A stretch of 64,000 nt of DNA from Clostridia bacterium. GTDB lineage: Bacteria > Bacillota > Clostridia > Christensenellales > Borkfalkiaceae. The notes below the pieces were generated by a model. It did not search any database. It was given only the letters and a program-made list of their open reading frames with translations, and had not been told where the DNA came from. The stretch lies in contig JAFQJB010000007.1 in the NCBI GenBank assembly GCA_017397305.1, positions 62,001 to 126,000 of the forward strand. Direction: 5' to 3'. This document shows, piece after piece, positions 1-64,000 of this stretch. Each line of letters starts with the position of its first letter. Within the stretch, counting starts at the first letter, position 1. The position numbers were made by a program, and so were the translations under genes.

Positions 1-996
1 GCTGAAAATTATATCAGCCTTGAAGGACTTTCCGACCAAGAAATTTGCGACATCGCGGATAAATATACCGTTTTTGGTAGAGTTACCCCCGAGCAAAAGG
101 CAGTTTTGATTAGAGCGCTTAAACTAGCAGGTCACGTCACCGCAATGACGGGCGACGGCGTAAATGATATTTTAGCACTTAAAGAATCCGATTGTGCAAT
201 TTCAGTTGCATCAGGTAGCGACGCGGCAAGAAACGTTTCCCACTTAGTGTTGCTTGACAACAATTTCTCGTCAATGCCTAAAATCGTTTATGAAGGTAGG
301 CGTGTTATAAACAACGTTTCACGTTCGGCATCACTATTCTTGATGAAGACGTTATTCACTATGTTTATGGCGGTAATTTCTTTGATTTTACCTTATATGT
401 ATAGTTACCCCTTTATCGCATCGCAAATGAACTTGCTCGAATTTGCGGTTATCGGTATCCCCGCATTCTTCTTGTCCTTCCAGAAAAACGATTCGCGAGT
501 CGAAGGGAAATTTATTGCCTACGTAATAAAGCGGTCACTCCCTAGTGCCCTACTCATGCTATCTAGTGTTGCAACCATTGAACTTGTTAAAATCTTCTTT
601 GGCAAATTCTATGATAGTACGTACACCGATATTCAAATTTATTCAATTATCGCGATGGGACTTGTCAACTTGTTCTACGTTTGTAGACCGTTTACCGACC
701 TAAGCAAAAAGGTTTTCTTTGTAACAACCACCGTTGTTGCAACGGTAATTGTTCTTGCCTTATTCGATATCGTTCCCCTTATAAACGACTTCTTTGGATA
801 TAAGGCAATAATCACAACAAAACATTGGTATTTAACCCTTATTCTTGCCGGTGTTGTTGCAACGCATATCCCTATATCGATAATTTTACAAAAGGCTTTC
901 TTTAAGATAAATATCGATAAACTGGTTGAAAAAATCACAAACCATAAACGAAGAAAATCAATTACAAAATTATTCAAAAAGAAACCTAAACAATAA
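1..996 (+). CDS. P-type cation-transporting ATPase, 3' part (CtpE-like)
   Basis: This is the C-terminal 331 codons of a P-type ATPase; the reading frame is open from base 1, so the 5' end lies outside the window. The hinge motif TGDGVND sits at fragment residues 50-56, followed by the conserved segment with VLLDNNFSSMP and a membrane domain of about six hydrophobic helices from residue about 105 to the end. The combination of the VYEGRRVINN stretch and IGIPAFFLSF in the first membrane part resembles the CtpE group, known as calcium/cation ATPases. Substrate is inferred from family only. The Lys/Arg-rich tail is cytosolic. A hairpin terminator follows the stop codon. Confidence 0.9.
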   Translation, partial: AENYISLEGLSDQEICDIADKYTVFGRVTPEQKAVLIRALKLAGHVTAMTGDGVNDILALKESDCAISVASGSDAARNVSHLVLLDNNFSSMPKIVYEGRRVINNVSRSASLFLMKTLFTMFMAVISLILPYMYSYPFIASQMNLLEFAVIGIPAFFLSFQKNDSRVEGKFIAYVIKRSLPSALLMLSSVATIELVKIFFGKFYDSTYTDIQIYSIIAMGLVNLFYVCRPFTDLSKKVFFVTTTVVATVIVLALFDIVPLINDFFGYKAIITTKHWYLTLILAGVVATHIPISIILQKAFFKINIDKLVEKITNHKRRKSITKLFKKKPKQ

Positions 997-1030
997 CAAA
1001 AAACCATCGACAAAAGTCGATGGTTTTTTT
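997..1030. terminator. Bidirectional intrinsic terminator
   Basis: A perfect 9-bp stem (1003-1011 with 1016-1024) with an AAAA loop is flanked by T-rich sequence on the right and A-rich sequence on the left, so it can end both the ATPase transcript and the convergent acpP transcript. Confidence 0.85.
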
Positions 1031-1057
1031 ATTTAGTTTTAATTTTAATCGCAAAAA

Positions 1058-1291
1058 TTATTTGTTGTTTGCTTCAATCAATTTAATGATATCGCCAACG
1101 GTTTTGATATTAACAGCATCTTCTTCGGGAAGAGTAATACCAAATTCTTCTTCAAAGTTCATAAGCATTTCAACAACGTCAAGTGAATCGGCGCCCAAAT
1201 CCTTAACAACTTCCTTTTCTTCAGTAATTTCGTCAACAGACTTGCTAAGTTGCTCAGCAATAAGTTGTTTAACTTTAGCAGCTATTTCCAT
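1058..1291 (-). CDS. acpP: Acyl carrier protein
   Basis: The 77-aa acidic protein is the usual length of ACP. It carries the phosphopantetheine attachment motif GADSLD, with the modified serine at residue 36, and the four-helix pattern of the family. ACP carries growing acyl chains for fatty acid and phospholipid synthesis in the cytosol. A strong ribosome binding site (AAGGAGG) precedes the ATG. It stands alone, without fab genes next to it, and has its own promoter, so it is probably a monocistronic gene. Confidence 0.97.
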   Translation of the reverse strand: MEIAAKVKQLIAEQLSKSVDEITEEKEVVKDLGADSLDVVEMLMNFEEEFGITLPEEDAVNIKTVGDIIKLIEANNK

Positions 1292-1324
1292 TTTTTCGCC
1301 TCCTTAAAATTTAAGTATAAATTA

Positions 1325-1353
1325 ATTATAATACATTTCAGTTGATAATGCAA
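1325..1353 (-). promoter_or_regulatory. Promoter of acpP
   Basis: On the minus strand TTGCAT (1353-1348) and TATAAT (1330-1325) are separated by 17 bp, upstream of the acpP ribosome binding site. Confidence 0.65.
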
Positions 1354-1368
1354 CTAATTTAACAAATT

Positions 1369-2745
1369 TTATTTGTTTTGCGGAATATCGGGTATAGTCG
1401 CAAAGCCTTTTGCCAAATCTTCGTCGGTCGGCACGTAATCGGTCATCTTTCCCTCGTTAAACGCGGTATACGCCTTAAGGTCAAAGTAACCCGTACCAGT
1501 CAAGCAGAACACAATCTTTTTCTTCTCGCCCGTTTTCTTGCATTTTAACGCCTCGTCAATAGCTACCCTAATGCTGTGTGAAGATTCGGGTGCGGGAAGT
1601 ATGCCTTCAGATTTTGCAAACGTAACGGCTGCGTCGAACACCTCGGTTTGTTTAACGGTGGTTGCTTCAATATAGCCGTCGTGATAAAGTTTGGACACAA
1701 TCGGGTTCATACCATGGAAACGAAGTCCGCCCGAGTGGTTGGGTGCAGGCATAAAGCCACTACCCAAGGTATACATTTTAAGAAGAGGTGTGGTTTTACC
1801 AGTATCACCAAAATCGTAAACGTATTTACCACGTGTAAGCGTGGGGCAAGACGCGGGTTCAACACCGATTATGCGGTAGTTCTTTTTGCCTTCCTTTTTA
1901 TCCTTGATAAACGGTGCAATAAAGCCACCAAAGTTTGAACCGCCACCCATACAACTGATTAAAATATCGGGTTCAATATTAAACTTTTCAAGCACCGCCT
2001 TGGTCTCTAAACCGATAATGGTTTGGTGCAAAATAACGTAGTCTAGCACGCTACCCAAAACGTATTTGCAGTTTGGGGTTTCGTTTGCCCTTTCAATCGC
2101 TTCAGACACGGCACAACCGAGTGAACCGCCAGTCTCGGGGTATTTTTCAAGTATAGACTTGCCTACTTCCGTGGTCATTGAGGGGCTTGGAATAACCTTT
2201 CCGCCATAAGTTTCGATAACCGCCTTTCTAAACGGCTTTTGTTCGGCACTACATTTAACCATAAACACGGTAACGTCAATTCCGTAATAAGCGCACGCCA
2301 TAGAAAGTGCCGTTCCCCATTGCCCTGCGCCCGTTTCGGTGGTTAGCGAGGTCAAACCCTCTTGCTTTGCATAATATGCTTGCGCAACGGCAGAGTTAAG
2401 CTTGTGCGAGCCCGAAGTGTTGTTGCCTTCAAACTTGTAATAAATTTCCGCTGGGGTATCCAAAACCTTTTCTAAGCAGTATGCCCTTGTCAAAGGTGAC
2501 GGACGAATCATTTTATAAAATTCTTGAACTTCTTCAGGAATAGGTATATATTCGTCGGTAACGTTAAGTTCTTGCTTTGAAAGTTCAGTGCAGAACACCT
2601 TTGAATAATCTTCCAAAGTGCAAGGTTTTAAAGTCTTAGGATTAAGTGCGGGGTCATGCTTTACGACTGCGTTTATGTTATACCAAGCGCGTGGAAGCTC
2701 ACTTTCATCTAAATACATCTTGGTTGGAATTTTCTTTTCTGACAT
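1369..2745 (-). CDS. trpB2: TrpB2-type tryptophan synthase beta chain-like PLP enzyme
   Basis: The 458-aa protein belongs to the TrpB2 group, longer than ordinary TrpB (about 400 aa). The PLP lysine is in the SGSHKLNSA motif (Lys115), the catalytic glutamate region is TTETGAGQWG, and a glycine-rich phosphate-binding loop GGGSN lies near residue 268. TrpB enzymes join indole and serine to make tryptophan. No trpA or other trp gene is in the window, so salvage of free indole is a reasonable inference. The gene lies downstream of a T-box leader with a TGG specifier, which ties its expression to uncharged tRNA-Trp. The long 5' UTR ends with a GGAGG ribosome binding site. Confidence 0.92.
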   Translation of the reverse strand: MSEKKIPTKMYLDESELPRAWYNINAVVKHDPALNPKTLKPCTLEDYSKVFCTELSKQELNVTDEYIPIPEEVQEFYKMIRPSPLTRAYCLEKVLDTPAEIYYKFEGNNTSGSHKLNSAVAQAYYAKQEGLTSLTTETGAGQWGTALSMACAYYGIDVTVFMVKCSAEQKPFRKAVIETYGGKVIPSPSMTTEVGKSILEKYPETGGSLGCAVSEAIERANETPNCKYVLGSVLDYVILHQTIIGLETKAVLEKFNIEPDILISCMGGGSNFGGFIAPFIKDKKEGKKNYRIIGVEPASCPTLTRGKYVYDFGDTGKTTPLLKMYTLGSGFMPAPNHSGGLRFHGMNPIVSKLYHDGYIEATTVKQTEVFDAAVTFAKSEGILPAPESSHSIRVAIDEALKCKKTGEKKKIVFCLTGTGYFDLKAYTAFNEGKMTDYVPTDEDLAKGFATIPDIPQNK

Positions 2746-2934
2746 AACGCGTCCTCCTTGTTTTTAAAATAAAGGCGATGTTTCAATAAATGGTTTATAT
2801 TAAAAGGGCGAATATAAAGCAAGCAAGAGTAGGCAAACGTCTGAAGTTAATAGTTTACATATTAACAAGGACTTTAACGACCTATTGCGTAGATTTTTAT
2901 TTGCACTTTATAAGCCTTTTGCCGAAACAGAGCC
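2746..2934 (-). other. Untranslated spacer between T-box terminator and trpB2
   Basis: These 189 bases lie between the T-box terminator and the trpB2 ribosome binding site. I see no plausible reading frame with a ribosome binding site on either strand and no second promoter of good quality. It is best read as the distal part of the trpB2 5' UTR. Confidence 0.5.
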
Positions 2935-3186
2935 AAAAAAAAGGATATACTCATCTATGGGACGAATATATCCGTGTTGCCACCCAATTTCGCAGTAAAA
3001 CTGCCTTTTTCAAGCACTATCATGCTCTGCCGTTTTAACGCTCGGCTTTCTGCGTCAAAGACTACTCTTATTTCGCCCTTGCCCTCGGTAACCCATTCAA
3101 TAAAGCCCGATAATTTGCTTACACCAACCGCAAACTCTCTATCTATCAAGGCAATACCTACTATTTTACCTCATCGGTTTAATATC
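2935..3186 (-). promoter_or_regulatory. T-box leader specific for tRNA-Trp, upstream of trpB2
   Basis: Read on the minus strand the leader shows the AGAGAG and GGTTGGTG elements of stem I, a candidate specifier loop GAATGGGTT with the Trp codon TGG at 3095-3093, and a T-box sequence GGGTGGCAACACGG (about 2984-2971). The TGGC in the T-box bulge would pair with the GCCA end of a tRNA with discriminator G, as tRNA-Trp has. A terminator stem (2943-2950 with 2965-2972) followed by eight U residues ends the leader. Uncharged tRNA-Trp would stabilise the antiterminator and allow trpB2 transcription. Assignment of the specifier is by eye. Confidence 0.88.
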
Positions 3187-3192
3187 AATTAA

Positions 3193-3221
3193 ATAATATC
3201 ACTTTTAATTTTTATTGTCAA
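3193..3221 (-). promoter_or_regulatory. Promoter of the T-box/trpB2 transcript
   Basis: Minus-strand TTGACA (3221-3216) and TATTAT (3198-3193) with a 17-bp spacer lie just upstream of the T-box leader, a near-consensus housekeeping promoter. Confidence 0.8.
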
Positions 3222-3249
3222 TTAAATGTGACGATTTTTTTGTTTTTGT

Positions 3250-4152
3250 TTAATCTTCATATATGCCGTATGTTGAAAGCAAATATTTGCCCATTTCAAA
3301 AAGCAATTTATTCTCTGCTCTAATAACGTCAATCGAAGCATTTTTCCTCGCGTTTAACGTGTCAAAGGCGAATAGTTTATCTTTTAAGGTACAAGTGCAT
3401 TCAAAGGTAAACGGCCCCTTAAACCCTATATCAATCAGCCCTCTAATCGCTTTATCGTTATCAGTTGTGCCTAAAAACGGAATTCTATGCTCATCAGCAA
3501 GCGTGTTGTTATCATTATAATGGATAGCGTATAAGTCTTTATCGAGAATTTTAATCTGCTCATACTGGTCAATCTTCATTGAGTTGCCGTGCCCAATATC
3601 CCAACACGCGTGAAGAAGAGGGTGGTTAAAATATTCAATAAACTCTTTCAGCCTTTCTGCAGTATTAAAATAGTATCTGCCGTTATTGTCGTTTATTCCA
3701 ACGTTTTCAACCAAAAGGTTTACCCCTGTTTTTTCCATAACGGGAAGCAACTTTTCAAAAAATTGCTTGTTTAACTCTATCGTTTGCTCTTTTGACGTGT
3801 TACGTTTTACCCCTGCATGAAAAACAGTCATAGGTATTGAAAGTTCTTTGCAAATTTCAATTGAACGCACGGTTTGGTCAAACTTGTCTTGCCAATTTTC
3901 TGTTGGCGACAAGGTTTCAAGCGTTTCAAACGCAGGTGAATGCGCTTGAACAAAGGTAATTTCAAGGCTGTCAGCATAATCTTTAAGCCTCTTTATATCC
4001 TCCTTCCAATTATCGTGCATAAAAGGCACAACCTCATCCCCATACATGCTAAAATCCACGTATCTAAAGCCTGCGTCGTGCAGTTCTTTTATCTTTTCAA
4101 ATTCAGTTGTGCAATGTTTGGAAAAATCCCCCGTAGTATTACAAAGTTTCAT
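3250..4152 (-). CDS. Sugar phosphate isomerase/epimerase (xylose isomerase-like TIM barrel)
   Basis: A 300-aa protein of the AP-endonuclease-2/xylose isomerase-like TIM-barrel superfamily. Candidate metal-site segments are LLVENVG, CWDIGHGN and FTFECT, which place Glu, Asp/His and Glu residues at the ends of barrel strands, as in the family. I start at the ATG at 4152 because GAGGGAATT precedes it; an in-frame start further upstream (4200) lacks a ribosome binding site. The natural sugar cannot be told from sequence. It is not in an obvious operon, although it is followed by the trpB2 promoter region on the same strand. Confidence 0.8.
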   Translation of the reverse strand: MKLCNTTGDFSKHCTTEFEKIKELHDAGFRYVDFSMYGDEVVPFMHDNWKEDIKRLKDYADSLEITFVQAHSPAFETLETLSPTENWQDKFDQTVRSIEICKELSIPMTVFHAGVKRNTSKEQTIELNKQFFEKLLPVMEKTGVNLLVENVGINDNNGRYYFNTAERLKEFIEYFNHPLLHACWDIGHGNSMKIDQYEQIKILDKDLYAIHYNDNNTLADEHRIPFLGTTDNDKAIRGLIDIGFKGPFTFECTCTLKDKLFAFDTLNARKNASIDVIRAENKLLFEMGKYLLSTYGIYED

Positions 4153-4234
4153 AATTCCCTCGCCTATTTTATAGATATATTTTAACACAAACGTAATCAA
4201 TGTGCAACTTAAATTTAAAATAAATAATAATAAA

Positions 4235-4268
4235 AAGCACGAGCAGGGCGTTAGCCAGTGTCGTGCTT
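4235..4268 (-). terminator. Terminator after the 97-aa unknown gene
   Basis: An 8-bp outer stem (4235-4242 with 4261-4268) with a small inner stem is followed on the minus strand by TTTTTATT. Confidence 0.7.
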
Positions 4269-4297
4269 ATTCGTGGCGGAGCGTGTGAAACGTAAAA

Positions 4298-4591
4298 CTA
4301 AATTTCTTTTTCAAAAAACAATTCGTGTCTTGTAAACATATCTCCCATAACATGAAAAACTAATGAATAACCTTCTTTTTCAAATTCATTAATTAATCTA
4401 GCTAATGTTTTGCCTAAACGACAAGATTCGTGAACATAATGATATTTTTTATCACTATCTTCAAAAATTATATCGTATCTAGATGCCAAATCTCCCATTA
4501 CAACAGATTTTAATTTGTGATTTAACATAAAGTGTTTTTCTAATATTTTTGAAACTTTTTTCTTTGATCTTGCGTGTTCGTAATAAACCAT
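4298..4591 (-). CDS. Small protein of unknown function, AT-rich, with internal repeat
   Basis: A 97-aa protein I do not recognise. An AGAGG ribosome binding site stands six bases before the ATG. Two similar segments, VVMGDLASRYDIIFED near residues 30-46 and HVMGDMFTRHELFFEK near the end, suggest an internal duplication of a beta-hairpin unit. The helical segment ending in EFEKEGYSLV recalls DUF4177-type small proteins, but this is weak. No signal peptide or membrane helix is seen. The gene looks clearly more AT-rich than its neighbours and sits next to tRNA-Ser, which may mean it was acquired by transfer. Confidence 0.65.
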   Translation of the reverse strand: MVYYEHARSKKKVSKILEKHFMLNHKLKSVVMGDLASRYDIIFEDSDKKYHYVHESCRLGKTLARLINEFEKEGYSLVFHVMGDMFTRHELFFEKEI

Positions 4592-4622
4592 ATAACCTCT
4601 AACAAAATTATAAATTATTAAA

Positions 4623-4657
4623 TAACCTAACCCAGAACTAAAGTTCGGATTAGGTTA
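4623..4657 (-). terminator. Terminator-like hairpin after tRNA-Ser
   Basis: An 8-bp stem (4623-4630 with 4650-4657) with an inner GAAC/GTTC stem directly follows the tRNA on the minus strand. The following U tract is short. Confidence 0.55.
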
Positions 4658-4661
4658 CGGT

Positions 4662-4750
4662 TGGCGGAGAGCGAGGGATTCGAACCCCCGTGGGCTTGCA
4701 CCCAAACGGTTTTCAAGACCGCCTCGTTATGACCACTTCGATAGCTCTCC
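4662..4750 (-). tRNA. tRNA-Ser (anticodon UGA)
   Basis: An 89-base class II tRNA on the minus strand. The acceptor stem GGAGAGC pairs with GCTCTCC, the discriminator is G and CCA is encoded. The anticodon stem-loop is CGGT CTTGAAA ACCG, giving anticodon TGA, followed by a long variable arm (GGGTGCAAGCCC) and the TTCGAAT T-loop. Confidence 0.96.
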
Positions 4751-4759
4751 ATATATTAC

Positions 4760-4789
4760 GTATCGTGCTTAATTTCCTAAGCACGATAC
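4760..4789. promoter_or_regulatory. Perfect 12-bp inverted repeat at the tRNA-Ser start site
   Basis: The arms 4760-4771 and 4778-4789 are exact reverse complements with a six-base loop. The repeat begins right after the -10 element and covers the expected transcription start of tRNA-Ser. It lacks a U tract in either direction, so an operator or a processing hairpin is as likely as a terminator of the upstream deaminase gene. Confidence 0.5.
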
Positions 4790-4818
4790 ATTGTATATCA
4801 TTTTTAAAAATTTTGCAA
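4790..4818 (-). promoter_or_regulatory. Promoter of tRNA-Ser
   Basis: Minus-strand TTGCAA (4818-4813) and TACAAT (4795-4790) are separated by 17 bp, about 40 bp upstream of the mature tRNA 5' end. Confidence 0.6.
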
Positions 4819-4836
4819 ACGTTTTACAGCCTATTT

Positions 4837-5292
4837 TTACAAATCTTCAAATTTTATCAATTCAACACCCGATTGAGCGAACAATTCTAGCGCAAAAGCA
4901 TCGGGATAGCCGTTTTTATAGATAACTTTTTTAATTCCTGAGTTAAGTATCATACGCGTACAAATCACGCAAGGTTGGTGTGTAACGTACATAACCGCTC
5001 CTTCTAGACTTACACCAAGTTTTGCCGCTTGAATAATTGCGTTTTGTTCTGCGTGAACTGCATAGCAAACTTCTTGCATAGTTCCGCTTGCAATATTTCT
5101 AACGCGCCTTAAACATTCGCCACGTTCAGCACAACTCTCTATCCCAGACGGAGCGCCGTTATAACCGGTTGTTAAAATTCTTTTGTCTTTAACCACAACC
5201 GCGCCAACGTGTCTATTTTCTTGATAGCAACTAGACCAGCCGGCAACAGTCTCGGCAAGTTGCATAAATCTTTCATCCCATTTGTTAATCAT
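4837..5292 (-). CDS. dCMP deaminase family protein (ComEB-like)
   Basis: A 151-aa zinc-dependent deaminase. The catalytic motif HAE is at residues 80-82 and the PCVIC zinc ligands are at Cys108 and Cys111, with a further Cys/His-rich insert (SCAERGEC) typical of the dCMP deaminase branch. These enzymes convert dCMP to dUMP for dTTP synthesis. The gene follows nrdR by 12 bases on the same strand, so a two-gene nucleotide-metabolism operon is likely. ComEB is the competence-operon relative; no other com gene is near, so the housekeeping role is favoured. Confidence 0.92.
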   Translation of the reverse strand: MINKWDERFMQLAETVAGWSSCYQENRHVGAVVVKDKRILTTGYNGAPSGIESCAERGECLRRVRNIASGTMQEVCYAVHAEQNAIIQAAKLGVSLEGAVMYVTHQPCVICTRMILNSGIKKVIYKNGYPDAFALELFAQSGVELIKFEDL

Positions 5293-5304
5293 AGTATTCC
5301 CCGC

Positions 5305-5763
5305 CTATTTATCCTTTTTAACCATTTTTTCAAGTTCTTTAATAAAAGAAGTGGTGTCAGTAAACGACCTATAAACAGATGCAAAGCGAACGTAAGCAAC
5401 TTCGTCTACGTTTTTAAGTTCTTCACACACCATTTCACCAAGTTCTTTACTGGTAACTTCTTGTGCTAAAGAATTATAAAGTTTCTTTTGAATGTCTTCC
5501 ACAATTCTGTCAATCGTGCTTGCGGGAACAGGACGTTTTTCACATGCCTTGATTATGCCATTTCTAATCTTATTGGGGTCAAAGGCTTGTCTTGCACCGC
5601 TTGTCTTGATAACGAATATCGGCGTGTTTTCAACCGTTTCATAAGTGGTAAAACGTTTTCCGCAATTTATGCACTCTCTTCTACGGCGAATAATTGTGTT
5701 GTCTTCCCCAGCTCTTGAATCAATAACTTTACTATTGATAGAACCGCAATACATACATTTCAT
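5305..5763 (-). CDS. nrdR: Transcriptional repressor NrdR
   Basis: A 152-aa protein of normal length for NrdR. The N-terminal zinc ribbon has Cys3, Cys6, Cys31 and Cys34, followed by the basic RRRRECINCG segment and an ATP-cone domain from about residue 46 to 136. NrdR senses ATP/dATP and represses ribonucleotide reductase genes, which are not in this window. Its pairing with a dCMP deaminase fits dNTP pool control. Confidence 0.97.
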   Translation of the reverse strand: MKCMYCGSINSKVIDSRAGEDNTIIRRRRECINCGKRFTTYETVENTPIFVIKTSGARQAFDPNKIRNGIIKACEKRPVPASTIDRIVEDIQKKLYNSLAQEVTSKELGEMVCEELKNVDEVAYVRFASVYRSFTDTTSFIKELEKMVKKDK

Positions 5764-5858
5764 AGCTTGTTTTCCTTATAATTTTTTATATTTTTTTCAA
5801 ATTTCTCCTTTCGCTATATAATTTACTAAAATTTCCGCAAACTATAAGCGGAGAAAAT

Positions 5859-6179
5859 ATGAAAGTTTTTATTCTTATCGTTTTATTGGTTTACGTTTTA
5901 GCAATAAACTTTTACGGAGTACTTATGTTACACTTTCAAAAGAAAGCCCGTGAAGACGGTGACGAAGAAAACATTTCCATTGGCGACACAAGGTTGTTTA
6001 TAACGGGTTTGCTTGGTGGCGCAACGGGAATATTCGTTTTCATGTTTATATTTAAGTACCGCTTAAAAAGTTTTTTTATGATGGTGTTTATGCCCGTTTT
6101 GGTTGCGATAAACGTATTTATCATTATTTGCGTTTTATCGGGGAACTATAGCCTTTTATCCCTTAAAAACCTTCGCTAA
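5859..6179 (+). CDS. DUF1294-like small membrane protein
   Basis: A 106-aa protein with an N-terminal hydrophobic helix (about residues 2-24) and two more near residues 50-66 and 71-94. The segment LLGGATGIFVFMFIFKYRLKSF between the helices matches the layout of the DUF1294 family, whose function is unknown. CGGAG five bases before the ATG supports the start. Its 3' end overlaps the convergent nnr gene by 17 bases. Confidence 0.75.
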   Translation: MKVFILIVLLVYVLAINFYGVLMLHFQKKAREDGDEENISIGDTRLFITGLLGGATGIFVFMFIFKYRLKSFFMMVFMPVLVAINVFIIICVLSGNYSLLSLKNLR

Positions 6180-7596
6180 CAACTTCGGGAAGTGCTGATA
6201 CAATATCGGACGGAGTCATGCAAAAATCAGTTTGTTTTTGACTTGCAATCTCGCCCGCTCTTCCAAACAAGTAACTAGCGACAGCCATAGTTTTTGCCAC
6301 GTCCTCACATCTACCTAAAAGTCCAACGGCGAAACCACTTAGCACGTCACCGCTACCGCCTTTTGCCATACCCGACGTGCCGGTTTTGTTGATATAACAT
6401 TCATTTCTGTCCGCTATTATACTAACAGCACCCTTCAATAGCACGCAAACGTCATTATGTCTGACAAAATCACTAACAATTTTGATAGGATTTTTAAGAA
6501 TTTCTTCTTTTTTTACCCCACTCAACCTTTCAAACTCTTTTACGTGTGGTGTCAAAACAATTTGGCATCTTTTTTTGCTTAAAATTTCGCTACCATAGGT
6601 TGCGAGGCAGTTTATTCCGTCGGCATCAATTAAGAGTTTACCTTGATAATTTTCAATCAAAAACTTGATTAATTTATATCCGCCCTTACTTACCCCCATT
6701 CCCATACCGATTGCAATGGCGTCGTAATTTAAGAGTTTATTAAGTGCGGTTTTATCTAAAACCATTTTGCCCCGCCTATCTTTTATAGGCGTTAATATTA
6801 CTTCGGGAACTTTTCCAACGTATGATGAAAACATACTCTTTGGAACGGCAAGGTTTACGTACCCTACCCCCATTTTGAAAGACGATAGCGCATTTGCCGA
6901 TAAAACAACACTTCCGCTATAATCACGGCTCCCGCCTATAACGGCGCACTTTCCAAAGCAACCTTTGTGAACGTTTCTCTTTGGCTTTGAAAAGCAATCT
7001 TTTACAGCATTTTTATCAATAATTTTGATAAAATCGTCCTTTTCGCTAGAAATTCCTATATCGCGAGCAATAACTTCGCCCGAAAAATCAATTCCATCAC
7101 CCAAAAAATGCCCAAGCTTAAAATCTTGAATGGCAACCGTTAAGTTGGCTTTTACGCAAACTCCTTCCACCATTCCGTTGTCGCTATTAAGCCCGCTTGC
7201 TATATCACAAGCAACTATAAAAGCACCGCTATTATTTATTAGTTCAATTGCTTTAGCATAGTCGCCCTCGACCTTACGGTTAAGCCCCACACCAAAAATG
7301 CAGTCGACAATGACGTCAAATTTTTGGTTAAAAGCAGTAAAATCGCCCTTAAAAGCCTCAAAAAGTTGAACGTTAAAGCCTCTTTCAATAAGTTTTTGAT
7401 AGATAACCCTGCCATCCGCACCATTATTGCCTTTGCCAATACAAACAAGTACTTTGCCACCGCTAAGCCTTTTAAGGATTTCCTCAGCGACAACACTGCC
7501 CGCTCTTTCAACGAGAACGGCTTGGGGTATCCCCAATTTTTCCATTGTATACTTGTCCGCTTGTTGCATTTCAAGTGCAGTTAAAACACGTTCCAT
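6163..7596 (-). CDS. nnr: Bifunctional NAD(P)HX epimerase/dehydratase
   Basis: A 477-aa fused enzyme that repairs hydrated NAD(P)H. The N-terminal YjeF_N epimerase part (about 1-210) contains GKGNNGADG and the DCIFGVGL/CDIASGLNSDNG stretches. The C-terminal YjeF_C/CARKD kinase-like part (about 215-477) contains GGSRDYSGS, IGMGMG, DADGIN, LTPH and GTSGMAKGGSGDVLSG. I start at the ATG at 7596, whose A overlaps the recX stop codon; a TTG one codon earlier is possible. It is the last gene of the rhaB-tyrS-yigZ-recX-nnr series. Confidence 0.95.
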   Translation of the reverse strand: MERVLTALEMQQADKYTMEKLGIPQAVLVERAGSVVAEEILKRLSGGKVLVCIGKGNNGADGRVIYQKLIERGFNVQLFEAFKGDFTAFNQKFDVIVDCIFGVGLNRKVEGDYAKAIELINNSGAFIVACDIASGLNSDNGMVEGVCVKANLTVAIQDFKLGHFLGDGIDFSGEVIARDIGISSEKDDFIKIIDKNAVKDCFSKPKRNVHKGCFGKCAVIGGSRDYSGSVVLSANALSSFKMGVGYVNLAVPKSMFSSYVGKVPEVILTPIKDRRGKMVLDKTALNKLLNYDAIAIGMGMGVSKGGYKLIKFLIENYQGKLLIDADGINCLATYGSEILSKKRCQIVLTPHVKEFERLSGVKKEEILKNPIKIVSDFVRHNDVCVLLKGAVSIIADRNECYINKTGTSGMAKGGSGDVLSGFAVGLLGRCEDVAKTMAVASYLFGRAGEIASQKQTDFCMTPSDIVSALPEVVSEGF

Positions 7597-8210
7597 CAAT
7601 CTTCACTCTTTAACTCGTCAATAGCCGCCCCCGCATTTTCATGCGAAAAGCCCTTTCCTATTAAATAACGATAGGTTTTCGCTAGGTTTTCTCTATTGAT
7701 TTCCTTATTTCGAATATGCTTTTTCGCAACCGCGATTGCGTTTTGTTTTTCGTCCACGTTGGACTCTTCATAAGCGCCCTCAATATCCTCTTTGCGAACG
7801 CCTTTCATCATAAGTTTATATTCAGTAAGCCTTTTACCTTGCCCACGTGAAACGCTTTCTATATATCTTCTAGAATACTCTTTGTCGTCTATATATCCGT
7901 ATTCTTTAAGTTTATCAACCGCGTACCAAACAACCTTTTCTTCATAGCCTTTTGAAAGTAAATAATCCTTAACTTCTCTCTTGCTTTTTTGCCTTCTGCT
8001 AATGTAGGCAACAGCACGGGATAGCGCTTCCGATTTTTGACTTTCAAACAAAATTTCGTTAAGTTCTTGCTCGTCAATCTCCATATCGGCTTTAAGACGA
8101 TATTTCATTGCAGTTTCTAAAAGAATACCCGATTTAAACTGGCCGTCAACGAAAAGATTACATTTGTTTTTATTTTTTTCTTGTATAGAAAGTTCGGTTA
8201 TTTTAACCAT
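7596..8210 (-). CDS. recX: Regulatory protein RecX
   Basis: A 204-aa, largely helical protein with the three tandem three-helix repeats of RecX, including the SKREVKDYLLSKGY and YIDDKEYSRRYIES segments. RecX binds and modulates RecA filaments. The stop codon overlaps the start of nnr by one base and the gene starts seven bases after yigZ, indicating a common transcript. No recA is in the window. Confidence 0.92.
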   Translation of the reverse strand: MVKITELSIQEKNKNKCNLFVDGQFKSGILLETAMKYRLKADMEIDEQELNEILFESQKSEALSRAVAYISRRQKSKREVKDYLLSKGYEEKVVWYAVDKLKEYGYIDDKEYSRRYIESVSRGQGKRLTEYKLMMKGVRKEDIEGAYEESNVDEKQNAIAVAKKHIRNKEINRENLAKTYRYLIGKGFSHENAGAAIDELKSED

Positions 8211-8217
8211 AATCTAC

Positions 8218-8844
8218 CTAAAACGGATAATATTCCTTTGATAATTGGCAAACTTCAATCTTACCATTAAAAGCATCGATAAGTTTTGATAAAACCTTAT
8301 CTTTAATCTCGCTTTTAACCGCAAACTTCACTTGAACTTGGTTATCAAACTCCGTATCAATCACCGCTACGTCTTGAACAGATAGCAGTTTAATAAGCCT
8401 TGAATACCCCTCGTAATCGAGCACGGTTTTTAGAATATCGGCTTGTTGCATATCTGCAATCTTTGCTAAGGCAAGAACGTCGCTAACCGCACCGCCGTAA
8501 GCACGAGTAAGTCCACCCGTGCCAAGTTTTATTCCGCCAAAATACCTTGTAACAACGGCTACCGTTTTATACATTTTCTTATTTTTCAAAACCTCCAGCA
8601 TTGGAAGACCTGCAGTGCCCTGCGGTTCCCCATCGTCAGAGAATTTTTGTATTAAGCCTTTATCGTCAGCAATGTATGCGTAGCAGTTGTGGTTTGCGAG
8701 AGAGTGGGTTTTTCTGACCTTTTCAATAAACTCTTTTGCCTCAGCCTCGTCCTTAACACCCGAGATTGAGCATATGAACTTTGACCGCTCGATAACCGTT
8801 GTATTTTCTGCACGTTCGGTTACGGTAAAATACCCCGAACTCAT
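8218..8844 (-). CDS. YigZ/IMPACT family protein
   Basis: A 208-aa protein of the UPF0029/IMPACT family. The N-terminal domain shows the signature segments [20 protein letters not shown] and [21 protein letters not shown]; the C-terminal ferredoxin-like domain (DUF1949) covers about residues 135-205. Eukaryotic IMPACT affects translation control through GCN2; the bacterial role is unsettled. It overlaps tyrS by four bases (ATGA), so the two are translationally coupled. Confidence 0.93.
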
Positions 8845-10058
8845 TTTATAACCACTTTAATGTGAACTTTTTTGCCTTTATGAAGAACAAATTCGCCCTT
8901 TGATTTTAATTCAGCGGGAATTTCAGCAAACGGATTGGTAATCTTTCCATCGTCAATAGAAACACCGCCACCTTCAATCAAACGTTTTGCTTCGCCCTTT
9001 GATTTTGCTTGACCAACTGCAACCAAAAGGTCGCACACCAAAGCGATATCACTTGAAACTTCGGCGGTCGGCATATCTTCTGCACTACCGCCACCGAAAG
9101 CTGCACGTGCTTGCTTTTGTGCATTTAATGCCTTTTCTTCGCCGTGAACAAGTTTTGTAACTTCAAAAGCAAGTCTTTCTTTAGCAAGATTCATTCTTTC
9201 GTCGTTATATTTGGTAAGTTCTTTAATCTCGTCCATTTCCATAAAGGTCAAAAGTCTCATACACTCTTCAACCTTAACATCTTCAACGTTGCGGAAATAT
9301 TGATAGAAATCATAAACCGAACACTTGTTTTCGTCAAGCCACAAAGCGCCTTTTTGGGTTTTACCCATCTTTTTGCCCTCGCTGTTTAATAGCAAGGTAC
9401 AAGTCAAGCAAAATGCACTCTTTCTTTCCTTTCTTCTAATGAGGTCTACACCCGCAAGCATATTGCTCCATTGGTCGTCGCCACCGACTTCCAAAACACA
9501 GCCGTATTCCTTAAACAAATGCAAGAAATCGTAACCTTGCATAAGCATATAGTTAAACTCTAAAAAGGTTAGCCCCTTTTCCATTCTTTGCTTAAAGCAT
9601 TCGGCGGTAAGCATTTTATTAACGGAAAAGTAAACGCCTACTTCACGAAGGAAGTTAACGTAGTTAAGGTTTAAGAGCCAATCGGCATTGTTTGCAATAA
9701 TCGCTGCATTTTCGCCCTCAAAACTGATAAATCTTGACATTTGCTTCTTAAAGCATTCAATGTTGTGATTTATAGTTTCAATGGTCATCATTTGACGCAT
9801 ATCGCTTCTTCCCGACGGGTCACCAATCATACCAGTACCACCGCCGAAAAGTGCGATAGGTTTATGCCCGTATCTTTGCATCCATGCCATTGCCATTATA
9901 GGAATATAGTGACCGATATGCAAACTATCTGCCGTGGGGTCAAAACCGATATAGAACGGCACACTCTCTTTTCCCAAAAGCTCGTACAATTCCTCTTCAA
10001 ATATTGTTTGTTTAATAAATCCTCTTTCTTTTAATACGTCAAAAACATTCTTGTTCAT
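8841..10058 (-). CDS. tyrS: Tyrosyl-tRNA synthetase
   Basis: A 405-aa class I synthetase of the bacterial TyrRS type. The HIGH motif is in [10 protein letters not shown] (near residue 47), the tyrosine-binding region is [12 protein letters not shown], and the KMSKS equivalent is KKMGKTQ near residue 230. An S4-like RNA-binding domain occupies the last 60 residues. It charges tRNA-Tyr. Unlike many Firmicutes tyrS genes it has no T-box of its own; it is 12 bases downstream of rhaB. Confidence 0.97.
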
Positions 10059-10070
10059 AATGCACCTAAT

Positions 10071-11468
10071 TTAAGCCTTAATTTCTTTGATTTCAAACGA
10101 TTCTTTAATAATTTTCTTGCCTTCATCTAGCGATTTGATTTGACCACACGCAAGAATTTGAGCCAAAAGGTTACCGGTAGCAGTTGCCTCAACGGGACCT
10201 GCAACAACCGTCCTCTTTGTCATTTTAGCGGTAAGTTCGTTCATCAAAACGTTTTGACAACCACCGCCAACGATGTTGATTTCGCTAAACTTAACACCAC
10301 TTATCTCTTCAATTTGTTCAACGGCTTTTGCATAGCAAACTGCAAGGCTAGTATAAACGCAAAGAACGATTTCGCCAACCGTTTCGGGAACTTGTTGATT
10401 GGTCTTTTTGCAATATTCCTTAACAGCAGTTATCATACTTTCGGGTGCAAAGAAAGACAAATCGTTTACGTCAACGATACTATTAAAGCCTTCTGCTTTT
10501 CTAGCCTCGTCAACAAAGTCGGTGAAGCTATATTTATCGTTGTATTCCTTTTTGATGCATTGAATCATCCACATACCCATAATGTTTTTAAGGAAACGAA
10601 CGCTTCTATTATATCCACCTTCATTAGTAAACCCTGCATCGCAAGCGAGTTTAGTGGTGTTTTCATTTGGCGTTTCCACACCCATTAGTGACCAAGTTCC
10701 GCTAGATATATAAAGGGGAAAATCGGTTTTTGGCACTGCCATTACCGCACTTGCGGTATCGTGAGTTGCGGGAAGGCAAACTACCGAATTAAACCCAACT
10801 TCCTTTGCAATTTCTTCCTTTAAGCATCCAACCTCAGTTCCAGGGAGAGAAAGCTCGCCGAAAAGTTCACTCTTGAGCCCCAATTTTTCTATAATCTCAT
10901 AGTCCCATTCGCGAGTTTTTGCATTAAGCAAGCCGGTTGTTGACGCGTTGGTATATTCGTTCCTTTTCTTTCCAGTCAAGCGGAAATGCAAATAATCAGG
11001 CATCATTAAAAATGATTTAGCCTTGCTTAATTTACCGCTTTTTTTATCGCAAGAGAGTTGGTAAATAGTGTTGAACACTTGCTTTTTAATACCAGTTCTT
11101 TCATAAAGTTCTTCTTCACTAATAACAGAATGCACCTCGTCCATAACAGCCAAAGTACGTTCGTCTCTATAAGAATAAATCTCGCCGATTAAATTATCGT
11201 TCTCGTCCAAAAGCGCATAGTCAACACCCCAAGTGTCAATACCTATGCTTTGGGGAATTTTGTTCATTTCCTTGCATTTTTTCAAGCCTTCAACAATGCT
11301 AGAAAATAATGCCTCGTGATTCCAAACGAGTTTGTCGCCCAATCTTTCAGCGCCGTTTTTGAAGCGGTGAATTTCCTCTAAAACAAGTTTACCATTGTCA
11401 AGACAACCCAAAATGTGTCTACCACTTGATGCGCCAATATCAATCGCAAGATAATATTTCTTTTCCAT
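10071..11468 (-). CDS. rhaB: Rhamnulokinase
   Basis: A 465-aa FGGY-family kinase. The N-terminal phosphate-binding motif is DIGASSGRHILG, the substrate region contains GIDTWGVDYALLD, and the C-terminal ATPase motif is VGGGCQN; all fit RhaB, which phosphorylates L-rhamnulose. No rhaA, rhaD or rhamnose transporter is adjacent, so this is an orphan catabolic gene at the head of a housekeeping operon. Another FGGY sugar is possible. It has a consensus promoter with a palindrome over the start site. Confidence 0.9.
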   Translation of the reverse strand: MEKKYYLAIDIGASSGRHILGCLDNGKLVLEEIHRFKNGAERLGDKLVWNHEALFSSIVEGLKKCKEMNKIPQSIGIDTWGVDYALLDENDNLIGEIYSYRDERTLAVMDEVHSVISEEELYERTGIKKQVFNTIYQLSCDKKSGKLSKAKSFLMMPDYLHFRLTGKKRNEYTNASTTGLLNAKTREWDYEIIEKLGLKSELFGELSLPGTEVGCLKEEIAKEVGFNSVVCLPATHDTASAVMAVPKTDFPLYISSGTWSLMGVETPNENTTKLACDAGFTNEGGYNRSVRFLKNIMGMWMIQCIKKEYNDKYSFTDFVDEARKAEGFNSIVDVNDLSFFAPESMITAVKEYCKKTNQQVPETVGEIVLCVYTSLAVCYAKAVEQIEEISGVKFSEINIVGGGCQNVLMNELTAKMTKRTVVAGPVEATATGNLLAQILACGQIKSLDEGKKIIKESFEIKEIKA

Positions 11469-11478
11469 ACAGAACTCC

Positions 11479-11502
11479 TAATATATTTATATAAATATAT
11501 TA
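11479..11502. promoter_or_regulatory. 24-bp perfect palindrome, possible operator of rhaB
   Basis: The 24 bases are entirely self-complementary (12-bp half sites, AT only, centre between 11490 and 11491) and overlap the right edge of the -10 element and the expected transcription start of rhaB. A dimeric repressor site is the simplest reading, but an AT-only palindrome could also arise by chance. Confidence 0.4.
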
Positions 11503-11527
11503 TACATATATTTAGTGCCCGTGTCAA
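11499..11527 (-). promoter_or_regulatory. Promoter of the rhaB-tyrS operon
   Basis: Minus-strand TTGACA (11527-11522), 17-bp spacer and TATAAT (11504-11499): a full-consensus housekeeping promoter. Confidence 0.85.
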
Positions 11528-11620
11528 CTTTTAACCACAAAATATCGTGTTTATTATTTATCACAATTAACACGTAGATTTTACGCAATCTTTTTTAAGA
11601 AAAATAAATGAAAAATTAAA

Positions 11621-11657
11621 AAACACCACGATTATGTCACACATAAACGCAGTGTTT
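11621..11657 (-). terminator. Terminator after minE
   Basis: An outer stem (11621-11630 with 11648-11657, with wobble) and an inner TTATGT/ACATAA stem are followed on the minus strand by a run of Ts. Confidence 0.7.
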
Positions 11658-11675
11658 TTGCTAGTGTTTTACTGA

Positions 11676-11912
11676 TTATTTTGGTAAACAACCAAACGAG
11701 CGAAGTCTTGATGCGGTAATGCTAAAATTTACCTTATACCCATCTCCGCATTTATCTATTGAGAGCGTTGGTGCATCGCTATACTCAAAAAATTCTTGTA
11801 AAATTTTTTCTAAATCCCCCATCAGCAGTTCAAAAAAATTATCGCCTGCACTAAGTCTATCGTTCTCTAATACTGATTGTATTCTTACAAGTTCTCTATT
11901 TCCTTTTTTCAT
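11676..11912 (-). CDS. minE: Cell division topological specificity factor MinE
   Basis: A 78-aa protein directly after minD with a four-base overlap (ATGA). The segment RIQSVLENDRLSAG matches the contact helix that binds MinD, and the rest (LEKILQEFFEYSDAPTLSID...YKVNFSI) follows the MinE dimerisation domain pattern. The N-terminal amphipathic membrane segment looks reduced. MinE drives MinD off the membrane and makes the Min system oscillate. The sequence is divergent, so position next to minD carries much of the call. Confidence 0.8.
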   Translation of the reverse strand: MKKGNRELVRIQSVLENDRLSAGDNFFELLMGDLEKILQEFFEYSDAPTLSIDKCGDGYKVNFSITASRLRSFGCLPK

Positions 11913-12697
11913 ATCTTATTCTTTAGCCCCCTTCTTATACTGCCGAAAATTCCGTTATACTTGCACGTTACGTCAAATATTTTTTTGTTACCTATATGTA
12001 AATTTGATGCCAAAATCTTATATGCTTTTTTTGACTCACACTTTTTAGGAAGTTTATTTCCAACCGATAAAAATACGGCGTCTTCTTCGGGAAGAACACC
12101 TACTAATTGTGTTTTTAGTAAGGCTTGAACGTCCAAGGGATTCATCATTTTTTGCCCTGTGATAAGGTCGCCTCTTGCCCTATTTATTATTAGAGATATT
12201 TTTTGCATTCGGTAGCTTTTTAGTATTGATATCACCTTATCCGCATCTCTTAAACTCGTAAGGTTTGGTGTTGCGACAACAAGAGCACTATCAGCACAAC
12301 AAACGGCACGATGAAAACCGACGTCTATCCCCGCGGGACAATCGATAAGAATATAATCGAAAAGCGGTGAAAGATTTTCTAAAATAACGCTTAAGTTTTG
12401 TCCGCTAATAATATTGTTGCCTTTTGCACTTCCCGACGGCAACACAAAGAGGTTTTTATGCTCACCACACTGAATTAAGGCTTGTTTTATTCTACATCTC
12501 CCCTCAAAAACGTCCAATATATCATATACGACCTTGTTTTCCACACCTAAAACCACGTCAAGATTATTAAGTCCAAAATCGACGTCAATCAATGCAACTC
12601 TTAATCCCAAATCGCAAAGGGCAATACCAAGATTTGCAACGACCGTCGTTTTCCCAACACCGCCCTTACCTGAGGTTACAACTATTTTATTTGCCAC
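11909..12697 (-). CDS. minD: Septum site-determining ATPase MinD
   Basis: A 262-aa ParA/MinD-family ATPase. The deviant Walker A motif KGGVGKT is at residues 11-17, Walker B is LIDCPAG near residue 120, and the C terminus ends in an amphipathic membrane-targeting helix (FGSIRRGLKNKI). The start is GTG with GGAGGTG just upstream. MinD normally recruits the FtsZ inhibitor MinC; no minC is seen here. The gene follows the MreB-like gene after a hairpin. Confidence 0.95.
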   Translation of the reverse strand: MANKIVVTSGKGGVGKTTVVANLGIALCDLGLRVALIDVDFGLNNLDVVLGVENKVVYDILDVFEGRCRIKQALIQCGEHKNLFVLPSGSAKGNNIISGQNLSVILENLSPLFDYILIDCPAGIDVGFHRAVCCADSALVVATPNLTSLRDADKVISILKSYRMQKISLIINRARGDLITGQKMMNPLDVQALLKTQLVGVLPEEDAVFLSVGNKLPKKCESKKAYKILASNLHIGNKKIFDVTCKYNGIFGSIRRGLKNKI

Positions 12698-12732
12698 AAC
12701 ACACCTCCTTTTTCAATTTTAAGCGCAAAAAA

Positions 12733-12769
12733 AACACGCGTTTTGACCAATTTGGTAAAATCACGTGTT
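12733..12769 (-). terminator. Terminator-like hairpin between the MreB-like gene and minD
   Basis: An imperfect 17-bp stem (12733-12749 with 12753-12769) is followed on the minus strand by TTTTTTTT, ending about 35 bases before the minD start codon. Confidence 0.65.
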
Positions 12770-12788
12770 AAAATGTCAAATTTTATTG

Positions 12789-13796
12789 CTATTTAGTTTT
12801 CAATGCCAACTTTTTAAGTAAAGATGTGTTTCCAATTGCAACACCGCCACCAAGCGCTACGCAAGAATTTCCATACTCTGCAACGTTGATTTGCATTTGG
12901 AATTTTTTAGAATAATAACTTTCTAGCCCGTAAATTGAAGAACTTATGCCCGAAACGTATATACCCGCATGCCTAATTTCAGCCGAGACTTCGGGCGGAA
13001 GTTTCTTTAACACTGCTTGAGCAAGTTCTGCAATTTTATCAAAATAGCTTTTAACTGGCGCAACGATATCCATTGCCTTAAGGGAAATCGACCTCGGCGC
13101 GCCTGTTTTTAAATCCCTACCGTTAACGACTGCACTTAACGAATCGTTTTCGTCTAGACTGCCTATCTCGTTTTTAAGTTTTTCAGCAGTAAGAAGCCCT
13201 ATTTGTAAATCGTAAGTATCCGCAACGTAGTCGATAATATCCGTACTAATCTTGTTTCCGCCAAAATTTACCGAAATACCCGCAATAACACCATCAAGAG
13301 AAACTGCCGCAATATTTGTTGTTCCCCCTGCCATATCAATAATAAAGCAAGGCGAAGAATCGTTCATAGGAATTCTTTGACCTAGTGCCGATAAAATAGG
13401 CGCTTCAACAAAATATACTTTACCGATACCGCAAGCTTTTGCAACTTTTTTGTACTTTTCCACCATTTCAGCGGTCACCCCGCACGGAACGGGAAAGAGA
13501 ACGTGAGCACCCGAAAAAGAGCCTTTTTGCTTAATTTTACCTAAAAAAGCCTTCAAAGTGCCTATTGCAACCTTTTCGTTAACGATTTCACCTTCAAAAA
13601 CGGGAAAAACGATTTTTGTGTTTTTTGCAGTCTTACCAATAAGCCTCCACGCATCTTCACCCACCGCTTTGATTTGATTTTTATCGTCCATAGCAACGGC
13701 TGAAACGGTCGGCTCGCTTAAAACCACCCCGCCACCTAGCATATAAATATTGGTTTGCGCGCTATCAAAATCTATAACGTATTTTTCAGTAGCCAT
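12789..13796 (-). CDS. Divergent MreB/Mbl-like actin-family protein
   Basis: A 335-aa protein of MreB length and fold. The phosphate 1 segment reads DFDSAQTNIYMLGGG in place of the usual DLGTANTLIY, phosphate 2 is DMAGGTTNIAAVS, and the adenosine region is altered (YVSGISSSIYGLE, where GGGA is usual). MreB filaments guide lateral cell-wall synthesis beneath the membrane. GAAAGGGTG precedes the ATG. It lies between ppx and minD, where mreBCD-minCD is common in Firmicutes, but mreC, mreD and minC are absent. It may be a secondary or specialised MreB. Confidence 0.85.
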   Translation of the reverse strand: MATEKYVIDFDSAQTNIYMLGGGVVLSEPTVSAVAMDDKNQIKAVGEDAWRLIGKTAKNTKIVFPVFEGEIVNEKVAIGTLKAFLGKIKQKGSFSGAHVLFPVPCGVTAEMVEKYKKVAKACGIGKVYFVEAPILSALGQRIPMNDSSPCFIIDMAGGTTNIAAVSLDGVIAGISVNFGGNKISTDIIDYVADTYDLQIGLLTAEKLKNEIGSLDENDSLSAVVNGRDLKTGAPRSISLKAMDIVAPVKSYFDKIAELAQAVLKKLPPEVSAEIRHAGIYVSGISSSIYGLESYYSKKFQMQINVAEYGNSCVALGGGVAIGNTSLLKKLALKTK

Positions 13797-13818
13797 TTTT
13801 CACCCTTTCAAAAACAAA

Positions 13819-13836
13819 CGCCGTGAGAACACGGCG
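13819..13836 (-). terminator. Terminator-like hairpin between ppx and the MreB-like gene
   Basis: A perfect 7-bp GC-rich stem (13819-13825 with 13830-13836) is followed by TTTGTTTTT on the minus strand, 22 bases before the next start codon. Confidence 0.65.
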
Positions 13837-13844
13837 TATTGTGT

Positions 13845-15359
13845 TTATAAAATTTCCAAGTTCTTTTTGAATATTTTTCTAAAATCAGCACCTATTTCCG
13901 ATGCGGAATTAATCTCTAACGTTGCGTCACCGTCAACTTCAGTCTTCATAATAACTGAATCGCCCAAAATGTCACAATTTAGACCTTTAACAACCGAAGA
14001 TAAACTCCTATCCAAACAGTTTGCAATGCGGAGCATAATACCCATTTTTCTAACTGCATCAACGTCTTCATCGGTAACCAAATCACGATATCTTGCCCAA
14101 TCGAAAGGATTGATATCTTCAATAGCGGTATTCGATGCCACAAACGACGCCATAACCATATCCCTATGGCTTAATCCGTATATATTAGAGTTTAATATAA
14201 TGTATCCGTTATGCTTTTCGTAGTTGTAAAAACCAACCCTCTTACCCGCATCGTATAGATATGCCGCAACCTTCAAAATCTTTAGATATTGCCTTGGGAA
14301 TTTATGCAATACACGGAGTTGCTTAAACAACTGAACGGAAAGGTTTACAACTTGTTCTGTGTGCTTAACGTTGCACCCAAAGAAGTCCACCAAACCATTT
14401 AAGCTATGTGTCAACACGTCTGAAATAGGTTTATCAAGTGTGGACGGAACCGCGTAGTTATAAAGCATACCAGTACGCAAACCGCTTCCGCTTATTACGA
14501 TGTTTTCAAGGTTCATAAATTTTTTGAACGCCGAAACAACTGCAAGCGCACTTGGGAAAATATCCGCCCTTCCACTAGAAAGACCTTTAATTTTCTTCTT
14601 TCTATCAATATCAAGACCCTTTACCAAATCGTATACGTGTGAAAAGTCATTATCACTAACCACGTAGTTATGAATGGTTTTTAAGGGATATTTTTTCATA
14701 ATCTTTGTCATACGGCAAAGATTTCTAAACGAACCGCCAACACCGATAAGTTGCGCTTCGGGGTCAACTTCTTTTAGCCATTCTATACCCTTTAACTGCT
14801 CGATAAAGAATTCCTCAATCTTTTCTGCTTGTTGAACGGGTGAAAGCCCGTCTTCAGCAAAAAGTTCCGTCAAAGTAATTGCACCGAACGGTAAAGTCTC
14901 ATAATTTAAGAGATTTCTTCTATTGTAATAAACGATTTTTGTGCTACCGCCACCGATTTCAAGGATAATACCCTTAGGAATATCCATGGTGTTTATAACA
15001 CCACGATAAACGTAAACTGCTTCTTCTTCAGCACTTAAAACGCGGAGTTTGATACCGCAAGTTGCCGAAACCTCGTCAAGAAAACTGCGCTGATTTTTTG
15101 CGCGACGAACAGCCGCCGTTGCAACCGCAATGATATGCTCGATACCATTAACGTCGCAAAGCTTTCTAAACATTTTTAACGTTCTTATTGTTTCTTGAAT
15201 TCTTGCAGGCTTTAAAAAGCCGTCCCTTTCCATGCCTTCGCCAAGTCTGGGGGCTTCTTTTAATTGGTCAACGATACGGAAGTAACCGTTTTCGCTAACG
15301 TCAACCAATAGTAATCTCGCTGTATTCGAACCCAAATCAATAATTGCAATTCTTTCCAA
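13845..15359 (-). CDS. Ppx/GppA family exopolyphosphatase
   Basis: A protein of about 504 aa. The N-terminal actin-like Ppx/GppA domain (about 1-300) has AIIDLGSNTARLLLVD and ILEIGGGSTKIVYY; the C-terminal HD-like domain (about 320-500) includes YLYDAGKR. The family hydrolyses polyphosphate or pppGpp. I prefer the TTG at 15359, with GGTG five bases upstream, because it places the DLGSN motif near the terminus as in relatives; a TTG at 15377 is also in frame. It has its own promoter. Confidence 0.92.
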   Translation of the reverse strand: MERIAIIDLGSNTARLLLVDVSENGYFRIVDQLKEAPRLGEGMERDGFLKPARIQETIRTLKMFRKLCDVNGIEHIIAVATAAVRRAKNQRSFLDEVSATCGIKLRVLSAEEEAVYVYRGVINTMDIPKGIILEIGGGSTKIVYYNRRNLLNYETLPFGAITLTELFAEDGLSPVQQAEKIEEFFIEQLKGIEWLKEVDPEAQLIGVGGSFRNLCRMTKIMKKYPLKTIHNYVVSDNDFSHVYDLVKGLDIDRKKKIKGLSSGRADIFPSALAVVSAFKKFMNLENIVISGSGLRTGMLYNYAVPSTLDKPISDVLTHSLNGLVDFFGCNVKHTEQVVNLSVQLFKQLRVLHKFPRQYLKILKVAAYLYDAGKRVGFYNYEKHNGYIILNSNIYGLSHRDMVMASFVASNTAIEDINPFDWARYRDLVTDEDVDAVRKMGIMLRIANCLDRSLSSVVKGLNCDILGDSVIMKTEVDGDATLEINSASEIGADFRKIFKKNLEIL

Positions 15360-15393
15360 TTTTTCACCATGCCTCAATCTTTAGTTTTGCTAC

Positions 15394-15422
15394 ATTATAT
15401 CATAAGATTTAAGGTTTGTGAA
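15394..15422 (-). promoter_or_regulatory. Promoter of ppx
   Basis: Minus-strand TTCACA (15422-15417), 17-bp spacer, TATAAT (15399-15394). Confidence 0.65.
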
Positions 15423-15570
15423 GACCTTTTTTAAAAATTTTTTTGATTTTTTATAAGATTTTTCAACTTAGCGATTTTATAGTAAAACACAAGCGAATTT
15501 GCCGATTTTTACATTGTTTTTTTGCGATGTTAAAATCTACAAAAAACACTCACGTTCCTTAAAAATTCAC

Positions 15571-15948
15571 TCAATTTTGTTTTTTAATATTTTTTAATTC
15601 TGTAACGAGCTGAAAAACTGAAAGAATAATTAAAAACCCACCGAAAAATCTTTTTAGTAGGTCTCCGCTCATTGCCCTAGCAATATAGCAACCTAAAACG
15701 CACGCAAAAACACCGGGCAGAATTATCATTAAAACGTGCTTAAAATCGACCAGTTTATTCTTAAAATGAATAATCAGTGCAACGACCGACATCGGTATAA
15801 ATCCTATCAAATTTATAGCCTGTGCCGTGTGTTGCCCAGTTTTATAAAATATGCTTAAAAGCGGGATAAGTATAGTACCTCCTCCCATACCCATTCCGCC
15901 TAAAATTCCGCTTAAAAATCCCGCAATCGTATACCACAAAAACCTCAT
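15571..15948 (-). CDS. TauE/SafE family permease, half-size (second of pair)
   Basis: A 125-aa membrane protein with about four helices. GGMGMGGGTILIPLL near residue 18 is the repeated signature of the TauE/SafE (TSUP) family, in which full-length proteins of about 250 aa carry it twice. Family members are thought to export sulfite or sulfonates, or to move similar anions. It starts eight bases after the partner gene, so the two halves probably assemble as one transporter. Confidence 0.85.
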   Translation of the reverse strand: MRFLWYTIAGFLSGILGGMGMGGGTILIPLLSIFYKTGQHTAQAINLIGFIPMSVVALIIHFKNKLVDFKHVLMIILPGVFACVLGCYIARAMSGDLLKRFFGGFLIILSVFQLVTELKNIKKQN

Positions 15949-15956
15949 TATTCACC

Positions 15957-16355
15957 TCAAAAAAATAACATTTTTATACCTGCACCCGCCATAACCGCTG
16001 AAAAAATTATAACAACCCACTTTGCAGACAGTTTAGAAAGTAAAAATGCACCCAATACACCGCCCGCAATAACGCCTATCCCTACAGGAGTGCCAATTCT
16101 TAAATTCAAACTGCCGAACACCGCATAAATTATTCCGCTAACAATTGATAACGGCAGTATTATTAAAAGTGCTGTTGCGTGCGCCTTTTTAGGCGGGCAG
16201 TCAAGAAGTTTTATCAGCATAGGAACGACAATCATTCCCCCGCCACCGCCAAAAAGCCCGTTTACAATTCCAGCAATAATACCCGTGATAACTGCATAAA
16301 CGTTTTTTTTGCCATTTTTTGCGTTTGACTTTGCTTCACTTTGATTATAATCCAT
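15957..16355 (-). CDS. TauE/SafE family permease, half-size (first of pair)
   Basis: A 132-aa membrane protein with a basic, polar N terminus and about four helices. The signature NGLFGGGGGMIVVPML near residue 35 aligns with that of the following gene, as expected for the two halves of a TSUP protein. No clear Shine-Dalgarno sequence stands before the ATG at 16355. The substrate is unknown. Confidence 0.85.
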   Translation of the reverse strand: MDYNQSEAKSNAKNGKKNVYAVITGIIAGIVNGLFGGGGGMIVVPMLIKLLDCPPKKAHATALLIILPLSIVSGIIYAVFGSLNLRIGTPVGIGVIAGGVLGAFLLSKLSAKWVVIIFSAVMAGAGIKMLFF

Positions 16356-16426
16356 ATGGTTATTATCGGCAATCGCAATATTTTTACTAATTTTTTTGAA
16401 AATTAAAATAATGTTTGCTTTTACGG

Positions 16427-16455
16427 TTGATTTTTATTTTAAAATAATATATAAT
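16427..16455 (+). promoter_or_regulatory. Promoter of the large lipoprotein gene
   Basis: TTGATT (16427-16432), 17-bp spacer and TATAAT (16450-16455). A TGTTA...TAACA inverted repeat lies in the 5' UTR between about 16465 and 16490. Confidence 0.65.
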
Positions 16456-16524
16456 ATCTTCAATGTGTTATATATTGTTTACTATGTAACAAACTAGAAA
16501 TGCTATCATATAGAAAGGTGAACT

Positions 16525-19500
16525 ATGACAAGAAACAACAACGTGAACAAATCTAAATGGAAGACATTATTGACTTTATTGTTGATAAGCTTACTTTGTT
16601 TTGCATTTTTACTTGCTTCTGCATGCGGTAAGGATGACGAAAAGAAGGAAGAAGAATTTAAAATCCCCTCTTTCAACTATTCCGAACCGACTGATGAAAG
16701 CACGGTTAGAAACAGCAACTTTGCATGGGCTGTTGAAGATTATGCTTTTTCAGATATGCCCAAAACCAGTGTTACCGGTTGGTCTAGGTCAAGCGACAAT
16801 CTTATGACCTCAACCTCTGCTAAGTCTGGTGTTATAAACGTATCAGACACTGCTTGGGGCAAGGTTGCTAAAAACCTCTATGACCACAGTTATTTTTACG
16901 ATTACTTCTGGGTTATGTACGATATGGATGACACCAAAATTGCAGACGCAATGAAGGCTGACCCCGATTGGGCGGAAAAACCCGTAAGTACTTCCAATAA
17001 GAAGGCATTCTTTATAGAAAATTATATCAATTCGGATAAACCGTTTGAATTTGAAAATAAAACTGTTGACAAAAACACTTTCGGCAACCCTGGTAAATAC
17101 TCACCCGATGCCGACGATAACGTTTACATGCTCAATAACTACCTTTCTAAGTCAAGCGTTGGTTTAGGCACTGCTCAATCAATTAAGTCCGATTCTGATA
17201 TCGTTTTAGAAAAGGGCGGTTACGGTAAGGTTACCGTTTGGGTAAAAACCCAAAACGTTGGCGGTTCTTATGCCGACACCGATAGTGCTGGTGCAACCAT
17301 TTATCTTACAAACTCATTAAACAAAGAATCTCAAGCAGATTTTGGTATCTTTAACATTATCGCTGAGGATTGGACCCAATTCACCATTTACGTTAAAGCG
17401 GACGATAATTACGAAACTACATTCAGTATCAATCTTGGTCTTGGTTACGACAAGTTTAGCGCGACTGAAGGTACCGCTTATTTTGACGACGTTGTGTTCA
17501 CCCCCCTCACCGCTGAGGAATTTGCAAACGAAAACACCACTAATGCCGTAAGCAAGGTTGTTAAATTTAATAGCGAAGATGCTATTAAGGTGCTAGATAC
17601 CGACCTTGGTAAAACCGTCGATGGAACTACTAGAATTGCTACGGCTTGGCCCGTTGTTTATAGCTGTTCAATCTATGACGACCTAAAGGGCGAATCATAT
17701 TTGGTTGATAGCGGTTTGAATTTCACAAGTCAATATACCACCTCTAATAAAACCGATAAAGACGGCAATGCTATCTCTGGTGGTAGATTTGATACCGACC
17801 ATAAAACTATAGCAGCTACAACCTCGCTTGATTCAAGTGTATTCCCATACGAAGCTAGTGCAACTCAAGTTAAACTTACTAATGCAAGTTACACGATTGA
17901 CATCGGTAGCAAAACTCAAACTTTGAAGGTTAAACCTGGCGAATATGCTTACGTAGAATTCTACGTTAAAAACCAACTTTCTAAACTTAGCGACACTACG
18001 ATTACTATCGACCTTTACGATATTAAAGGCGACGTTATCAAGAAAAGACCTGCTCTTGCAACCATCACTGAAACAAGTGACGAATGGGCAAAAGTTAGCA
18101 TTATTGTCAACAATAACTTTACAATTGGCGAAAGAGAATTCTATCTTTCAGTAGTAATCGGACCGACTGACGTTGCAAGTGCAACCTACGTTGCTGATTA
18201 CGCAAACGGCGAAGTGTCTCTCACCTACCCCAACGTTGCGTTTGGTATTATTGAACAATACGACGAAAACGGCAATGAAACTGCAAACTATCAATACTAT
18301 TCGTTGTTCTCTTCATCAGCAAGTGCGACCACCTCTCTCTATGCTGGTAGCCCGAGCGATTCTCAAGAAAGCACCGAATCTCAAACAGTATACGATTTGA
18401 CGGTTGCTCCTAGCGATTTGGGTTCAATCGAATCTAGACCCGCTACCCCCAAGGGATACCAAGGCATTGTTGCCGACCACTTCTACGTTAAAGAAGACAG
18501 CAAAAATAGAGACGTTAATACAAGCAAAACCGCTGGTCTTATCAACACCAAATATCTAAGTAACTACACCATGCTTCCCAATTTGGCTACGGCTCTTGGA
18601 TTTAACACTGGTGACGAAGATATTCAACCCTTAGTTATTTATAACCCCACCCCCGCTCACTACGGATACGTTAGTCAATCTTACACTATTAATAAAAACG
18701 CAAAGGCAAAGGTTGAGGTTACTTTAAGAGTTGTTGACGATGCTAAAGCTTATATTTATTTAGTTAACACTGGTAACGCCGATAAAAAAGTTATGACCTT
18801 TGGCGATTTTACCGCTAATGTAAACAACAAAGGTGAAGATATTTCCAACGGCAAACAATATAACGGCGAAGACCTTAAACTTTTCTTCGAAGTTGACAAG
18901 AACACCATGAACGGTGAAGATTGGATTACCGTTGAATTCTTCGTTGCAAACGGCGTAAATGCTAAGGACTTCCGTGTAGAAGTTTGGAATGGTGGTAGAG
19001 ATAATGGCGAACAAACCGCTTCTACCGGTTACGTGTTCGTATCCTCTATAAAAGTATCAGCTTCTGCAGATTTTAAAACACCTACTTGGAAGGAAGCTTT
19101 CACTGTTGAAGGCAATCCCCTTTATGACGTTGGTATGAGCGAATTTGCTGAAGGCAACTTGATTCTTTACAAACAAGAATTGACCGACATCGAAAAGCAA
19201 TATAACGACGAATACGATGACGACGTTACCTACTCCCCCAGTTATATTTGGGCAAAGAATGACACGTTCGTTTATGCGGTTTACAACACCATCGAGCCTG
19301 ACGTTGAAAATCCTTACGATAAAATTGTTGAAGAAGAAGAGGAAGATACAAAGGGATGCAAAAAATCTGAAGAAGATAATCCCGCATCATTCTGGTTATC
19401 CTTCTCCTCCATCCTTCTCGGTGCAACCTTATTCCTTGCACTTCTAGCTCTTGTGGTTAAGAACATTAGACGTAGACGCAAAGCAAATAGAAGCGATGCT

Positions 19501-19788
19501 AAATCTCACTACAAGATTACCAGCAGAACTAAAGGTAAAGCAAAAGCTGAAAAGAAATCTTGGTTTGCACGTCTAAAAGAAAAATATGCCGACGAAGAGG
19601 AAGAAGAAGTTGAACAAGCTGAATTAGTTGAAGAACAACCCGAAGAAGAGGAAATCGAACAACAAGAAGAACAATCAGCTGAAGAACAAACCCTTGACGA
19701 ATACGTTTACGGCGACGTTCAAGATTTCGGGGAGTCCGAAGAGAACGAAAAACCGCAAGTAGATTCTCAAGAAAATAACGAAAAGTAA
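16525..19788 (+). CDS. Large predicted surface lipoprotein with C-terminal membrane anchor and acidic tail
   Basis: A 1087-aa protein I cannot assign to a named family. The N terminus is a lipoprotein signal: basic residues, a hydrophobic stretch and lipobox ASAC with Cys34. An acidic linker follows, then about 900 residues rich in Asn, Thr, Asp and Tyr, with at least three beta-rich units near residues 200-330, 420-580 and 720-850. The first ends with GTAYFDDVVF, a pattern common at the end of CBM4/9-type jelly rolls. A membrane helix spans about 955-978, followed by a basic stop-transfer (RRRRK) and a roughly 105-residue tail that becomes Glu-rich. A lipid anchor at one end and a helix at the other would loop the body outside the cell and leave the tail inside. 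AAAGGTG precedes the ATG. Confidence 0.8.
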   Translation: MTRNNNVNKSKWKTLLTLLLISLLCFAFLLASACGKDDEKKEEEFKIPSFNYSEPTDESTVRNSNFAWAVEDYAFSDMPKTSVTGWSRSSDNLMTSTSAKSGVINVSDTAWGKVAKNLYDHSYFYDYFWVMYDMDDTKIADAMKADPDWAEKPVSTSNKKAFFIENYINSDKPFEFENKTVDKNTFGNPGKYSPDADDNVYMLNNYLSKSSVGLGTAQSIKSDSDIVLEKGGYGKVTVWVKTQNVGGSYADTDSAGATIYLTNSLNKESQADFGIFNIIAEDWTQFTIYVKADDNYETTFSINLGLGYDKFSATEGTAYFDDVVFTPLTAEEFANENTTNAVSKVVKFNSEDAIKVLDTDLGKTVDGTTRIATAWPVVYSCSIYDDLKGESYLVDSGLNFTSQYTTSNKTDKDGNAISGGRFDTDHKTIAATTSLDSSVFPYEASATQVKLTNASYTIDIGSKTQTLKVKPGEYAYVEFYVKNQLSKLSDTTITIDLYDIKGDVIKKRPALATITETSDEWAKVSIIVNNNFTIGEREFYLSVVIGPTDVASATYVADYANGEVSLTYPNVAFGIIEQYDENGNETANYQYYSLFSSSASATTSLYAGSPSDSQESTESQTVYDLTVAPSDLGSIESRPATPKGYQGIVADHFYVKEDSKNRDVNTSKTAGLINTKYLSNYTMLPNLATALGFNTGDEDIQPLVIYNPTPAHYGYVSQSYTINKNAKAKVEVTLRVVDDAKAYIYLVNTGNADKKVMTFGDFTANVNNKGEDISNGKQYNGEDLKLFFEVDKNTMNGEDWITVEFFVANGVNAKDFRVEVWNGGRDNGEQTASTGYVFVSSIKVSASADFKTPTWKEAFTVEGNPLYDVGMSEFAEGNLILYKQELTDIEKQYNDEYDDDVTYSPSYIWAKNDTFVYAVYNTIEPDVENPYDKIVEEEEEDTKGCKKSEEDNPASFWLSFSSILLGATLFLALLALVVKNIRRRRKANRSDAKSHYKITSRTKGKAKAEKKSWFARLKEKYADEEEEEVEQAELVEEQPEEEEIEQQEEQSAEEQTLDEYVYGDVQDFGESEENEKPQVDSQENNEK

Positions 19789-19804
19789 TTTTTGTTAAAC
19801 CTAA

Positions 19805-19833
19805 ACGCACCGCAAATTGCGGTGCGTTTTTTC
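19805..19833 (+). terminator. Terminator after the lipoprotein gene
   Basis: An 11-bp stem around CGCACCGC/GCGGTGCG is followed by TTTTTTC. Confidence 0.85.
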
Positions 19834-19874
19834 TTTTAGGTATACATAAAACTTTTTAGGGCATATATATTAGT

Positions 19875-20936
19875 ATGGCTACTATAATTTTAACGGGTGG
19901 CGGAACGGCTGGACATTGTATACCAAACGTTGCGCTTCTTCCCTACTTAAAAAAAAGTTTTGACAAAATTTATTACGTAGGCAGTGAAAACGGTATTGAA
20001 AGACGGATAATCGAAAAGGAAAACATTCCGTACTATCACGTGCCTTGTGTAAAGGTGAGCAGAACCAACGCGCTTGAAAACCTTAAACTACCCTTTTTGT
20101 TAATGAAAGGTATAAAATGTGCCGATAAACTGCTTGACGAATTAGCACCTGACGTGGTGTTTTCAAAAGGTGGATACGTGTCCGTTCCCATCGTGATAAG
20201 CGCAAGCAAGAAAAAAATCCCCGTAATATCGCACGAAAGCGACCTAACCCCTGGACTTGCAAACAAGTTTACTTCAAAACGTTGCGAGGTGGTTTTAACA
20301 GCCTTTCCCGAAACTGCAAAAAAGGTTAAAAAAGGGAAATTTGTCGGTGCACCTATTAGAAGTTCCATTTATTCAACGGGCAAGGTCGATGCAAAAAAAT
20401 TCGGGTTTACCGACTCTAAACCTATAATTTTAGTCACTGGCGGAAGTCAAGGCGCAAAAGCAATAAATCAAGTCGTTCGCAACTGCTTAAACAATTTGCT
20501 TAATAAGTTTAACGTAATTCATATTTGCGGTAAGGGGAATTTAGATAATACCTTTAACTTAAAAGGATATTATCAAACCGAATATATGGATAACATAGAA
20601 AAGGCTTTTGCCGTTTGTTCAGTGTGCGTTACAAGGGCGGGTGCAAATACACTTTTTGAGTTGCTTTCCTTAAAAATTCCTTGTGTTGTTATCCCCCTCC
20701 CCAAAGGCGCGTCGCGTGGCGACCAAATAGAAAACGCAAACTACTTTGAAAAACTTGGGCTACTCAACGTACTTTATCAAGAAAACCTTACCCCTGATGC
20801 ACTTAACCTTGCAATTTCCTCGACCTATTCAAATAGATTTAATATCAAGAAAAGCCTTGAAAAACGCCCCGTAACCGATGCAAGCGAAGAGATTGTGAAT
20901 ATAATAGAAAGTTACGTTAAACCGCTGAAAAACTAA
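19875..20936 (+). CDS. murG: MurG-like UDP-GlcNAc:lipid I N-acetylglucosaminyltransferase
   Basis: A 353-aa GT28-family glycosyltransferase. The N-terminal GGGTAGHCIPN loop, SKGGYVSVP and the C-terminal VTGGSQGAKAIN and TRAGANTLFELL stretches are MurG landmarks. MurG adds GlcNAc to lipid I to form lipid II on the inner membrane face. The usual HEQN motif is HESD here, so this may be a divergent or second MurG. It is away from other mur genes and follows the lipoprotein gene after a terminator. Its ribosome binding site is weak. Confidence 0.88.
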   Translation: MATIILTGGGTAGHCIPNVALLPYLKKSFDKIYYVGSENGIERRIIEKENIPYYHVPCVKVSRTNALENLKLPFLLMKGIKCADKLLDELAPDVVFSKGGYVSVPIVISASKKKIPVISHESDLTPGLANKFTSKRCEVVLTAFPETAKKVKKGKFVGAPIRSSIYSTGKVDAKKFGFTDSKPIILVTGGSQGAKAINQVVRNCLNNLLNKFNVIHICGKGNLDNTFNLKGYYQTEYMDNIEKAFAVCSVCVTRAGANTLFELLSLKIPCVVIPLPKGASRGDQIENANYFEKLGLLNVLYQENLTPDALNLAISSTYSNRFNIKKSLEKRPVTDASEEIVNIIESYVKPLKN

Positions 20937-20941
20937 AATTT

Positions 20942-20972
20942 AAGCACCAAAACGTTTGTTTTGGTGCTTTTT
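20942..20972. terminator. Bidirectional terminator between murG and the 59-codon gene
   Basis: A perfect 12-bp stem (20942-20953 with 20958-20969), loop GTTT, followed by Ts. It serves murG and possibly the convergent small gene. Confidence 0.85.
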
Positions 20973-20973
20973 G

Positions 20974-21153
20974 TTACTTTAACCCCTTAATCTTGCTAAA
21001 ATATGATTTGAGCGAGTTGTCGCTTTCGTTAACTGGAAAATCTAAAATTCCACCTCGCATAAAACCCGCACGTCTTCTATGCTTTAATGCCTCTACTATA
21101 AACCTCTTTTCTTCCCTTAGTTCTTTTATTCTCCTAAACAACTTCATTCTCAT
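20974..21153 (-). CDS. 59-aa basic protein of unknown function
   Basis: A small gene starting at the ATG at 21153 with an excellent GGAGGCG ribosome binding site six bases upstream, and stopping at a TAA next to a terminator. The protein begins MRMKLFRRIKELREEKRF and is rich in Lys and Arg in the first half, likely one amphipathic helix; the second half contains GGILDFPVNESDNSLKSYF. There is no signal peptide or membrane helix. I recognise no family. It is divergent from the WYL regulator and could be its target or partner. The plus-strand frame across it is a shadow without a ribosome binding site. Confidence 0.7.
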   Translation of the reverse strand: MRMKLFRRIKELREEKRFIVEALKHRRRAGFMRGGILDFPVNESDNSLKSYFSKIKGLK

Positions 21154-21222
21154 CTTTCGCCTCCTTTTGACTACATTATATACAGCAACTGCGACATATG
21201 GTTGTCATATTAGCAAAAATGA

Positions 21223-21251
21223 TTGACAAAATTTTTTATGTATTATACAAT
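21223..21251 (+). promoter_or_regulatory. Promoter of the WYL regulator gene
   Basis: TTGACA (21223-21228), 17-bp spacer, TACAAT (21246-21251). Repeated CATAT motifs at about 21195-21210 lie between the divergent genes and may bind the regulator. Confidence 0.75.
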
Positions 21252-21275
21252 ATTAATGATAGGAGAAATAAATTT

Positions 21276-22202
21276 ATGAAATACGAAATAATGCTTAGAA
21301 TTTTATTTGAACTTTTGTCGAAAAAAAGCGTTAAAGCATCTTATCTTGCAAGCAAGTATGACGTTAGTACGAGAACTATACATAGATATATAAATTGTTT
21401 AGAACTTGCAGGTGTCCCTATTTACACCATTCGCGGAAATCAAGGCGGTTTTGCAATCGTTGACACCTTTAGATTCTCATCCACTTTCATGACCGAAAAG
21501 GAATTTGAACAAACCATAAACGCCCTTTCCGCCATACACGAAAGTGTGCCTAACCAAACGCTTGAAAGTGCTATAAACAAATTAAAATCGGTTATTAAAA
21601 ACGAAACTAGCGGTTTTAACATCAAAAGCGGTAATCTTATTATCGATGCTGGACCTTGGGGCGACGCAGTTGGTTATAAAAGTAAGCTAAGTGTTATTCA
21701 AAAGAGTTTAGAAGAAAATAAAAAACTTCAAATAACTTACCACGACCGCAACGGCGAGGTTACCGAGCGAACTATTGAACCGCACGTCATCGTATTTAAA
21801 CAGGGATTGTGGTACGTTTACGCATATTGCAATTTAAGGGAAGAATTCCGCTTTTTTAAGATAGGAAGAATTGAAAAAGCCACGGTTACCACGCAAACAT
21901 TTACAAGAAAAGAAATAACTGATACCGACCTTCCCCTTAACTTTTGGCACACCAATCTTGACACTATTGACGTCTTATTTGAACTTAATAAAAAGTGCGT
22001 TTCGGACGTGGAAGAATGGCTAGGAATTGAAAACGTTTATATTGATAGCGGAAAATATTTCGCAAGTGCAAAATTGCCGTTTGACAGTGGTCTTGTCAGC
22101 AAAATTATAAGTTTTGGTAGCGGAATTAAGGTTATTTCCCCTACTGAACTTAAAGAAAAAATCACCAAAGCTACAAACGAAATACTTAAAAATTACCAAT
22201 AA
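21276..22202 (+). CDS. YafY-like transcriptional regulator (HTH + WYL domain)
   Basis: A 308-aa protein with an N-terminal winged helix (HTH_11; SKYDVSTRTIHRYINCLELAGVPI, about residues 20-50) and a WYL domain (GLWYVYAYCNLREEFRFFKIGRI, about residues 175-205), ending in the WCX region. WYL domains sense ligands such as nucleic-acid fragments or nucleotides, and these proteins usually control a neighbouring or divergent gene. I chose the ATG at 21276 because AGGAG precedes it and the promoter -10 lies 24 bases upstream; upstream in-frame codons would precede the transcript. Confidence 0.88.
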   Translation: MKYEIMLRILFELLSKKSVKASYLASKYDVSTRTIHRYINCLELAGVPIYTIRGNQGGFAIVDTFRFSSTFMTEKEFEQTINALSAIHESVPNQTLESAINKLKSVIKNETSGFNIKSGNLIIDAGPWGDAVGYKSKLSVIQKSLEENKKLQITYHDRNGEVTERTIEPHVIVFKQGLWYVYAYCNLREEFRFFKIGRIEKATVTTQTFTRKEITDTDLPLNFWHTNLDTIDVLFELNKKCVSDVEEWLGIENVYIDSGKYFASAKLPFDSGLVSKIISFGSGIKVISPTELKEKITKATNEILKNYQ

Positions 22203-22206
22203 AAAT

Positions 22207-22243
22207 AAAGGGTATATCAAGGAAAATCTTGATATACCCTTTT
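22207..22243. terminator. Bidirectional terminator between the WYL regulator and gpsA
   Basis: A perfect 15-bp stem (22207-22221 with 22228-22242) with T runs on both sides. Confidence 0.88.
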
Positions 22244-22254
22244 TAATTAAAAAA

Positions 22255-23214
22255 TTAAAATTCTTTTCTAGTGCTTCTTGAAAACAAGTCCATAAACACT
22301 TTCTTGGGGTCTTGTTTTTCGTAAATAATCGAGTAAACTGCGTTCGTTATAGGCAAGTCTACGTCGTGCTTAATGCCTAGCATACGCATTGCTTTTGCCG
22401 TGCTGACCCCTTCTGCAAGTTTTTCAAACGGAACGCCTTTAACGTACTTTTCACCAAAATTCCTATTGTTTGAATACTCGGAAAAAAGCGTCGTTTCATA
22501 GTCGCCCAAGTGACAAAGCCCATAAGCCGAAAGTTCATTACCGCCCATAGCCTTAATCAATCTTGCAACTTCCCTTGCACCGCGTGCCATAAGCGGACCT
22601 TTAAGAGTGGTGCAACCGCCCCCGTCAAGCATGCCCGCAGCGATACCCATAACGTTTTTTGCCGCCGCACCAATTTCGCTACCGATAATATCGTCACCAT
22701 AATAAAACCTTATGGTATTACTGCGGAAATTATCAGCAAGCATTTTTACAAGTTCTTTATCGTAAGCATCGATTACCATGCAGTTAGGATAACCCTGAAC
22801 AAAGGCTTGGATATGTCCAGGTCCAACCCAAACGGCAACGTTGTTTTTATCAATACCACTTTCAATCACAACTTCGCTTAAACGTTTACCCGTTTCAACC
22901 TCGATACCTTTCATGCAAAGCACGAATTTTTTATCCCTTACGTCAAATGCGGTAACCCTTTGCATAAACGACCTTAAAGCCTGCGCACTGATAGAGATTA
23001 TGATAATATCGCTACTTTCAACCGCAAATTTGAGGTCGGAAGTAAGATTTATTCTTTTGTCAAGCTCAACGTATTCGTTTCTGCCCGTATTTTTGAGCAC
23101 GTCGAAAGTGTAATTTCCCTCGGTGCCCCATTGTATTATTTGATGTCCGTTGCGAACAAGATACCAGCCTATAAAAGAGCCCCACCTTCCGCAACCCAAA
23201 ACGGAAACTTTCAT
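22255..23214 (-). CDS. gpsA: NAD(P)H-dependent glycerol-3-phosphate dehydrogenase
   Basis: A 319-aa enzyme of normal length. The dinucleotide fold motif is LGCGRWGSFIG at the N terminus; the catalytic region includes GAAAKNVMGIAAGM and GARE with a following LGDYETT segment, as in GpsA. It reduces dihydroxyacetone phosphate to glycerol-3-phosphate for phospholipid synthesis. It is the last gene of the mrnC-to-gpsA series and starts 14 bases after recR. Confidence 0.95.
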   Translation of the reverse strand: MKVSVLGCGRWGSFIGWYLVRNGHQIIQWGTEGNYTFDVLKNTGRNEYVELDKRINLTSDLKFAVESSDIIIISISAQALRSFMQRVTAFDVRDKKFVLCMKGIEVETGKRLSEVVIESGIDKNNVAVWVGPGHIQAFVQGYPNCMVIDAYDKELVKMLADNFRSNTIRFYYGDDIIGSEIGAAAKNVMGIAAGMLDGGGCTTLKGPLMARGAREVARLIKAMGGNELSAYGLCHLGDYETTLFSEYSNNRNFGEKYVKGVPFEKLAEGVSTAKAMRMLGIKHDVDLPITNAVYSIIYEKQDPKKVFMDLFSRSTRKEF

Positions 23215-23228
23215 ATCACTCCAAATAA

Positions 23229-23822
23229 TTATAAAGTTTTTCTATCCACGAACGCACGTGCAAGACTAACTTCGTCAGCATATTCAAGGTCTGTGCCAAT
23301 AGGTATGCCGTGCGCAAGTCTTGTAACCTTAATGCCAAGTGGTTTAAGTAGGTTGGAAATATACATAGCCGTCGCTTCCCCTTCAACGTCGGGGTTGGTA
23401 GCCATAATAACTTCACTTACACCACCTTTTGCAATGCGCTCTAAAAGTCCTTTAATATTGATGTCGTTGGGACCAATTCCGTCAAGCGGTGAAATGGTGC
23501 CGTGCAAAACGTGATAAACGCCCTTAAATTCGTTAAGTTTTTCAATAGCAATAACGTCTTTAGGCTCTTTAACCACGCAAATCATATCCGAAGGTCTAGA
23601 TGTGCAAACGTCACAAACGTCGCCCTCGCTAAAATTTCCACAAATCGAGCAATAATGCACGTTTTCTTTAACGTTAATTATTGCATCGGCAAAATTTTTG
23701 GCTTCGTCCTTAGACATATTTACCACTTTATATGCAAATCTTTGCGCGGTCTTTGCACCTACACCCGGTAGTTTGGAAAATTCGTTTATCAATCTTCCAA
23801 TAGGTTCAATATAAACTTTCAT
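23229..23822 (-). CDS. recR: Recombination protein RecR
   Basis: A 197-aa protein with the RecR layout: helix-hairpin-helix (LPGVGAKTAQRFAYKV), a four-Cys zinc finger (CSICGNFSEGDVCDVC, about 57-72) and a Toprim domain (ICVVKEPKDVIAIE, MATNPDVEGEATAMYI). RecR acts with RecO/RecF in gap repair. It lies in the conserved dnaX-ybaB-recR order and is separated from ybaB by one base. Confidence 0.97.
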   Translation of the reverse strand: MKVYIEPIGRLINEFSKLPGVGAKTAQRFAYKVVNMSKDEAKNFADAIINVKENVHYCSICGNFSEGDVCDVCTSRPSDMICVVKEPKDVIAIEKLNEFKGVYHVLHGTISPLDGIGPNDINIKGLLERIAKGGVSEVIMATNPDVEGEATAMYISNLLKPLGIKVTRLAHGIPIGTDLEYADEVSLARAFVDRKTL

Positions 23823-23823
23823 T

Positions 23824-24153
23824 TTATAGACCTAAACCACCGAATGCGCCCATTTTTTCGTTATAAATTTCTTCTGCCTTGCTGTATCCGTCGTTAAGTG
23901 CGGCAACCAACAAGTCTTCGAGCATAGTGATATCGTCCAAATCAACTGCATCGGGATTGATAGTGATTGAATTTACAACCTTTTTAGCGGTCATAGTAAC
24001 TTTTACAAGTCCGCCACCAGCACTGCCTTCAACTTCCAATTCTTCAAGTTCAGCTTGTGCCTTTTGCATTTCTTCTTGCATCTTTTGTGCTTGTCTCATA
24101 AGGTTTTGCATTTGATTTCCACCACCAAAACCGCCAAATCCACCTTTATACAT
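23824..24153 (-). CDS. YbaB/EbfC family nucleoid-associated protein
   Basis: A 109-aa protein with a glycine-rich start (GGFGGFGGGNQMQNLM), a long Gln/Glu-rich helix and the beta-rich GGGLVKVTMTAKK core of the YbaB family. These small dimers bind DNA and sit between dnaX and recR in most bacteria, as here. The start has AAGGAG upstream. Confidence 0.95.
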   Translation of the reverse strand: MYKGGFGGFGGGNQMQNLMRQAQKMQEEMQKAQAELEELEVEGSAGGGLVKVTMTAKKVVNSITINPDAVDLDDITMLEDLLVAALNDGYSKAEEIYNEKMGAFGGLGL

Positions 24154-24166
24154 AAATTTTTCTCCT

Positions 24167-25726
24167 TTATTTTATAACGACTATATCGTCGCCAAATATT
24201 TTCTTTAATCTTTCTGTCGCTTGGTCAACTTCGTCAAGCATTTTTTCTTCGCTTGAAAGATTTACCGTTATATCAAAATCTTCAAACTCAACCAGTGCTT
24301 CTTTTATCCTTGCCATGCTATTTTGTCCTTGCAAAAGTTCAACGTCCGTTTGGCTTTGGCAAGTAAGGAAAAGTGTGTTAGCTTTTACTTCAAGTTTAAC
24401 GTTTTGCACAACGTTCCATAGCATTTCACTGCCTATTTTTCTCAAATTTAAAAGTAGTTTCCCCTTTAGTTCTTCAGCCGTTACCGAATTGATTTTTTCT
24501 TTCTGCTCAATTTTTATAGGTTCAATCGGCTTTTTTTCTATAACCTTTTCAGCCATTTGATAAGCTACGGGAACACCCTTTTCAAGTTTTTCTTCTAAGG
24601 TTTTTATCCTTGAAAGCAATGCGTTGATATCGTAATCAGCATCGGGTCTTGTTGCCTTAATTGCCGCCGTTTCAAACACAACGCGTGGGTGATTTGTATA
24701 TTTTAACGAAGTTTCCGCCTCGGCAAAAATTTGTAAAACGCGGAGCAATCTTTCTTCGTTAGTGCTGTCAGCAATTTGCTTATAAACGTCAAATCTATCC
24801 TCGGGAAGTCCTAGTATGGAGTTTGCATTGTCGCAAGTCTTAATAACCAGCAAATCTCTAACGATAGCGGTTACGTCTTTTGTTAAAATGCCCATGCTTT
24901 TACCCATGGAAACAAGGCTATCGATTACACTTAAAACTTGACCTGATTTTCCGCCGAGCAAGTATGAAATAAACTCTAGCAACAACTCTGTGTTCGACGA
25001 ACCCAAAATTTCCATCACGTCATCGTATTTCAACTTTCCAGTGCCGTATGAGATTGCTATGTCGGCAATAGATAGTGCGTCACGAATACTGCCCTCTCCC
25101 GCCTTAGCAATAGCAAAAACAGCCTCTTTATCGTATTTTTTGCCCTGCTCATCATAAATTTCAGCAATTAATTTTGCAATCTTTTCAACCGAGATAAGCC
25201 TAAAATCAAACCTCATACAACGCGACAAAATAGTCGCGGGAATTTTATGAACCTCTGTTGTTGCAAGAATAAATACCGCGTGTTTTGGCGGTTCTTCTAA
25301 GGTCTTAAGTAGTGCGTTAAAGGCAGCACCAGTAAGCATATGCACTTCGTCTACAATGTAAACTTTATAGCGCACCGACACGGGCGGATATTGAACTTTT
25401 TCCCTTAACTCCCTAATCTCGTTAACGCCGTTGTTTGATGCGGCGTCAATTTCAATCACGTCGATATTGGAAGGGTCGGCAAGCGCCTTGCAAGCTTCAC
25501 ACTTTCCGCACGGCGAACCATTAATTGGGGTTAAGCAGTTTATTGCCTTTGCAAAGATTTTTGCAGCCGACGTCTTACCCGTTCCCCTTGTTCCCGTGAA
25601 CAAATATGCGTGACCTAACCTTTGGCTTTCAATTTGGTTAACCAAGGTTTTAACAATGTGTTCTTGCCCGATTAACCCATCGAAAGTTGAAGGACGGTAT
25701 TTTCTATAAAGTGCTAAATATGCCAT
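24167..25726 (-). CDS. dnaX: DNA polymerase III subunit gamma/tau
   Basis: A 519-aa clamp-loader ATPase. Walker A is GTRGTGKTSAAK (near residue 45), the zinc site has C...CGKCEAC, Walker B is DEVHML and the sensor region includes LSRCMRFDFR. The tail after about residue 380 is shorter than in long tau proteins. It loads the sliding clamp and links polymerases at the fork. It is followed at once by ybaB and recR and preceded by sigH. Confidence 0.96.
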   Translation of the reverse strand: MAYLALYRKYRPSTFDGLIGQEHIVKTLVNQIESQRLGHAYLFTGTRGTGKTSAAKIFAKAINCLTPINGSPCGKCEACKALADPSNIDVIEIDAASNNGVNEIRELREKVQYPPVSVRYKVYIVDEVHMLTGAAFNALLKTLEEPPKHAVFILATTEVHKIPATILSRCMRFDFRLISVEKIAKLIAEIYDEQGKKYDKEAVFAIAKAGEGSIRDALSIADIAISYGTGKLKYDDVMEILGSSNTELLLEFISYLLGGKSGQVLSVIDSLVSMGKSMGILTKDVTAIVRDLLVIKTCDNANSILGLPEDRFDVYKQIADSTNEERLLRVLQIFAEAETSLKYTNHPRVVFETAAIKATRPDADYDINALLSRIKTLEEKLEKGVPVAYQMAEKVIEKKPIEPIKIEQKEKINSVTAEELKGKLLLNLRKIGSEMLWNVVQNVKLEVKANTLFLTCQSQTDVELLQGQNSMARIKEALVEFEDFDITVNLSSEEKMLDEVDQATERLKKIFGDDIVVIK

Positions 25727-25739
25727 AATTCTCCTAAAA

Positions 25740-26324
25740 TCACTTGATAAACACTGACAATTTTTGTCTTATTCTCTGTATCGCGTTATCTATTGATTTA
25801 ACTTTTTCTTTAACTTCTTCCGCTATTTGCGAATATGAAAGCCCCTTTAGATAGTGGGTTAAAATTGTGTATTCGTATTCGCTTAGCGTCTTTTTGATTT
25901 TTTCGTTAAGTTCTTGAACGGCCTCTCTATTAATAAAGGTCTCTTCGGGCCCAAACCCGCTGTCAACGATTATTTCCGACTTATCCGCATCGCCATCTAC
26001 ACCGCCCGAGAGTGAAACGTAATTGTTGAGCGGTTTATTTTTTTGGTTGTTTGAACTTTTTATCAACGTCAATATGCGGTTTTTTACGCACGTGTAGACG
26101 TAACTCTTAAAACCTACTTGTCCATTAAAGGTGTTCATCGCGGAGTATAGGGCAATCATGCCTTCTTGCAAAAGGTCCTCTTTATCCCCGCCGATTAAAA
26201 AATACGAACGGGTAATCGATGCGACCGTGCGTTTATACCGCTCCACCAAAACGTCAATGGCTTTTACGTCTTTACTTTGCGCAAGTTCGACCAAACGTTC
26301 ATCAGTAAGGCTTTTGTAATCCAT
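25740..26324 (-). CDS. sigH: Sigma-H-like RNA polymerase sigma factor
   Basis: A 194-aa sigma-70 family protein, a little shorter than Bacillus SigH. Region 2 (GGDKEDLLQEGMIALYSAMNTF...SYVYTCVKNRI) and region 4 (SEYEYTILTHYLKGLSYSQIAEEV...RIRQKL) are intact; region 3 is replaced by a polar linker. SigH drives early sporulation and transition-phase genes. Placement after mrnC-rlmB is the Firmicutes order and supports the call; yacP, found between them in Bacillus, is missing. Confidence 0.92.
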   Translation of the reverse strand: MDYKSLTDERLVELAQSKDVKAIDVLVERYKRTVASITRSYFLIGGDKEDLLQEGMIALYSAMNTFNGQVGFKSYVYTCVKNRILTLIKSSNNQKNKPLNNYVSLSGGVDGDADKSEIIVDSGFGPEETFINREAVQELNEKIKKTLSEYEYTILTHYLKGLSYSQIAEEVKEKVKSIDNAIQRIRQKLSVFIK

Positions 26325-26339
26325 CTTCTCCCCCGACGG

Positions 26340-27062
26340 TTATTTGCTGTTTTTTTGTCTTAAAACTTCGTAAACGGCAATACCGCAAGCAACCGACGCG
26401 TTGAGAGAGTTAACCTTGCCGTACATTGGAATGGAAACGATTCCGTCGCATTTATCTTTTGTAAGGCGCTTAACACCACTATCTTCGCCACCGATAACCA
26501 AACAAATTTTGCCAGTAAGGTTTGCTTTATAAATATCCTCGCCACCAAGTTCGGCGCCGTATACCCAGTATCCGTTTTCCTTTAATTTGTCGATTGCGTT
26601 GTTTATGTTGGTAACTTTCGCAACCTTTACGTGATTTAATGCCCCTGCTGAAATACGCATAACCGTGTCGCTAACCGACGCGCTTCTATCTTTACCGATA
26701 ATAAGCCCGTCCGCCCCCGCGCACTCACAAACCCTGATAATGCTACCTAAGTTGTGCGGGTCTAAAATTTCGTTTAGGATAACCACCAAGCCGTCTTTAT
26801 CTTTGCCCGCCTCAATAATATCTTCAATATCAAAATATTTATAGTCGGAAACGTAGGCAATAAAACCTTGATTGCGTTTACTTTCGCTTTCCTTTTCGAT
26901 AACGTATTTATCTACCAACTGAATTTTAACTTTGTTAGAGCGGATAACGTTTATCAAACGCTTGCTTGCATCGTCTTTTAAATCCTTTTGAACCAAGATT
27001 TTATCTATTTCTTTATCAGTTTTAAGCAATTCAAATATTGCATTTCTACCTTCAATCTTCAT
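26340..27062 (-). CDS. rlmB: 23S rRNA (guanosine-2'-O)-methyltransferase RlmB
   Basis: A 240-aa SpoU/TrmH-family enzyme. An N-terminal substrate-binding domain is followed by the trefoil-knot motifs NEILDPHNLGSIIR, LVIGGEDSGV and IPMYGKVNSLNASVA. It methylates a 23S rRNA guanosine. The ATG at 27062, with AAAGGA seven bases upstream, is preferred to a TTG two codons earlier. It overlaps the end of mrnC by 11 bases. Confidence 0.94.
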   Translation of the reverse strand: MKIEGRNAIFELLKTDKEIDKILVQKDLKDDASKRLINVIRSNKVKIQLVDKYVIEKESESKRNQGFIAYVSDYKYFDIEDIIEAGKDKDGLVVILNEILDPHNLGSIIRVCECAGADGLIIGKDRSASVSDTVMRISAGALNHVKVAKVTNINNAIDKLKENGYWVYGAELGGEDIYKANLTGKICLVIGGEDSGVKRLTKDKCDGIVSIPMYGKVNSLNASVACGIAVYEVLRQKNSK

Positions 27063-27435
27063 AGCCAATTCCTTTGTTTAATATAAAATTCAATCTATCA
27101 TCACAACCAATAAGATATAAGTACCCAAGCACCGCCTCAAATCCCGTTGCACTATTATAGTCAGCAACCGACGCGTGCTTTGCCTTGTTGACTTTTTTTG
27201 CGTTGCGTGCACGTTTATAAATGCTTAACTCCTCCTCGGTTAGATGCGGAAGAATTGCCGATATAAACTCCGCTTGTGCGGTTGCGTTTACTTCCTTTGT
27301 GGCAAGTTTATTAAGTTCCCCGGGCTTACTATCCGATAGAAAGGTAAGCTTTTCACGAACGTATAACGAGTACACTGCGTCGCCGACGAAAGCAAGAACA
27401 ACAGGACTTAAGTTGTTTGCCTTTATTTTATCCAT
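27052..27435 (-). CDS. mrnC: Mini-ribonuclease 3
   Basis: A protein of about 127 aa with the RNase III catalytic fold but no dsRNA-binding domain. LAFVGDAVYSLYVREKL is the signature with the catalytic Asp, and YNSATGFEAVLGYLYL carries the second acidic cluster. It matures 23S rRNA ends. The ATG at 27435 is assumed; a GTG at 27456 is also in frame after GGGGG. In Firmicutes the gene usually follows cysS, which is absent here; instead it has its own promoter and heads the operon to gpsA. Confidence 0.93.
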   Translation of the reverse strand: MDKIKANNLSPVVLAFVGDAVYSLYVREKLTFLSDSKPGELNKLATKEVNATAQAEFISAILPHLTEEELSIYKRARNAKKVNKAKHASVADYNSATGFEAVLGYLYLIGCDDRLNFILNKGIGYED

Positions 27436-27485
27436 TTTCTCGCCCAGCTTAAACACAAAATACCCCCACTTTTCCTATTTTAATT

Positions 27486-27514
27486 ATTATACTACATTTA
27501 AATAAAAATTTCAA
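27486..27514 (-). promoter_or_regulatory. Promoter of the mrnC-gpsA operon
   Basis: Minus-strand TTGAAA (27514-27509), 17-bp spacer and TATAAT (27491-27486). Confidence 0.75.
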
Positions 27515-27520
27515 TGGAAA

Positions 27521-27548
27521 AGCCCGAATAATTTTTATTACTCGGGCT
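27521..27548 (-). terminator. Terminator after cwlD
   Basis: A 12-bp stem with one wobble (27521-27532 with 27537-27548), followed by TTTT on the minus strand. It isolates cwlD from the mrnC promoter. Confidence 0.8.
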
Positions 27549-27561
27549 AAATTTATTAATT

Positions 27562-28269
27562 TTATTTGCTTGATTGTTGGGCTAAAAAACCTATTATTCC
27601 CTTAAATATGCTATACGCCATTTTGTCTTGATATTCTTCGGTCAAAAGCAGTGCTTCATCTTCGGGGCTAGATAAAAACCCACACTCAGCAATTACCGAC
27701 GGATACGAACTACATTTTAGTATGTAATAATCACCGCTAAGGGCAACACAACTTCTTGTCGCCTCTTCCATATCGTTAAAAACCGACTGCAAGCTCTCGG
27801 CTAAAAGTTTACCGCTCTCATCCCCCGCTTTATAAAAAACTTGCGCCCCTCGTCTAGTAGATAAAGAATATTTATTCATATGTATGCTAACGACGAGGTT
27901 TGGTTGAGCCTTGTTGATTATCTCTTTTCGTTTTTCCATGTCTCGCTTTTTAAAGTTCTTTGTAGCAACTCCGTAAAGCCCCGCTTCAGTACTCCGTGTA
28001 AGCACAACGCTGATACCCGAATCGGTCAAGTGTTTTTCCACTTTTTTTGTTATTATAAGGTTTAATTGGCTCTCCTTTATTCCCGAATTAACTCCGCTAA
28101 CCCCACCGTCGATTCCGCCATGCCCCGCGTCTAAAACCACTTTAATTTTGCTAGCGGTCGCTTCTCCTGCGGGACTTTTAGATAAAGCAGAAAAACACAT
28201 TATAAAGGTTAGCGCGGTTATTATTAGAACACTTATGATTAAAATATTTCTTCTTTTAATAAAAACCAT
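27562..28269 (-). CDS. cwlD: N-acetylmuramoyl-L-alanine amidase CwlD
   Basis: A 235-aa exported Amidase_3 enzyme. An N-terminal hydrophobic helix (about residues 8-28) is an uncleaved signal anchor. The zinc-site motifs are VLDAGHGGIDGG, a conserved Glu in IKESQLN, SIHMNKY and the final catalytic Glu in VIAECGFLSSPED. CwlD removes peptides from spore cortex peptidoglycan so that muramic lactam can form, so it marks sporulation capacity. A DnaA-box cluster stands upstream of its start. Confidence 0.9.
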   Translation of the reverse strand: MVFIKRRNILIISVLIITALTFIMCFSALSKSPAGEATASKIKVVLDAGHGGIDGGVSGVNSGIKESQLNLIITKKVEKHLTDSGISVVLTRSTEAGLYGVATKNFKKRDMEKRKEIINKAQPNLVVSIHMNKYSLSTRRGAQVFYKAGDESGKLLAESLQSVFNDMEEATRSCVALSGDYYILKCSSYPSVIAECGFLSSPEDEALLLTEEYQDKMAYSIFKGIIGFLAQQSSK

Positions 28270-28283
28270 TGCCCACCTAAAAA

Positions 28284-28407
28284 TGTTGATAACTTTGCTA
28301 AATGCACCTAGTTATCCACATTTTTACCGCGATTTTTTGTAGTCGTGTGGATAACTTTCACTAATATAATACTGGCGAAAAGTGTAAAATATGATTTTTA
28401 ATCCACA
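28284..28407. promoter_or_regulatory. Cluster of four DnaA-box-like sites upstream of cwlD
   Basis: TTATCCACA occurs at 28312-28320 (plus) and again on the minus strand at 28354-28346, both perfect matches to the TTATNCACA consensus. One-mismatch copies are at 28292-28284 (minus, TTATCAACA) and 28399-28407 (plus, TAATCCACA). Four sites in about 125 AT-rich bases between genes is more than I would expect by chance. It lies in the cwlD promoter and 5' UTR. Confidence 0.6.
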
Positions 28408-28422
28408 TTTTTTGTATGCAAA

Positions 28423-28448
28423 AAACACCCGCCAAAAAGCGAGTGTTT
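28423..28448 (-). terminator. Terminator after rlmD
   Basis: A stem of about 10 bp (28423-28432 with 28439-28448) is followed by TTTTTTG on the minus strand; a second hairpin (GCAAGCA/TGCTTGC) stands between it and the rlmD stop codon. Confidence 0.75.
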
Positions 28449-28510
28449 TTATTGATTTTTATTTATTGTATTAATCTTTTGTGCAAGCACAACGATTATG
28501 CTTGCTATTT

Positions 28511-29920
28511 TTAGTTGGTCTTGCGCTCAAGACAAACGAGAGTTTCGACGTGCTTTGTTTGGGCAAACATGTCGAACGGCCTTACCGTTGTTACGTCATA
28601 TCTAAACGTCGGGTTTTCCGCACGTTTAATTTCGCCTTCGCTAAGTTCAAGAGTGCCGACAAGCAGGCCGATATCACGCGCAAGGGTTGAAGGCTTACAC
28701 GAAACGTACACGATTTTATCGATATCGCTATCTAAAATAGCGTTTATTACCTTTGTATCGCAACCCTTTCTCGGCGGGTCTAAAACAAGACAAACCTTGT
28801 TTCCTTGCTCCCTTTCCTTTTTGATTAAATCGGGAACAATATCTTCGCACTTACCTAGATAATTGGTGATTTTTCCGCTAAGTCCGTTAAGTTCGGCAAG
28901 TTCGTTGGCACATTCAACAGCCTCAGGAACGATTTCCACACCGATTGCCTTCTTTGCATTTTTTGACAGCAACGCGGTCATAAGTCCCGCCCCGCTATAC
29001 GCGTCGATAACAACGGTATCTTCGTCAGCATCAACGGCATCTCTTACAGCGCCGTAAAGTTTAGCACAAACTGCCGTGTTAACTTGCATAAAACTTTGCA
29101 CACCTATTTTATACTTTATACCAAGCATATCCGCCGTATAGTTTGGCGCGCCGTATAAAAGGAAAAATTTATCGCCGTAAATAACGTTGGTGTTTTTATC
29201 GTTTACGTTTAAGTATAATGAAAATCTAATCTTTAATTCGTCGGTCAAAATATCGATAAGTCTATCCTTTTCGGGAAGTTTATCGTGAAGTGCGACCACC
29301 GTAATTATAAGATTTCCCTTAATTTCTTTTACGGTAATTTCCCTTATGTCTCCGCTATTAGTAAACTCGTTATAACCCTTAACGTTAAATTCAGCCATAT
29401 AACGCTTAAACGCGGAAATAATATTTTTTGTCCAAGACGCGTTTATGTAGCAATCGTCAATAGCGACAACGCGGTGGGAATTTTCAGCGTAAAAGCCGAT
29501 AATAACACCAATATCCGTTTGAACGACGGGAAGTTGAAGCTTGTTTCTATATCTATAATGGTCGTCACCCTTAATTGTGGGCTTAACCTTAACGGAAAGG
29601 TTTGCAATCTTTTTGAAAGTGCTTTCAATACCCGATTCTTTAAGTTTTAATTGTTGAACGTATTTTATGTGTTGAAGCTGACAACCACCGCATTTTTCAA
29701 ACACGGGACACTTTGCCCTAACCCTATTTTCCGCGGGGGTTAGAACTTCAATTAGTTTTGCGTAAACACACTTTTTCGCTACTTTTAATACCTTGTACTT
29801 GACTTTTTCACCAACCAAGGCAAACGGAACGAAAACGACTGCATCCTCTTCTTTAATGATGCCCTCACCGTTCACACCGAGAGCTGAAACAATGCCAACT
29901 CTCTCCTCATTCTTTTTCAT
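28511..29920 (-). CDS. rlmD: 23S rRNA (uracil-5-)-methyltransferase, RumA/RlmD family
   Basis: A 469-aa enzyme with an N-terminal TRAM domain, a [4Fe-4S] site in CPVFEKCGGCQLQH (with an earlier Cys), and a SAM methyltransferase core: DAYSGAGLMTALL, DPPRKGCD and the catalytic VYVSCKPSTLARD. It makes 5-methyluridine in 23S rRNA; Firmicutes have RlmD- and RlmCD-type paralogues and I cannot tell the exact position. It is the last gene of the trpS series. Confidence 0.93.
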   Translation of the reverse strand: MKKNEERVGIVSALGVNGEGIIKEEDAVVFVPFALVGEKVKYKVLKVAKKCVYAKLIEVLTPAENRVRAKCPVFEKCGGCQLQHIKYVQQLKLKESGIESTFKKIANLSVKVKPTIKGDDHYRYRNKLQLPVVQTDIGVIIGFYAENSHRVVAIDDCYINASWTKNIISAFKRYMAEFNVKGYNEFTNSGDIREITVKEIKGNLIITVVALHDKLPEKDRLIDILTDELKIRFSLYLNVNDKNTNVIYGDKFFLLYGAPNYTADMLGIKYKIGVQSFMQVNTAVCAKLYGAVRDAVDADEDTVVIDAYSGAGLMTALLSKNAKKAIGVEIVPEAVECANELAELNGLSGKITNYLGKCEDIVPDLIKKEREQGNKVCLVLDPPRKGCDTKVINAILDSDIDKIVYVSCKPSTLARDIGLLVGTLELSEGEIKRAENPTFRYDVTTVRPFDMFAQTKHVETLVCLERKTN

Positions 29921-29930
29921 TTTTTAACCC

Positions 29931-30464
29931 TTATTTTTTCATTTTAGCGAGGTAGCGGTCGGTAACCTTACGCACCACGTAAATATATTTATCGTAAATA
30001 AAATAAAGCACAACGGAAATTATAGCCAAAATCCAAAGCATGTTTTTCAATATAAAGTCGGGTAAATCGCTAAACGTTTGACCCATAACACCGATATAAT
30101 AAAAATCTATACCGTATACCGTTGCGGTAAACCAAATAAGTCCAACTGGAATAGTTATATATTTTTTAACCTTTTTATCCTCAAACTTTTGCCTAACGAT
30201 AGGATAAACACCGAAAAACAAAAAGTAAGACGGAAATACGATAGAAAAAATATTGAACCCACTGAACAAAAATCCAATAATACCACCGACAAGATAAGCA
30301 AGAATGCACCCTTTATACGATTTATAATAAAAAGGCAAAATTACAAACGCCGATGACATTACTATGGTAAATAGGTCTATAAATTCTATATACGCACCTA
30401 AAGTTAATATAAGTGCGACAAACGCCGCTGCTATTGCTGAAATAGCGATAATTTTGCTTTTCAT
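29931..30464 (-). CDS. Small integral membrane protein of unknown function
   Basis: A 177-aa protein with five to six predicted membrane helices and few charged residues, ending in a basic cytosolic tail (RKVTDRYLAKMKK). I recognise no family. Its start overlaps the stop codon of the J-like gene by one base and rlmD follows after ten bases, so it is cotranscribed with both. The layout with a J-like protein and a DUF5685-like protein suggests a membrane-linked function. Confidence 0.8.
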   Translation of the reverse strand: MKSKIIAISAIAAAFVALILTLGAYIEFIDLFTIVMSSAFVILPFYYKSYKGCILAYLVGGIIGFLFSGFNIFSIVFPSYFLFFGVYPIVRQKFEDKKVKKYITIPVGLIWFTATVYGIDFYYIGVMGQTFSDLPDFILKNMLWILAIISVVLYFIYDKYIYVVRKVTDRYLAKMKK

Positions 30465-31075
30465 TATCTACAACACATTGAGCAAAGTAGGTCGGTTAAG
30501 CACCAACATGTACAGAAGTTGCAACAAGAATCGGTTGCACCCATTTGTCTATTTTGTTGTGGCCCTGCTCCAGCACCTTGCGGACCTTGTGCATAGCCTG
30601 ACTGGAATTGACGGTCGTTATACTCCATCTTTTGACGAAGTTTGGTAAGCGCATCCGAATACTTTGTGTTTGCGGGGTCCATATTAACAGCAATTTCCAA
30701 TTGTTTTTTAGACTCGCTCATCCAGTTCTTCTTATAGAAAACCACCGACTGCAAATAGTGCCATTCGGCAGTTCTATCAGCAAAATCGTCAAGTTTTTCT
30801 TGTGCTAGGGCTATATCCCCACTACGAATTGCTTGTTCTACAGCAGAAAAATCTTGAACGGTTTCTTCGCCTTGCTTTTTGGTTTTTGCACGTTCGTTCA
30901 TTATTTCTTGATAAGCATTTTCAAGTTTGGTAAGATTTTTTGCAGCCTCATTGCCCACTTCACCCTCTAAAAAGCGTTCACTAGAATATTTTTCTTTTAA
31001 TGCTTTATAGGAAGATTCAATCTCCTCATCAGTTGCATCGGGTGTAAGATTTAATACTTTGTAATCTTCTTTCAT
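30464..31075 (-). CDS. J-domain-like protein without HPD, with TPR-like region and Cys-rich tail
   Basis: A 203-aa protein. Residues 4-65 follow the helix pattern of a J domain (DYKVLNLTPDATDEEIESSYKAL) but the essential HPD loop is replaced by SSE, so stimulation of DnaK is unlikely. Residues about 75-150 look like two TPR helix pairs (AEWHYLQSVVFYKK, AVNMDPANTKYSDAL). A Gln/Gly linker leads to a C-terminal hydrophobic tail with eight cysteines in about 20 residues, which may bind metal or be lipid-modified. It overlaps the preceding gene by four bases. Confidence 0.8.
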   Translation of the reverse strand: MKEDYKVLNLTPDATDEEIESSYKALKEKYSSERFLEGEVGNEAAKNLTKLENAYQEIMNERAKTKKQGEETVQDFSAVEQAIRSGDIALAQEKLDDFADRTAEWHYLQSVVFYKKNWMSESKKQLEIAVNMDPANTKYSDALTKLRQKMEYNDRQFQSGYAQGPQGAGAGPQQNRQMGATDSCCNFCTCWCLTDLLCSMCCR

Positions 31076-31917
31076 TTTTTGTTCTCCAAAATTCTTTGTG
31101 TTTCGGCTCTTAAGCCACGGAGCAATATATTATCGGTCAAATCGTGATTGAACTTATACTCTAAAGTTGTTGCTAAACTTGCAATCTTTGACAATATCGA
31201 GCCAAAAGTGAAAATTAACTGGTCTTTATTCTTTTCAATAAGTTCTTCTTTTGTTTTAATATCTTTATTAGCGTTTATAAAAACGTTAAAGTTATTCTTC
31301 TTTTTATCCTTATCAAAATCGTCAAGTGCATCGATAAGATATATCCACTTGCCAAGTTCGTATGAAAGTTCACAAACGTTCTCAGTGCATTTATCACCTA
31401 AAAGCACTTTCATAACGTCCACCATCATGTTGCCGAACGGGTCAGCCGATATATCTATGCTGTCCCCACCCGTCTTTTCATAATTAACAAGGTCGCTATA
31501 TCTTTTTTCAACGATTTTATCAAACTCGGGTTCTTTTTTCTTAGCCTTTTTATATGATGATAGGAAAAATCTTCTCGCTGTTTTACCTTTTCCACTATCC
31601 AAAACGTCGTCGTTAAGTTTATGATAAGCAAGAATAACGTTAAGCGCACCTATCCTTTCGGTAAGCGCGTCGGGCACGGCAACAGGACGTTTTTTTATTT
31701 GGTGGGCAATACAACGTTGCTTTTCCACCTTCACGTCTATTCCCATTAAGTTGTGCGCTAAAACTGAAAGAAAGGTAAGGTCGTAGTTTAGCACCAATCT
31801 TCCCTTGGTACCGCACGCACAACCTATCCCTTTACACAACCCGCAGTACATTGCTTTATAAAGGGTTGTGTCCTTCATATACATATACGGAAGGTCAGTT
31901 TTTACGTATCCAAACAT
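31072..31917 (-). CDS. DUF5685-like protein
   Basis: A 281-aa, mainly helical protein. Its N-terminal part has MYCGLCKGIGCACG, with several Cys, and a later segment reads YLIDALDDFDKDKKKNNFN, an acidic DDxxD-like site that recalls helical prenyl-synthase folds. I assign it to the DUF5685 type from this layout; the function is unknown. It begins one base after trpS and overlaps the J-like gene, so the set is tightly coupled. Confidence 0.75.
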   Translation of the reverse strand: MFGYVKTDLPYMYMKDTTLYKAMYCGLCKGIGCACGTKGRLVLNYDLTFLSVLAHNLMGIDVKVEKQRCIAHQIKKRPVAVPDALTERIGALNVILAYHKLNDDVLDSGKGKTARRFFLSSYKKAKKKEPEFDKIVEKRYSDLVNYEKTGGDSIDISADPFGNMMVDVMKVLLGDKCTENVCELSYELGKWIYLIDALDDFDKDKKKNNFNVFINANKDIKTKEELIEKNKDQLIFTFGSILSKIASLATTLEYKFNHDLTDNILLRGLRAETQRILENKK

Positions 31918-31918
31918 A

Positions 31919-32923
31919 CTATCCTCTTTTCCTTAAAACAAGTCCAACTTTTTTATAAACCTTATTTAGAGTACGATAAGCAAGCCTTTCGGCACGTTCA
32001 GCACCATTTTTAAGCACTTCGTCGAGGTATGCTTTATCGCCAAGAAGTCTATTCTTTTCTTGTCTAATCGGTTCGATTTTTTCAGCAACGGCTCTGCCAA
32101 CCGCCATCTTAAAGTCACCGTAACCTTTTCCAGCAAATTCGGCTTCAGCTTGTTCAAAAGTTTTGTCGGTAAACGCACAATAAATAGTCAAAAGGTTACT
32201 AATACCCGGCTTTTCGGGCGAATAACAAATCTTATCGTCGCTATCGGTAACGGCGCGCTTAAACTTTCTTAAAACGGTATCAGGGTCGTCGTCCATAGAG
32301 ATAAAAGCGTTCAAGTTCGCGTCGGACTTGCTCATTTTCCTTTCGGGTTCGGCAAGACTCATTACCCTAGCAGCAGTTTTGCCAATATATCCTTCGGGCA
32401 CCTTAAACGTTTCGCCAAAACGATTGTTAAAACGAATTGCCAAGTCACGTGCAAGTTCAAGGTGTTGTTTTTGGTCTGCACCAATAGGAACAAGTTCGGT
32501 TTGATACAACAAAATATCGGCAGCCATTAAAACGGGATAGTCCATAAGTCCCATATTTATATTATCTTCGTGTTTTTGACTCTTATCCTTAAACTGAGTC
32601 ATTCTTGAAAGTTCACCAGGATAACAAATGGTGTTGAGTATCCAAGCAAGTTCGGTGTGTGCAGAAACGTGTGATTGCGCAAACAACACCGACTTTTCGG
32701 GGTCTATACCGCACGCAAGGTATAAAGCCGTCAATTCATAAGTGTTTTTCCTTAAAATTGCGGGGTCTTGTTTAACCGTTAACGTGTGCAAATCGGCAAC
32801 CGCAAATACGCCGTTATAATCATCTTGAAGTTTCTTAAAGTTTCTAAGCGCACCCAAATAATTTCCTATGGTTAAAATACCACTCGGTTGAATTGCGCTA
32901 AATAATATCTTCTTTTCGTCCAT
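31919..32923 (-). CDS. trpS: Tryptophanyl-tRNA synthetase
   Basis: A 334-aa class I synthetase. The HIGH equivalent is GILTIGNYLGALRN and the KMSKS motif is RKMSKSDAN near residue 195. It charges tRNA-Trp. No T-box precedes it, unlike trpB2 in this window. It follows thrC by 33 bases with AAGGTAGGG upstream of the ATG, and leads into the DUF5685/J-like/membrane/rlmD genes. Confidence 0.97.
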   Translation of the reverse strand: MDEKKILFSAIQPSGILTIGNYLGALRNFKKLQDDYNGVFAVADLHTLTVKQDPAILRKNTYELTALYLACGIDPEKSVLFAQSHVSAHTELAWILNTICYPGELSRMTQFKDKSQKHEDNINMGLMDYPVLMAADILLYQTELVPIGADQKQHLELARDLAIRFNNRFGETFKVPEGYIGKTAARVMSLAEPERKMSKSDANLNAFISMDDDPDTVLRKFKRAVTDSDDKICYSPEKPGISNLLTIYCAFTDKTFEQAEAEFAGKGYGDFKMAVGRAVAEKIEPIRQEKNRLLGDKAYLDEVLKNGAERAERLAYRTLNKVYKKVGLVLRKRG

Positions 32924-32956
32924 TATACCCTACCTTACTTAAAAAAGTATTGAAAT

Positions 32957-34444
32957 CTATTTATTTTCTATAAATTCGACAACTGCTTCCAAAGTCTTAT
33001 CTCTTTCGATAACAGCCGTGAATCTTCTTTGTTTTTCTTTTAGTTTAGAAAGTTGCTCTGGAATGGGGGTTGCCGTTTCTTCGTTCAAAATCTTTGCCGA
33101 CTTAAACGCATCAGTGGGAGCATTTCCAGTTATTGCTTTAAGAACGTCGTGCGGGAACTTGTACGGGCTTGCGGTAGACAAAACAACCATTGCCCTTTCG
33201 TCCTCACTATTTTCTAAATACTTATTAGCAACGTCAACGGCAACTGCGGTGTGCGGGTCTAACACGTAGCCGTATTCGTCAAAGAAATCGGCAATAGTTT
33301 CCGCACATTCTTCACCATCGGTATAATCGGCATAAAAATCTTCGTAAAGTTTTGCCTTTTCTTGTTCGGTGATAGAATATTTGCTGTTGGATTTAAGTTC
33401 TTCCATTCTCTTTGCAGTCAAACTTGCATCCCTATTTGAAAGTTCAAACACAAGCCTTTCAAGGTTGCTAGATATCAAAATATCCATTGACGGAGAAGTT
33501 GTCTTGAAAAATTCCCTATTGCAATCGTAAGTTCCGGTCAAATAGAACTCGGTAAGAACGTTGTTATCGTTTGATGCGCAAATAAGTTTTCCAACGGGAA
33601 GTCCCATTTGTTTTGCATAATACCCTGCAAGAATATTACCAAAGTTACCAGTTGGAACAACAAAGTTAACCTCTTCACCCATTTTGATTTCATTAGAGTT
33701 AACCAAATCGCAATATGCGGAAAAATAGTAGGTAATTTGCGGAGCAAGGCGACCAAAGTTTATGGAGTTTGCACTTGATAGCACAACGTTCCTCTGCTTA
33801 AAGTCTTGCTCAACTTGCTTGGAAATAAAAATCTTTTTAACTGCCGTTTGACAATCGTCAAAGTTACCCTTTACGCCAACAACGTTGACGTTTCCGCCTT
33901 CTTGGGTACACATTTGAAGTTTTTGCATATCGCTTACGCCTTCACTTGGATAGAACACCATAATCTTTATGCCGTCAGCGTCCTTAAACCCTTCGAGTGC
34001 AGCCTTGCCTGTATCACCGCTAGTCGCAACTAAAATCAAGATGTTTTCTTTGATTCCGCTGATATCCGAACCCTTTCTAAGCAAGTACGGAAGTAAGGTT
34101 AACGCAACGTCCTTAAATGCGAGCGTGGGTCCGTGGAAAAGTTCCATAATAAAAAAGTTATCGTCAATTTTTACAATGGGTGCCCCGTCGCTATCCTCAA
34201 ACTTAGAATATGCGTTTTTGCAAGCCGACAAAAGTTCAGCATAGTCGTATTCTTCTAAGTATTTATGCAAAACAAAACATGCCCTTTCGGCATAATCAAA
34301 ATCGAGCATGCTTTTAAGTTCTGCCATACTAACCTTTGGGAATTTTTCGGGAACGAAAAGCCCACCGTCGTCAGCAAGACCTTTTGCGATTGCGTTTGCA
34401 GAACAATTTACTTCACTTTTGCCTCTAGTGCTAAAAAACTTCAT
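32957..34444 (-). CDS. thrC: Threonine synthase
   Basis: A 495-aa PLP enzyme of the longer (yeast/E. coli-like) class, with the N-terminal FFSTRGK region and the PLP lysine in GPTLAFKDVALTLL (near residue 113). VATSGDTGKAALEGF binds phosphate. It converts O-phosphohomoserine to threonine. No other threonine pathway gene is adjacent. A hairpin with a T run lies only 22 bases before the ATG; AGGAGACG is the ribosome binding site. Confidence 0.96.
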   Translation of the reverse strand: MKFFSTRGKSEVNCSANAIAKGLADDGGLFVPEKFPKVSMAELKSMLDFDYAERACFVLHKYLEEYDYAELLSACKNAYSKFEDSDGAPIVKIDDNFFIMELFHGPTLAFKDVALTLLPYLLRKGSDISGIKENILILVATSGDTGKAALEGFKDADGIKIMVFYPSEGVSDMQKLQMCTQEGGNVNVVGVKGNFDDCQTAVKKIFISKQVEQDFKQRNVVLSSANSINFGRLAPQITYYFSAYCDLVNSNEIKMGEEVNFVVPTGNFGNILAGYYAKQMGLPVGKLICASNDNNVLTEFYLTGTYDCNREFFKTTSPSMDILISSNLERLVFELSNRDASLTAKRMEELKSNSKYSITEQEKAKLYEDFYADYTDGEECAETIADFFDEYGYVLDPHTAVAVDVANKYLENSEDERAMVVLSTASPYKFPHDVLKAITGNAPTDAFKSAKILNEETATPIPEQLSKLKEKQRRFTAVIERDKTLEAVVEFIENK

Positions 34445-34466
34445 AACGTCTCCTAATAAAAATAAA

Positions 34467-34490
34467 AAGGTAGAAACTTGTTTCTACCTT
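34467..34490 (-). terminator. Terminator-like hairpin just upstream of thrC
   Basis: A perfect 10-bp stem (34467-34476 with 34481-34490) and four-base loop, followed by TTTTATTTTT on the minus strand. It probably ends the P-loop gene transcript. A candidate TTGCTT/TAAAAT pair overlapping the end of that gene would start thrC mRNA at the hairpin itself. Confidence 0.7.
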
Positions 34491-34523
34491 CTATTTTACT
34501 ACATTTGCTACACAAAAAGCAAA

Positions 34524-34931
34524 CTAATCAACGTACTTTAGAACAAATTCAGGTAATTCTTCTTTAGAAGCACTGCACGTTATGATAAATTTAACGCCAA
34601 ATTCTTTTTCAAGCATTCCCATTGCGTCGAAAATATCGCCGAGAGCACTAAGTTCTGCCTTTGCAATCCTTGCAATTCCGTCGATAAATATGTATTCGTT
34701 ATCTCCGTTTGCGGCAACTAAACCTTTAATAAAACCGCGGAGACGGTCGGCGCCCTGAACGTCAAAACTCGTTACGTCTAAAAATCTAATTTGATACTTT
34801 AGGTCGAACGCATATCTTTTAGTGTCGGTAATAAATATAATGTGCCCCTTCGCTTGTTCGAGAGCGGAGTTAGCACAATCAATTATTGCCTTAGTTTTGC
34901 CTGTTCCTTTGGGTCCGTAAATAATTTTCAT
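34524..34931 (-). CDS. Small P-loop NTPase of unknown function
   Basis: A 135-aa protein with Walker A GPKGTGKT at residues 6-13 and a Walker B-like IFIDGIAR near residue 82. The rest is an alternating helix/strand pattern that fits one compact P-loop domain. It lacks the extra domains of PilT or ParA proteins, though relatives are sometimes labelled twitching motility protein. The role is unknown. It has its own promoter and a terminator, so it is probably monocistronic. Confidence 0.82.
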   Translation of the reverse strand: MKIIYGPKGTGKTKAIIDCANSALEQAKGHIIFITDTKRYAFDLKYQIRFLDVTSFDVQGADRLRGFIKGLVAANGDNEYIFIDGIARIAKAELSALGDIFDAMGMLEKEFGVKFIITCSASKEELPEFVLKYVD

Positions 34932-34972
34932 TAGAAAGTTTCCTCCTAGTCATCATAATTTTCTCTAGTTAT

Positions 34973-35001
34973 ATTGTATAACACTTTTTCAAAAATTTCA
35001 A
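34973..35001 (-). promoter_or_regulatory. Promoter of the small P-loop gene
   Basis: Minus-strand TTGAAA (35001-34996), 17-bp spacer, TACAAT (34978-34973), with AGGAGG before the start codon. Confidence 0.7.
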
Positions 35002-35051
35002 TAGGTTTTTAAAATTTATTGGCAGTATTTTATTATTTTTTTTCAATTAAT

Positions 35052-35085
35052 AAAGGTTAAGCCGATTTTAATCAACTTAACCTTT
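35052..35085 (-). terminator. Terminator after the aminotransferase gene
   Basis: A 10-bp stem (35052-35061 with 35076-35085) followed on the minus strand by an A/T-rich run. Confidence 0.6.
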
Positions 35086-35089
35086 CTAT

Positions 35090-36286
35090 TTACTTCAATT
35101 CTTTTATGAAAGAAATCAAACGAGTCAAACCTTCTTTTATATCTTCAATTGATATTGCGTATGAAAGTCTAATACACTCGTCCGCACCGAAAGCAACACC
35201 AGGGATTACCGCTATACCCTTTTTAAGCGCTGCGTCTGCAAATGATAACGAGCCTTCAATCTTTATACCGTCAAATTCCTTTCCAAACAACTTTGAAATA
35301 TTAACGAACACGTAGAACGCACCTTTTGGTTGAATGCAAACGATGTCCTCAACGTCTTTAAGCATGTCGACCATCAAACGCCTTCTTTGGTCGAAAACCT
35401 TTTGCATTTCACCGATAAATTTATCGCCTTCAACATCGGTAAGTGCCGTTACTGACGCGTATTGAGCGATAGAGCATGGGTTACTTGCGGTGTGAGATTG
35501 CATGCTTGATATTGCTTTTGCAATCTCGATAGGTGCTGCGAGATAACCTATTCTCCAACCAGTCATTGCGTATGCTTTACTCATACCATTAATAACGATG
35601 GTGTGCTCTTTCATATAGTCACTGCACTCTGCAATAGAGTAATGTGCTTCTCCGTCGTAAACAAGTTTTTCGTAAATTTCATCCGAAATAACGTATACGC
35701 CGTGCTTTTCAGCAACGTTAGCAATCGCAGTGATTTCTTCTTTAGTATAAACGGCACCAGTGGGGTTGTTTGGGGTGTTCAAAATCAAGCACTTGGTCTT
35801 ATTGGTGATTGCCTTTTCAAATTGCTCAGCGGTCATTTTGTAACCGTTTTCTTTCTTTGCTTGAACGTAAATGCACACACCACCGGCAAGTTTTATAAGT
35901 TCTGGGTAGGTTAGCCAATAAGGAGAGGGCAAAATAACCTCGTCCCCATCGTCAACTATAGCGCAAATTGCGTGATAAAGTGAACTTTTTGCACCAGAAG
36001 AAATAACGATTTGTGCGGGGTCATATTTTAGGTTGTTGTCCTTTTCAAACTTTTCGCAAACAGCTTTCTTTAGTTCCACCATACCAGATGCCGGGGTGTA
36101 CTTAGTAAAGCCGATGTCAAGTGCTTTTTTTGCTGAATTAATTATGTATTCGGGGGTGTTAAAGTCAGGTTCACCAGCACCGAAACCAATAACGGAAATG
36201 CCTTCCGCTTTCATTTTCTTTGCCTTTGCCGTTATTTCTAACGTTAAGGACGGAGCAATTTCTTTTACCTTTTTTGATACACTCAT
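35090..36286 (-). CDS. Class I/II PLP-dependent aminotransferase (aspartate aminotransferase-like)
   Basis: A 398-aa fold type I aminotransferase. The PLP lysine is in NGMSKAYAMTGWRIGY, the cofactor Asp/Tyr region is VISDEIYEKLVYDG, and LNTPNNPTGAVY and RLSYA (substrate carboxylate Arg) fit the AspC subgroup I gamma type. It probably interconverts aspartate and glutamate, although alanine or aromatic amino acids are possible. It starts 17 bases after prfA and is the last gene of that operon. Confidence 0.93.
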   Translation of the reverse strand: MSVSKKVKEIAPSLTLEITAKAKKMKAEGISVIGFGAGEPDFNTPEYIINSAKKALDIGFTKYTPASGMVELKKAVCEKFEKDNNLKYDPAQIVISSGAKSSLYHAICAIVDDGDEVILPSPYWLTYPELIKLAGGVCIYVQAKKENGYKMTAEQFEKAITNKTKCLILNTPNNPTGAVYTKEEITAIANVAEKHGVYVISDEIYEKLVYDGEAHYSIAECSDYMKEHTIVINGMSKAYAMTGWRIGYLAAPIEIAKAISSMQSHTASNPCSIAQYASVTALTDVEGDKFIGEMQKVFDQRRRLMVDMLKDVEDIVCIQPKGAFYVFVNISKLFGKEFDGIKIEGSLSFADAALKKGIAVIPGVAFGADECIRLSYAISIEDIKEGLTRLISFIKELK

Positions 36287-36303
36287 TTTATCTCTCCTCG
36301 TGC

Positions 36304-37380
36304 TTATTCTTCGTCTTGTCCTGCGCTTAGTTTAAGTTCTCTATCGTGGATAGCAAGTGCTTCCACCATTTCGTCTATATCGCCGAGCATAAAATTGTTG
36401 ATTGAATGCAACGTCAATCCTATTCTATGGTCGGTTACCCTTCCTTGCGGGAAGTTGTAAGTTCTTATTCTTTCCGAGCGGTCGCCAGTTCCTACTTGAC
36501 TTCTTCTATTTTCCGAGTATTCCTTTTCGTATTGCGACTGATAATAGTCGTAAAGCCTACTCTTTAATACTCTCATTGCTTTTTCACGGTTTTTGGTTTG
36601 TGAGCGTTCGTCTTGACACAAAACAACGATACCCGTGGGAATGTGCGTAAGTCTTATGCAAGATTCGGTTTTGTTAACGTGTTGTCCACCCGCACCACTA
36701 CTGCGAAGAGTGTCTACCCTCAAATCTTTTTCGTCGATATTAACTTCAACGTCTTCAACCTCGGGAAGAACGGCAACTGTTACGGTAGACGTGTGTACCC
36801 TACCTTGCGATTCGGTTTCGGGTACGCGTTGAACTCTGTGAACACCGCTTTCATATTTTAATTTTGCATAGCATGATTTTCCCGATATAGAGAAAACCGC
36901 TTCTTTAAGTCCGCCAAGTTCGGTAACGCTGATATCGATATCTTCGGTTTTCCAACGATTTTTTTCAGCATACTTTATATACAATTTATATAATTCGTAC
37001 GCGAAAAGGTTTGCCTCGTCACCACCAGCACCACCACGGATTTCCATAATAACGTTTTTATCGTCATTGGGGTCTTTGGGAAGAAGCAAAATTCTAAGTT
37101 CTTCGGAAATAGTCCCGATTTTTTCCTTACATTCTTGCAATTCTTCGTGCATCAAAGCCTTCATTTCCGCATCGGTCTCGATTGTGAGCAATTCTTTAAT
37201 ATCCTCTTGCTCTTTTAAAACCTTTTTATATTTGGTATATTTTTCAACCGTTTCGGTAATATCGGCAAGCTCTTTGGTATACTTTTTCCACTCGTCAATC
37301 CTAGCGATAACCTCGCTATCACTAACAAGCTCATTAAGTTTTTCATACCTTTCAAGCATTTTGTCAAGTTTTTTAAACAT
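36304..37380 (-). CDS. prfA: Peptide chain release factor 1
   Basis: A 358-aa class I release factor. The catalytic GGQ is in SSGAGGQHVNKTES, and GTGDRSERIRTYNFPQGRVTDHRIG follows. The tripeptide anticodon region lies in the preceding domain with SGVHRVQRVPETES. RF1 ends translation at UAA and UAG. It overlaps the yqhQ-prmC fusion by one base; PrmC modifies its GGQ glutamine, so enzyme and substrate are coupled. Confidence 0.97.
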   Translation of the reverse strand: MFKKLDKMLERYEKLNELVSDSEVIARIDEWKKYTKELADITETVEKYTKYKKVLKEQEDIKELLTIETDAEMKALMHEELQECKEKIGTISEELRILLLPKDPNDDKNVIMEIRGGAGGDEANLFAYELYKLYIKYAEKNRWKTEDIDISVTELGGLKEAVFSISGKSCYAKLKYESGVHRVQRVPETESQGRVHTSTVTVAVLPEVEDVEVNIDEKDLRVDTLRSSGAGGQHVNKTESCIRLTHIPTGIVVLCQDERSQTKNREKAMRVLKSRLYDYYQSQYEKEYSENRRSQVGTGDRSERIRTYNFPQGRVTDHRIGLTLHSINNFMLGDIDEMVEALAIHDRELKLSAGQDEE

Positions 37381-39182
37381 TAAAGCACCGCCTTAATAAT
37401 TCTATCAATGTTTTCGTAGTCTTTAATAATTTCAACACTAGAAAACGACGTTAACATTTTCTTTATATCTTCAGCCTGACCAATACCGCACTCCAACAGC
37501 AACACACCGCCTTGATTTAGGTATTTATCGGCATTTTTAGCAATTATTTTATAAAATTCGTATCCGTCTTCGCCCCCGTCGAGTGCCATAATTGGCTCAA
37601 AGTTTTTAACCTCGGGTTGCAAATTTTCTATATCCGCACTCTTAATGTAGGGCGGATTTGAAATAATCACGTCAAATTTTTGCCCATCTAGTTCAGCAAA
37701 CATATCGCTTTTAATAAAAGTAATATTTGCATCGTTATTAAGCGCATTTTTTTGTGCGACCTCTATCGCACCGTCGCTTACGTCAACGGCGGTAACAATT
37801 GCACCGCTTTCCTTTTGAACGGCAACGGCTATTGCACCGCTACCCGTACATAAATCTAGCACTTTTTTATCGTTGCTTATAACTTTTAATGCATTTTCGA
37901 CCAAAAGTTCGGTCTCGGGACGGGGAATAAGAACGTTTTCGTCAACCTCAATCTTATAGCCGTAAAAATCGGTGTCGCCCATGCAATACCAGAGCGGTCT
38001 ACCCGTGCAACGTTTTTCAGTGATATCGAGCACCTTTTCAACAAGACGCGGTGAAACGGTTTTGTCTAGGCTTAATTGATTGCGTTTACAACCGATTGTA
38101 AGCGAAACAATCCACTCCGCCTCAGCACTTTCGGTTATCCCGTTATCTATCAACTGCCGTCTAACCTTTTGCAAAAGTTCCTTCCTCTTTAACGAAACGA
38201 CGAATTCCCTTTCCTTTATGGTAGGGTCGGCGTCCATTTCCATAACGGTCTTAAACGCGGTTATGGCAACTTCAAGCATATCGTCGGTCGGTTCACGCGT
38301 GGTTATTCTTTGTAAAAGAAGTCCCGGTGCTTTTAAGGGAAGAACAAATGCCGATTTAGTTTTTGCGAGGAGTTTAAGCAGTTCGTATGATAGTCCCGCA
38401 ACTAGTGGTAGCATAGCAATTTTAAGCAAAACCCTATAAAATTTATCGATATCGCCTATAATTGATTCCAAAAGCGCAAATGACAATATGCTTATAACCA
38501 TAACGAACACCAAAAAGGTAGTTCCGCAACGGTCGTGCACCCTTGAACATTTTTTTGCGTTTTCAACGGTTAAGTCCATACCGCTTTCATAACAAGAAAT
38601 GGTTTTGTGCTCAGCGCCGTGATACATAAACGTTCTACGAATATCTTTAAGCAGTGAGACAAGCAGTATGTAACTTATAAAAATTAAAAGTTTAAGCCCG
38701 CCTTCGATAAAGTTTTTAGCCCAAAGGTTAAACTTAAAGCCACCGCCAACTAAGCGTTCCATAAGTTCTCTAAAAAATTGGGGAAGCCACATAAACAAGA
38801 ACACGGCAAGTGCTAGCCCAATTAGTAATGAAATGGTGGTAACAACACTCATAACGTTAATTTTGAGTTTACTTGCCATCCACTTTTCAAATCTTGAAGG
38901 CTCGCCTTCACCATAGACGTCTGCGGAGCGCATTAAAATCTTACTGCCAGTAACAAGCGAGGAAACAAACGAAAAGACACCGCGAACTATCGGCAATCTA
39001 AAAAATAGATTGCGCTTTTGTGGGGGTGTAACTCTTTTGCTTTCAAGACGAATAATTCCGTCGGCATCTCTAACCGCAGTAGCCATTGCCGACCTTCCGC
39101 GCATCATAACGCCTTCTAATACCGCTTGACCGCCTATTGATGTTTTAGTGCAGTTTGATTGTTTTTTAACTTTATCGGACAT
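37380..39182 (-). CDS. prmC: Fusion of DUF1385 (YqhQ) membrane protein and PrmC methyltransferase
   Basis: A 600-aa two-part protein. Residues about 10-310 are DUF1385: GGQAVLEGVMMRG at the start, several membrane helices, EHKTISCYE and RCGTTFLVFV. Residues about 325-600 are PrmC, with LIPRPETE, LDLCTGSGAIA and the NPPY catalytic motif (SNPPYIKS). PrmC methylates the GGQ glutamine of release factors; the DUF1385 role is unclear. The joint would put the methyltransferase at the membrane. No Shine-Dalgarno sequence is seen: the U tract of a terminator ends five bases before the ATG. Confidence 0.9.
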   Translation of the reverse strand: MSDKVKKQSNCTKTSIGGQAVLEGVMMRGRSAMATAVRDADGIIRLESKRVTPPQKRNLFFRLPIVRGVFSFVSSLVTGSKILMRSADVYGEGEPSRFEKWMASKLKINVMSVVTTISLLIGLALAVFLFMWLPQFFRELMERLVGGGFKFNLWAKNFIEGGLKLLIFISYILLVSLLKDIRRTFMYHGAEHKTISCYESGMDLTVENAKKCSRVHDRCGTTFLVFVMVISILSFALLESIIGDIDKFYRVLLKIAMLPLVAGLSYELLKLLAKTKSAFVLPLKAPGLLLQRITTREPTDDMLEVAITAFKTVMEMDADPTIKEREFVVSLKRKELLQKVRRQLIDNGITESAEAEWIVSLTIGCKRNQLSLDKTVSPRLVEKVLDITEKRCTGRPLWYCMGDTDFYGYKIEVDENVLIPRPETELLVENALKVISNDKKVLDLCTGSGAIAVAVQKESGAIVTAVDVSDGAIEVAQKNALNNDANITFIKSDMFAELDGQKFDVIISNPPYIKSADIENLQPEVKNFEPIMALDGGEDGYEFYKIIAKNADKYLNQGGVLLLECGIGQAEDIKKMLTSFSSVEIIKDYENIDRIIKAVL

Positions 39183-39186
39183 TGCT

Positions 39187-39228
39187 TAAAAAAAAGGCTT
39201 TAAGAATACCAAGGATACTCTTAAAGCC
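39187..39228 (-). terminator. Strong terminator after rpmE, abutting the next start codon
   Basis: A stem of about 15 bp (39196-39210 with 39213-39228, one bulge) is followed by eight Ts on the minus strand, reaching five bases from the yqhQ-prmC start. Confidence 0.85.
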
Positions 39229-39243
39229 GCGCAACATAGCGTA

Positions 39244-39453
39244 CTATTTTGCTTTGCCGTATCTCTTGTTGAACTTATCAACACGGCCGCCGGTATCAAC
39301 AAGTTTTTGCTTGCCCGTAAAGAAAGGATGACATTTACTGCAAATATCAACTTTAATTACGTCCGACTTTTTGGTTGAACCCGTTTTAAAAGTTTCGCCA
39401 CAAGCGCAAACAACGGTAACTTCATGATAATCCGGATGTATAGCTTCTTTCAT
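39244..39453 (-). CDS. rpmE: 50S ribosomal protein L31
   Basis: A 69-aa protein of the zinc-binding L31 type: CACG near residue 16 and [24 protein letters not shown] in the second half. Together they give the Cys set of the C+ paralogue, which is replaced by a Cys-free form under zinc starvation in some bacteria. It has a good promoter and a strong terminator. Confidence 0.97.
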
Positions 39454-39483
39454 AACACACCTCTCTTTCGAATTTACTTGGTA

Positions 39484-39512
39484 ATTATATTATATTTTTC
39501 AAAGATAGTCAA
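39484..39512 (-). promoter_or_regulatory. Promoter of rpmE
   Basis: Minus-strand TTGACT (39512-39507), 17-bp spacer, TATAAT (39489-39484). Confidence 0.75.
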
Positions 39513-39580
39513 CTATTAAAAGGCGATTTTGAGAAAAATTACTAAAAACTTTTATTTGTTTTTATTGTCGGGCTTTTTAC

Positions 39581-39609
39581 TTGCTTTTTTTTTCGCTTTG
39601 TAATATAAT
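39581..39609 (+). promoter_or_regulatory. Promoter of the dehydrogenase-like gene
   Basis: TTGCTT (39581-39586), 17-bp spacer, TATAAT (39604-39609), about 40 bases upstream of the start codon. Confidence 0.65.
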
Positions 39610-39649
39610 GATATAAATTTTTGATTACACTTTAATTTACGGAGAAGTT

Positions 39650-40666
39650 ATGAGAGGCTGGAAAATTATTAACCCCTATCAACTTGAAGAAAGCGATTTG
39701 ATTGAGTCCACTTCTGGCACGGCGCTTTCTAAAGTTAAAATAACCAAGGCTCTTTTATCCCTTTCGGACGTTTTGCATTTCATGGGCGAAACAGACGGGG
39801 AAAACGTTGTGCTTGGCAGTTCGGGTATTGGTATCGTCAGTGAGACGGAGACCAATCTTTTCGGCTTAGAGAAAGGCAACAGGGTTTATATCGAGCCTAT
39901 CCGTGAATGCGGTGAATGTGCAAACTGCAAGGGCGGTGACTATTCTAAATGTGACCAGCTAAAAATTGCGGGCGATAACGACAACGGGTTTTTATCAAAC
40001 TTTGCTCTCGTTGATTCGGGAAAACTTTTCCTTCTTCCCGAAAGTGTTCGTGACTTAGACGCACTTTTTATTAATCAAATATCCCTTGCCCTATCAGTTG
40101 TGGATAAACTCGGCATTCAAAAGGGTGATTACGTTGCAATAGTTGGCGCAAACAATTTCGGCAATATTTTGGCTCAGCTTCTTATCTACTATCAAGCCGT
40201 TCCAATTATTGTAACCAATAATGACGAAGATTTACAAATTGCAAAAAACTCTGGACTATATTACGCACTAGGTCAAGAAGATAACTGGCAAAAGGAAGTT
40301 TCGCAAATAACGGGTGCAAGAATGTGTAAAAGCGTTGTTTACATTTCCGACTGCAATATCCCCGTAACTAAGGCGTTTAACCTTGCTTCTTACGGCGCTT
40401 GCGTTGCTTACACAGGTGTTTCTTACAAAAACTCCCCCATATCCTTTGCTCAAGCGGTAAGAAAGCAACTACAAATTCTTTGCATCAACAATGGTTTTGG
40501 CAACACTGCAGCAAGCATTAACCTTATCGCAAACAAGGCAATTAATCTTTCCCACTTAAAACTTGACAGTACAACTTACGAAGCCGTGCCCGAAACACTT
40601 AAAAACATGTGCGAAACACTTGAAAAACAAGACAAGGTTTATGAGACGGTGGTTGATTTAGTTTAA
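39650..40666 (+). CDS. Medium-chain dehydrogenase-like protein lacking catalytic zinc ligands
   Basis: A 338-aa protein of the zinc alcohol dehydrogenase (MDR) superfamily. The structural zinc loop is kept (ECGECANCKGGDYSKC, about residues 82-97). The catalytic site is not: the usual Cys is Ser in LSLSDVLHF and the GHE motif is GSSG in VVLGSSGIGIV. The nucleotide fold motif is VGANNFGNILA rather than a clean GxGxxG. A dehydrogenase that uses zinc chemistry is therefore unlikely; a zinc-independent reductase or a pseudoenzyme fits better. GGAGAAG precedes the ATG. Confidence 0.85.
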   Translation: MRGWKIINPYQLEESDLIESTSGTALSKVKITKALLSLSDVLHFMGETDGENVVLGSSGIGIVSETETNLFGLEKGNRVYIEPIRECGECANCKGGDYSKCDQLKIAGDNDNGFLSNFALVDSGKLFLLPESVRDLDALFINQISLALSVVDKLGIQKGDYVAIVGANNFGNILAQLLIYYQAVPIIVTNNDEDLQIAKNSGLYYALGQEDNWQKEVSQITGARMCKSVVYISDCNIPVTKAFNLASYGACVAYTGVSYKNSPISFAQAVRKQLQILCINNGFGNTAASINLIANKAINLSHLKLDSTTYEAVPETLKNMCETLEKQDKVYETVVDLV

Positions 40667-40680
40667 TAAAAATTATAATA

Positions 40681-40708
40681 AAAAGAGGTCGCAAATGCGA
40701 CCTCTTTT
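40681..40708. terminator. Bidirectional terminator between the dehydrogenase-like gene and spoVM
   Basis: A perfect 12-bp stem (40681-40692 with 40697-40708) with T runs on both sides; it touches the spoVM stop codon. Confidence 0.85.
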
Positions 40709-40798
40709 TTAGTTTATTTCGCTTTGAATCTTTTTGCGAAACACCAGTCTTAATATCTTACGTATAATCATTGGCGGTTTAATACAACAAATTTTCAT
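40709..40798 (-). CDS. spoVM: Stage V sporulation protein M
   Basis: A 29-aa amphipathic peptide beginning MKICCIKPPMIIRKILRLVF. Against Bacillus subtilis SpoVM (26 aa, from memory) Ile6, Lys7, Pro9, Ile15 and Arg17 are at the same positions; Pro9 is the residue known to be needed for curvature sensing. SpoVM sits on the forespore membrane and anchors the coat ATPase SpoIVA. A GAGGTG ribosome binding site precedes the ATG. It follows rpe by 52 bases, as spoVM follows the rsgA-rpe region in Bacillus. Confidence 0.82.
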   Translation of the reverse strand: MKICCIKPPMIIRKILRLVFRKKIQSEIN

Positions 40799-40850
40799 TA
40801 TACACCTCGCATATTAATATATGCTGAAAATTTGCCGATTTGCCAACAAC

Positions 40851-41507
40851 TTAAATTTCTCTCAATTCTCTAATGATTTTTGCTCTATCGGGTTCAGCAA
40901 AAACAGTCGAGCCTGCAACGATAACGTTTGCGCCCGCCTTTTTAACAAGCCCTACGTTTTCTTTATTAATTCCTCCGTCGACTTCAAGGTCGATTTCCTT
41001 ACCCGTTTGCTCGATAAGTCTTGCTGCTTCTTCTATCTTAGGAAGAACTTCGGGGATAAACTTTTGACCGCCAAAGCCGGGGAAAACGCTCATCAAAAGC
41101 AACATATCGCATTCTTCAATAACGTCTTTAATACTGCTAACGGGCGTATCGGGGTTGATAACCGCACCACACTTTACACCCAAAGATTTGATTGCTTTTA
41201 AGGTATCTTTCAATCTATCCTTACATGCTTCGTAGTGAACGGTAATAATATCGGCGCCAGCATCGGCAAAGCGGTCGATATAATTCCAAGGATTAACAAT
41301 CATTAAGTGTGCATCGAAAATTGCGTTTGAATAAGGTCTTGCTTCCTTTATAAATTTAGGACCGAAAGAAATATTTTTTACAAAACTTCCGTCCATAACG
41401 TCAAGGTGCATTACGTCTGCGCCCGCTTCAGTTGTTGCCTTAATTTCTTCGCCTACTCTTGCAAAGTCAGCCGACAAAATTGACGGCGCAATCTTAATTT
41501 TTTTCAT
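40851..41507 (-). CDS. rpe: Ribulose-phosphate 3-epimerase
   Basis: A 218-aa TIM-barrel enzyme: APSILSADFARVG at the start, the metal-site HLDVMDGSFVKNISFGP, FDAHLMI, MSVFPGFGGQKF and DGGINKENV. It interconverts ribulose-5-phosphate and xylulose-5-phosphate in the pentose phosphate pathway. It overlaps the end of rsgA by 14 bases. Confidence 0.97.
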   Translation of the reverse strand: MKKIKIAPSILSADFARVGEEIKATTEAGADVMHLDVMDGSFVKNISFGPKFIKEARPYSNAIFDAHLMIVNPWNYIDRFADAGADIITVHYEACKDRLKDTLKAIKSLGVKCGAVINPDTPVSSIKDVIEECDMLLLMSVFPGFGGQKFIPEVLPKIEEAARLIEQTGKEIDLEVDGGINKENVGLVKKAGANVIVAGSTVFAEPDRAKIIRELREI

Positions 41508-42345
41508 ATACTTCTCTCCTTTTTGCTATTTCATTATATATTTGAAGATATCTTTGGTATCTCGATTTTGAAAGTTTTCCCTGCTCTACAAGTTTTTTAA
41601 CCATGCAATCGGGTTCACTTACGTGATGACAGCCACGGAATTTGCATTCGCTTAAATGTTCAAAATAATCAGGGTAACACTCACTAATTTGGTCTATATC
41701 AACGTCGGCTTCAATAACGGCAAACCCCGGGGAATCGACAATTTTATATTCGTCAAATTCAAAAATTTCCGACCTTGTGGTAGTGTGTTTGCCCCTTGCA
41801 ATCTTCTCGCTTAAATCGCCAACTTTTTGGTTTAGATTAAATATCGCGTTGACGATTGAGGTTTTTCCCACGGCACTTTGCCCCGCAAGAACTGAAAGTT
41901 TGCCTTTAAGCAATTCTTTAAGCTGGTCAAGTCCCGATTTAGTGGTTGCACTAACCTCTAATATTTTTACGGGCAGTCCCGCGTATTCTTCCCTAACCTT
42001 ATTTACAAGCGTGTCGTCAATATCAGTCTTATTTACCGCAATGATAAACTCAACGTCCTCCTTTTGCGCACTTATCATAAGTTTATCCACAAGCAAAAAG
42101 TCGGGTTTTGGCTCTGCTGAAATTACCGCAACGATAACGTCGATATTTGATACGTTTGGTCTTATAAAGTGGTTATTTCTCGGTAAAACCTCCGAAATCA
42201 CCCCTCTTTCAACCTTAACGTAATCGCCAACCGATATGCCGTCACCTTTAATTTTCAGCACACCTCTTGCACCACATTTATGCAGTTTGTTGTCGCTCTT
42301 AACAAAATACGTGTTTGAATGAGCTTTATAAACTTGTCCTTGCAA
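41494..42345 (-). CDS. rsgA: Ribosome small subunit-dependent GTPase A
   Basis: A 283-aa circularly permuted GTPase. An OB-fold N terminus is followed by the G motifs in order G4 (AVNKTD), G1 (GQSAVGKTSI) and G3 (DSPG), then a zinc knuckle (CKFRGCHHVSEPDC). RsgA helps late 30S assembly. In Bacillus the kinase/phosphatase pair prkC-prpC lies just upstream; here rlmN is directly upstream, 14 bases away. Confidence 0.96.
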   Translation of the reverse strand: MQGQVYKAHSNTYFVKSDNKLHKCGARGVLKIKGDGISVGDYVKVERGVISEVLPRNNHFIRPNVSNIDVIVAVISAEPKPDFLLVDKLMISAQKEDVEFIIAVNKTDIDDTLVNKVREEYAGLPVKILEVSATTKSGLDQLKELLKGKLSVLAGQSAVGKTSIVNAIFNLNQKVGDLSEKIARGKHTTTRSEIFEFDEYKIVDSPGFAVIEADVDIDQISECYPDYFEHLSECKFRGCHHVSEPDCMVKKLVEQGKLSKSRYQRYLQIYNEIAKRREVYEKN

Positions 42346-42359
42346 AGTTCACCTATTAA

Positions 42360-43412
42360 CTATTGATTTTCTTCTAAATATCTTTGGCGAAGTTGACCGC
42401 ACGCACCGTCGATGTCAACCCCCATTCTTCTTCTTAGCGTTGCCGAAAGTCCGCCCTTTTCAAGAAGTCCTAAAAACCTATACGCTTCCTTATCGGTTAC
42501 AGTTTTAAGGTCTTTTTCTTTTACTTCGTTAAGCCTTATCAAATTGACGTGACAAGGTCTTCCTTTAAGCAATTTTATCAATGCTTCGGCATGTTTTGGC
42601 GTATCGGTGTCACCTTTTATCAAAACGTATTCAAAAATATATCTTCTTCCCGTTTTATCAAAGTAGTTTGCACAAGCATCAAGAATTTGTTTGATTGAAT
42701 ATGCTTTAGCAACGGGCATTATCTTTTGCCTTGCGTCGTCAAAGGGCGAATGCAGTGAAACGGTAAGGTTTACGTGCACGTTCTCTTGTGCTAAATCATA
42801 CATTTTCGGCACGATTCCCGACGTTGAAAGGCTTATATTTCTTGGACTTACGTTAATTCCGTCGGGTGCGGATACGAGTTTAAGAAATTTTATAACGTTA
42901 TCGTAATTATCAAGCGGTTCACCACTACCCATCATAACGATATTTATAATCTTTCTCTTTTCGCCAAGTCCGCCCTCTAAATACTTATTAGCACAAATAA
43001 CCTCGCCCAAAATTTCAGACGGAGTTAAATTTCTAACAAGTCCGTTAAGTCCCGAAGCACAAAAAGCACAACCCATACGGCACCCAACTTGTGTGGAAAC
43101 ACAAAGAGTATATCCGTACTTATACTTCATAAGCACACCCTCAATAACGTTGCCGTCACAAAGCGCAAACAAAAACTTTTCCGTCCCGTCAACTGATTTT
43201 AAACTTTTAATAATTCTAACGGGTTGAGCGATAAATTCACTCTCAAGCCTTTCACGGAGTGCTTTTGAGAGTGCGGTCATATTTGCAAATTCTTGACCTA
43301 AATGAAGTTCTTTATATATTTGCCCAGCACGATACCCCTTTTCACCAATATCGGTTATAAGTTGTTTCAGCTCGGCTAAATCATATTCTAATAAACACTT
43401 TTTTTCCGTCAT
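42360..43412 (-). CDS. rlmN: 23S rRNA/tRNA adenine-C2 methyltransferase RlmN
   Basis: A 350-aa radical SAM enzyme. The cluster motif CRMGCAFCASG is a CX3CX2C site; GSGEPLDNYDNV and the late Cys region (RRRMGVDIDGACGQLR) hold the catalytic cysteines. It methylates A2503 of 23S rRNA and some tRNAs. It overlaps rsmB by four bases. Confidence 0.97.
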   Translation of the reverse strand: MTEKKCLLEYDLAELKQLITDIGEKGYRAGQIYKELHLGQEFANMTALSKALRERLESEFIAQPVRIIKSLKSVDGTEKFLFALCDGNVIEGVLMKYKYGYTLCVSTQVGCRMGCAFCASGLNGLVRNLTPSEILGEVICANKYLEGGLGEKRKIINIVMMGSGEPLDNYDNVIKFLKLVSAPDGINVSPRNISLSTSGIVPKMYDLAQENVHVNLTVSLHSPFDDARQKIMPVAKAYSIKQILDACANYFDKTGRRYIFEYVLIKGDTDTPKHAEALIKLLKGRPCHVNLIRLNEVKEKDLKTVTDKEAYRFLGLLEKGGLSATLRRRMGVDIDGACGQLRQRYLEENQ

Positions 43413-44653
43413 TTTACTCTCTTTAACTTAGCGACAAAGAACCCAAGTCCGCCCGAAATATCCGGCAAAAAGGTAATTTGCCCCAAAGCCTTTTCGTGTT
43501 GTAATTTACTATCGATTTCACACAATTCAAAGCCCTTTATGTCTGACATAAAAGCACTTATAATCCCCTCATTTTCCCTAGATAAAACCGAGCAAGTAGA
43601 ATAATATAAGTATCCGCCCACTTTAACATATGAACTAACGGCTTTTAAGATTGATAATTGCTCGTTATTTAAGGATATAACGTCATCTATAGAGCGGTTA
43701 AGTTTAATATCGGGGTTATCGTTTACCACCCCTAACCCACTGCACGGCGCATCGCAAAGAACTGCGTCAAACTTATTTAAGTATTGCTCGTAGATAATCT
43801 TAGAATCTTTTACCTCGGCAGTAATATTTTCTCGTTTCATCCTTTGGGCATACTGCTTAACAAGTTCTACCCTATGCTCGTGTATATCCCACGAGGTAAC
43901 GTTTTTGCATTTATATGAAAGTCTCACACTCTTTCCACCGGGAGCTGAACAGCAATCAAGCAAATTCTCACACGGGTCAACGACGTCACAAATAGCTACT
44001 GAGCCCAATGCTTGATAGGTATAAATCCCTTTATCATAATCGCTATTACGAACGAAATTTTTTACCGTAAACACGTTATCGAAAGGTGTTCTTTCATACT
44101 CATAGCCTAGGTTTTTAAGATATTCTTCCCCATTGACGTCATAAAAGCAAAGGTTTGTCGTGCCGTTTTCAGCACTTATAATTGCTTCCGTACGTTCTCT
44201 GCCATAGGTTTTAATAAGTTCTTTAACCGCAAAAAGCGGATAAGAATATTTAACCGATAAATTTTGGTCGGCATCTTTTGGCAAGGGAATGTTTGAGGAT
44301 ATAAACTTTCTTAAAAAGGCATTGACAAAACCACTCGCCCCAGCCTTCCCTAGTTTTTTAGTAAGTTCTACCGCACTTTTTGTAACCGCATACTCTTTCT
44401 TTTGCAAATATTTGATAGCATACATTGAAATTTTAAGTATGGTTCTTATTGCAAGTTTAGGTGATTTTTCGGTTAAACTTGATAGGTAATAAGAAAGTTC
44501 AATGTCCTTATCCAAAACACCATAACACGTCTTAATGGTAAGCGCGCGGTTTTTTTCTTCAATAAAGGTGGAATTTATCGCTTGCTTAATAAAGGACTTA
44601 TCGCTATAAACCTTATTTAGAATGGAATAGCAATCGTAAAAATAGTTTACCAT
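43409..44653 (-). CDS. rsmB: 16S rRNA (cytosine-5)-methyltransferase RsmB
   Basis: A 414-aa protein with an N-terminal NusB-like helical domain (about 1-130) and a C-terminal SAM domain: LLDCCSAPGGKSVRL, CDAPCSGLGVV and YYSTCSVLSREN, whose Cys residues are the catalytic pair. It methylates C967 of 16S rRNA. It overlaps fmt by one base. Confidence 0.95.
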   Translation of the reverse strand: MVNYFYDCYSILNKVYSDKSFIKQAINSTFIEEKNRALTIKTCYGVLDKDIELSYYLSSLTEKSPKLAIRTILKISMYAIKYLQKKEYAVTKSAVELTKKLGKAGASGFVNAFLRKFISSNIPLPKDADQNLSVKYSYPLFAVKELIKTYGRERTEAIISAENGTTNLCFYDVNGEEYLKNLGYEYERTPFDNVFTVKNFVRNSDYDKGIYTYQALGSVAICDVVDPCENLLDCCSAPGGKSVRLSYKCKNVTSWDIHEHRVELVKQYAQRMKRENITAEVKDSKIIYEQYLNKFDAVLCDAPCSGLGVVNDNPDIKLNRSIDDVISLNNEQLSILKAVSSYVKVGGYLYYSTCSVLSRENEGIISAFMSDIKGFELCEIDSKLQHEKALGQITFLPDISGGLGFFVAKLKRVK

Positions 44654-45573
44654 TAATTAAAGTCCTCGCCCACGGTAAATTTATTACCCCTTAAAAAATC
44701 ACCTATTTGCATTGCGTTTCCACCCGCTTTTTGAACGATTTTAAGGGCAACCGAGCCGTCGCCACAGCCTATTATAAGTTCGCTATCGGCACGCAAAATC
44801 TTTCCCGCCTCGCCTTTTAAGTGGGCAATTTCCGCCTTGTAAACCTTAAAGGGCAAGCCGTTTAGCATACAATAAGCCACGGGTGCAGGGTTAAACGCAC
44901 GCACTTTGTTGCAAATTTTTTCCGCACTTTCAGTCCAGTCGATAAGCGCGTTTTCTTTTTTTATAATTTTAGTAAGGGTTGCCTTGCTTTCGTCCTGTTT
45001 TTGATAGTGGACGTTTCCACTTTCAATGAGTGAAAGTGCTTCAATAATGCTTTCCGCACCGAGAACTGACAACCTTTCAAAAAGTTCACCGCAAGTTTCT
45101 TCCCTTCCAATCTCTATTTCTTTTTGCAAAATAACGTCCCCAGTATCGATACCGATATCAGTTTTCATTATGGATATACCGGTCTTTTCTTCGCCGTTCA
45201 ATATTGCATAATGAATGGGCGAAGCACCGCGATATTTAGGAAGAAGGGACGCGTGAATATTGATAACGCCATACTTTGCGATATCAATAAGCTCTTGCGA
45301 CAAAATTTGACCAAAAGCGCAAGTAATCATTATATCGGGGTTAAGTTTTTTCATATCCTCAACACCCTCTAATCTAATTTTATCGTATTGATAAACGGGA
45401 ATTCCCTTTTCGGTTGCAAAAACTTTTACTGGCGGAGCGGTCAAAACTTTCTTTCTACCCACTGGCTTATCTTTGTTTGTTACCACCGCCACAACTTGAT
45501 GTTTACCGCTATCAAGTATACTTTTTAAGGGCAAAACCGAAAAATCAGGCGTTCCTAAATAGATTATTCTCAA
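44653..45573 (-). CDS. fmt: Methionyl-tRNA formyltransferase
   Basis: A 306-aa enzyme of usual length. LGTPDFSV at the start, the folate and catalytic region HASLLPKYRGASPIHYAILNGE and MKTDIGIDTGD are typical. It formylates initiator Met-tRNA. It follows def by two bases, pairing addition and removal of the formyl group. Confidence 0.97.
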   Translation of the reverse strand: MRIIYLGTPDFSVLPLKSILDSGKHQVVAVVTNKDKPVGRKKVLTAPPVKVFATEKGIPVYQYDKIRLEGVEDMKKLNPDIMITCAFGQILSQELIDIAKYGVINIHASLLPKYRGASPIHYAILNGEEKTGISIMKTDIGIDTGDVILQKEIEIGREETCGELFERLSVLGAESIIEALSLIESGNVHYQKQDESKATLTKIIKKENALIDWTESAEKICNKVRAFNPAPVAYCMLNGLPFKVYKAEIAHLKGEAGKILRADSELIIGCGDGSVALKIVQKAGGNAMQIGDFLRGNKFTVGEDFN

Positions 45574-45575
45574 TC

Positions 45576-46028
45576 TTAGTCCTCCTCGATATTTTCCGCT
45601 CTATCAATGTAAATAATGCCGTCAAGATGGTCGTTTTCGTGACAAATTGCGCGGGCAAGAAAACCCTCCGCATTAATAGTGTAAGGCTTTCCAAACCTAT
45701 CTTGAGCCTTTAAGGTTACCTTCATAGGTCTAGTGACGTCACCCCATTTGTTAGGAACGGATAAACAGCCCTCTTTTCCCGTTTGTCTTCCGCTTGACGC
45801 AATAATTTGCGGATTTATACACTCGAAATATCCATCCTCTGTATTAACTATAAAAATTCTTCTCAAAACACCGACTTGCGGAGCGGCAAGCCCTGCCCCG
45901 TCAGCTTTGATGAGAGTTTCTTTCATGTCGTTTAATAATTGCTGTGTTTTTTCACCAAAATCGGTAACTTCAAAACTCTTTTTGCGAAGTGTTGGGTCAC
46001 CGAGTTTTACTATATTTCTTATTGCCAT
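45576..46028 (-). CDS. def: Peptide deformylase
   Basis: A 150-aa metalloprotease-like enzyme. Motif 1 is GAGLAAPQVG, motif 2 is EGCLSVP with the metal Cys, and motif 3 is CHENDHLDG with the HExxH metal site. It removes the N-formyl group from nascent proteins. Confidence 0.97.
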   Translation of the reverse strand: MAIRNIVKLGDPTLRKKSFEVTDFGEKTQQLLNDMKETLIKADGAGLAAPQVGVLRRIFIVNTEDGYFECINPQIIASSGRQTGKEGCLSVPNKWGDVTRPMKVTLKAQDRFGKPYTINAEGFLARAICHENDHLDGIIYIDRAENIEED

Positions 46029-46039
46029 AATTCACCTTG

Positions 46040-48238
46040 TTACGTTAAATTGTTGGAATTTACTTCCATTGACACGAATATCGACCTTGATTTATATTTG
46101 TCGCATGTGATAAAAATTGTTTGTAAAAGTTCTTCTTCGCCCGCATCAATACGCATAAGCACCTGATACCTAAACTTATTTTGCAGTCTTTTTAACGGTG
46201 CTTTCATACACCCGAAAAACTTAAACTTTTCTCTATTTTCTAAATATAAAGCATTGAGTTGTCCATGTATTGCCTTCGTTGCTGAAAGCGCAGTATCATC
46301 GTCTTCACTGCTGATTAAAACCCTAACCACGTCGGTAAACGGCGGGAAAGCCGTAGCCTTTCTTATTGATATTTCTTGATTATAAAAACCAACGTAATCA
46401 TAGTTAATCGCTTGTCTTAGCACGCTGTTTTCGGGCGAATAAGTTTGTAAAACGACCTTACCTGCTTGCTCAGCCCTACCACTTCTTCCCGCAACTTGCG
46501 TGAGAAGTTGAAAGGTTCGCTCCCCGCTTCTAAAATCGGAAAAGTGCAAGCTCATATCCGCATCGAGTATACCGACGAGCGTAACGAACGGAAAGTCGTG
46601 CCCCTTTGCAATCATTTGCGTACCCACCAAAATATCCGCTTCTCTTGCAGAAAATTGATTGAGTATCTTGAAATGCCCTTCCTTGCTTTGTGTGGTATCT
46701 CTATCCATACGCAAAATTCTCGCCTCTGGATAAAGTTTTTTAAGTTCCTCAACCACCCTTTCAGTCCCCGTTCCGCCGTAACGGATAAAAGGACTTCCAC
46801 ACTCGGTACAGGCGGTTATCATTTTGTATTTTGCACCACAATAATGGCACAAAAGCGAGTTATCTTCTCTATGATAGGTAAGCGAAACGTCGCAAGCGTC
46901 ACACTTTTGAACGTGACCGCACTCGGTGCAAATTACCGTTTTAGAATATCCCCTTTGATTGAGGAAAATTATTGCTTGATTGTTATTTTTAAGGCATTTT
47001 TCAAGCTCAAATTTAAGCGCGGACGAAAAAACCGAGTTATTGCCCCTTCTTACCTCCAAGCGCATGTCGGCAATTTCCACTTCGGGAAGCGGGCGCTTGT
47101 TTATTCGGTCGGGAAGTTCTATCAAGTTGTATTCCCCGTCCATTGCCTTTTTGTAACTTTCAATCGATGGCGTAGCACTGCCCAAAATAAGCTTTGCACC
47201 GCTCAAGTTTGCGCGGAACTTAGCGATATCGACGGTTGCGTATCTCGGCGCTGATTCGCTTGTATAACTGCCGTCGTGCTCTTCGTCAATGATAATAAGC
47301 CCAACGTTTTCAAGCGGAGCAAATATTGCACTCCTTGCACCGATTGCAATTCTTGCCTCACCATTTCTTAATCTCCACCACTCGTCAAAACGTTCGCCAG
47401 CAGAAAGTCCGCTATGTAAAATTGCCGCATCGTCGCCAAACTTTGCTCTAAGTTGCTTTAACATTTGCGGGGTTAGGGCAATTTCAGGAACGAGCATGAT
47501 TGCCGTTTTATTCTTTGCGATGGTTCTTTTTATAAGGTCAAGATAGACCTCTGTCTTTCCACTACCAGTAACACCGAACAACAAACTTGTCGTTTTATCG
47601 GTATTTTCCACACTCGCCACCGCATTTTTTTGCTTTTCGGTAAGTTCAACATTTTTATCGTTAAAGGTCAAATCTTTATAGGGCGAACGGAAATATTTTT
47701 CTTTTTCAATAATAGCAAAGCCCTTTTCCACAATACCGTTTAATGCTGAAGCACCGAAAAGTTCGGCAACGATACTTGCCTTTGTCTTTCCGTTTTCACT
47801 TAAATATTGAAGGGCTTCCCTTTGCTTTATAGCATTTTTCTTTGTGGAATTAATCGCTTGCTCTAAGTCTAAACCTTCAATTAGAGCGACCGTTCTTGTA
47901 AACTGCTCTTTCACCTTTCCCTTTCGCATTTCCGAAGGGAGAAACAACCGCATTGAAAGGGCGCGCGTAACGTAACACGTTTTGCGCACGTATTCCATCA
48001 TTGCAAGCGTCTCTTTGGTCAGTGCCGGTGTTTGCTCTAAAAGTCTTAAAATCGGTTTAATTTTTTCAGGCGGATAAACACTTTGCTCTTTTATGCCGAT
48101 AACTATTCCTTCCAAAACCTTTTTCCCAAAAGGCACGACAACACGACTGCCAAGCGTAATCTTGCAGTCGAAAAAGGAATATTCAAAAATCTTGTCGACT
48201 TCTACGTTGTTTATATCGACAATTACGTCAGCGAACAT
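46040..48238 (-). CDS. priA: Primosomal protein N' (replication restart helicase PriA)
   Basis: A 732-aa superfamily 2 helicase. The N-terminal DNA-binding domain begins FADVIVDINNVEVDKIFEYS; Walker A is GVTGSGKTEVYLDL, Walker B is IIDEEHDGSY, and the zinc region CTECGHVQKCDACDVS with later CHYC and CTEC pairs binds two zincs. PriA reloads the replisome at stalled forks. coaBC, found next to it in Bacillus, is absent. Confidence 0.97.
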   Translation of the reverse strand: MFADVIVDINNVEVDKIFEYSFFDCKITLGSRVVVPFGKKVLEGIVIGIKEQSVYPPEKIKPILRLLEQTPALTKETLAMMEYVRKTCYVTRALSMRLFLPSEMRKGKVKEQFTRTVALIEGLDLEQAINSTKKNAIKQREALQYLSENGKTKASIVAELFGASALNGIVEKGFAIIEKEKYFRSPYKDLTFNDKNVELTEKQKNAVASVENTDKTTSLLFGVTGSGKTEVYLDLIKRTIAKNKTAIMLVPEIALTPQMLKQLRAKFGDDAAILHSGLSAGERFDEWWRLRNGEARIAIGARSAIFAPLENVGLIIIDEEHDGSYTSESAPRYATVDIAKFRANLSGAKLILGSATPSIESYKKAMDGEYNLIELPDRINKRPLPEVEIADMRLEVRRGNNSVFSSALKFELEKCLKNNNQAIIFLNQRGYSKTVICTECGHVQKCDACDVSLTYHREDNSLLCHYCGAKYKMITACTECGSPFIRYGGTGTERVVEELKKLYPEARILRMDRDTTQSKEGHFKILNQFSAREADILVGTQMIAKGHDFPFVTLVGILDADMSLHFSDFRSGERTFQLLTQVAGRSGRAEQAGKVVLQTYSPENSVLRQAINYDYVGFYNQEISIRKATAFPPFTDVVRVLISSEDDDTALSATKAIHGQLNALYLENREKFKFFGCMKAPLKRLQNKFRYQVLMRIDAGEEELLQTIFITCDKYKSRSIFVSMEVNSNNLT

Positions 48239-48296
48239 AGTTTTATCCTTTTAATATAACAAAATATGTCCACAGCAAAGTGTGAACACATTTTTT

Positions 48297-48500
48297 TTAG
48301 TCGTTTGTAGCGATAAGTTTGCCGTCTTCAATTTCCTGTGCGGCAACTGAAAGGGGTTTTTCTTTGCTGGGAAGTTCGGTAAAACCTTGGTTTTGCGCTT
48401 GTTCCATAAGCTGTCTTGCGCGCTTGCTGGTTACAACGCATAACTCGTATTTAGAACCGATTTTTTGTGCTAATTCGTCAATTGGCGGTTTATGTATCAT
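48297..48500 (-). CDS. rpoZ: RNA polymerase omega subunit
   Basis: A 67-aa protein with the omega core IDELAQKIGSKYELCVVTSKRARQL. Omega supports assembly of the beta' subunit. It lies between gmk and priA, its standard Firmicutes place. Confidence 0.95.
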   Translation of the reverse strand: MIHKPPIDELAQKIGSKYELCVVTSKRARQLMEQAQNQGFTELPSKEKPLSVAAQEIEDGKLIATND

Positions 48501-48519
48501 AATTTTTCTCCTTAAACCT

Positions 48520-49083
48520 TTATTTGCATTTATTTTTTTCTAATTTTATTATACCTTCGATTTCTTTAACTGCGTCAAGCAGTACGTCGTTTATAACAAC
48601 GTAATCGTAAAGACCTTGTTTATCAAGTTCGTAGCCTATTCTTTCCATACGGAGATTGATTTTTTCTTCAGTTTCCGTGCCTCTTTTAATTAGGCGATTA
48701 CGAACTTCTTCAAGCGACGGCGGTGTAATCATCACCAAAACGGCATCGTTATAGCGGCTTTTAACTTCTAGCCCACCGTTTACGTCAATTTCAAGCAAGA
48801 CGTTGCTATTTTGAAGTTTATCAAGTACGAAATCTTTTGGTGTGCCGTAAAAATTTTCAAAATGCTCGGAATACTCCAAAAATCCGTCGTTATTTATCTT
48901 TTCCTTAAATTCACTTTTGTCGATAAAGAAATATTCTCTGCCGTTTATCTCACCATCTCTAGGTTTTCTAGTTGTGCAAGAAATACTTAGCGAAATATCT
49001 TTATTCCTCTCGACCAAAAGTTTTGCAATCGTGCCCTTGCCTACTCCCGAAGGGCCCGACAAAACAATCAAAACGTTTCTCAT
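48520..49083 (-). CDS. gmk: Guanylate kinase
   Basis: A 187-aa nucleotide kinase. The P-loop is LSGPSGVGKGTI at the start, followed by the GMP-binding stretch SCTTRKPRDGEINGREYFF. It converts GMP to GDP. The gene follows yicC with only one base between them; remA, often found between yicC and gmk, is missing. Confidence 0.97.
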   Translation of the reverse strand: MRNVLIVLSGPSGVGKGTIAKLLVERNKDISLSISCTTRKPRDGEINGREYFFIDKSEFKEKINNDGFLEYSEHFENFYGTPKDFVLDKLQNSNVLLEIDVNGGLEVKSRYNDAVLVMITPPSLEEVRNRLIKRGTETEEKINLRMERIGYELDKQGLYDYVVINDVLLDAVKEIEGIIKLEKNKCK

Positions 49084-49084
49084 A

Positions 49085-49954
49085 CTATTCTAAATTTTGA
49101 ACCTGTTCTCTTACCTTTTCAATCTCGTTTTTAAGGGCCAAAGCGTAACCCGTAACTTCAATATCGTTTGATTTTGAGCAAATGGTGTTTGTTTCCCTAT
49201 TAAACTCTTGCATCAAAAAGTCAAGTTTTTTGCCCGATTCGTTTCCGCTGATAATTTTCTTAAATTGTTCAACGTGAGATTTAAGCCTTGTAAGTTCTTC
49301 GTCAATATTTACCCTATCGGTGTAGAAAGCAACTTCGTTTAATAACCTACTTTCATCATACTTAACGTCGGCTAAATACTCTTCAATCCTTGCTTTAAGT
49401 TTTTCCTTATACTCGGTGGCAACCAAAGGTGCACGTTTGGTGATTTTATCGGCAAGCGATTTTATAGTACCCATTCTTGATAGCATATCGCTGACAAGCT
49501 TTTCGCCCTCAACCTTACGCATCTCATTAAGTTTTTCGCACGCTACGTTAACCGTGTCGATAACGATTTTTTCAAGTTCAGCCACGTCGGTTATGGAATT
49601 GTCCACAAGAACTTCCGGCGAACGCATAAGCATAGATGCCGTTAAATCGTTTGTAAGGTTAAAATTTTCAGCCAAAACCTTACAAGCATTAAAATACGCC
49701 GTCGCTTTACCCATATCGACTTCGATATTAGTGTTCTTTTCACGAGTGTCGGAAAAGTTGATAAACAAATCAATCCTACCGCGACCAACGTGTTTTTGAA
49801 CGGTTTTCCTTATAGAATCTTCTAGTGCCATAAACATGCGTGGAGTTTTGCAGTTTAAGTCAAGATTTCTATTGTTTACCGTTTTTATTTCTACAACCAA
49901 GGAGATGCCGTCTTGCACATATTCGCCTCTCCCATAGCCTGTCATACTATACAT
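49085..49954 (-). CDS. YicC/YloC family endoribonuclease
   Basis: A 289-aa protein with the family start SMTGYGRGE and the LVVEIKTVNNRNLDL segment, and the C-terminal KLDFLMQEFNRETNTICSKSND block that defines the group (DUF1732). YicC proteins are RNases linked to decay of small RNAs in E. coli. It heads the 49.9 to 40.7 kb minus-strand series. Confidence 0.95.
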   Translation of the reverse strand: MYSMTGYGRGEYVQDGISLVVEIKTVNNRNLDLNCKTPRMFMALEDSIRKTVQKHVGRGRIDLFINFSDTREKNTNIEVDMGKATAYFNACKVLAENFNLTNDLTASMLMRSPEVLVDNSITDVAELEKIVIDTVNVACEKLNEMRKVEGEKLVSDMLSRMGTIKSLADKITKRAPLVATEYKEKLKARIEEYLADVKYDESRLLNEVAFYTDRVNIDEELTRLKSHVEQFKKIISGNESGKKLDFLMQEFNRETNTICSKSNDIEVTGYALALKNEIEKVREQVQNLE

Positions 49955-50009
49955 AAATGTTGCTCCGCTATATATGATAAAAGTATTTTATCATAAATAT
50001 TTTAATTTA

Positions 50010-54184
<4,175 letters not shown>

Positions 54185-54317
54185 ATTTCACCTACTAAAA
54201 TATTATACCATAGATAACCTTTCTTATCAAGTTTAAATATTAAAAAAAGTGCAGGCTTTTTACGTATTTTTATTGCAAGTTTTTATCAATTGTGATAATA
54301 TTTTATTAGAGGTAATT

Positions 54318-55145
54318 ATGAGAAAAAATTGGTTAAAAAATAAAACTGTTGTTATTTCAGGTGCGAGCGGTGGTCTTGGTTTTGCCATGACAAAACTTCT
54401 TATTGAAAAATTTGATTGCAAGGTCATCGGCATTGCTAGAAACGAGAAAAAACTTTTGACAGCAAGGGAAACTTTGGGCGAAAAAAAAGAAAACTTTACT
54501 TACCGCATTTTCGACGTATCGGAAAAGGAAAACTGGCTTTCTTTCCGCGATTATTTGATTGAAAACGATATTAAAATCGACGTACTTATAAACAACGCGG
54601 GCTTTATGCTACCCTTTGCTAAGTATGAAAAATATACCGAGGCGGAAGAAGAAGAGATTATAAAGACAAACTTTATTTCATACGTTACGGCTTTTAGAAC
54701 CTTACTTCCCCTACTAAAGCAATCTTCCACCCCCGCTTTAATCAATATTTCGAGTGTAGCGGGTATTTGCCCAGTTATTGGTGAAAGTTTATACTGCGCA
54801 ACAAAATACGCGGTTAGGGGCTTTACCGAAACGTTGCAACAAGATTATAGAAAGGAAATGTATATCGGCGGTGTTTACCCTGGGTTTATTAGAACCGATA
54901 TACTAAATCGCATGAATTCTAAAGACAAGAACAACAAGATTGTCAATTTTCTTATGAAGCCAGTTGGAAAGGTTTCTAAAAAGGTCGTTAGACGCATTGC
55001 AAGAAGAAAGAAACGCACGGTTATCGGTCTTGACGGACACAGTATGTCTTTCTTTTCAAGATTGTTCCCAAAACTTACACCAAGAATTATTTCTGCCGTT
55101 CTCAAATGGTCAAAACTTGATTTGTTTGACGAGGTATTCCACTAA
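54318..55145 (+). CDS. Short-chain dehydrogenase/reductase
   Basis: A 275-aa SDR of the classical type. The NAD(P) motif is SGASGGLGFAM (about 11-21), NNAG follows at about 93, and the catalytic Ser and YxxxK are in NISSVAGICPVIGESLYCATK. The C-terminal part has basic and hydrophobic stretches (KKVVRRIARRKKRTVI), as in membrane-associated DltE/SDR relatives. The substrate is unknown. I start at the ATG at 54318 because AGAGG precedes it; the upstream in-frame codons lack a site. Its stop overlaps the next start (TAATG). Confidence 0.88.
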   Translation: MRKNWLKNKTVVISGASGGLGFAMTKLLIEKFDCKVIGIARNEKKLLTARETLGEKKENFTYRIFDVSEKENWLSFRDYLIENDIKIDVLINNAGFMLPFAKYEKYTEAEEEEIIKTNFISYVTAFRTLLPLLKQSSTPALINISSVAGICPVIGESLYCATKYAVRGFTETLQQDYRKEMYIGGVYPGFIRTDILNRMNSKDKNNKIVNFLMKPVGKVSKKVVRRIARRKKRTVIGLDGHSMSFFSRLFPKLTPRIISAVLKWSKLDLFDEVFH

Positions 55146-55981
55146 TGAAAAGAATTTTAACAATACAAGATATTTCGTGCGTGGGCAAGTGCTCTTTAAC
55201 CGTTGCACTGCCCATAATCTCCGCTTGCGGAATAGAAACTGCCGTGCTCCCAACCGCAGTTTTATCCACCCACACGGCTTTTAAGGGTTTTACCTTCCGT
55301 GATTTGACGGGCGACCTTAACGATATTACAAAGCATTGGAAAGACCTAAATATAAATTTCGACAGCATTTATACGGGATATTTAGGCTCTTTTGAACAAC
55401 TTGACATCGTGTCTAACATATTCGACCAATTTAAAAGTAAAGACACGCTTATCTTGGTTGACCCAGTTATGGCGGACAATGGCAATCTCTATTGTGGGTT
55501 TGACCAAAAGTTTGCCGATGCAATGGCAAAACTTTGCTCTAAAGCCGACATAATCGTTCCCAACCTCACCGAAGCTTGCTTTATGCTCCACGAAGAGTAT
55601 ATTGCCGAAGGTTATGATATCGAATACGTAAAGGGTATTCTTAAAAAACTTTGCGGTTTGGGTGCGAAAAAGGCGGTTTTGACGGGTGTTAACCTCGGCG
55701 ACGGACGACTTGGCGTTATGAGTTATGATAAGGCTACGGGCGAGTATTTCTCTTATTATAGGGAACATCTCCCCTACAGTTTCCACGGCACTGGCGACGT
55801 GTTTGCAAGTACGCTATGCGGTGGACTATCAAAAGGTTTAACCATAGAAAAATCACTTGAAATTGCCGTTGATTTTACCGTTCAATCTATAATCGAAACG
55901 GTAAAAAACCCCGACCACAACTGGTACGGAGTTGATTTTGAAAGCGCCCTTCCAACACTTATCGAAAAACTTGCAAAATAG
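55145..55981 (+). CDS. Pyridoxamine kinase (PdxY-like)
   Basis: A 278-aa PfkB-superfamily (ribokinase-like) kinase. It begins ILTIQDISCVGKCSLTVALP, carries VDPVMADNG and ends with the anion-hole/catalytic motif FHGTGDVFAS. This pattern matches clostridial pyridoxal/pyridoxamine kinases that phosphorylate B6 vitamers. It is translationally coupled to the SDR gene. Confidence 0.9.
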   Translation: MKRILTIQDISCVGKCSLTVALPIISACGIETAVLPTAVLSTHTAFKGFTFRDLTGDLNDITKHWKDLNINFDSIYTGYLGSFEQLDIVSNIFDQFKSKDTLILVDPVMADNGNLYCGFDQKFADAMAKLCSKADIIVPNLTEACFMLHEEYIAEGYDIEYVKGILKKLCGLGAKKAVLTGVNLGDGRLGVMSYDKATGEYFSYYREHLPYSFHGTGDVFASTLCGGLSKGLTIEKSLEIAVDFTVQSIIETVKNPDHNWYGVDFESALPTLIEKLAK

Positions 55982-56009
55982 ATAACAACTTAAATTTTTA
56001 GACATAAAA

Positions 56010-56043
56010 AAAGGCTTTTGCTTTTAGCAAAAGCCTTTAATTT
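56010..56043. terminator. Bidirectional terminator between pyridoxamine kinase and CBM9-like genes
   Basis: A perfect 13-bp stem (56010-56022 with 56026-56038) with T or A runs on both sides. Confidence 0.85.
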
Positions 56044-56583
56044 TTACTTTAAATCAACAAAGAAAGACGGAACGTGGAAGGTGTCGCACATTGTTGGGGA
56101 CAAGGCAAGAAGGTTTCTATCGGTAAAACCACCTTCTGTTTCGATTCTAAACGCGTTAAACTTGATACCAACGTTTTTATCATACCCGATTTTATCTAAC
56201 GGCATAGAAAATTTCAATCTATAATCGTTACCCATAAATTCAACTTCACTCTTTAAGAAGTTGTCCTTTTCTTCCACGGGTTCAGCCTCGTATTTTCCCG
56301 GTCCAAGATTTAACATTTTGTTAAGGAAAACGCAGTTGTTTGGTGCAACCTCGATTTCAAAATATCTCTTAATATCCCCGCCCGTACAAATAAATGCTTC
56401 ACAAACGTCGCCGTCGAAAATCGGTCCGTTATACTCGTTAGAGGCGCTGAAGAATTTGGAATTTTTGCAAAAGAATTCAAACGATAACTCGGTATCGGTC
56501 ATAACGATTTCAACCGTAGTTTCAAACTGAGGGATATCTTCACCCGTTCTACTATTTTTAAGTGTTTTTTTAAGTTTTAACAT
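56044..56583 (-). CDS. CBM9-like carbohydrate-binding protein, cytosolic
   Basis: A 179-aa beta-rich protein of the family 9-like carbohydrate-binding group: FDGDVCEAFI, YFEIEVAPNNCVFLNKM and FNAFRIETEGG are the typical strands. There is no signal peptide or membrane helix, so it would act inside the cell, unlike xylanase-linked CBM9 modules. It is the third gene after the ROK kinase and SIS-domain genes and may help in handling the same sugar. Confidence 0.78.
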   Translation of the reverse strand: MLKLKKTLKNSRTGEDIPQFETTVEIVMTDTELSFEFFCKNSKFFSASNEYNGPIFDGDVCEAFICTGGDIKRYFEIEVAPNNCVFLNKMLNLGPGKYEAEPVEEKDNFLKSEVEFMGNDYRLKFSMPLDKIGYDKNVGIKFNAFRIETEGGFTDRNLLALSPTMCDTFHVPSFFVDLK

Positions 56584-56592
56584 AGATGCTCC

Positions 56593-57675
56593 TTATTTTG
56601 TGATAGTAACTTTATTGAGTGCCCTAGGGCTATCGGGGTTGTTCCCTATTTCGCAAGACACTTTGCATGCAAACATTTGCGCAAAAATTGCAAACGCGAA
56701 CATACAAACTTCTTCGGGTGCGCCAAAATTAATGAATGCATCGTTGCATTTTTGGAATCTACCTTTAAGCACGCAATCGTTGGTAACCAAAAGAACGGGT
56801 GCGTTTAGGCTTATCATTTTTGCAATGCACTTGATTTGGTCATCACGCACAAGGTTTTGCATTTCTTCATCGCCGTTGTTGTTTGCGCAATATATGATAA
56901 CAGGTGTCTCTTCATTAACCATTGCCATTGGGCCGTGGTAAAAGTCACTCCCCGCATAACCTTTCATTTGGATATAGCACGTTTCTTGTAGTTTAAGCGA
57001 TGCTTCAAGCGCAATGGAATAGGTAAGTCCACGCGACAGAACAAAACCGCTTGACATTCCCTTGAATTTTTGTGCGTATTTTGTGGTGAGCGCATCAATT
57101 TCGGGGAAAAGATTTTCAATTTCTCTTTCCAAATTCTTTATGTAAAGCAGATTTTCCTTATGGTCGGATAATTCGGAGGCAAGCCACAACATAATGTAAA
57201 GCTGTGCGCTGAAAGTTTTTGTTGCAGCAACGCTCTTTTCTTCACCAGCCGAGCAATAAAGGTGGAACTTTGCCTCTCTTGCTAGCGGACTTGTCTTATC
57301 GTTAGTAACCGCAATGGTGATTGCACCTTGCTCGTTACCCTTTCTTATAACTTCCAAAACGTCAGCAGCCTTTCCACTTTGACTGCAACCGATAACTATA
57401 CTATTTGAATAGTTGATTTTGCCCCTATACAACGTAATTACGCTAGGTGCGGACAAACCAACGGTGTATTTGGAGTTAACTTCCAACAAATACTTAAAGT
57501 AAATCAAGGCATGGTCGCTGGTTCCACGTGCAGCGGCAACAAAGTTTGTTGCGTCGCTCGCTTTAATCGACTTTACAAGCCTTTGCATTTCCTCAAGATT
57601 TTCGCGCCTAATTTCACCGAAAATCCTTGGCGTTTCATTAATTTCTTTCCACATCAACGTTTCTTTATAATTCAT
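56593..57675 (-). CDS. SIS-domain sugar isomerase/deaminase (NagB-II/AgaS-like)
   Basis: A 360-aa protein with two SIS domains, like the isomerase half of GlmS without its glutaminase half. GCSQSGKAADVLE, EKSVAATKTFSAQL, ALEASLKLQE and the C-terminal NPDSPRALNKVTIT are the landmarks of type II glucosamine-6-phosphate deaminases and related AgaS or deglycase enzymes. It would release ammonia from an amino-sugar phosphate to give a ketose phosphate. It lies between the kinase and CBM9-like genes. Confidence 0.87.
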   Translation of the reverse strand: MNYKETLMWKEINETPRIFGEIRRENLEEMQRLVKSIKASDATNFVAAARGTSDHALIYFKYLLEVNSKYTVGLSAPSVITLYRGKINYSNSIVIGCSQSGKAADVLEVIRKGNEQGAITIAVTNDKTSPLAREAKFHLYCSAGEEKSVAATKTFSAQLYIMLWLASELSDHKENLLYIKNLEREIENLFPEIDALTTKYAQKFKGMSSGFVLSRGLTYSIALEASLKLQETCYIQMKGYAGSDFYHGPMAMVNEETPVIIYCANNNGDEEMQNLVRDDQIKCIAKMISLNAPVLLVTNDCVLKGRFQKCNDAFINFGAPEEVCMFAFAIFAQMFACKVSCEIGNNPDSPRALNKVTITK

Positions 57676-57732
57676 ATTCTTTCTCCTAACGTAATTGTAA
57701 CATCAAACGCCAATTTTGTCAATAGCAAATTG

Positions 57733-59094
57733 TCAATTTATGTCGACGAGCGATGCGGCTGCAATCGACTGACCAACCCTTTTCATCCATTCGTTCGGCA
57801 TGGTTAAATTTATATTGCTAAATTCAGGAAATTCTTCCTTTAACACTTGTTTTGCTTTTTCAATGATAATGTCGCCACCCTTTCCGCTGGTAACTCTACC
57901 CAAAAGTAAAAGGTGCTTTATATCGTAAAATTCGGCATAGTAAGGTATGCAATACCCCAAATAAACTCCAATATCTTGATAAATTTGTCTTGCGAGCGGG
58001 CTGTCTTCTTTCATAAGGTCTTGGATAGCGACAAGTTTTTCTGCAGGTGTAGAACCCTCTTTGAACTTATATCCCGCGCTTTCGGCAAGTTTGATTACAC
58101 CGTCTTGTGAAAAATACTTAACACCACAGCCATAGTCACCGCTCCATTCGTCAACCATTGCGTTTTCGTTAAAATCCACGGGGACGAACGCAACTTCGGA
58201 CAACCAGCCGTTAAGTAGCCCTTTATCGTTAATGTATCCTACCGCTTCGCTTGTGCCCATTGCAATACCTAAAACGCAAGTATCTTTTAGGTCAAGTGCA
58301 CCCGCAAGTGCGGTTACGTCACCGTCGTTTGCGACCTCTATCGGCGCACCGATTTCTTTTGCTACGTTAAGATACATCGGTTGAACGTGCTCTTTATGGT
58401 CTTCTTTGGGAACTTTCATAAATAGCGACGCGACCATAATCTTATTGTTTACGTAAACACCCGCACTTGAAACGCCAATCGCGTCCACCCTTGGCATCTT
58501 TGATGCGGCAGTTTTCATTGCGGTAAGGATTTCAGCATAGTGGTAATTATAGTCTTCTTGCTTTTTGGGGTGCCAAATAACTTCTTCACTATAAACCACT
58601 TCTCCGTCTATAACGGCGCTCACCTTTCTATCGCTTCCACCCGCGTCAAATCCTATTCTACAGCCGTTAAGATGTCCACCAATTTTAACTTGACAAGGCT
58701 TATCAGTGGGAAACTCTTCCCCCTCACAATATATAACTTCAAACGGCTTTTCGTATACCGTTTGCATAAAATCAACGTCGAAAGCACGTTTTCCGCCGAG
58801 CGAATATTCTTGCTTTAGTTTTTCAAAAATATCTTTATCGCCCTTGATGAAGATTTTATAGCCCCCCGCAATCCAGAGCATAGACTTAACAATTCTTTCA
58901 ACCATTTTATAGTTGACGTCAAATTTGTCCTTTTTTGCAAATATGTCTATATGTTTTATATAATTATACCCGTCGTTACGCTCTACGCATAAGGATAAAA
59001 TTTTACTTTCACTATGAGTAACTTTTTCGCGAAAATCTCTTAGTTGCATACTGATTGGGTTAAAATTGTTGTCAAATTTAGGTATAAACTTCAT
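57733..59094 (-). CDS. ROK-type sugar kinase-like protein
   Basis: A 453-aa protein with an N-terminal extension of about 145 residues before the actin-like kinase fold. GFDAGGSDRKVSAV is phosphate 1, GVSSAGVYV and EVANDGDVTALAGAL are the middle motifs and GIAMGTSEAVGYI is phosphate 2. The ROK zinc-binding CXCGXXGC is not visible. Together with the SIS enzyme a pathway amino sugar to sugar-6-phosphate to ketose phosphate is plausible. A TATAAT element lies about 30 bases upstream, and AGGAGAG precedes the ATG. The extension is unexplained. Confidence 0.82.
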   Translation of the reverse strand: MKFIPKFDNNFNPISMQLRDFREKVTHSESKILSLCVERNDGYNYIKHIDIFAKKDKFDVNYKMVERIVKSMLWIAGGYKIFIKGDKDIFEKLKQEYSLGGKRAFDVDFMQTVYEKPFEVIYCEGEEFPTDKPCQVKIGGHLNGCRIGFDAGGSDRKVSAVIDGEVVYSEEVIWHPKKQEDYNYHYAEILTAMKTAASKMPRVDAIGVSSAGVYVNNKIMVASLFMKVPKEDHKEHVQPMYLNVAKEIGAPIEVANDGDVTALAGALDLKDTCVLGIAMGTSEAVGYINDKGLLNGWLSEVAFVPVDFNENAMVDEWSGDYGCGVKYFSQDGVIKLAESAGYKFKEGSTPAEKLVAIQDLMKEDSPLARQIYQDIGVYLGYCIPYYAEFYDIKHLLLLGRVTSGKGGDIIIEKAKQVLKEEFPEFSNINLTMPNEWMKRVGQSIAAASLVDIN

Positions 59095-59194
59095 AATAAC
59101 TCTCCTTTTTATACATTATACACCATATAAAGAGGGGTGCATTTATAAAATGTTAACGAGTATTTATAAAAAAGGACACAAATATGTTTTTTGC

Positions 59195-59223
59195 TTGATT
59201 TAAAATTAATTTTAGTATATTAT
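59195..59223 (+). promoter_or_regulatory. Promoter of first AraC regulator, very close to its start
   Basis: TTGATT (59195-59200), 17-bp spacer, TATTAT (59218-59223). The ATG at 59230 is only six bases after the -10, so the mRNA could be leaderless. Confidence 0.5.
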
Positions 59224-59229
59224 TTAGGT

Positions 59230-60129
59230 ATGAAGTTACACGAAGGAAAATATGTAAAAACCGAACTTAGTTGTCCTATTAACGTGAGCGGTATTTATAC
59301 CGTGCACTATTTTAAGTATGGCAGAAATTTCCGTTTCCCTGGCGAAAAGCACGACTTTTGGGAAATGGTTTTTATTGATAGTGGCTCGGCAAATATTATT
59401 GCTGGGGATAAATGCATAAAGTTAAAGCAAGGCGAGGCGTATTTTCATAAACCTAACGAAGTACACAATATATACACCGACGATGAGTTTGCAAACTCTG
59501 CAATCATATCTTTTGAGTGCAAAAGCCGTGCACTAAAACTATTATCGGGAAAAGTTCATACCCTCAGCGAGTTTGAAAAAGACCTACTAAATAAAATAGT
59601 TAAGGAAGCAAAAATAAGTTACGATTATAAACTTAACGATTTATATCTTGAAAAAATGACAAAGCGTAACAATGCAAGTTTCGGTGGCGAGCAAATCATT
59701 AAAAACTGCATCGAACTGCTTATCGTTTCTATTTTACGCAATATGGAAAGCAAAGATAAAACCGACTCTCTTGGGCTTTCGGTCACCACCGATAAAATCG
59801 TTGAAGGGGTCGTAAAAGTGCTTAGCGACACCCTAGAGCAAGCAAAATCAATCAATCTTGACGAACTTTCTTTTAAGCTTGGTTTTTCAAAAAGTTATAT
59901 AAAAGCGCAGTTTAAGAAAAAAACTGGATACTCTGTTATTCAATACTTTATTACCCTCAAAATCGAAAAGGCAAAAATGCTTTTAAGTCAAAACAAATAC
60001 CCGATAAGTGAGATTGCCGACCTTTTGGGTTTTAGTTCGGTATTTTATTTTAGTAGGCAATTTAAGATTCACACCGATATGTCCCCTAGCGAATATATAA
60101 ACTCTATAAAAGCAGATAACGTTTTATAA
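59230..60129 (+). CDS. AraC-family transcriptional regulator
   Basis: A 299-aa regulator with an N-terminal cupin sensor (about 20-100, EKHDFWEMVFIDSG and GEAYFHKPNEVHNI) and a C-terminal double helix-turn-helix (about 200-295: LDELSFKLGFSKSYIKAQFKKKTG and ISEIADLLGFSSVFYFSRQFK). It is divergent from the kinase/SIS/CBM9-like operon and probably controls it in response to a sugar. I start at 59230 so that the cupin is complete; no Shine-Dalgarno sequence is seen. Confidence 0.88.
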   Translation: MKLHEGKYVKTELSCPINVSGIYTVHYFKYGRNFRFPGEKHDFWEMVFIDSGSANIIAGDKCIKLKQGEAYFHKPNEVHNIYTDDEFANSAIISFECKSRALKLLSGKVHTLSEFEKDLLNKIVKEAKISYDYKLNDLYLEKMTKRNNASFGGEQIIKNCIELLIVSILRNMESKDKTDSLGLSVTTDKIVEGVVKVLSDTLEQAKSINLDELSFKLGFSKSYIKAQFKKKTGYSVIQYFITLKIEKAKMLLSQNKYPISEIADLLGFSSVFYFSRQFKIHTDMSPSEYINSIKADNVL

Positions 60130-60160
60130 AAATCCCGCATTTGCGGGATTTTGGCTTTTT
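60129..60160 (+). terminator. Terminator between the two AraC genes
   Basis: An 11-bp stem (60129-60139 with 60142-60152) followed by a T run. Confidence 0.75.
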
Positions 60161-60183
60161 TAACGCACATTTTGTACTATTAT

Positions 60184-60211
60184 TTGACTTTTTTTGTTTT
60201 TATGATATAAT
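60184..60211 (+). promoter_or_regulatory. Promoter of the second AraC gene
   Basis: TTGACT (60184-60189), 16-bp spacer, TATAAT (60206-60211), with GAGGTG before the ATG. Confidence 0.75.
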
Positions 60212-60227
60212 TTTATCGAGGTGAATT

Positions 60228-61013
60228 ATGAGCGAAATTATATCTTGCAGTTTTGAGATTGGTAACGAGTGCACTTTTTATTCTTCTTGGCAAGGAAAAA
60301 ACTTAATTCTTCCCCACTCTAAGCTTTACTTTTTACTCGACGGGGAAATATTCATCGAGGTTAACGGAAAATCTTTTATTGCAAAAAAGAACGATTTAGT
60401 TTTAATTCCCGCTAACGTCGTTCACTCTTGCTCGCTAACCGATATTAAATATATGAAAAAAGACTGGTGTCACTTCAGTATGAAAAAGGGAAACAAGGAC
60501 TTTTTTGAAGACCTTAAATTCCCCTATATCATTACCGTCAAAGACGTTGATTACGTGAAATCGCTTTTTAGCCAATTATTTTCCTTTCAAAGCACCAAAT
60601 CGCTTGAAAAAGATATAATGTCGTCGGCAGTAATTTGCAAGATTGTGTCTTACTTTTTGCAAAATTGTTCAGTTGAAATTATTGAAGCACAAAAGGACGA
60701 AATTGACGATTGTATAAATTATATAAAAGAAAATTACACCGAGGAAATAACCGCGATTAAACTTGCTGAAATTGCAAACTATTCGCTAAATTATTTTATC
60801 AAAAAGTTTAAGCAAAAAACGGGTACGACGCCTATAAAATTTATTAACACTGTAAGACTTAACGCGGTTTGCCAACTACTTAAAGATACAGACCTTACAA
60901 TTAATGAAATTATGCATAAAACAGGCTTTTTGGACCAAGCGTACTTTGCAAAATTATTCAAAAAAAATATTGGCTATTCCCCTATGAAATTTAGAAAATT
61001 ACAATCAAACTAA
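60228..61013 (+). CDS. AraC-family transcriptional regulator
   Basis: A 261-aa regulator with a cupin-like sensor (LYFLLDGEIFIEVNGKSF, LVLIPANVVHSC) and a C-terminal double HTH (TAIKLAEIANYSLNYFIKKFKQKTG, INEIMHKTGFLDQAYFAKLFK). It is monocistronic, with promoter and terminators of its own. It may act on the same sugar locus or on one outside the window. Confidence 0.88.
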   Translation: MSEIISCSFEIGNECTFYSSWQGKNLILPHSKLYFLLDGEIFIEVNGKSFIAKKNDLVLIPANVVHSCSLTDIKYMKKDWCHFSMKKGNKDFFEDLKFPYIITVKDVDYVKSLFSQLFSFQSTKSLEKDIMSSAVICKIVSYFLQNCSVEIIEAQKDEIDDCINYIKENYTEEITAIKLAEIANYSLNYFIKKFKQKTGTTPIKFINTVRLNAVCQLLKDTDLTINEIMHKTGFLDQAYFAKLFKKNIGYSPMKFRKLQSN

Positions 61014-61020
61014 AATTAAA

Positions 61021-61045
61021 CCCCACGATTTTTCGTGGGGTTTTT
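61021..61045. terminator. Bidirectional terminator between the second AraC gene and the YitT gene
   Basis: A perfect 8-bp GC-rich stem (61021-61028 with 61033-61040) followed by TTTTT. Confidence 0.8.
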
Positions 61046-61048
61046 ATT

Positions 61049-61945
61049 TTATCCTATCTTGTGGAAACCTTTTCCGTAAACTTCGTTTGCATCACAAACG
61101 ATTACGAATGCGTTTTCATCCAGTTCTTTAACGGACGATTTTAAAAAGGAAATTTGCTTGTTTTTAACACACGTCATGAGCACACCTTTGGGTTGTTTTG
61201 AATACATTCCCTCGCCTTCAATAAATGTCACACCACGCGGGCTATGCGAGATTAAAAAGTCTGCAATCATTTCCGCTTTTGTGGTTATAATATAGCAAAG
61301 CTTTGCGTGACCAAAGCCCATAACGATAAGGTCGCTTACCTTTGCACTTACGAATATCAAGATTAGAGCATACAAAATGTTCGGCAAGTTGTCCGCAATA
61401 CAGAACGCACCTAATATTACCACCGCGCCGTCGAAAATCGCAACGTGAGTTGCTATCGTTCCAAGTGGCAACAAACCATGCGTTAAGCGCCCTAACAGCT
61501 CAGTACCGCCACTTGACGTCTCATATTTAATGAATAAACCGATACCGATACCTTGCAAAATTCCACCGTAAAGTGAAGCCAAAATGGGATTACCGTCCTT
61601 AAAACCGGTTAGCATTTTCATCATAAACTCGTTATCGTTTGGAATTATCCAATCCCAAAATTCGGTCGCTAAACTTAGGCAGGCGGTGGTGATAAAACAT
61701 CTAACGATAAACTTCCACCCCATTTTCTTAAAGCCAAAAATTAGAATAGGAACGTTTAAGGCAATAATGAAGATACCAGTTGGCAATTTTGTTAATATAT
61801 GTATTAGTGACGCAGCACCTGACACCCCGCCACCGACGATTGAGTGTGGTATCAAAAATGCTTCAAGGCTTAGTGCATATGACAAGCACCCTAAAACCAT
61901 AAAGGAATATCTTTTTATTTCGGAAAGCAATTTCTTTTTATTCAT
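61049..61945 (-). CDS. YitT family membrane protein (DUF161/DUF2179)
   Basis: A 298-aa protein with five to six membrane helices (about residues 12-195; GGGVSGAASLIHI and SSGGTELLGRL are family segments) and a C-terminal cytosolic DUF2179 domain (about 215-298). YitT proteins are common in Firmicutes in several copies; their function is unsettled. The gene has its own promoter and faces the AraC gene. Confidence 0.92.
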   Translation of the reverse strand: MNKKKLLSEIKRYSFMVLGCLSYALSLEAFLIPHSIVGGGVSGAASLIHILTKLPTGIFIIALNVPILIFGFKKMGWKFIVRCFITTACLSLATEFWDWIIPNDNEFMMKMLTGFKDGNPILASLYGGILQGIGIGLFIKYETSSGGTELLGRLTHGLLPLGTIATHVAIFDGAVVILGAFCIADNLPNILYALILIFVSAKVSDLIVMGFGHAKLCYIITTKAEMIADFLISHSPRGVTFIEGEGMYSKQPKGVLMTCVKNKQISFLKSSVKELDENAFVIVCDANEVYGKGFHKIG

Positions 61946-61965
61946 ATTATCCTCCGTACCTATTG

Positions 61966-61994
61966 ATTATAACAAATACGACAAAATATGTAAA
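61966..61994 (-). promoter_or_regulatory. Promoter of the YitT gene
   Basis: Minus-strand TTTACA (61994-61989), 17-bp spacer, TATAAT (61971-61966); AGG follows before the ATG. Confidence 0.7.
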
Positions 61995-62030
61995 TCTATT
62001 TTACAACATATTTATTGATAAATCGAATAA

Positions 62031-62058
62031 AAAACCCCGCAAAATTTGCGGGGTTTTG
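62031..62058 (-). terminator. Terminator after the hydrogenase gene
   Basis: A 10-bp or longer stem (62031-62040 with 62048-62057) with Ts on the minus strand, just before the YitT promoter. Confidence 0.8.
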
Positions 62059-62064
62059 ATTTTA

Positions 62065-63768
62065 TTATTTCTTTTTGGGAGAATAAGAGGTGTGCAACAA
62101 TTCGTGTGCCTTATGACCGCCGATTTCACCGATATAGTTATCGTAAAGTGATTTAACGGTCATGTTTTCATGACTCTTTCTCTTTCTCATAGAAGCATCG
62201 TCATCATATAAGCCTTTTGCACGGAGACCCTTATAGTCCTCAGCCGAACGAGTGAACGCATCAACGAACGGTTGACCGCCACCGTTAATGCAACCGCCGG
62301 GGCAACTCATGATTTCAATAAATTGATAATCAGCCTCGCCTGCTTTAACTTTGTCGCAAAGTGATGCGGCATTTTTAAGACCACTAACAACCGCAACTTT
62401 AACTGCTACGTCGCCAGCTTTATAGGTTGCCTCCTTAACGCCTTGCATACCACGAACTTCCTTGAATTCAACGTTCTCAAGTTTTTTGCCCGATATGGTT
62501 TCAACAGCCGTACGGAGAGCCGCTTCCATAACACCGCCAGATGCACCGAAGATGACGCCAGCACCAGTGTATTCTACACCGGGGTTATCAGCAAGACCAT
62601 CTTCTAAATGCTTAAAGCTGATACCAGATTCGTTAATCATACGAATAACTTCTTGGGTTGAAAGAACAAAGTCAACGTTTCCGTCGAATTTTTCAAGTTT
62701 TGCTTCGTCCTTTTTAGCTGAACACGGCATGATTGCAACGTGAACGTGCTTTTTCTCACCCTTATAGGAATCTTTAACCAAAGATGCAAGCATTTGCATA
62801 GGTGAACGACAAGAAGAAATGTTCGGCAATAATTCGGGATACTTTTCTTCAGCGAAGGTTATCCATGCGGGACAACAAGAAGTGAACATGGGAAGTTTTA
62901 CACCTTCTTTTACCCTTTCGATAAGTTCGTGCGATTCTTCCATAATGCAAAGGTCAGCACCAATGTTTGTATCGTAAATTTTATCAAATCCCATTTCACG
63001 AAGAGCGGTTACGAGTTTACCCATAACGTTTTCGCCTTCGTTAAGCCCCAATTCTTTGCTCAAACCAACTCTTACTGCGGGAGCAATTTGAACGGAAACT
63101 TCAACGTCGGGATTGCCGATAGCCTTCCAAACTGCGTCGGCATCGTCACGAATGGTGATAGCACCAGTCGGGCAAACTGCAGCACATTGACCACAGCCAA
63201 CGCAAGGTGAAGTGGTTATATCTTTATCGAATGCGGTTGCAATCTTCATTTTTGAGCCACGGAAAGCATAGTCGATTGCACCAACACCTTGAACTTCGTT
63301 ACACATTCTTACGCATTTACCGCAAAGAATACATTTTGAAGGTGTTCTAACGATGCAGTTTGAAGATTTATCTTGCTTCATATCCGCATAGTTGTTGGGG
63401 AATCTTACGCCTTCGATGTTAAATCTATGTGCGAACTCTTGCAATCTGCACTTACCGCTCATTTGACAGGTTGTACAATCTCTGCAGTGGTTAGCAAGCA
63501 AAAGTTCCAATATCATTTTTCTATATTTACGGAGTTTTGCTGTGTTGGTTTTAACAATCATACCCGCTCTAGGAATGGTTGAGCAAGCCGCGTCAAACCT
63601 ACCGCGTTCGTCTTCGAACATACACATTCTGCATGCGCCGTAAATAGAAAGTTCAGGGTCATAACAGAAAGCGGGAATTTCAATACCAACTTTTCTTGCA
63701 ACTTCGAGGACGTTCTTTTCTCCGTCGATTTCGGCTTTAATGCCGTCAATAATCATATATTCACTCAT
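62065..63768 (-). CDS. [FeFe] hydrogenase, NADH-dependent multimeric type (HydA/HndD)
   Basis: A 567-aa hydrogenase. An N-terminal [2Fe-2S] ferredoxin domain (CRMCMFE) is followed by a His-Cys3 cluster site (HCRDCTTCQMSGKCRLQEF) and two [4Fe-4S] sites (CILCGKCVRMC, CVGCGQCAAVCP). The H-cluster motifs are TSCCPAWITF, MPCSAKKDE and MSCPGGCINGGGQP. A C-terminal small-subunit segment (MRKRKSHENMTVKSLYDNYIG) ends the protein. It evolves or bifurcates H2 with NAD(P)H and ferredoxin in the cytosol. AAGGAGG and the stop of its partner gene overlap its upstream region. Confidence 0.96.
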   Translation of the reverse strand: MSEYMIIDGIKAEIDGEKNVLEVARKVGIEIPAFCYDPELSIYGACRMCMFEDERGRFDAACSTIPRAGMIVKTNTAKLRKYRKMILELLLANHCRDCTTCQMSGKCRLQEFAHRFNIEGVRFPNNYADMKQDKSSNCIVRTPSKCILCGKCVRMCNEVQGVGAIDYAFRGSKMKIATAFDKDITTSPCVGCGQCAAVCPTGAITIRDDADAVWKAIGNPDVEVSVQIAPAVRVGLSKELGLNEGENVMGKLVTALREMGFDKIYDTNIGADLCIMEESHELIERVKEGVKLPMFTSCCPAWITFAEEKYPELLPNISSCRSPMQMLASLVKDSYKGEKKHVHVAIMPCSAKKDEAKLEKFDGNVDFVLSTQEVIRMINESGISFKHLEDGLADNPGVEYTGAGVIFGASGGVMEAALRTAVETISGKKLENVEFKEVRGMQGVKEATYKAGDVAVKVAVVSGLKNAASLCDKVKAGEADYQFIEIMSCPGGCINGGGQPFVDAFTRSAEDYKGLRAKGLYDDDASMRKRKSHENMTVKSLYDNYIGEIGGHKAHELLHTSYSPKKK

Positions 63769-63769
63769 A

Positions 63770-64000
63770 TTAAACCTCCTTTATTGCCTTGAACGCACAG
63801 TTAGAGATACATGCACCGCACTTGATACACTTCTTTTGGTCGATAACAAACGGCTTTTTAATTTCACCGCTAATTGCGTTAACAGGACAATTCCTTGCAC
63901 ATTTAGAGCAACCCTTGCAAAGTTCGGGGTCGATAACGATAGTCTTCAATTTTTGGCAAGCACCTGCGGGGCACTTCTTATCGTAAATGTGTGCTCTATA
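63770..64000 (-). CDS. NuoF/HydB-like hydrogenase flavoprotein subunit, C-terminal part
   Basis: The last 76 codons of a gene that runs off the window. The peptide has the Cys-rich CPAGAC segment and two [4Fe-4S] motifs, CKGCSKCARNCP and CIKCGACISNC, the C-terminal ferredoxin domain of HydB/HndC-type NADH subunits. It ends one base before the hydrogenase start codon. It would feed electrons between NADH and the hydrogenase. Confidence 0.9.
   Translation of the reverse strand, partial: YRAHIYDKKCPAGACQKLKTIVIDPELCKGCSKCARNCPVNAISGEIKKPFVIDQKKCIKCGACISNCAFKAIKEV

Follow-up and report, generated by a model that had tools for sequence, protein, structure and literature searches.

An unnamed, order-wide clostridial family of jelly-roll surface proteins with a predicted lipid anchor, membrane helix and cytosolic tail

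The surface-protein gene, its transcription unit and its neighbours

The gene described here lies at positions 16525-19788 (plus strand) of the 64,000-nucleotide stretch of clostridial DNA that was analysed (the window), and its open reading frame translates to a protein of 1087 residues, exactly as a preliminary description had reported. It is present as a single copy in its own genome (1.39 Mb, 27 contigs searched), and its predicted layout comprises a lipoprotein signal peptide, about 920 extracellular residues, one transmembrane (TM) helix and a tail of 108 residues. Upstream, a sigma-A-type promoter (TTGATT-17-TATAAT; 16427-16455, plus strand) was found by scanning and is conserved in 30 aligned upstream regions from the genus and its sister clade. 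Downstream, in the interval before murG, there is an intrinsic terminator (19803-19829, plus strand), with a 12-bp stem followed by a T-run, 14 bp past the stop codon; 27 of 32 other loci also have a terminator within 160 bp, with differing stem sequences, against a rate of 0.4% in shuffled sequence. The conserved promoter and terminator thus mark the surface-protein gene as a transcription unit of its own. Rfam recognised no regulatory RNA upstream of it; elsewhere in the window, a T-box leader (2955-3183, minus strand; RF00230, 116 bits) lies upstream of the gene at 1369-2745.

The codon adaptation index (CAI) of the surface-protein gene, calculated against the ribosomal-protein genes of its own genome, is 0.695, which ranks first among the 55 genes of the window (window median 0.55; ribosomal proteins 0.73). 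In 18 distant genomes, where it was compared with the 6-15 genes of each locus, the relative took first place in 12, where 1.6 would be expected, and one of the top two places in 16; few ribosomal genes served as reference in some of these genomes and single values are rough. Such ribosomal-protein-like codon bias, which is a proxy for expression, predicts that the surface protein is highly expressed. The second-highest codon adaptation in the window, just under that of the surface-protein gene, belongs to a [FeFe] hydrogenase (62065-63768, minus strand).

Gene order in the genus and its sister clade is nearly fixed: MreB, Ppx, and the N- and C-terminal halves of a TauE/SafE transporter, all on the minus strand, are followed by the surface-protein gene, murG and a WYL regulator. 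The murG gene (19875-20936, plus strand; TIGR01133, NF009102) is the only one in the genome, and its proximity had been offered in the preliminary description as a clue to function. That clue does not extend beyond the genus and sister clade: murG lies 3′ of the surface-protein gene in 34 of 35 loci there, versus 0 of 41 distant loci. Given this, and the terminator that intervenes both here and in the 27 relatives, we reject a murG operon. A scan of viral contigs with MurG found no relative.

The lasting neighbour, where most others change, is the divergently transcribed TauE/SafE pair (15571-16355, minus strand). This transporter is encoded by two separate half-size genes, of which the first specifies the C-terminal half (15957-16355; PF01925 positions 120-237, E 7e-25) and the second the N-terminal half (15571-15948; PF01925 positions 2-112, E 1e-21), and the split pair occurs order-wide. 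It adjoins the surface-protein gene in 37/37 genus and sister-clade loci and in 34 of 41 distant loci, counting only those fetched through the surface protein and none fetched through TauE. One family (f24) has the surface protein with no pair beside it, and its genomes gave at best weak TauE matches; in four others (f9, f12, f26 and f27) the pair is present and the surface protein was not detected. The genes downstream of the surface protein differ by family. A SpoVB-like flippase (TIGR02900, E 2e-52, below its cut-off) is often found there in f3, f6, f8 and f16, sometimes with a small LysM protein, a neighbourhood that hints at envelope work. Loci L095 (6735-9641), L148, L149, L152, L158 and L161 each combine a relative with this flippase, often together with the small LysM protein and two conserved genes. 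No CAZyme, sugar-transporter or polysaccharide-utilisation neighbours were recognised in the loci examined.

Predicted architecture of the protein

The predicted architecture is well supported by the alignments and the models. At the N-terminus, the signal peptide and lipobox ASAC (16525-16626, plus strand) end at Cys34, the residue that the preliminary description had named as the lipobox Cys; it is invariant in both our 26-row and 40-row alignments of relatives and is kept in 28/28 complete N-termini from the genus. With signal peptide, lipobox and invariant Cys all present, the protein has the hallmarks of a bacterial lipoprotein and its lipidation is predicted. A lipobox-type Cys was identified in 44 of 52 distant relatives, a strict pattern accounting for 39 and inspection for the other five; the signal peptides of families f20, f28 and f32 have no lipobox Cys, and the N-terminal anchor of f19 looks uncleaved.

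The extracellular body is rich in Thr, Asp, Ser and Asn, acidic and almost devoid of Cys. AlphaFold2 models built with 40 relatives (mean pLDDT 77 over the full length, and 89 in a separate model of residues 400-936) contain three jelly-roll units, encoded on the plus strand: unit 1 (residues 57-332; 16693-17520), with a helical insertion at about 106-170; unit 2 (residues ~425-580; 17797-18264), modelled with pLDDT 89; and unit 3 (residues ~640-852; 18442-19080), with a conserved WNGxRD. Units 2 and 3 both align to unit 1 by profile-profile comparison with hhalign, and the units are mutually homologous (E 3.3e-6 for 3 with 1, 1.7e-5 for 2 with 1, and a further value of 4.2e-5). In structure comparison with VIA-align, unit 1 (model residues 57-328) matches the carbohydrate-binding module CBM4-2 (2y64) with Z 13.3 and rmsd 2.7 over 155 aligned residues, and Stig cyclases, which have the same fold, match equally high. 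Unit 2 matches CBM4-2 (Z 9.2, rmsd 2.9, 133 aligned) and unit 3 a hyaluronan-binding module (4d0q; Z 9.6, rmsd 3.3, 144 aligned), and both reach Z 9-10 to CBM4, CBM22, the hyaluronan-binding module and MAM domains. Together, models, profile-profile matches and structure matches argue that the three jelly-roll units of the preliminary description are right, and that they are of the carbohydrate-binding-module type. Unit 1 also shows the N..F...W start and G-YFDDV end that we take to be typical of CBM4, CBM9 and CBM22.

All three units have the jelly-roll beta-sandwich fold of CBM_4_9 (PF02018); the 1087-residue protein has no match at the Pfam cut-off for it, and a weak match was seen in 3 of 26 relatives (best E 2e-4). 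The units thus belong to the CBM4/9/22 group by fold and are not members by the Pfam cut-off. The glycan-binding idea of the preliminary description finds support in this modelled fold; a jelly roll can also bind proteins, or nothing, and a CBM-type fold alone is no proof of glycan binding. Plant seed vicilins, insecticidal Cry proteins, reelin and a phage baseplate fibre also appeared in structure comparison, and were rejected as relatives because their TM-scores were low and shared jelly-roll repeats explain the matches.

The body diverges fast, with a median identity of 37% versus 57-86% for all flanking genes compared (MurG 57%, TauE 59%, Ppx 81%), which is as expected of a protein predicted to be exposed. 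Many body residues are invariant in both alignments, besides Cys34, the TM helix and S1000-R1001.

The C-terminal TM helix (residues 957-979; 19393-19461, plus strand) falls where the preliminary description had put a membrane helix. Hydropathy peaks at residues 960-978 with a value of 2.5, compared with a maximum of 1.2 within the body; AlphaFold2 gives one helix here, at 953-988; and F956, W957, S961, A972 and K979 are invariant in the 40-row alignment. It leads into a basic juxtamembrane stretch containing SHYKITSR (residues 980-1001; 19462-19527), in which S1000 and R1001 are invariant and Y996 nearly so, then into an acidic, Glu-rich linker of pLDDT under 50, and so predicted to be disordered (residues ~1022-1059; 19588-19701), and finally to the motif YVYGDVQDFG (residues 1060-1069; 19702-19731), whose core positions, as YVYG[DE]VQDFG, are at least 90% conserved in the genus. 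The sister clade has YTYGEVLEDFSDD at this place.

The first 25 residues of the tail sum to a net charge of +9 and the last 65 to -28. Among distant relatives, a C-terminal TM helix (hydropathy 2.5-3.4) is present in 51 of the 51 that are readable at that end, each with a net charge of at least +3 within the 20 residues after it (median +7); a TM helix followed by a basic stretch supports, by the positive-inside rule, a cytosolic tail. Distant relatives have tails with net charges anywhere between +13 and -29, which shows that acidity is not what has been conserved, and within the family the linker varies in length, charge and sequence. The strongly acidic tail of about 105 residues in the preliminary description is therefore right for this protein and does not hold as a feature of the family. 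What recurs is an aromatic residue near acidic ones at the tail end (for example YDKFKE, DEFKD and NDPYNE), in 26 of 51 distant relatives from ten families, against 3.2 expected from shuffles and a maximum of 10 in 2000 shuffles; this excess is no strict probability, because the relatives share ancestry and the pattern was defined once the tails had been inspected. A tail profile run on 13 genomes found the 1087-residue protein only, plus one marginal hit (E 0.004), which led us to reject the tail as a module common to other proteins, and neither Pfam nor NCBIfam recognised a known signalling domain in it. The short, nearly invariant motifs look like docking sites, in keeping with the earlier idea that the tail binds something inside.

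Within the genus both anchors are kept, the TM helix and tail being absent from only one C-terminally complete relative (L021), whose frame is broken by stop codons. Further out, the two ends part company. The preliminary description had regarded homologues lacking either the lipobox or the C-terminal helix as evidence against its layout; the lipobox is missing in f20, f28, f32 and f19, and the helix is never lost. As the C-terminal helix is invariable and the N-terminal end more variable, we conclude that the predicted lipid anchor is a common but replaceable feature and that the TM helix and tail form the core of the protein. Loss of the lipid anchor in some families also means that a loop held at two points is not essential everywhere.

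Distribution of the family

Relatives were found in 33 of 37 same-genus genomes, the four without a match being 58-71% complete, and in 23/23 of those at least 80% complete. Identity among the 26 and 40 aligned relatives is 31-62%. When 396 genomes sampled from the order were searched with a profile built from the genus, 181 gave relatives, of 886 to 1771 residues, covering 66 of 142 genera; the family as a whole spans at least 15 families of the order. Members in f14 were missed by this genome scan and found beside their TauE pair. The families concerned differ in genome size and include genomes of about 1 Mb. Deposited relatives, found by a named search, come from uncultured Clostridia, mostly from the gut of ruminants; among them is a record entered as Christensenella sp. 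UBA1259 (placed by NCBI in the order Christensenellales), and these relatives point to Christensenellales as the order concerned.

No full-length relative was found outside the order: 291 genomes of the class gave only single jelly-roll units of other proteins. Two of these, from other Clostridia (L198 and L199), resemble the 1087-residue protein in having a signal peptide, a CBM_4_9-type unit related to unit 1 (E 4e-15 and 1e-14), a C-terminal TM helix and a short tail, which is acidic in L198; they differ in being only 255-287 residues long, with one unit and no lipobox. L199, in another order, is the only relative to pass the Pfam CBM_4_9 cut-off (E 3e-8), and the 287-residue L198 protein (3457-4317) gives the impression of the same plan reduced to one unit. 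In other clostridial orders, an N-terminal jelly roll related to unit 1 is also found on GT-C-type membrane glycosyltransferases, PMT-like and ALG6/ALG8-like (L197:2954-5038, L200:3864-5960 and L200:5950-8430). A same-genus genome encodes a different lipoprotein of 922 residues (L099:3814-6579), with no C-terminal helix, whose first ~50 residues resemble the N-terminus of our protein (53% over ~47 residues).

Searches of Pfam and NCBIfam recognised no family in the 1087-residue protein, bearing out the earlier statement that no named family has this layout, and on the same grounds a known enzyme family was rejected. Matches to FAM176, PFF1_TM and SAG1386_EF1546 were below cut-offs and reflect only the composition of a TM helix plus tail. 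A sequence search of the PDB gave chance-level matches only (old yellow enzyme, E 0.04 and worse), 50,697 phage records gave no match, which led us to reject a phage origin, and literature searches returned nothing on the protein or on its layout.

Possible roles and comparison with known systems

We propose, giving it a little under an even chance, that this is an abundant, membrane-tethered protein which binds wall glycan and has a cytosolic docking tail. It would be exported by Sec and then lipidated at Cys34, and its last TM helix would be inserted with the tail inside, so that the ~920 residues between, with three CBM4/CBM22-type jelly rolls in tandem, would form a loop held near the membrane. 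For the jelly rolls we expect a glycan ligand, the cell's own wall polymer being the likeliest, since a double-tied loop has a reach of a few nanometres at most and no neighbour of the gene was recognised as serving sugar uptake; the conserved tail motifs would dock a cytosolic or membrane partner. Both ligand and partner are what we infer. With glycan held outside and the tail docked inside, wall glycan could be tied to the membrane and to inner machinery. It is not obvious how the conserved, divergent TauE/SafE pair would fit into this wall-glycan model. A bolder extension, which we consider rather less probable, is that the family is an order-wide class of abundant adaptors with both ends in the membrane, in which the jelly-roll loop holds a wall or surface glycan and the tail motifs recruit a dedicated partner, one protein thereby linking the state of the wall physically to cytosolic machinery.

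Alternatively, the protein might form the major outer coat of the cell, like an S-layer protein in which a TM helix takes the place of wall-binding modules as the anchor. In favour of this are high predicted expression, a strong promoter and terminator of its own, fast divergence, the acidic and almost Cys-free body rich in Thr, Asp, Ser and Asn, and a genome that has no SLH modules. The short reach imposed by anchoring at both ends, however, fits poorly with a coat outside a peptidoglycan wall; conserved cytosolic tail motifs would be needless for one, and nothing points to a lattice, which leaves this explanation unlikely, if foremost among the rivals. Somewhat less likely again is that the protein serves to catch polysaccharides of the diet or the host, which would then be broken down and taken up, in the manner of Bacteroides surface glycan-binding lipoproteins. 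The CBM-type units, the structural similarity to a Bacteroides surface glycan-binding protein (7kwb; Foldseek E 1e-8 to 1e-7) and the ruminant-gut origin of relatives speak for this, but the loci offer no recognised CAZyme or sugar-transporter neighbours, the protein is kept across families of differing genome size, down to the genomes of about 1 Mb, and both its ends are tied to the membrane.

Binding of glycan outside might alternatively alter or release the cytosolic tail, which would then act on a regulator or transporter. The single-pass layout and conserved tail motifs do resemble those of MAM-type single-pass receptors, and MAM jelly rolls are among the structural matches; receptors, however, are seldom as abundant as is predicted here, the surface protein has no sensor or regulator conserved in linkage with it, and the tail has no known signalling domain, making such a role improbable. 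To about the same degree we doubt that the protein works with the divergent, split TauE/SafE transporter, as one of its subunits or as an accessory. This alone among the rivals accounts for the lasting link to the adjacent TauE/SafE pair, kept at the loci counted above while other neighbours mostly change. Against it, the two are separately transcribed, f24 keeps the protein with no adjacent pair, and several families carry the pair with no surface protein detected. Roughly, then, we rank the outer coat above polysaccharide capture, followed by the receptor and the transporter accessory, all behind the wall-glycan-binding protein with its docking tail.

The envelopes of uncultured gut clostridia with small genomes are poorly described, and a single-copy, probably highly expressed protein that occurs in many families and is absent from Pfam and NCBIfam is likely to be a core part of them. 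What sits inside becomes a concrete question through the invariant TM helix and tail motifs, and the combination of a fast-changing outer part with steady presence could serve as a marker for the group.

Several known systems share parts of this plan. BcsB-type polysaccharide-synthase subunits likewise have extracytoplasmic jelly rolls and a C-terminal TM helix, with a weak Foldseek match (E ~2e-6), but their TM-scores are very low and the surroundings of the surface-protein gene showed no synthase gene. S-layer proteins resemble it in abundance, as predicted here from codon usage, in having a strong transcription unit of their own and in fast divergence; they differ in that no SLH modules (PF00395) occur in the 1087-residue protein or anywhere in its genome, in its TM and lipid anchors, and in a lattice being only hypothetical. 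The CBM4/CBM9/CBM22 modules (PF02018) have in common with it the jelly-roll fold of all three units; it differs in having no catalytic domain and in placing three units in a membrane-fixed loop.

The preliminary description had held that lipoproteins normally have no second anchor, which stands as a norm with known exceptions: YidC, CtaC and QoxA are lipoproteins with additional membrane segments (PMC13068155). The two-anchor layout is therefore not unprecedented. Pfam and NCBIfam give the 1087-residue protein no match to these three. YidC/SpoIIIJ, CtaC and QoxA share with it an N-terminal lipid anchor combined with one or more transmembrane segments (PMC13068155), but they are oxidase subunits or insertases with two or five membrane spans, whereas our protein is single-pass with ~920 extracellular residues. 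Because two-anchor layouts are known, the units are of the CBM4/9/22 group by fold yet outside CBM_4_9 by the Pfam cut-off, and SLH modules are absent, we regard the 1087-residue protein as representing an unnamed, order-wide family, and a new combination of known parts.
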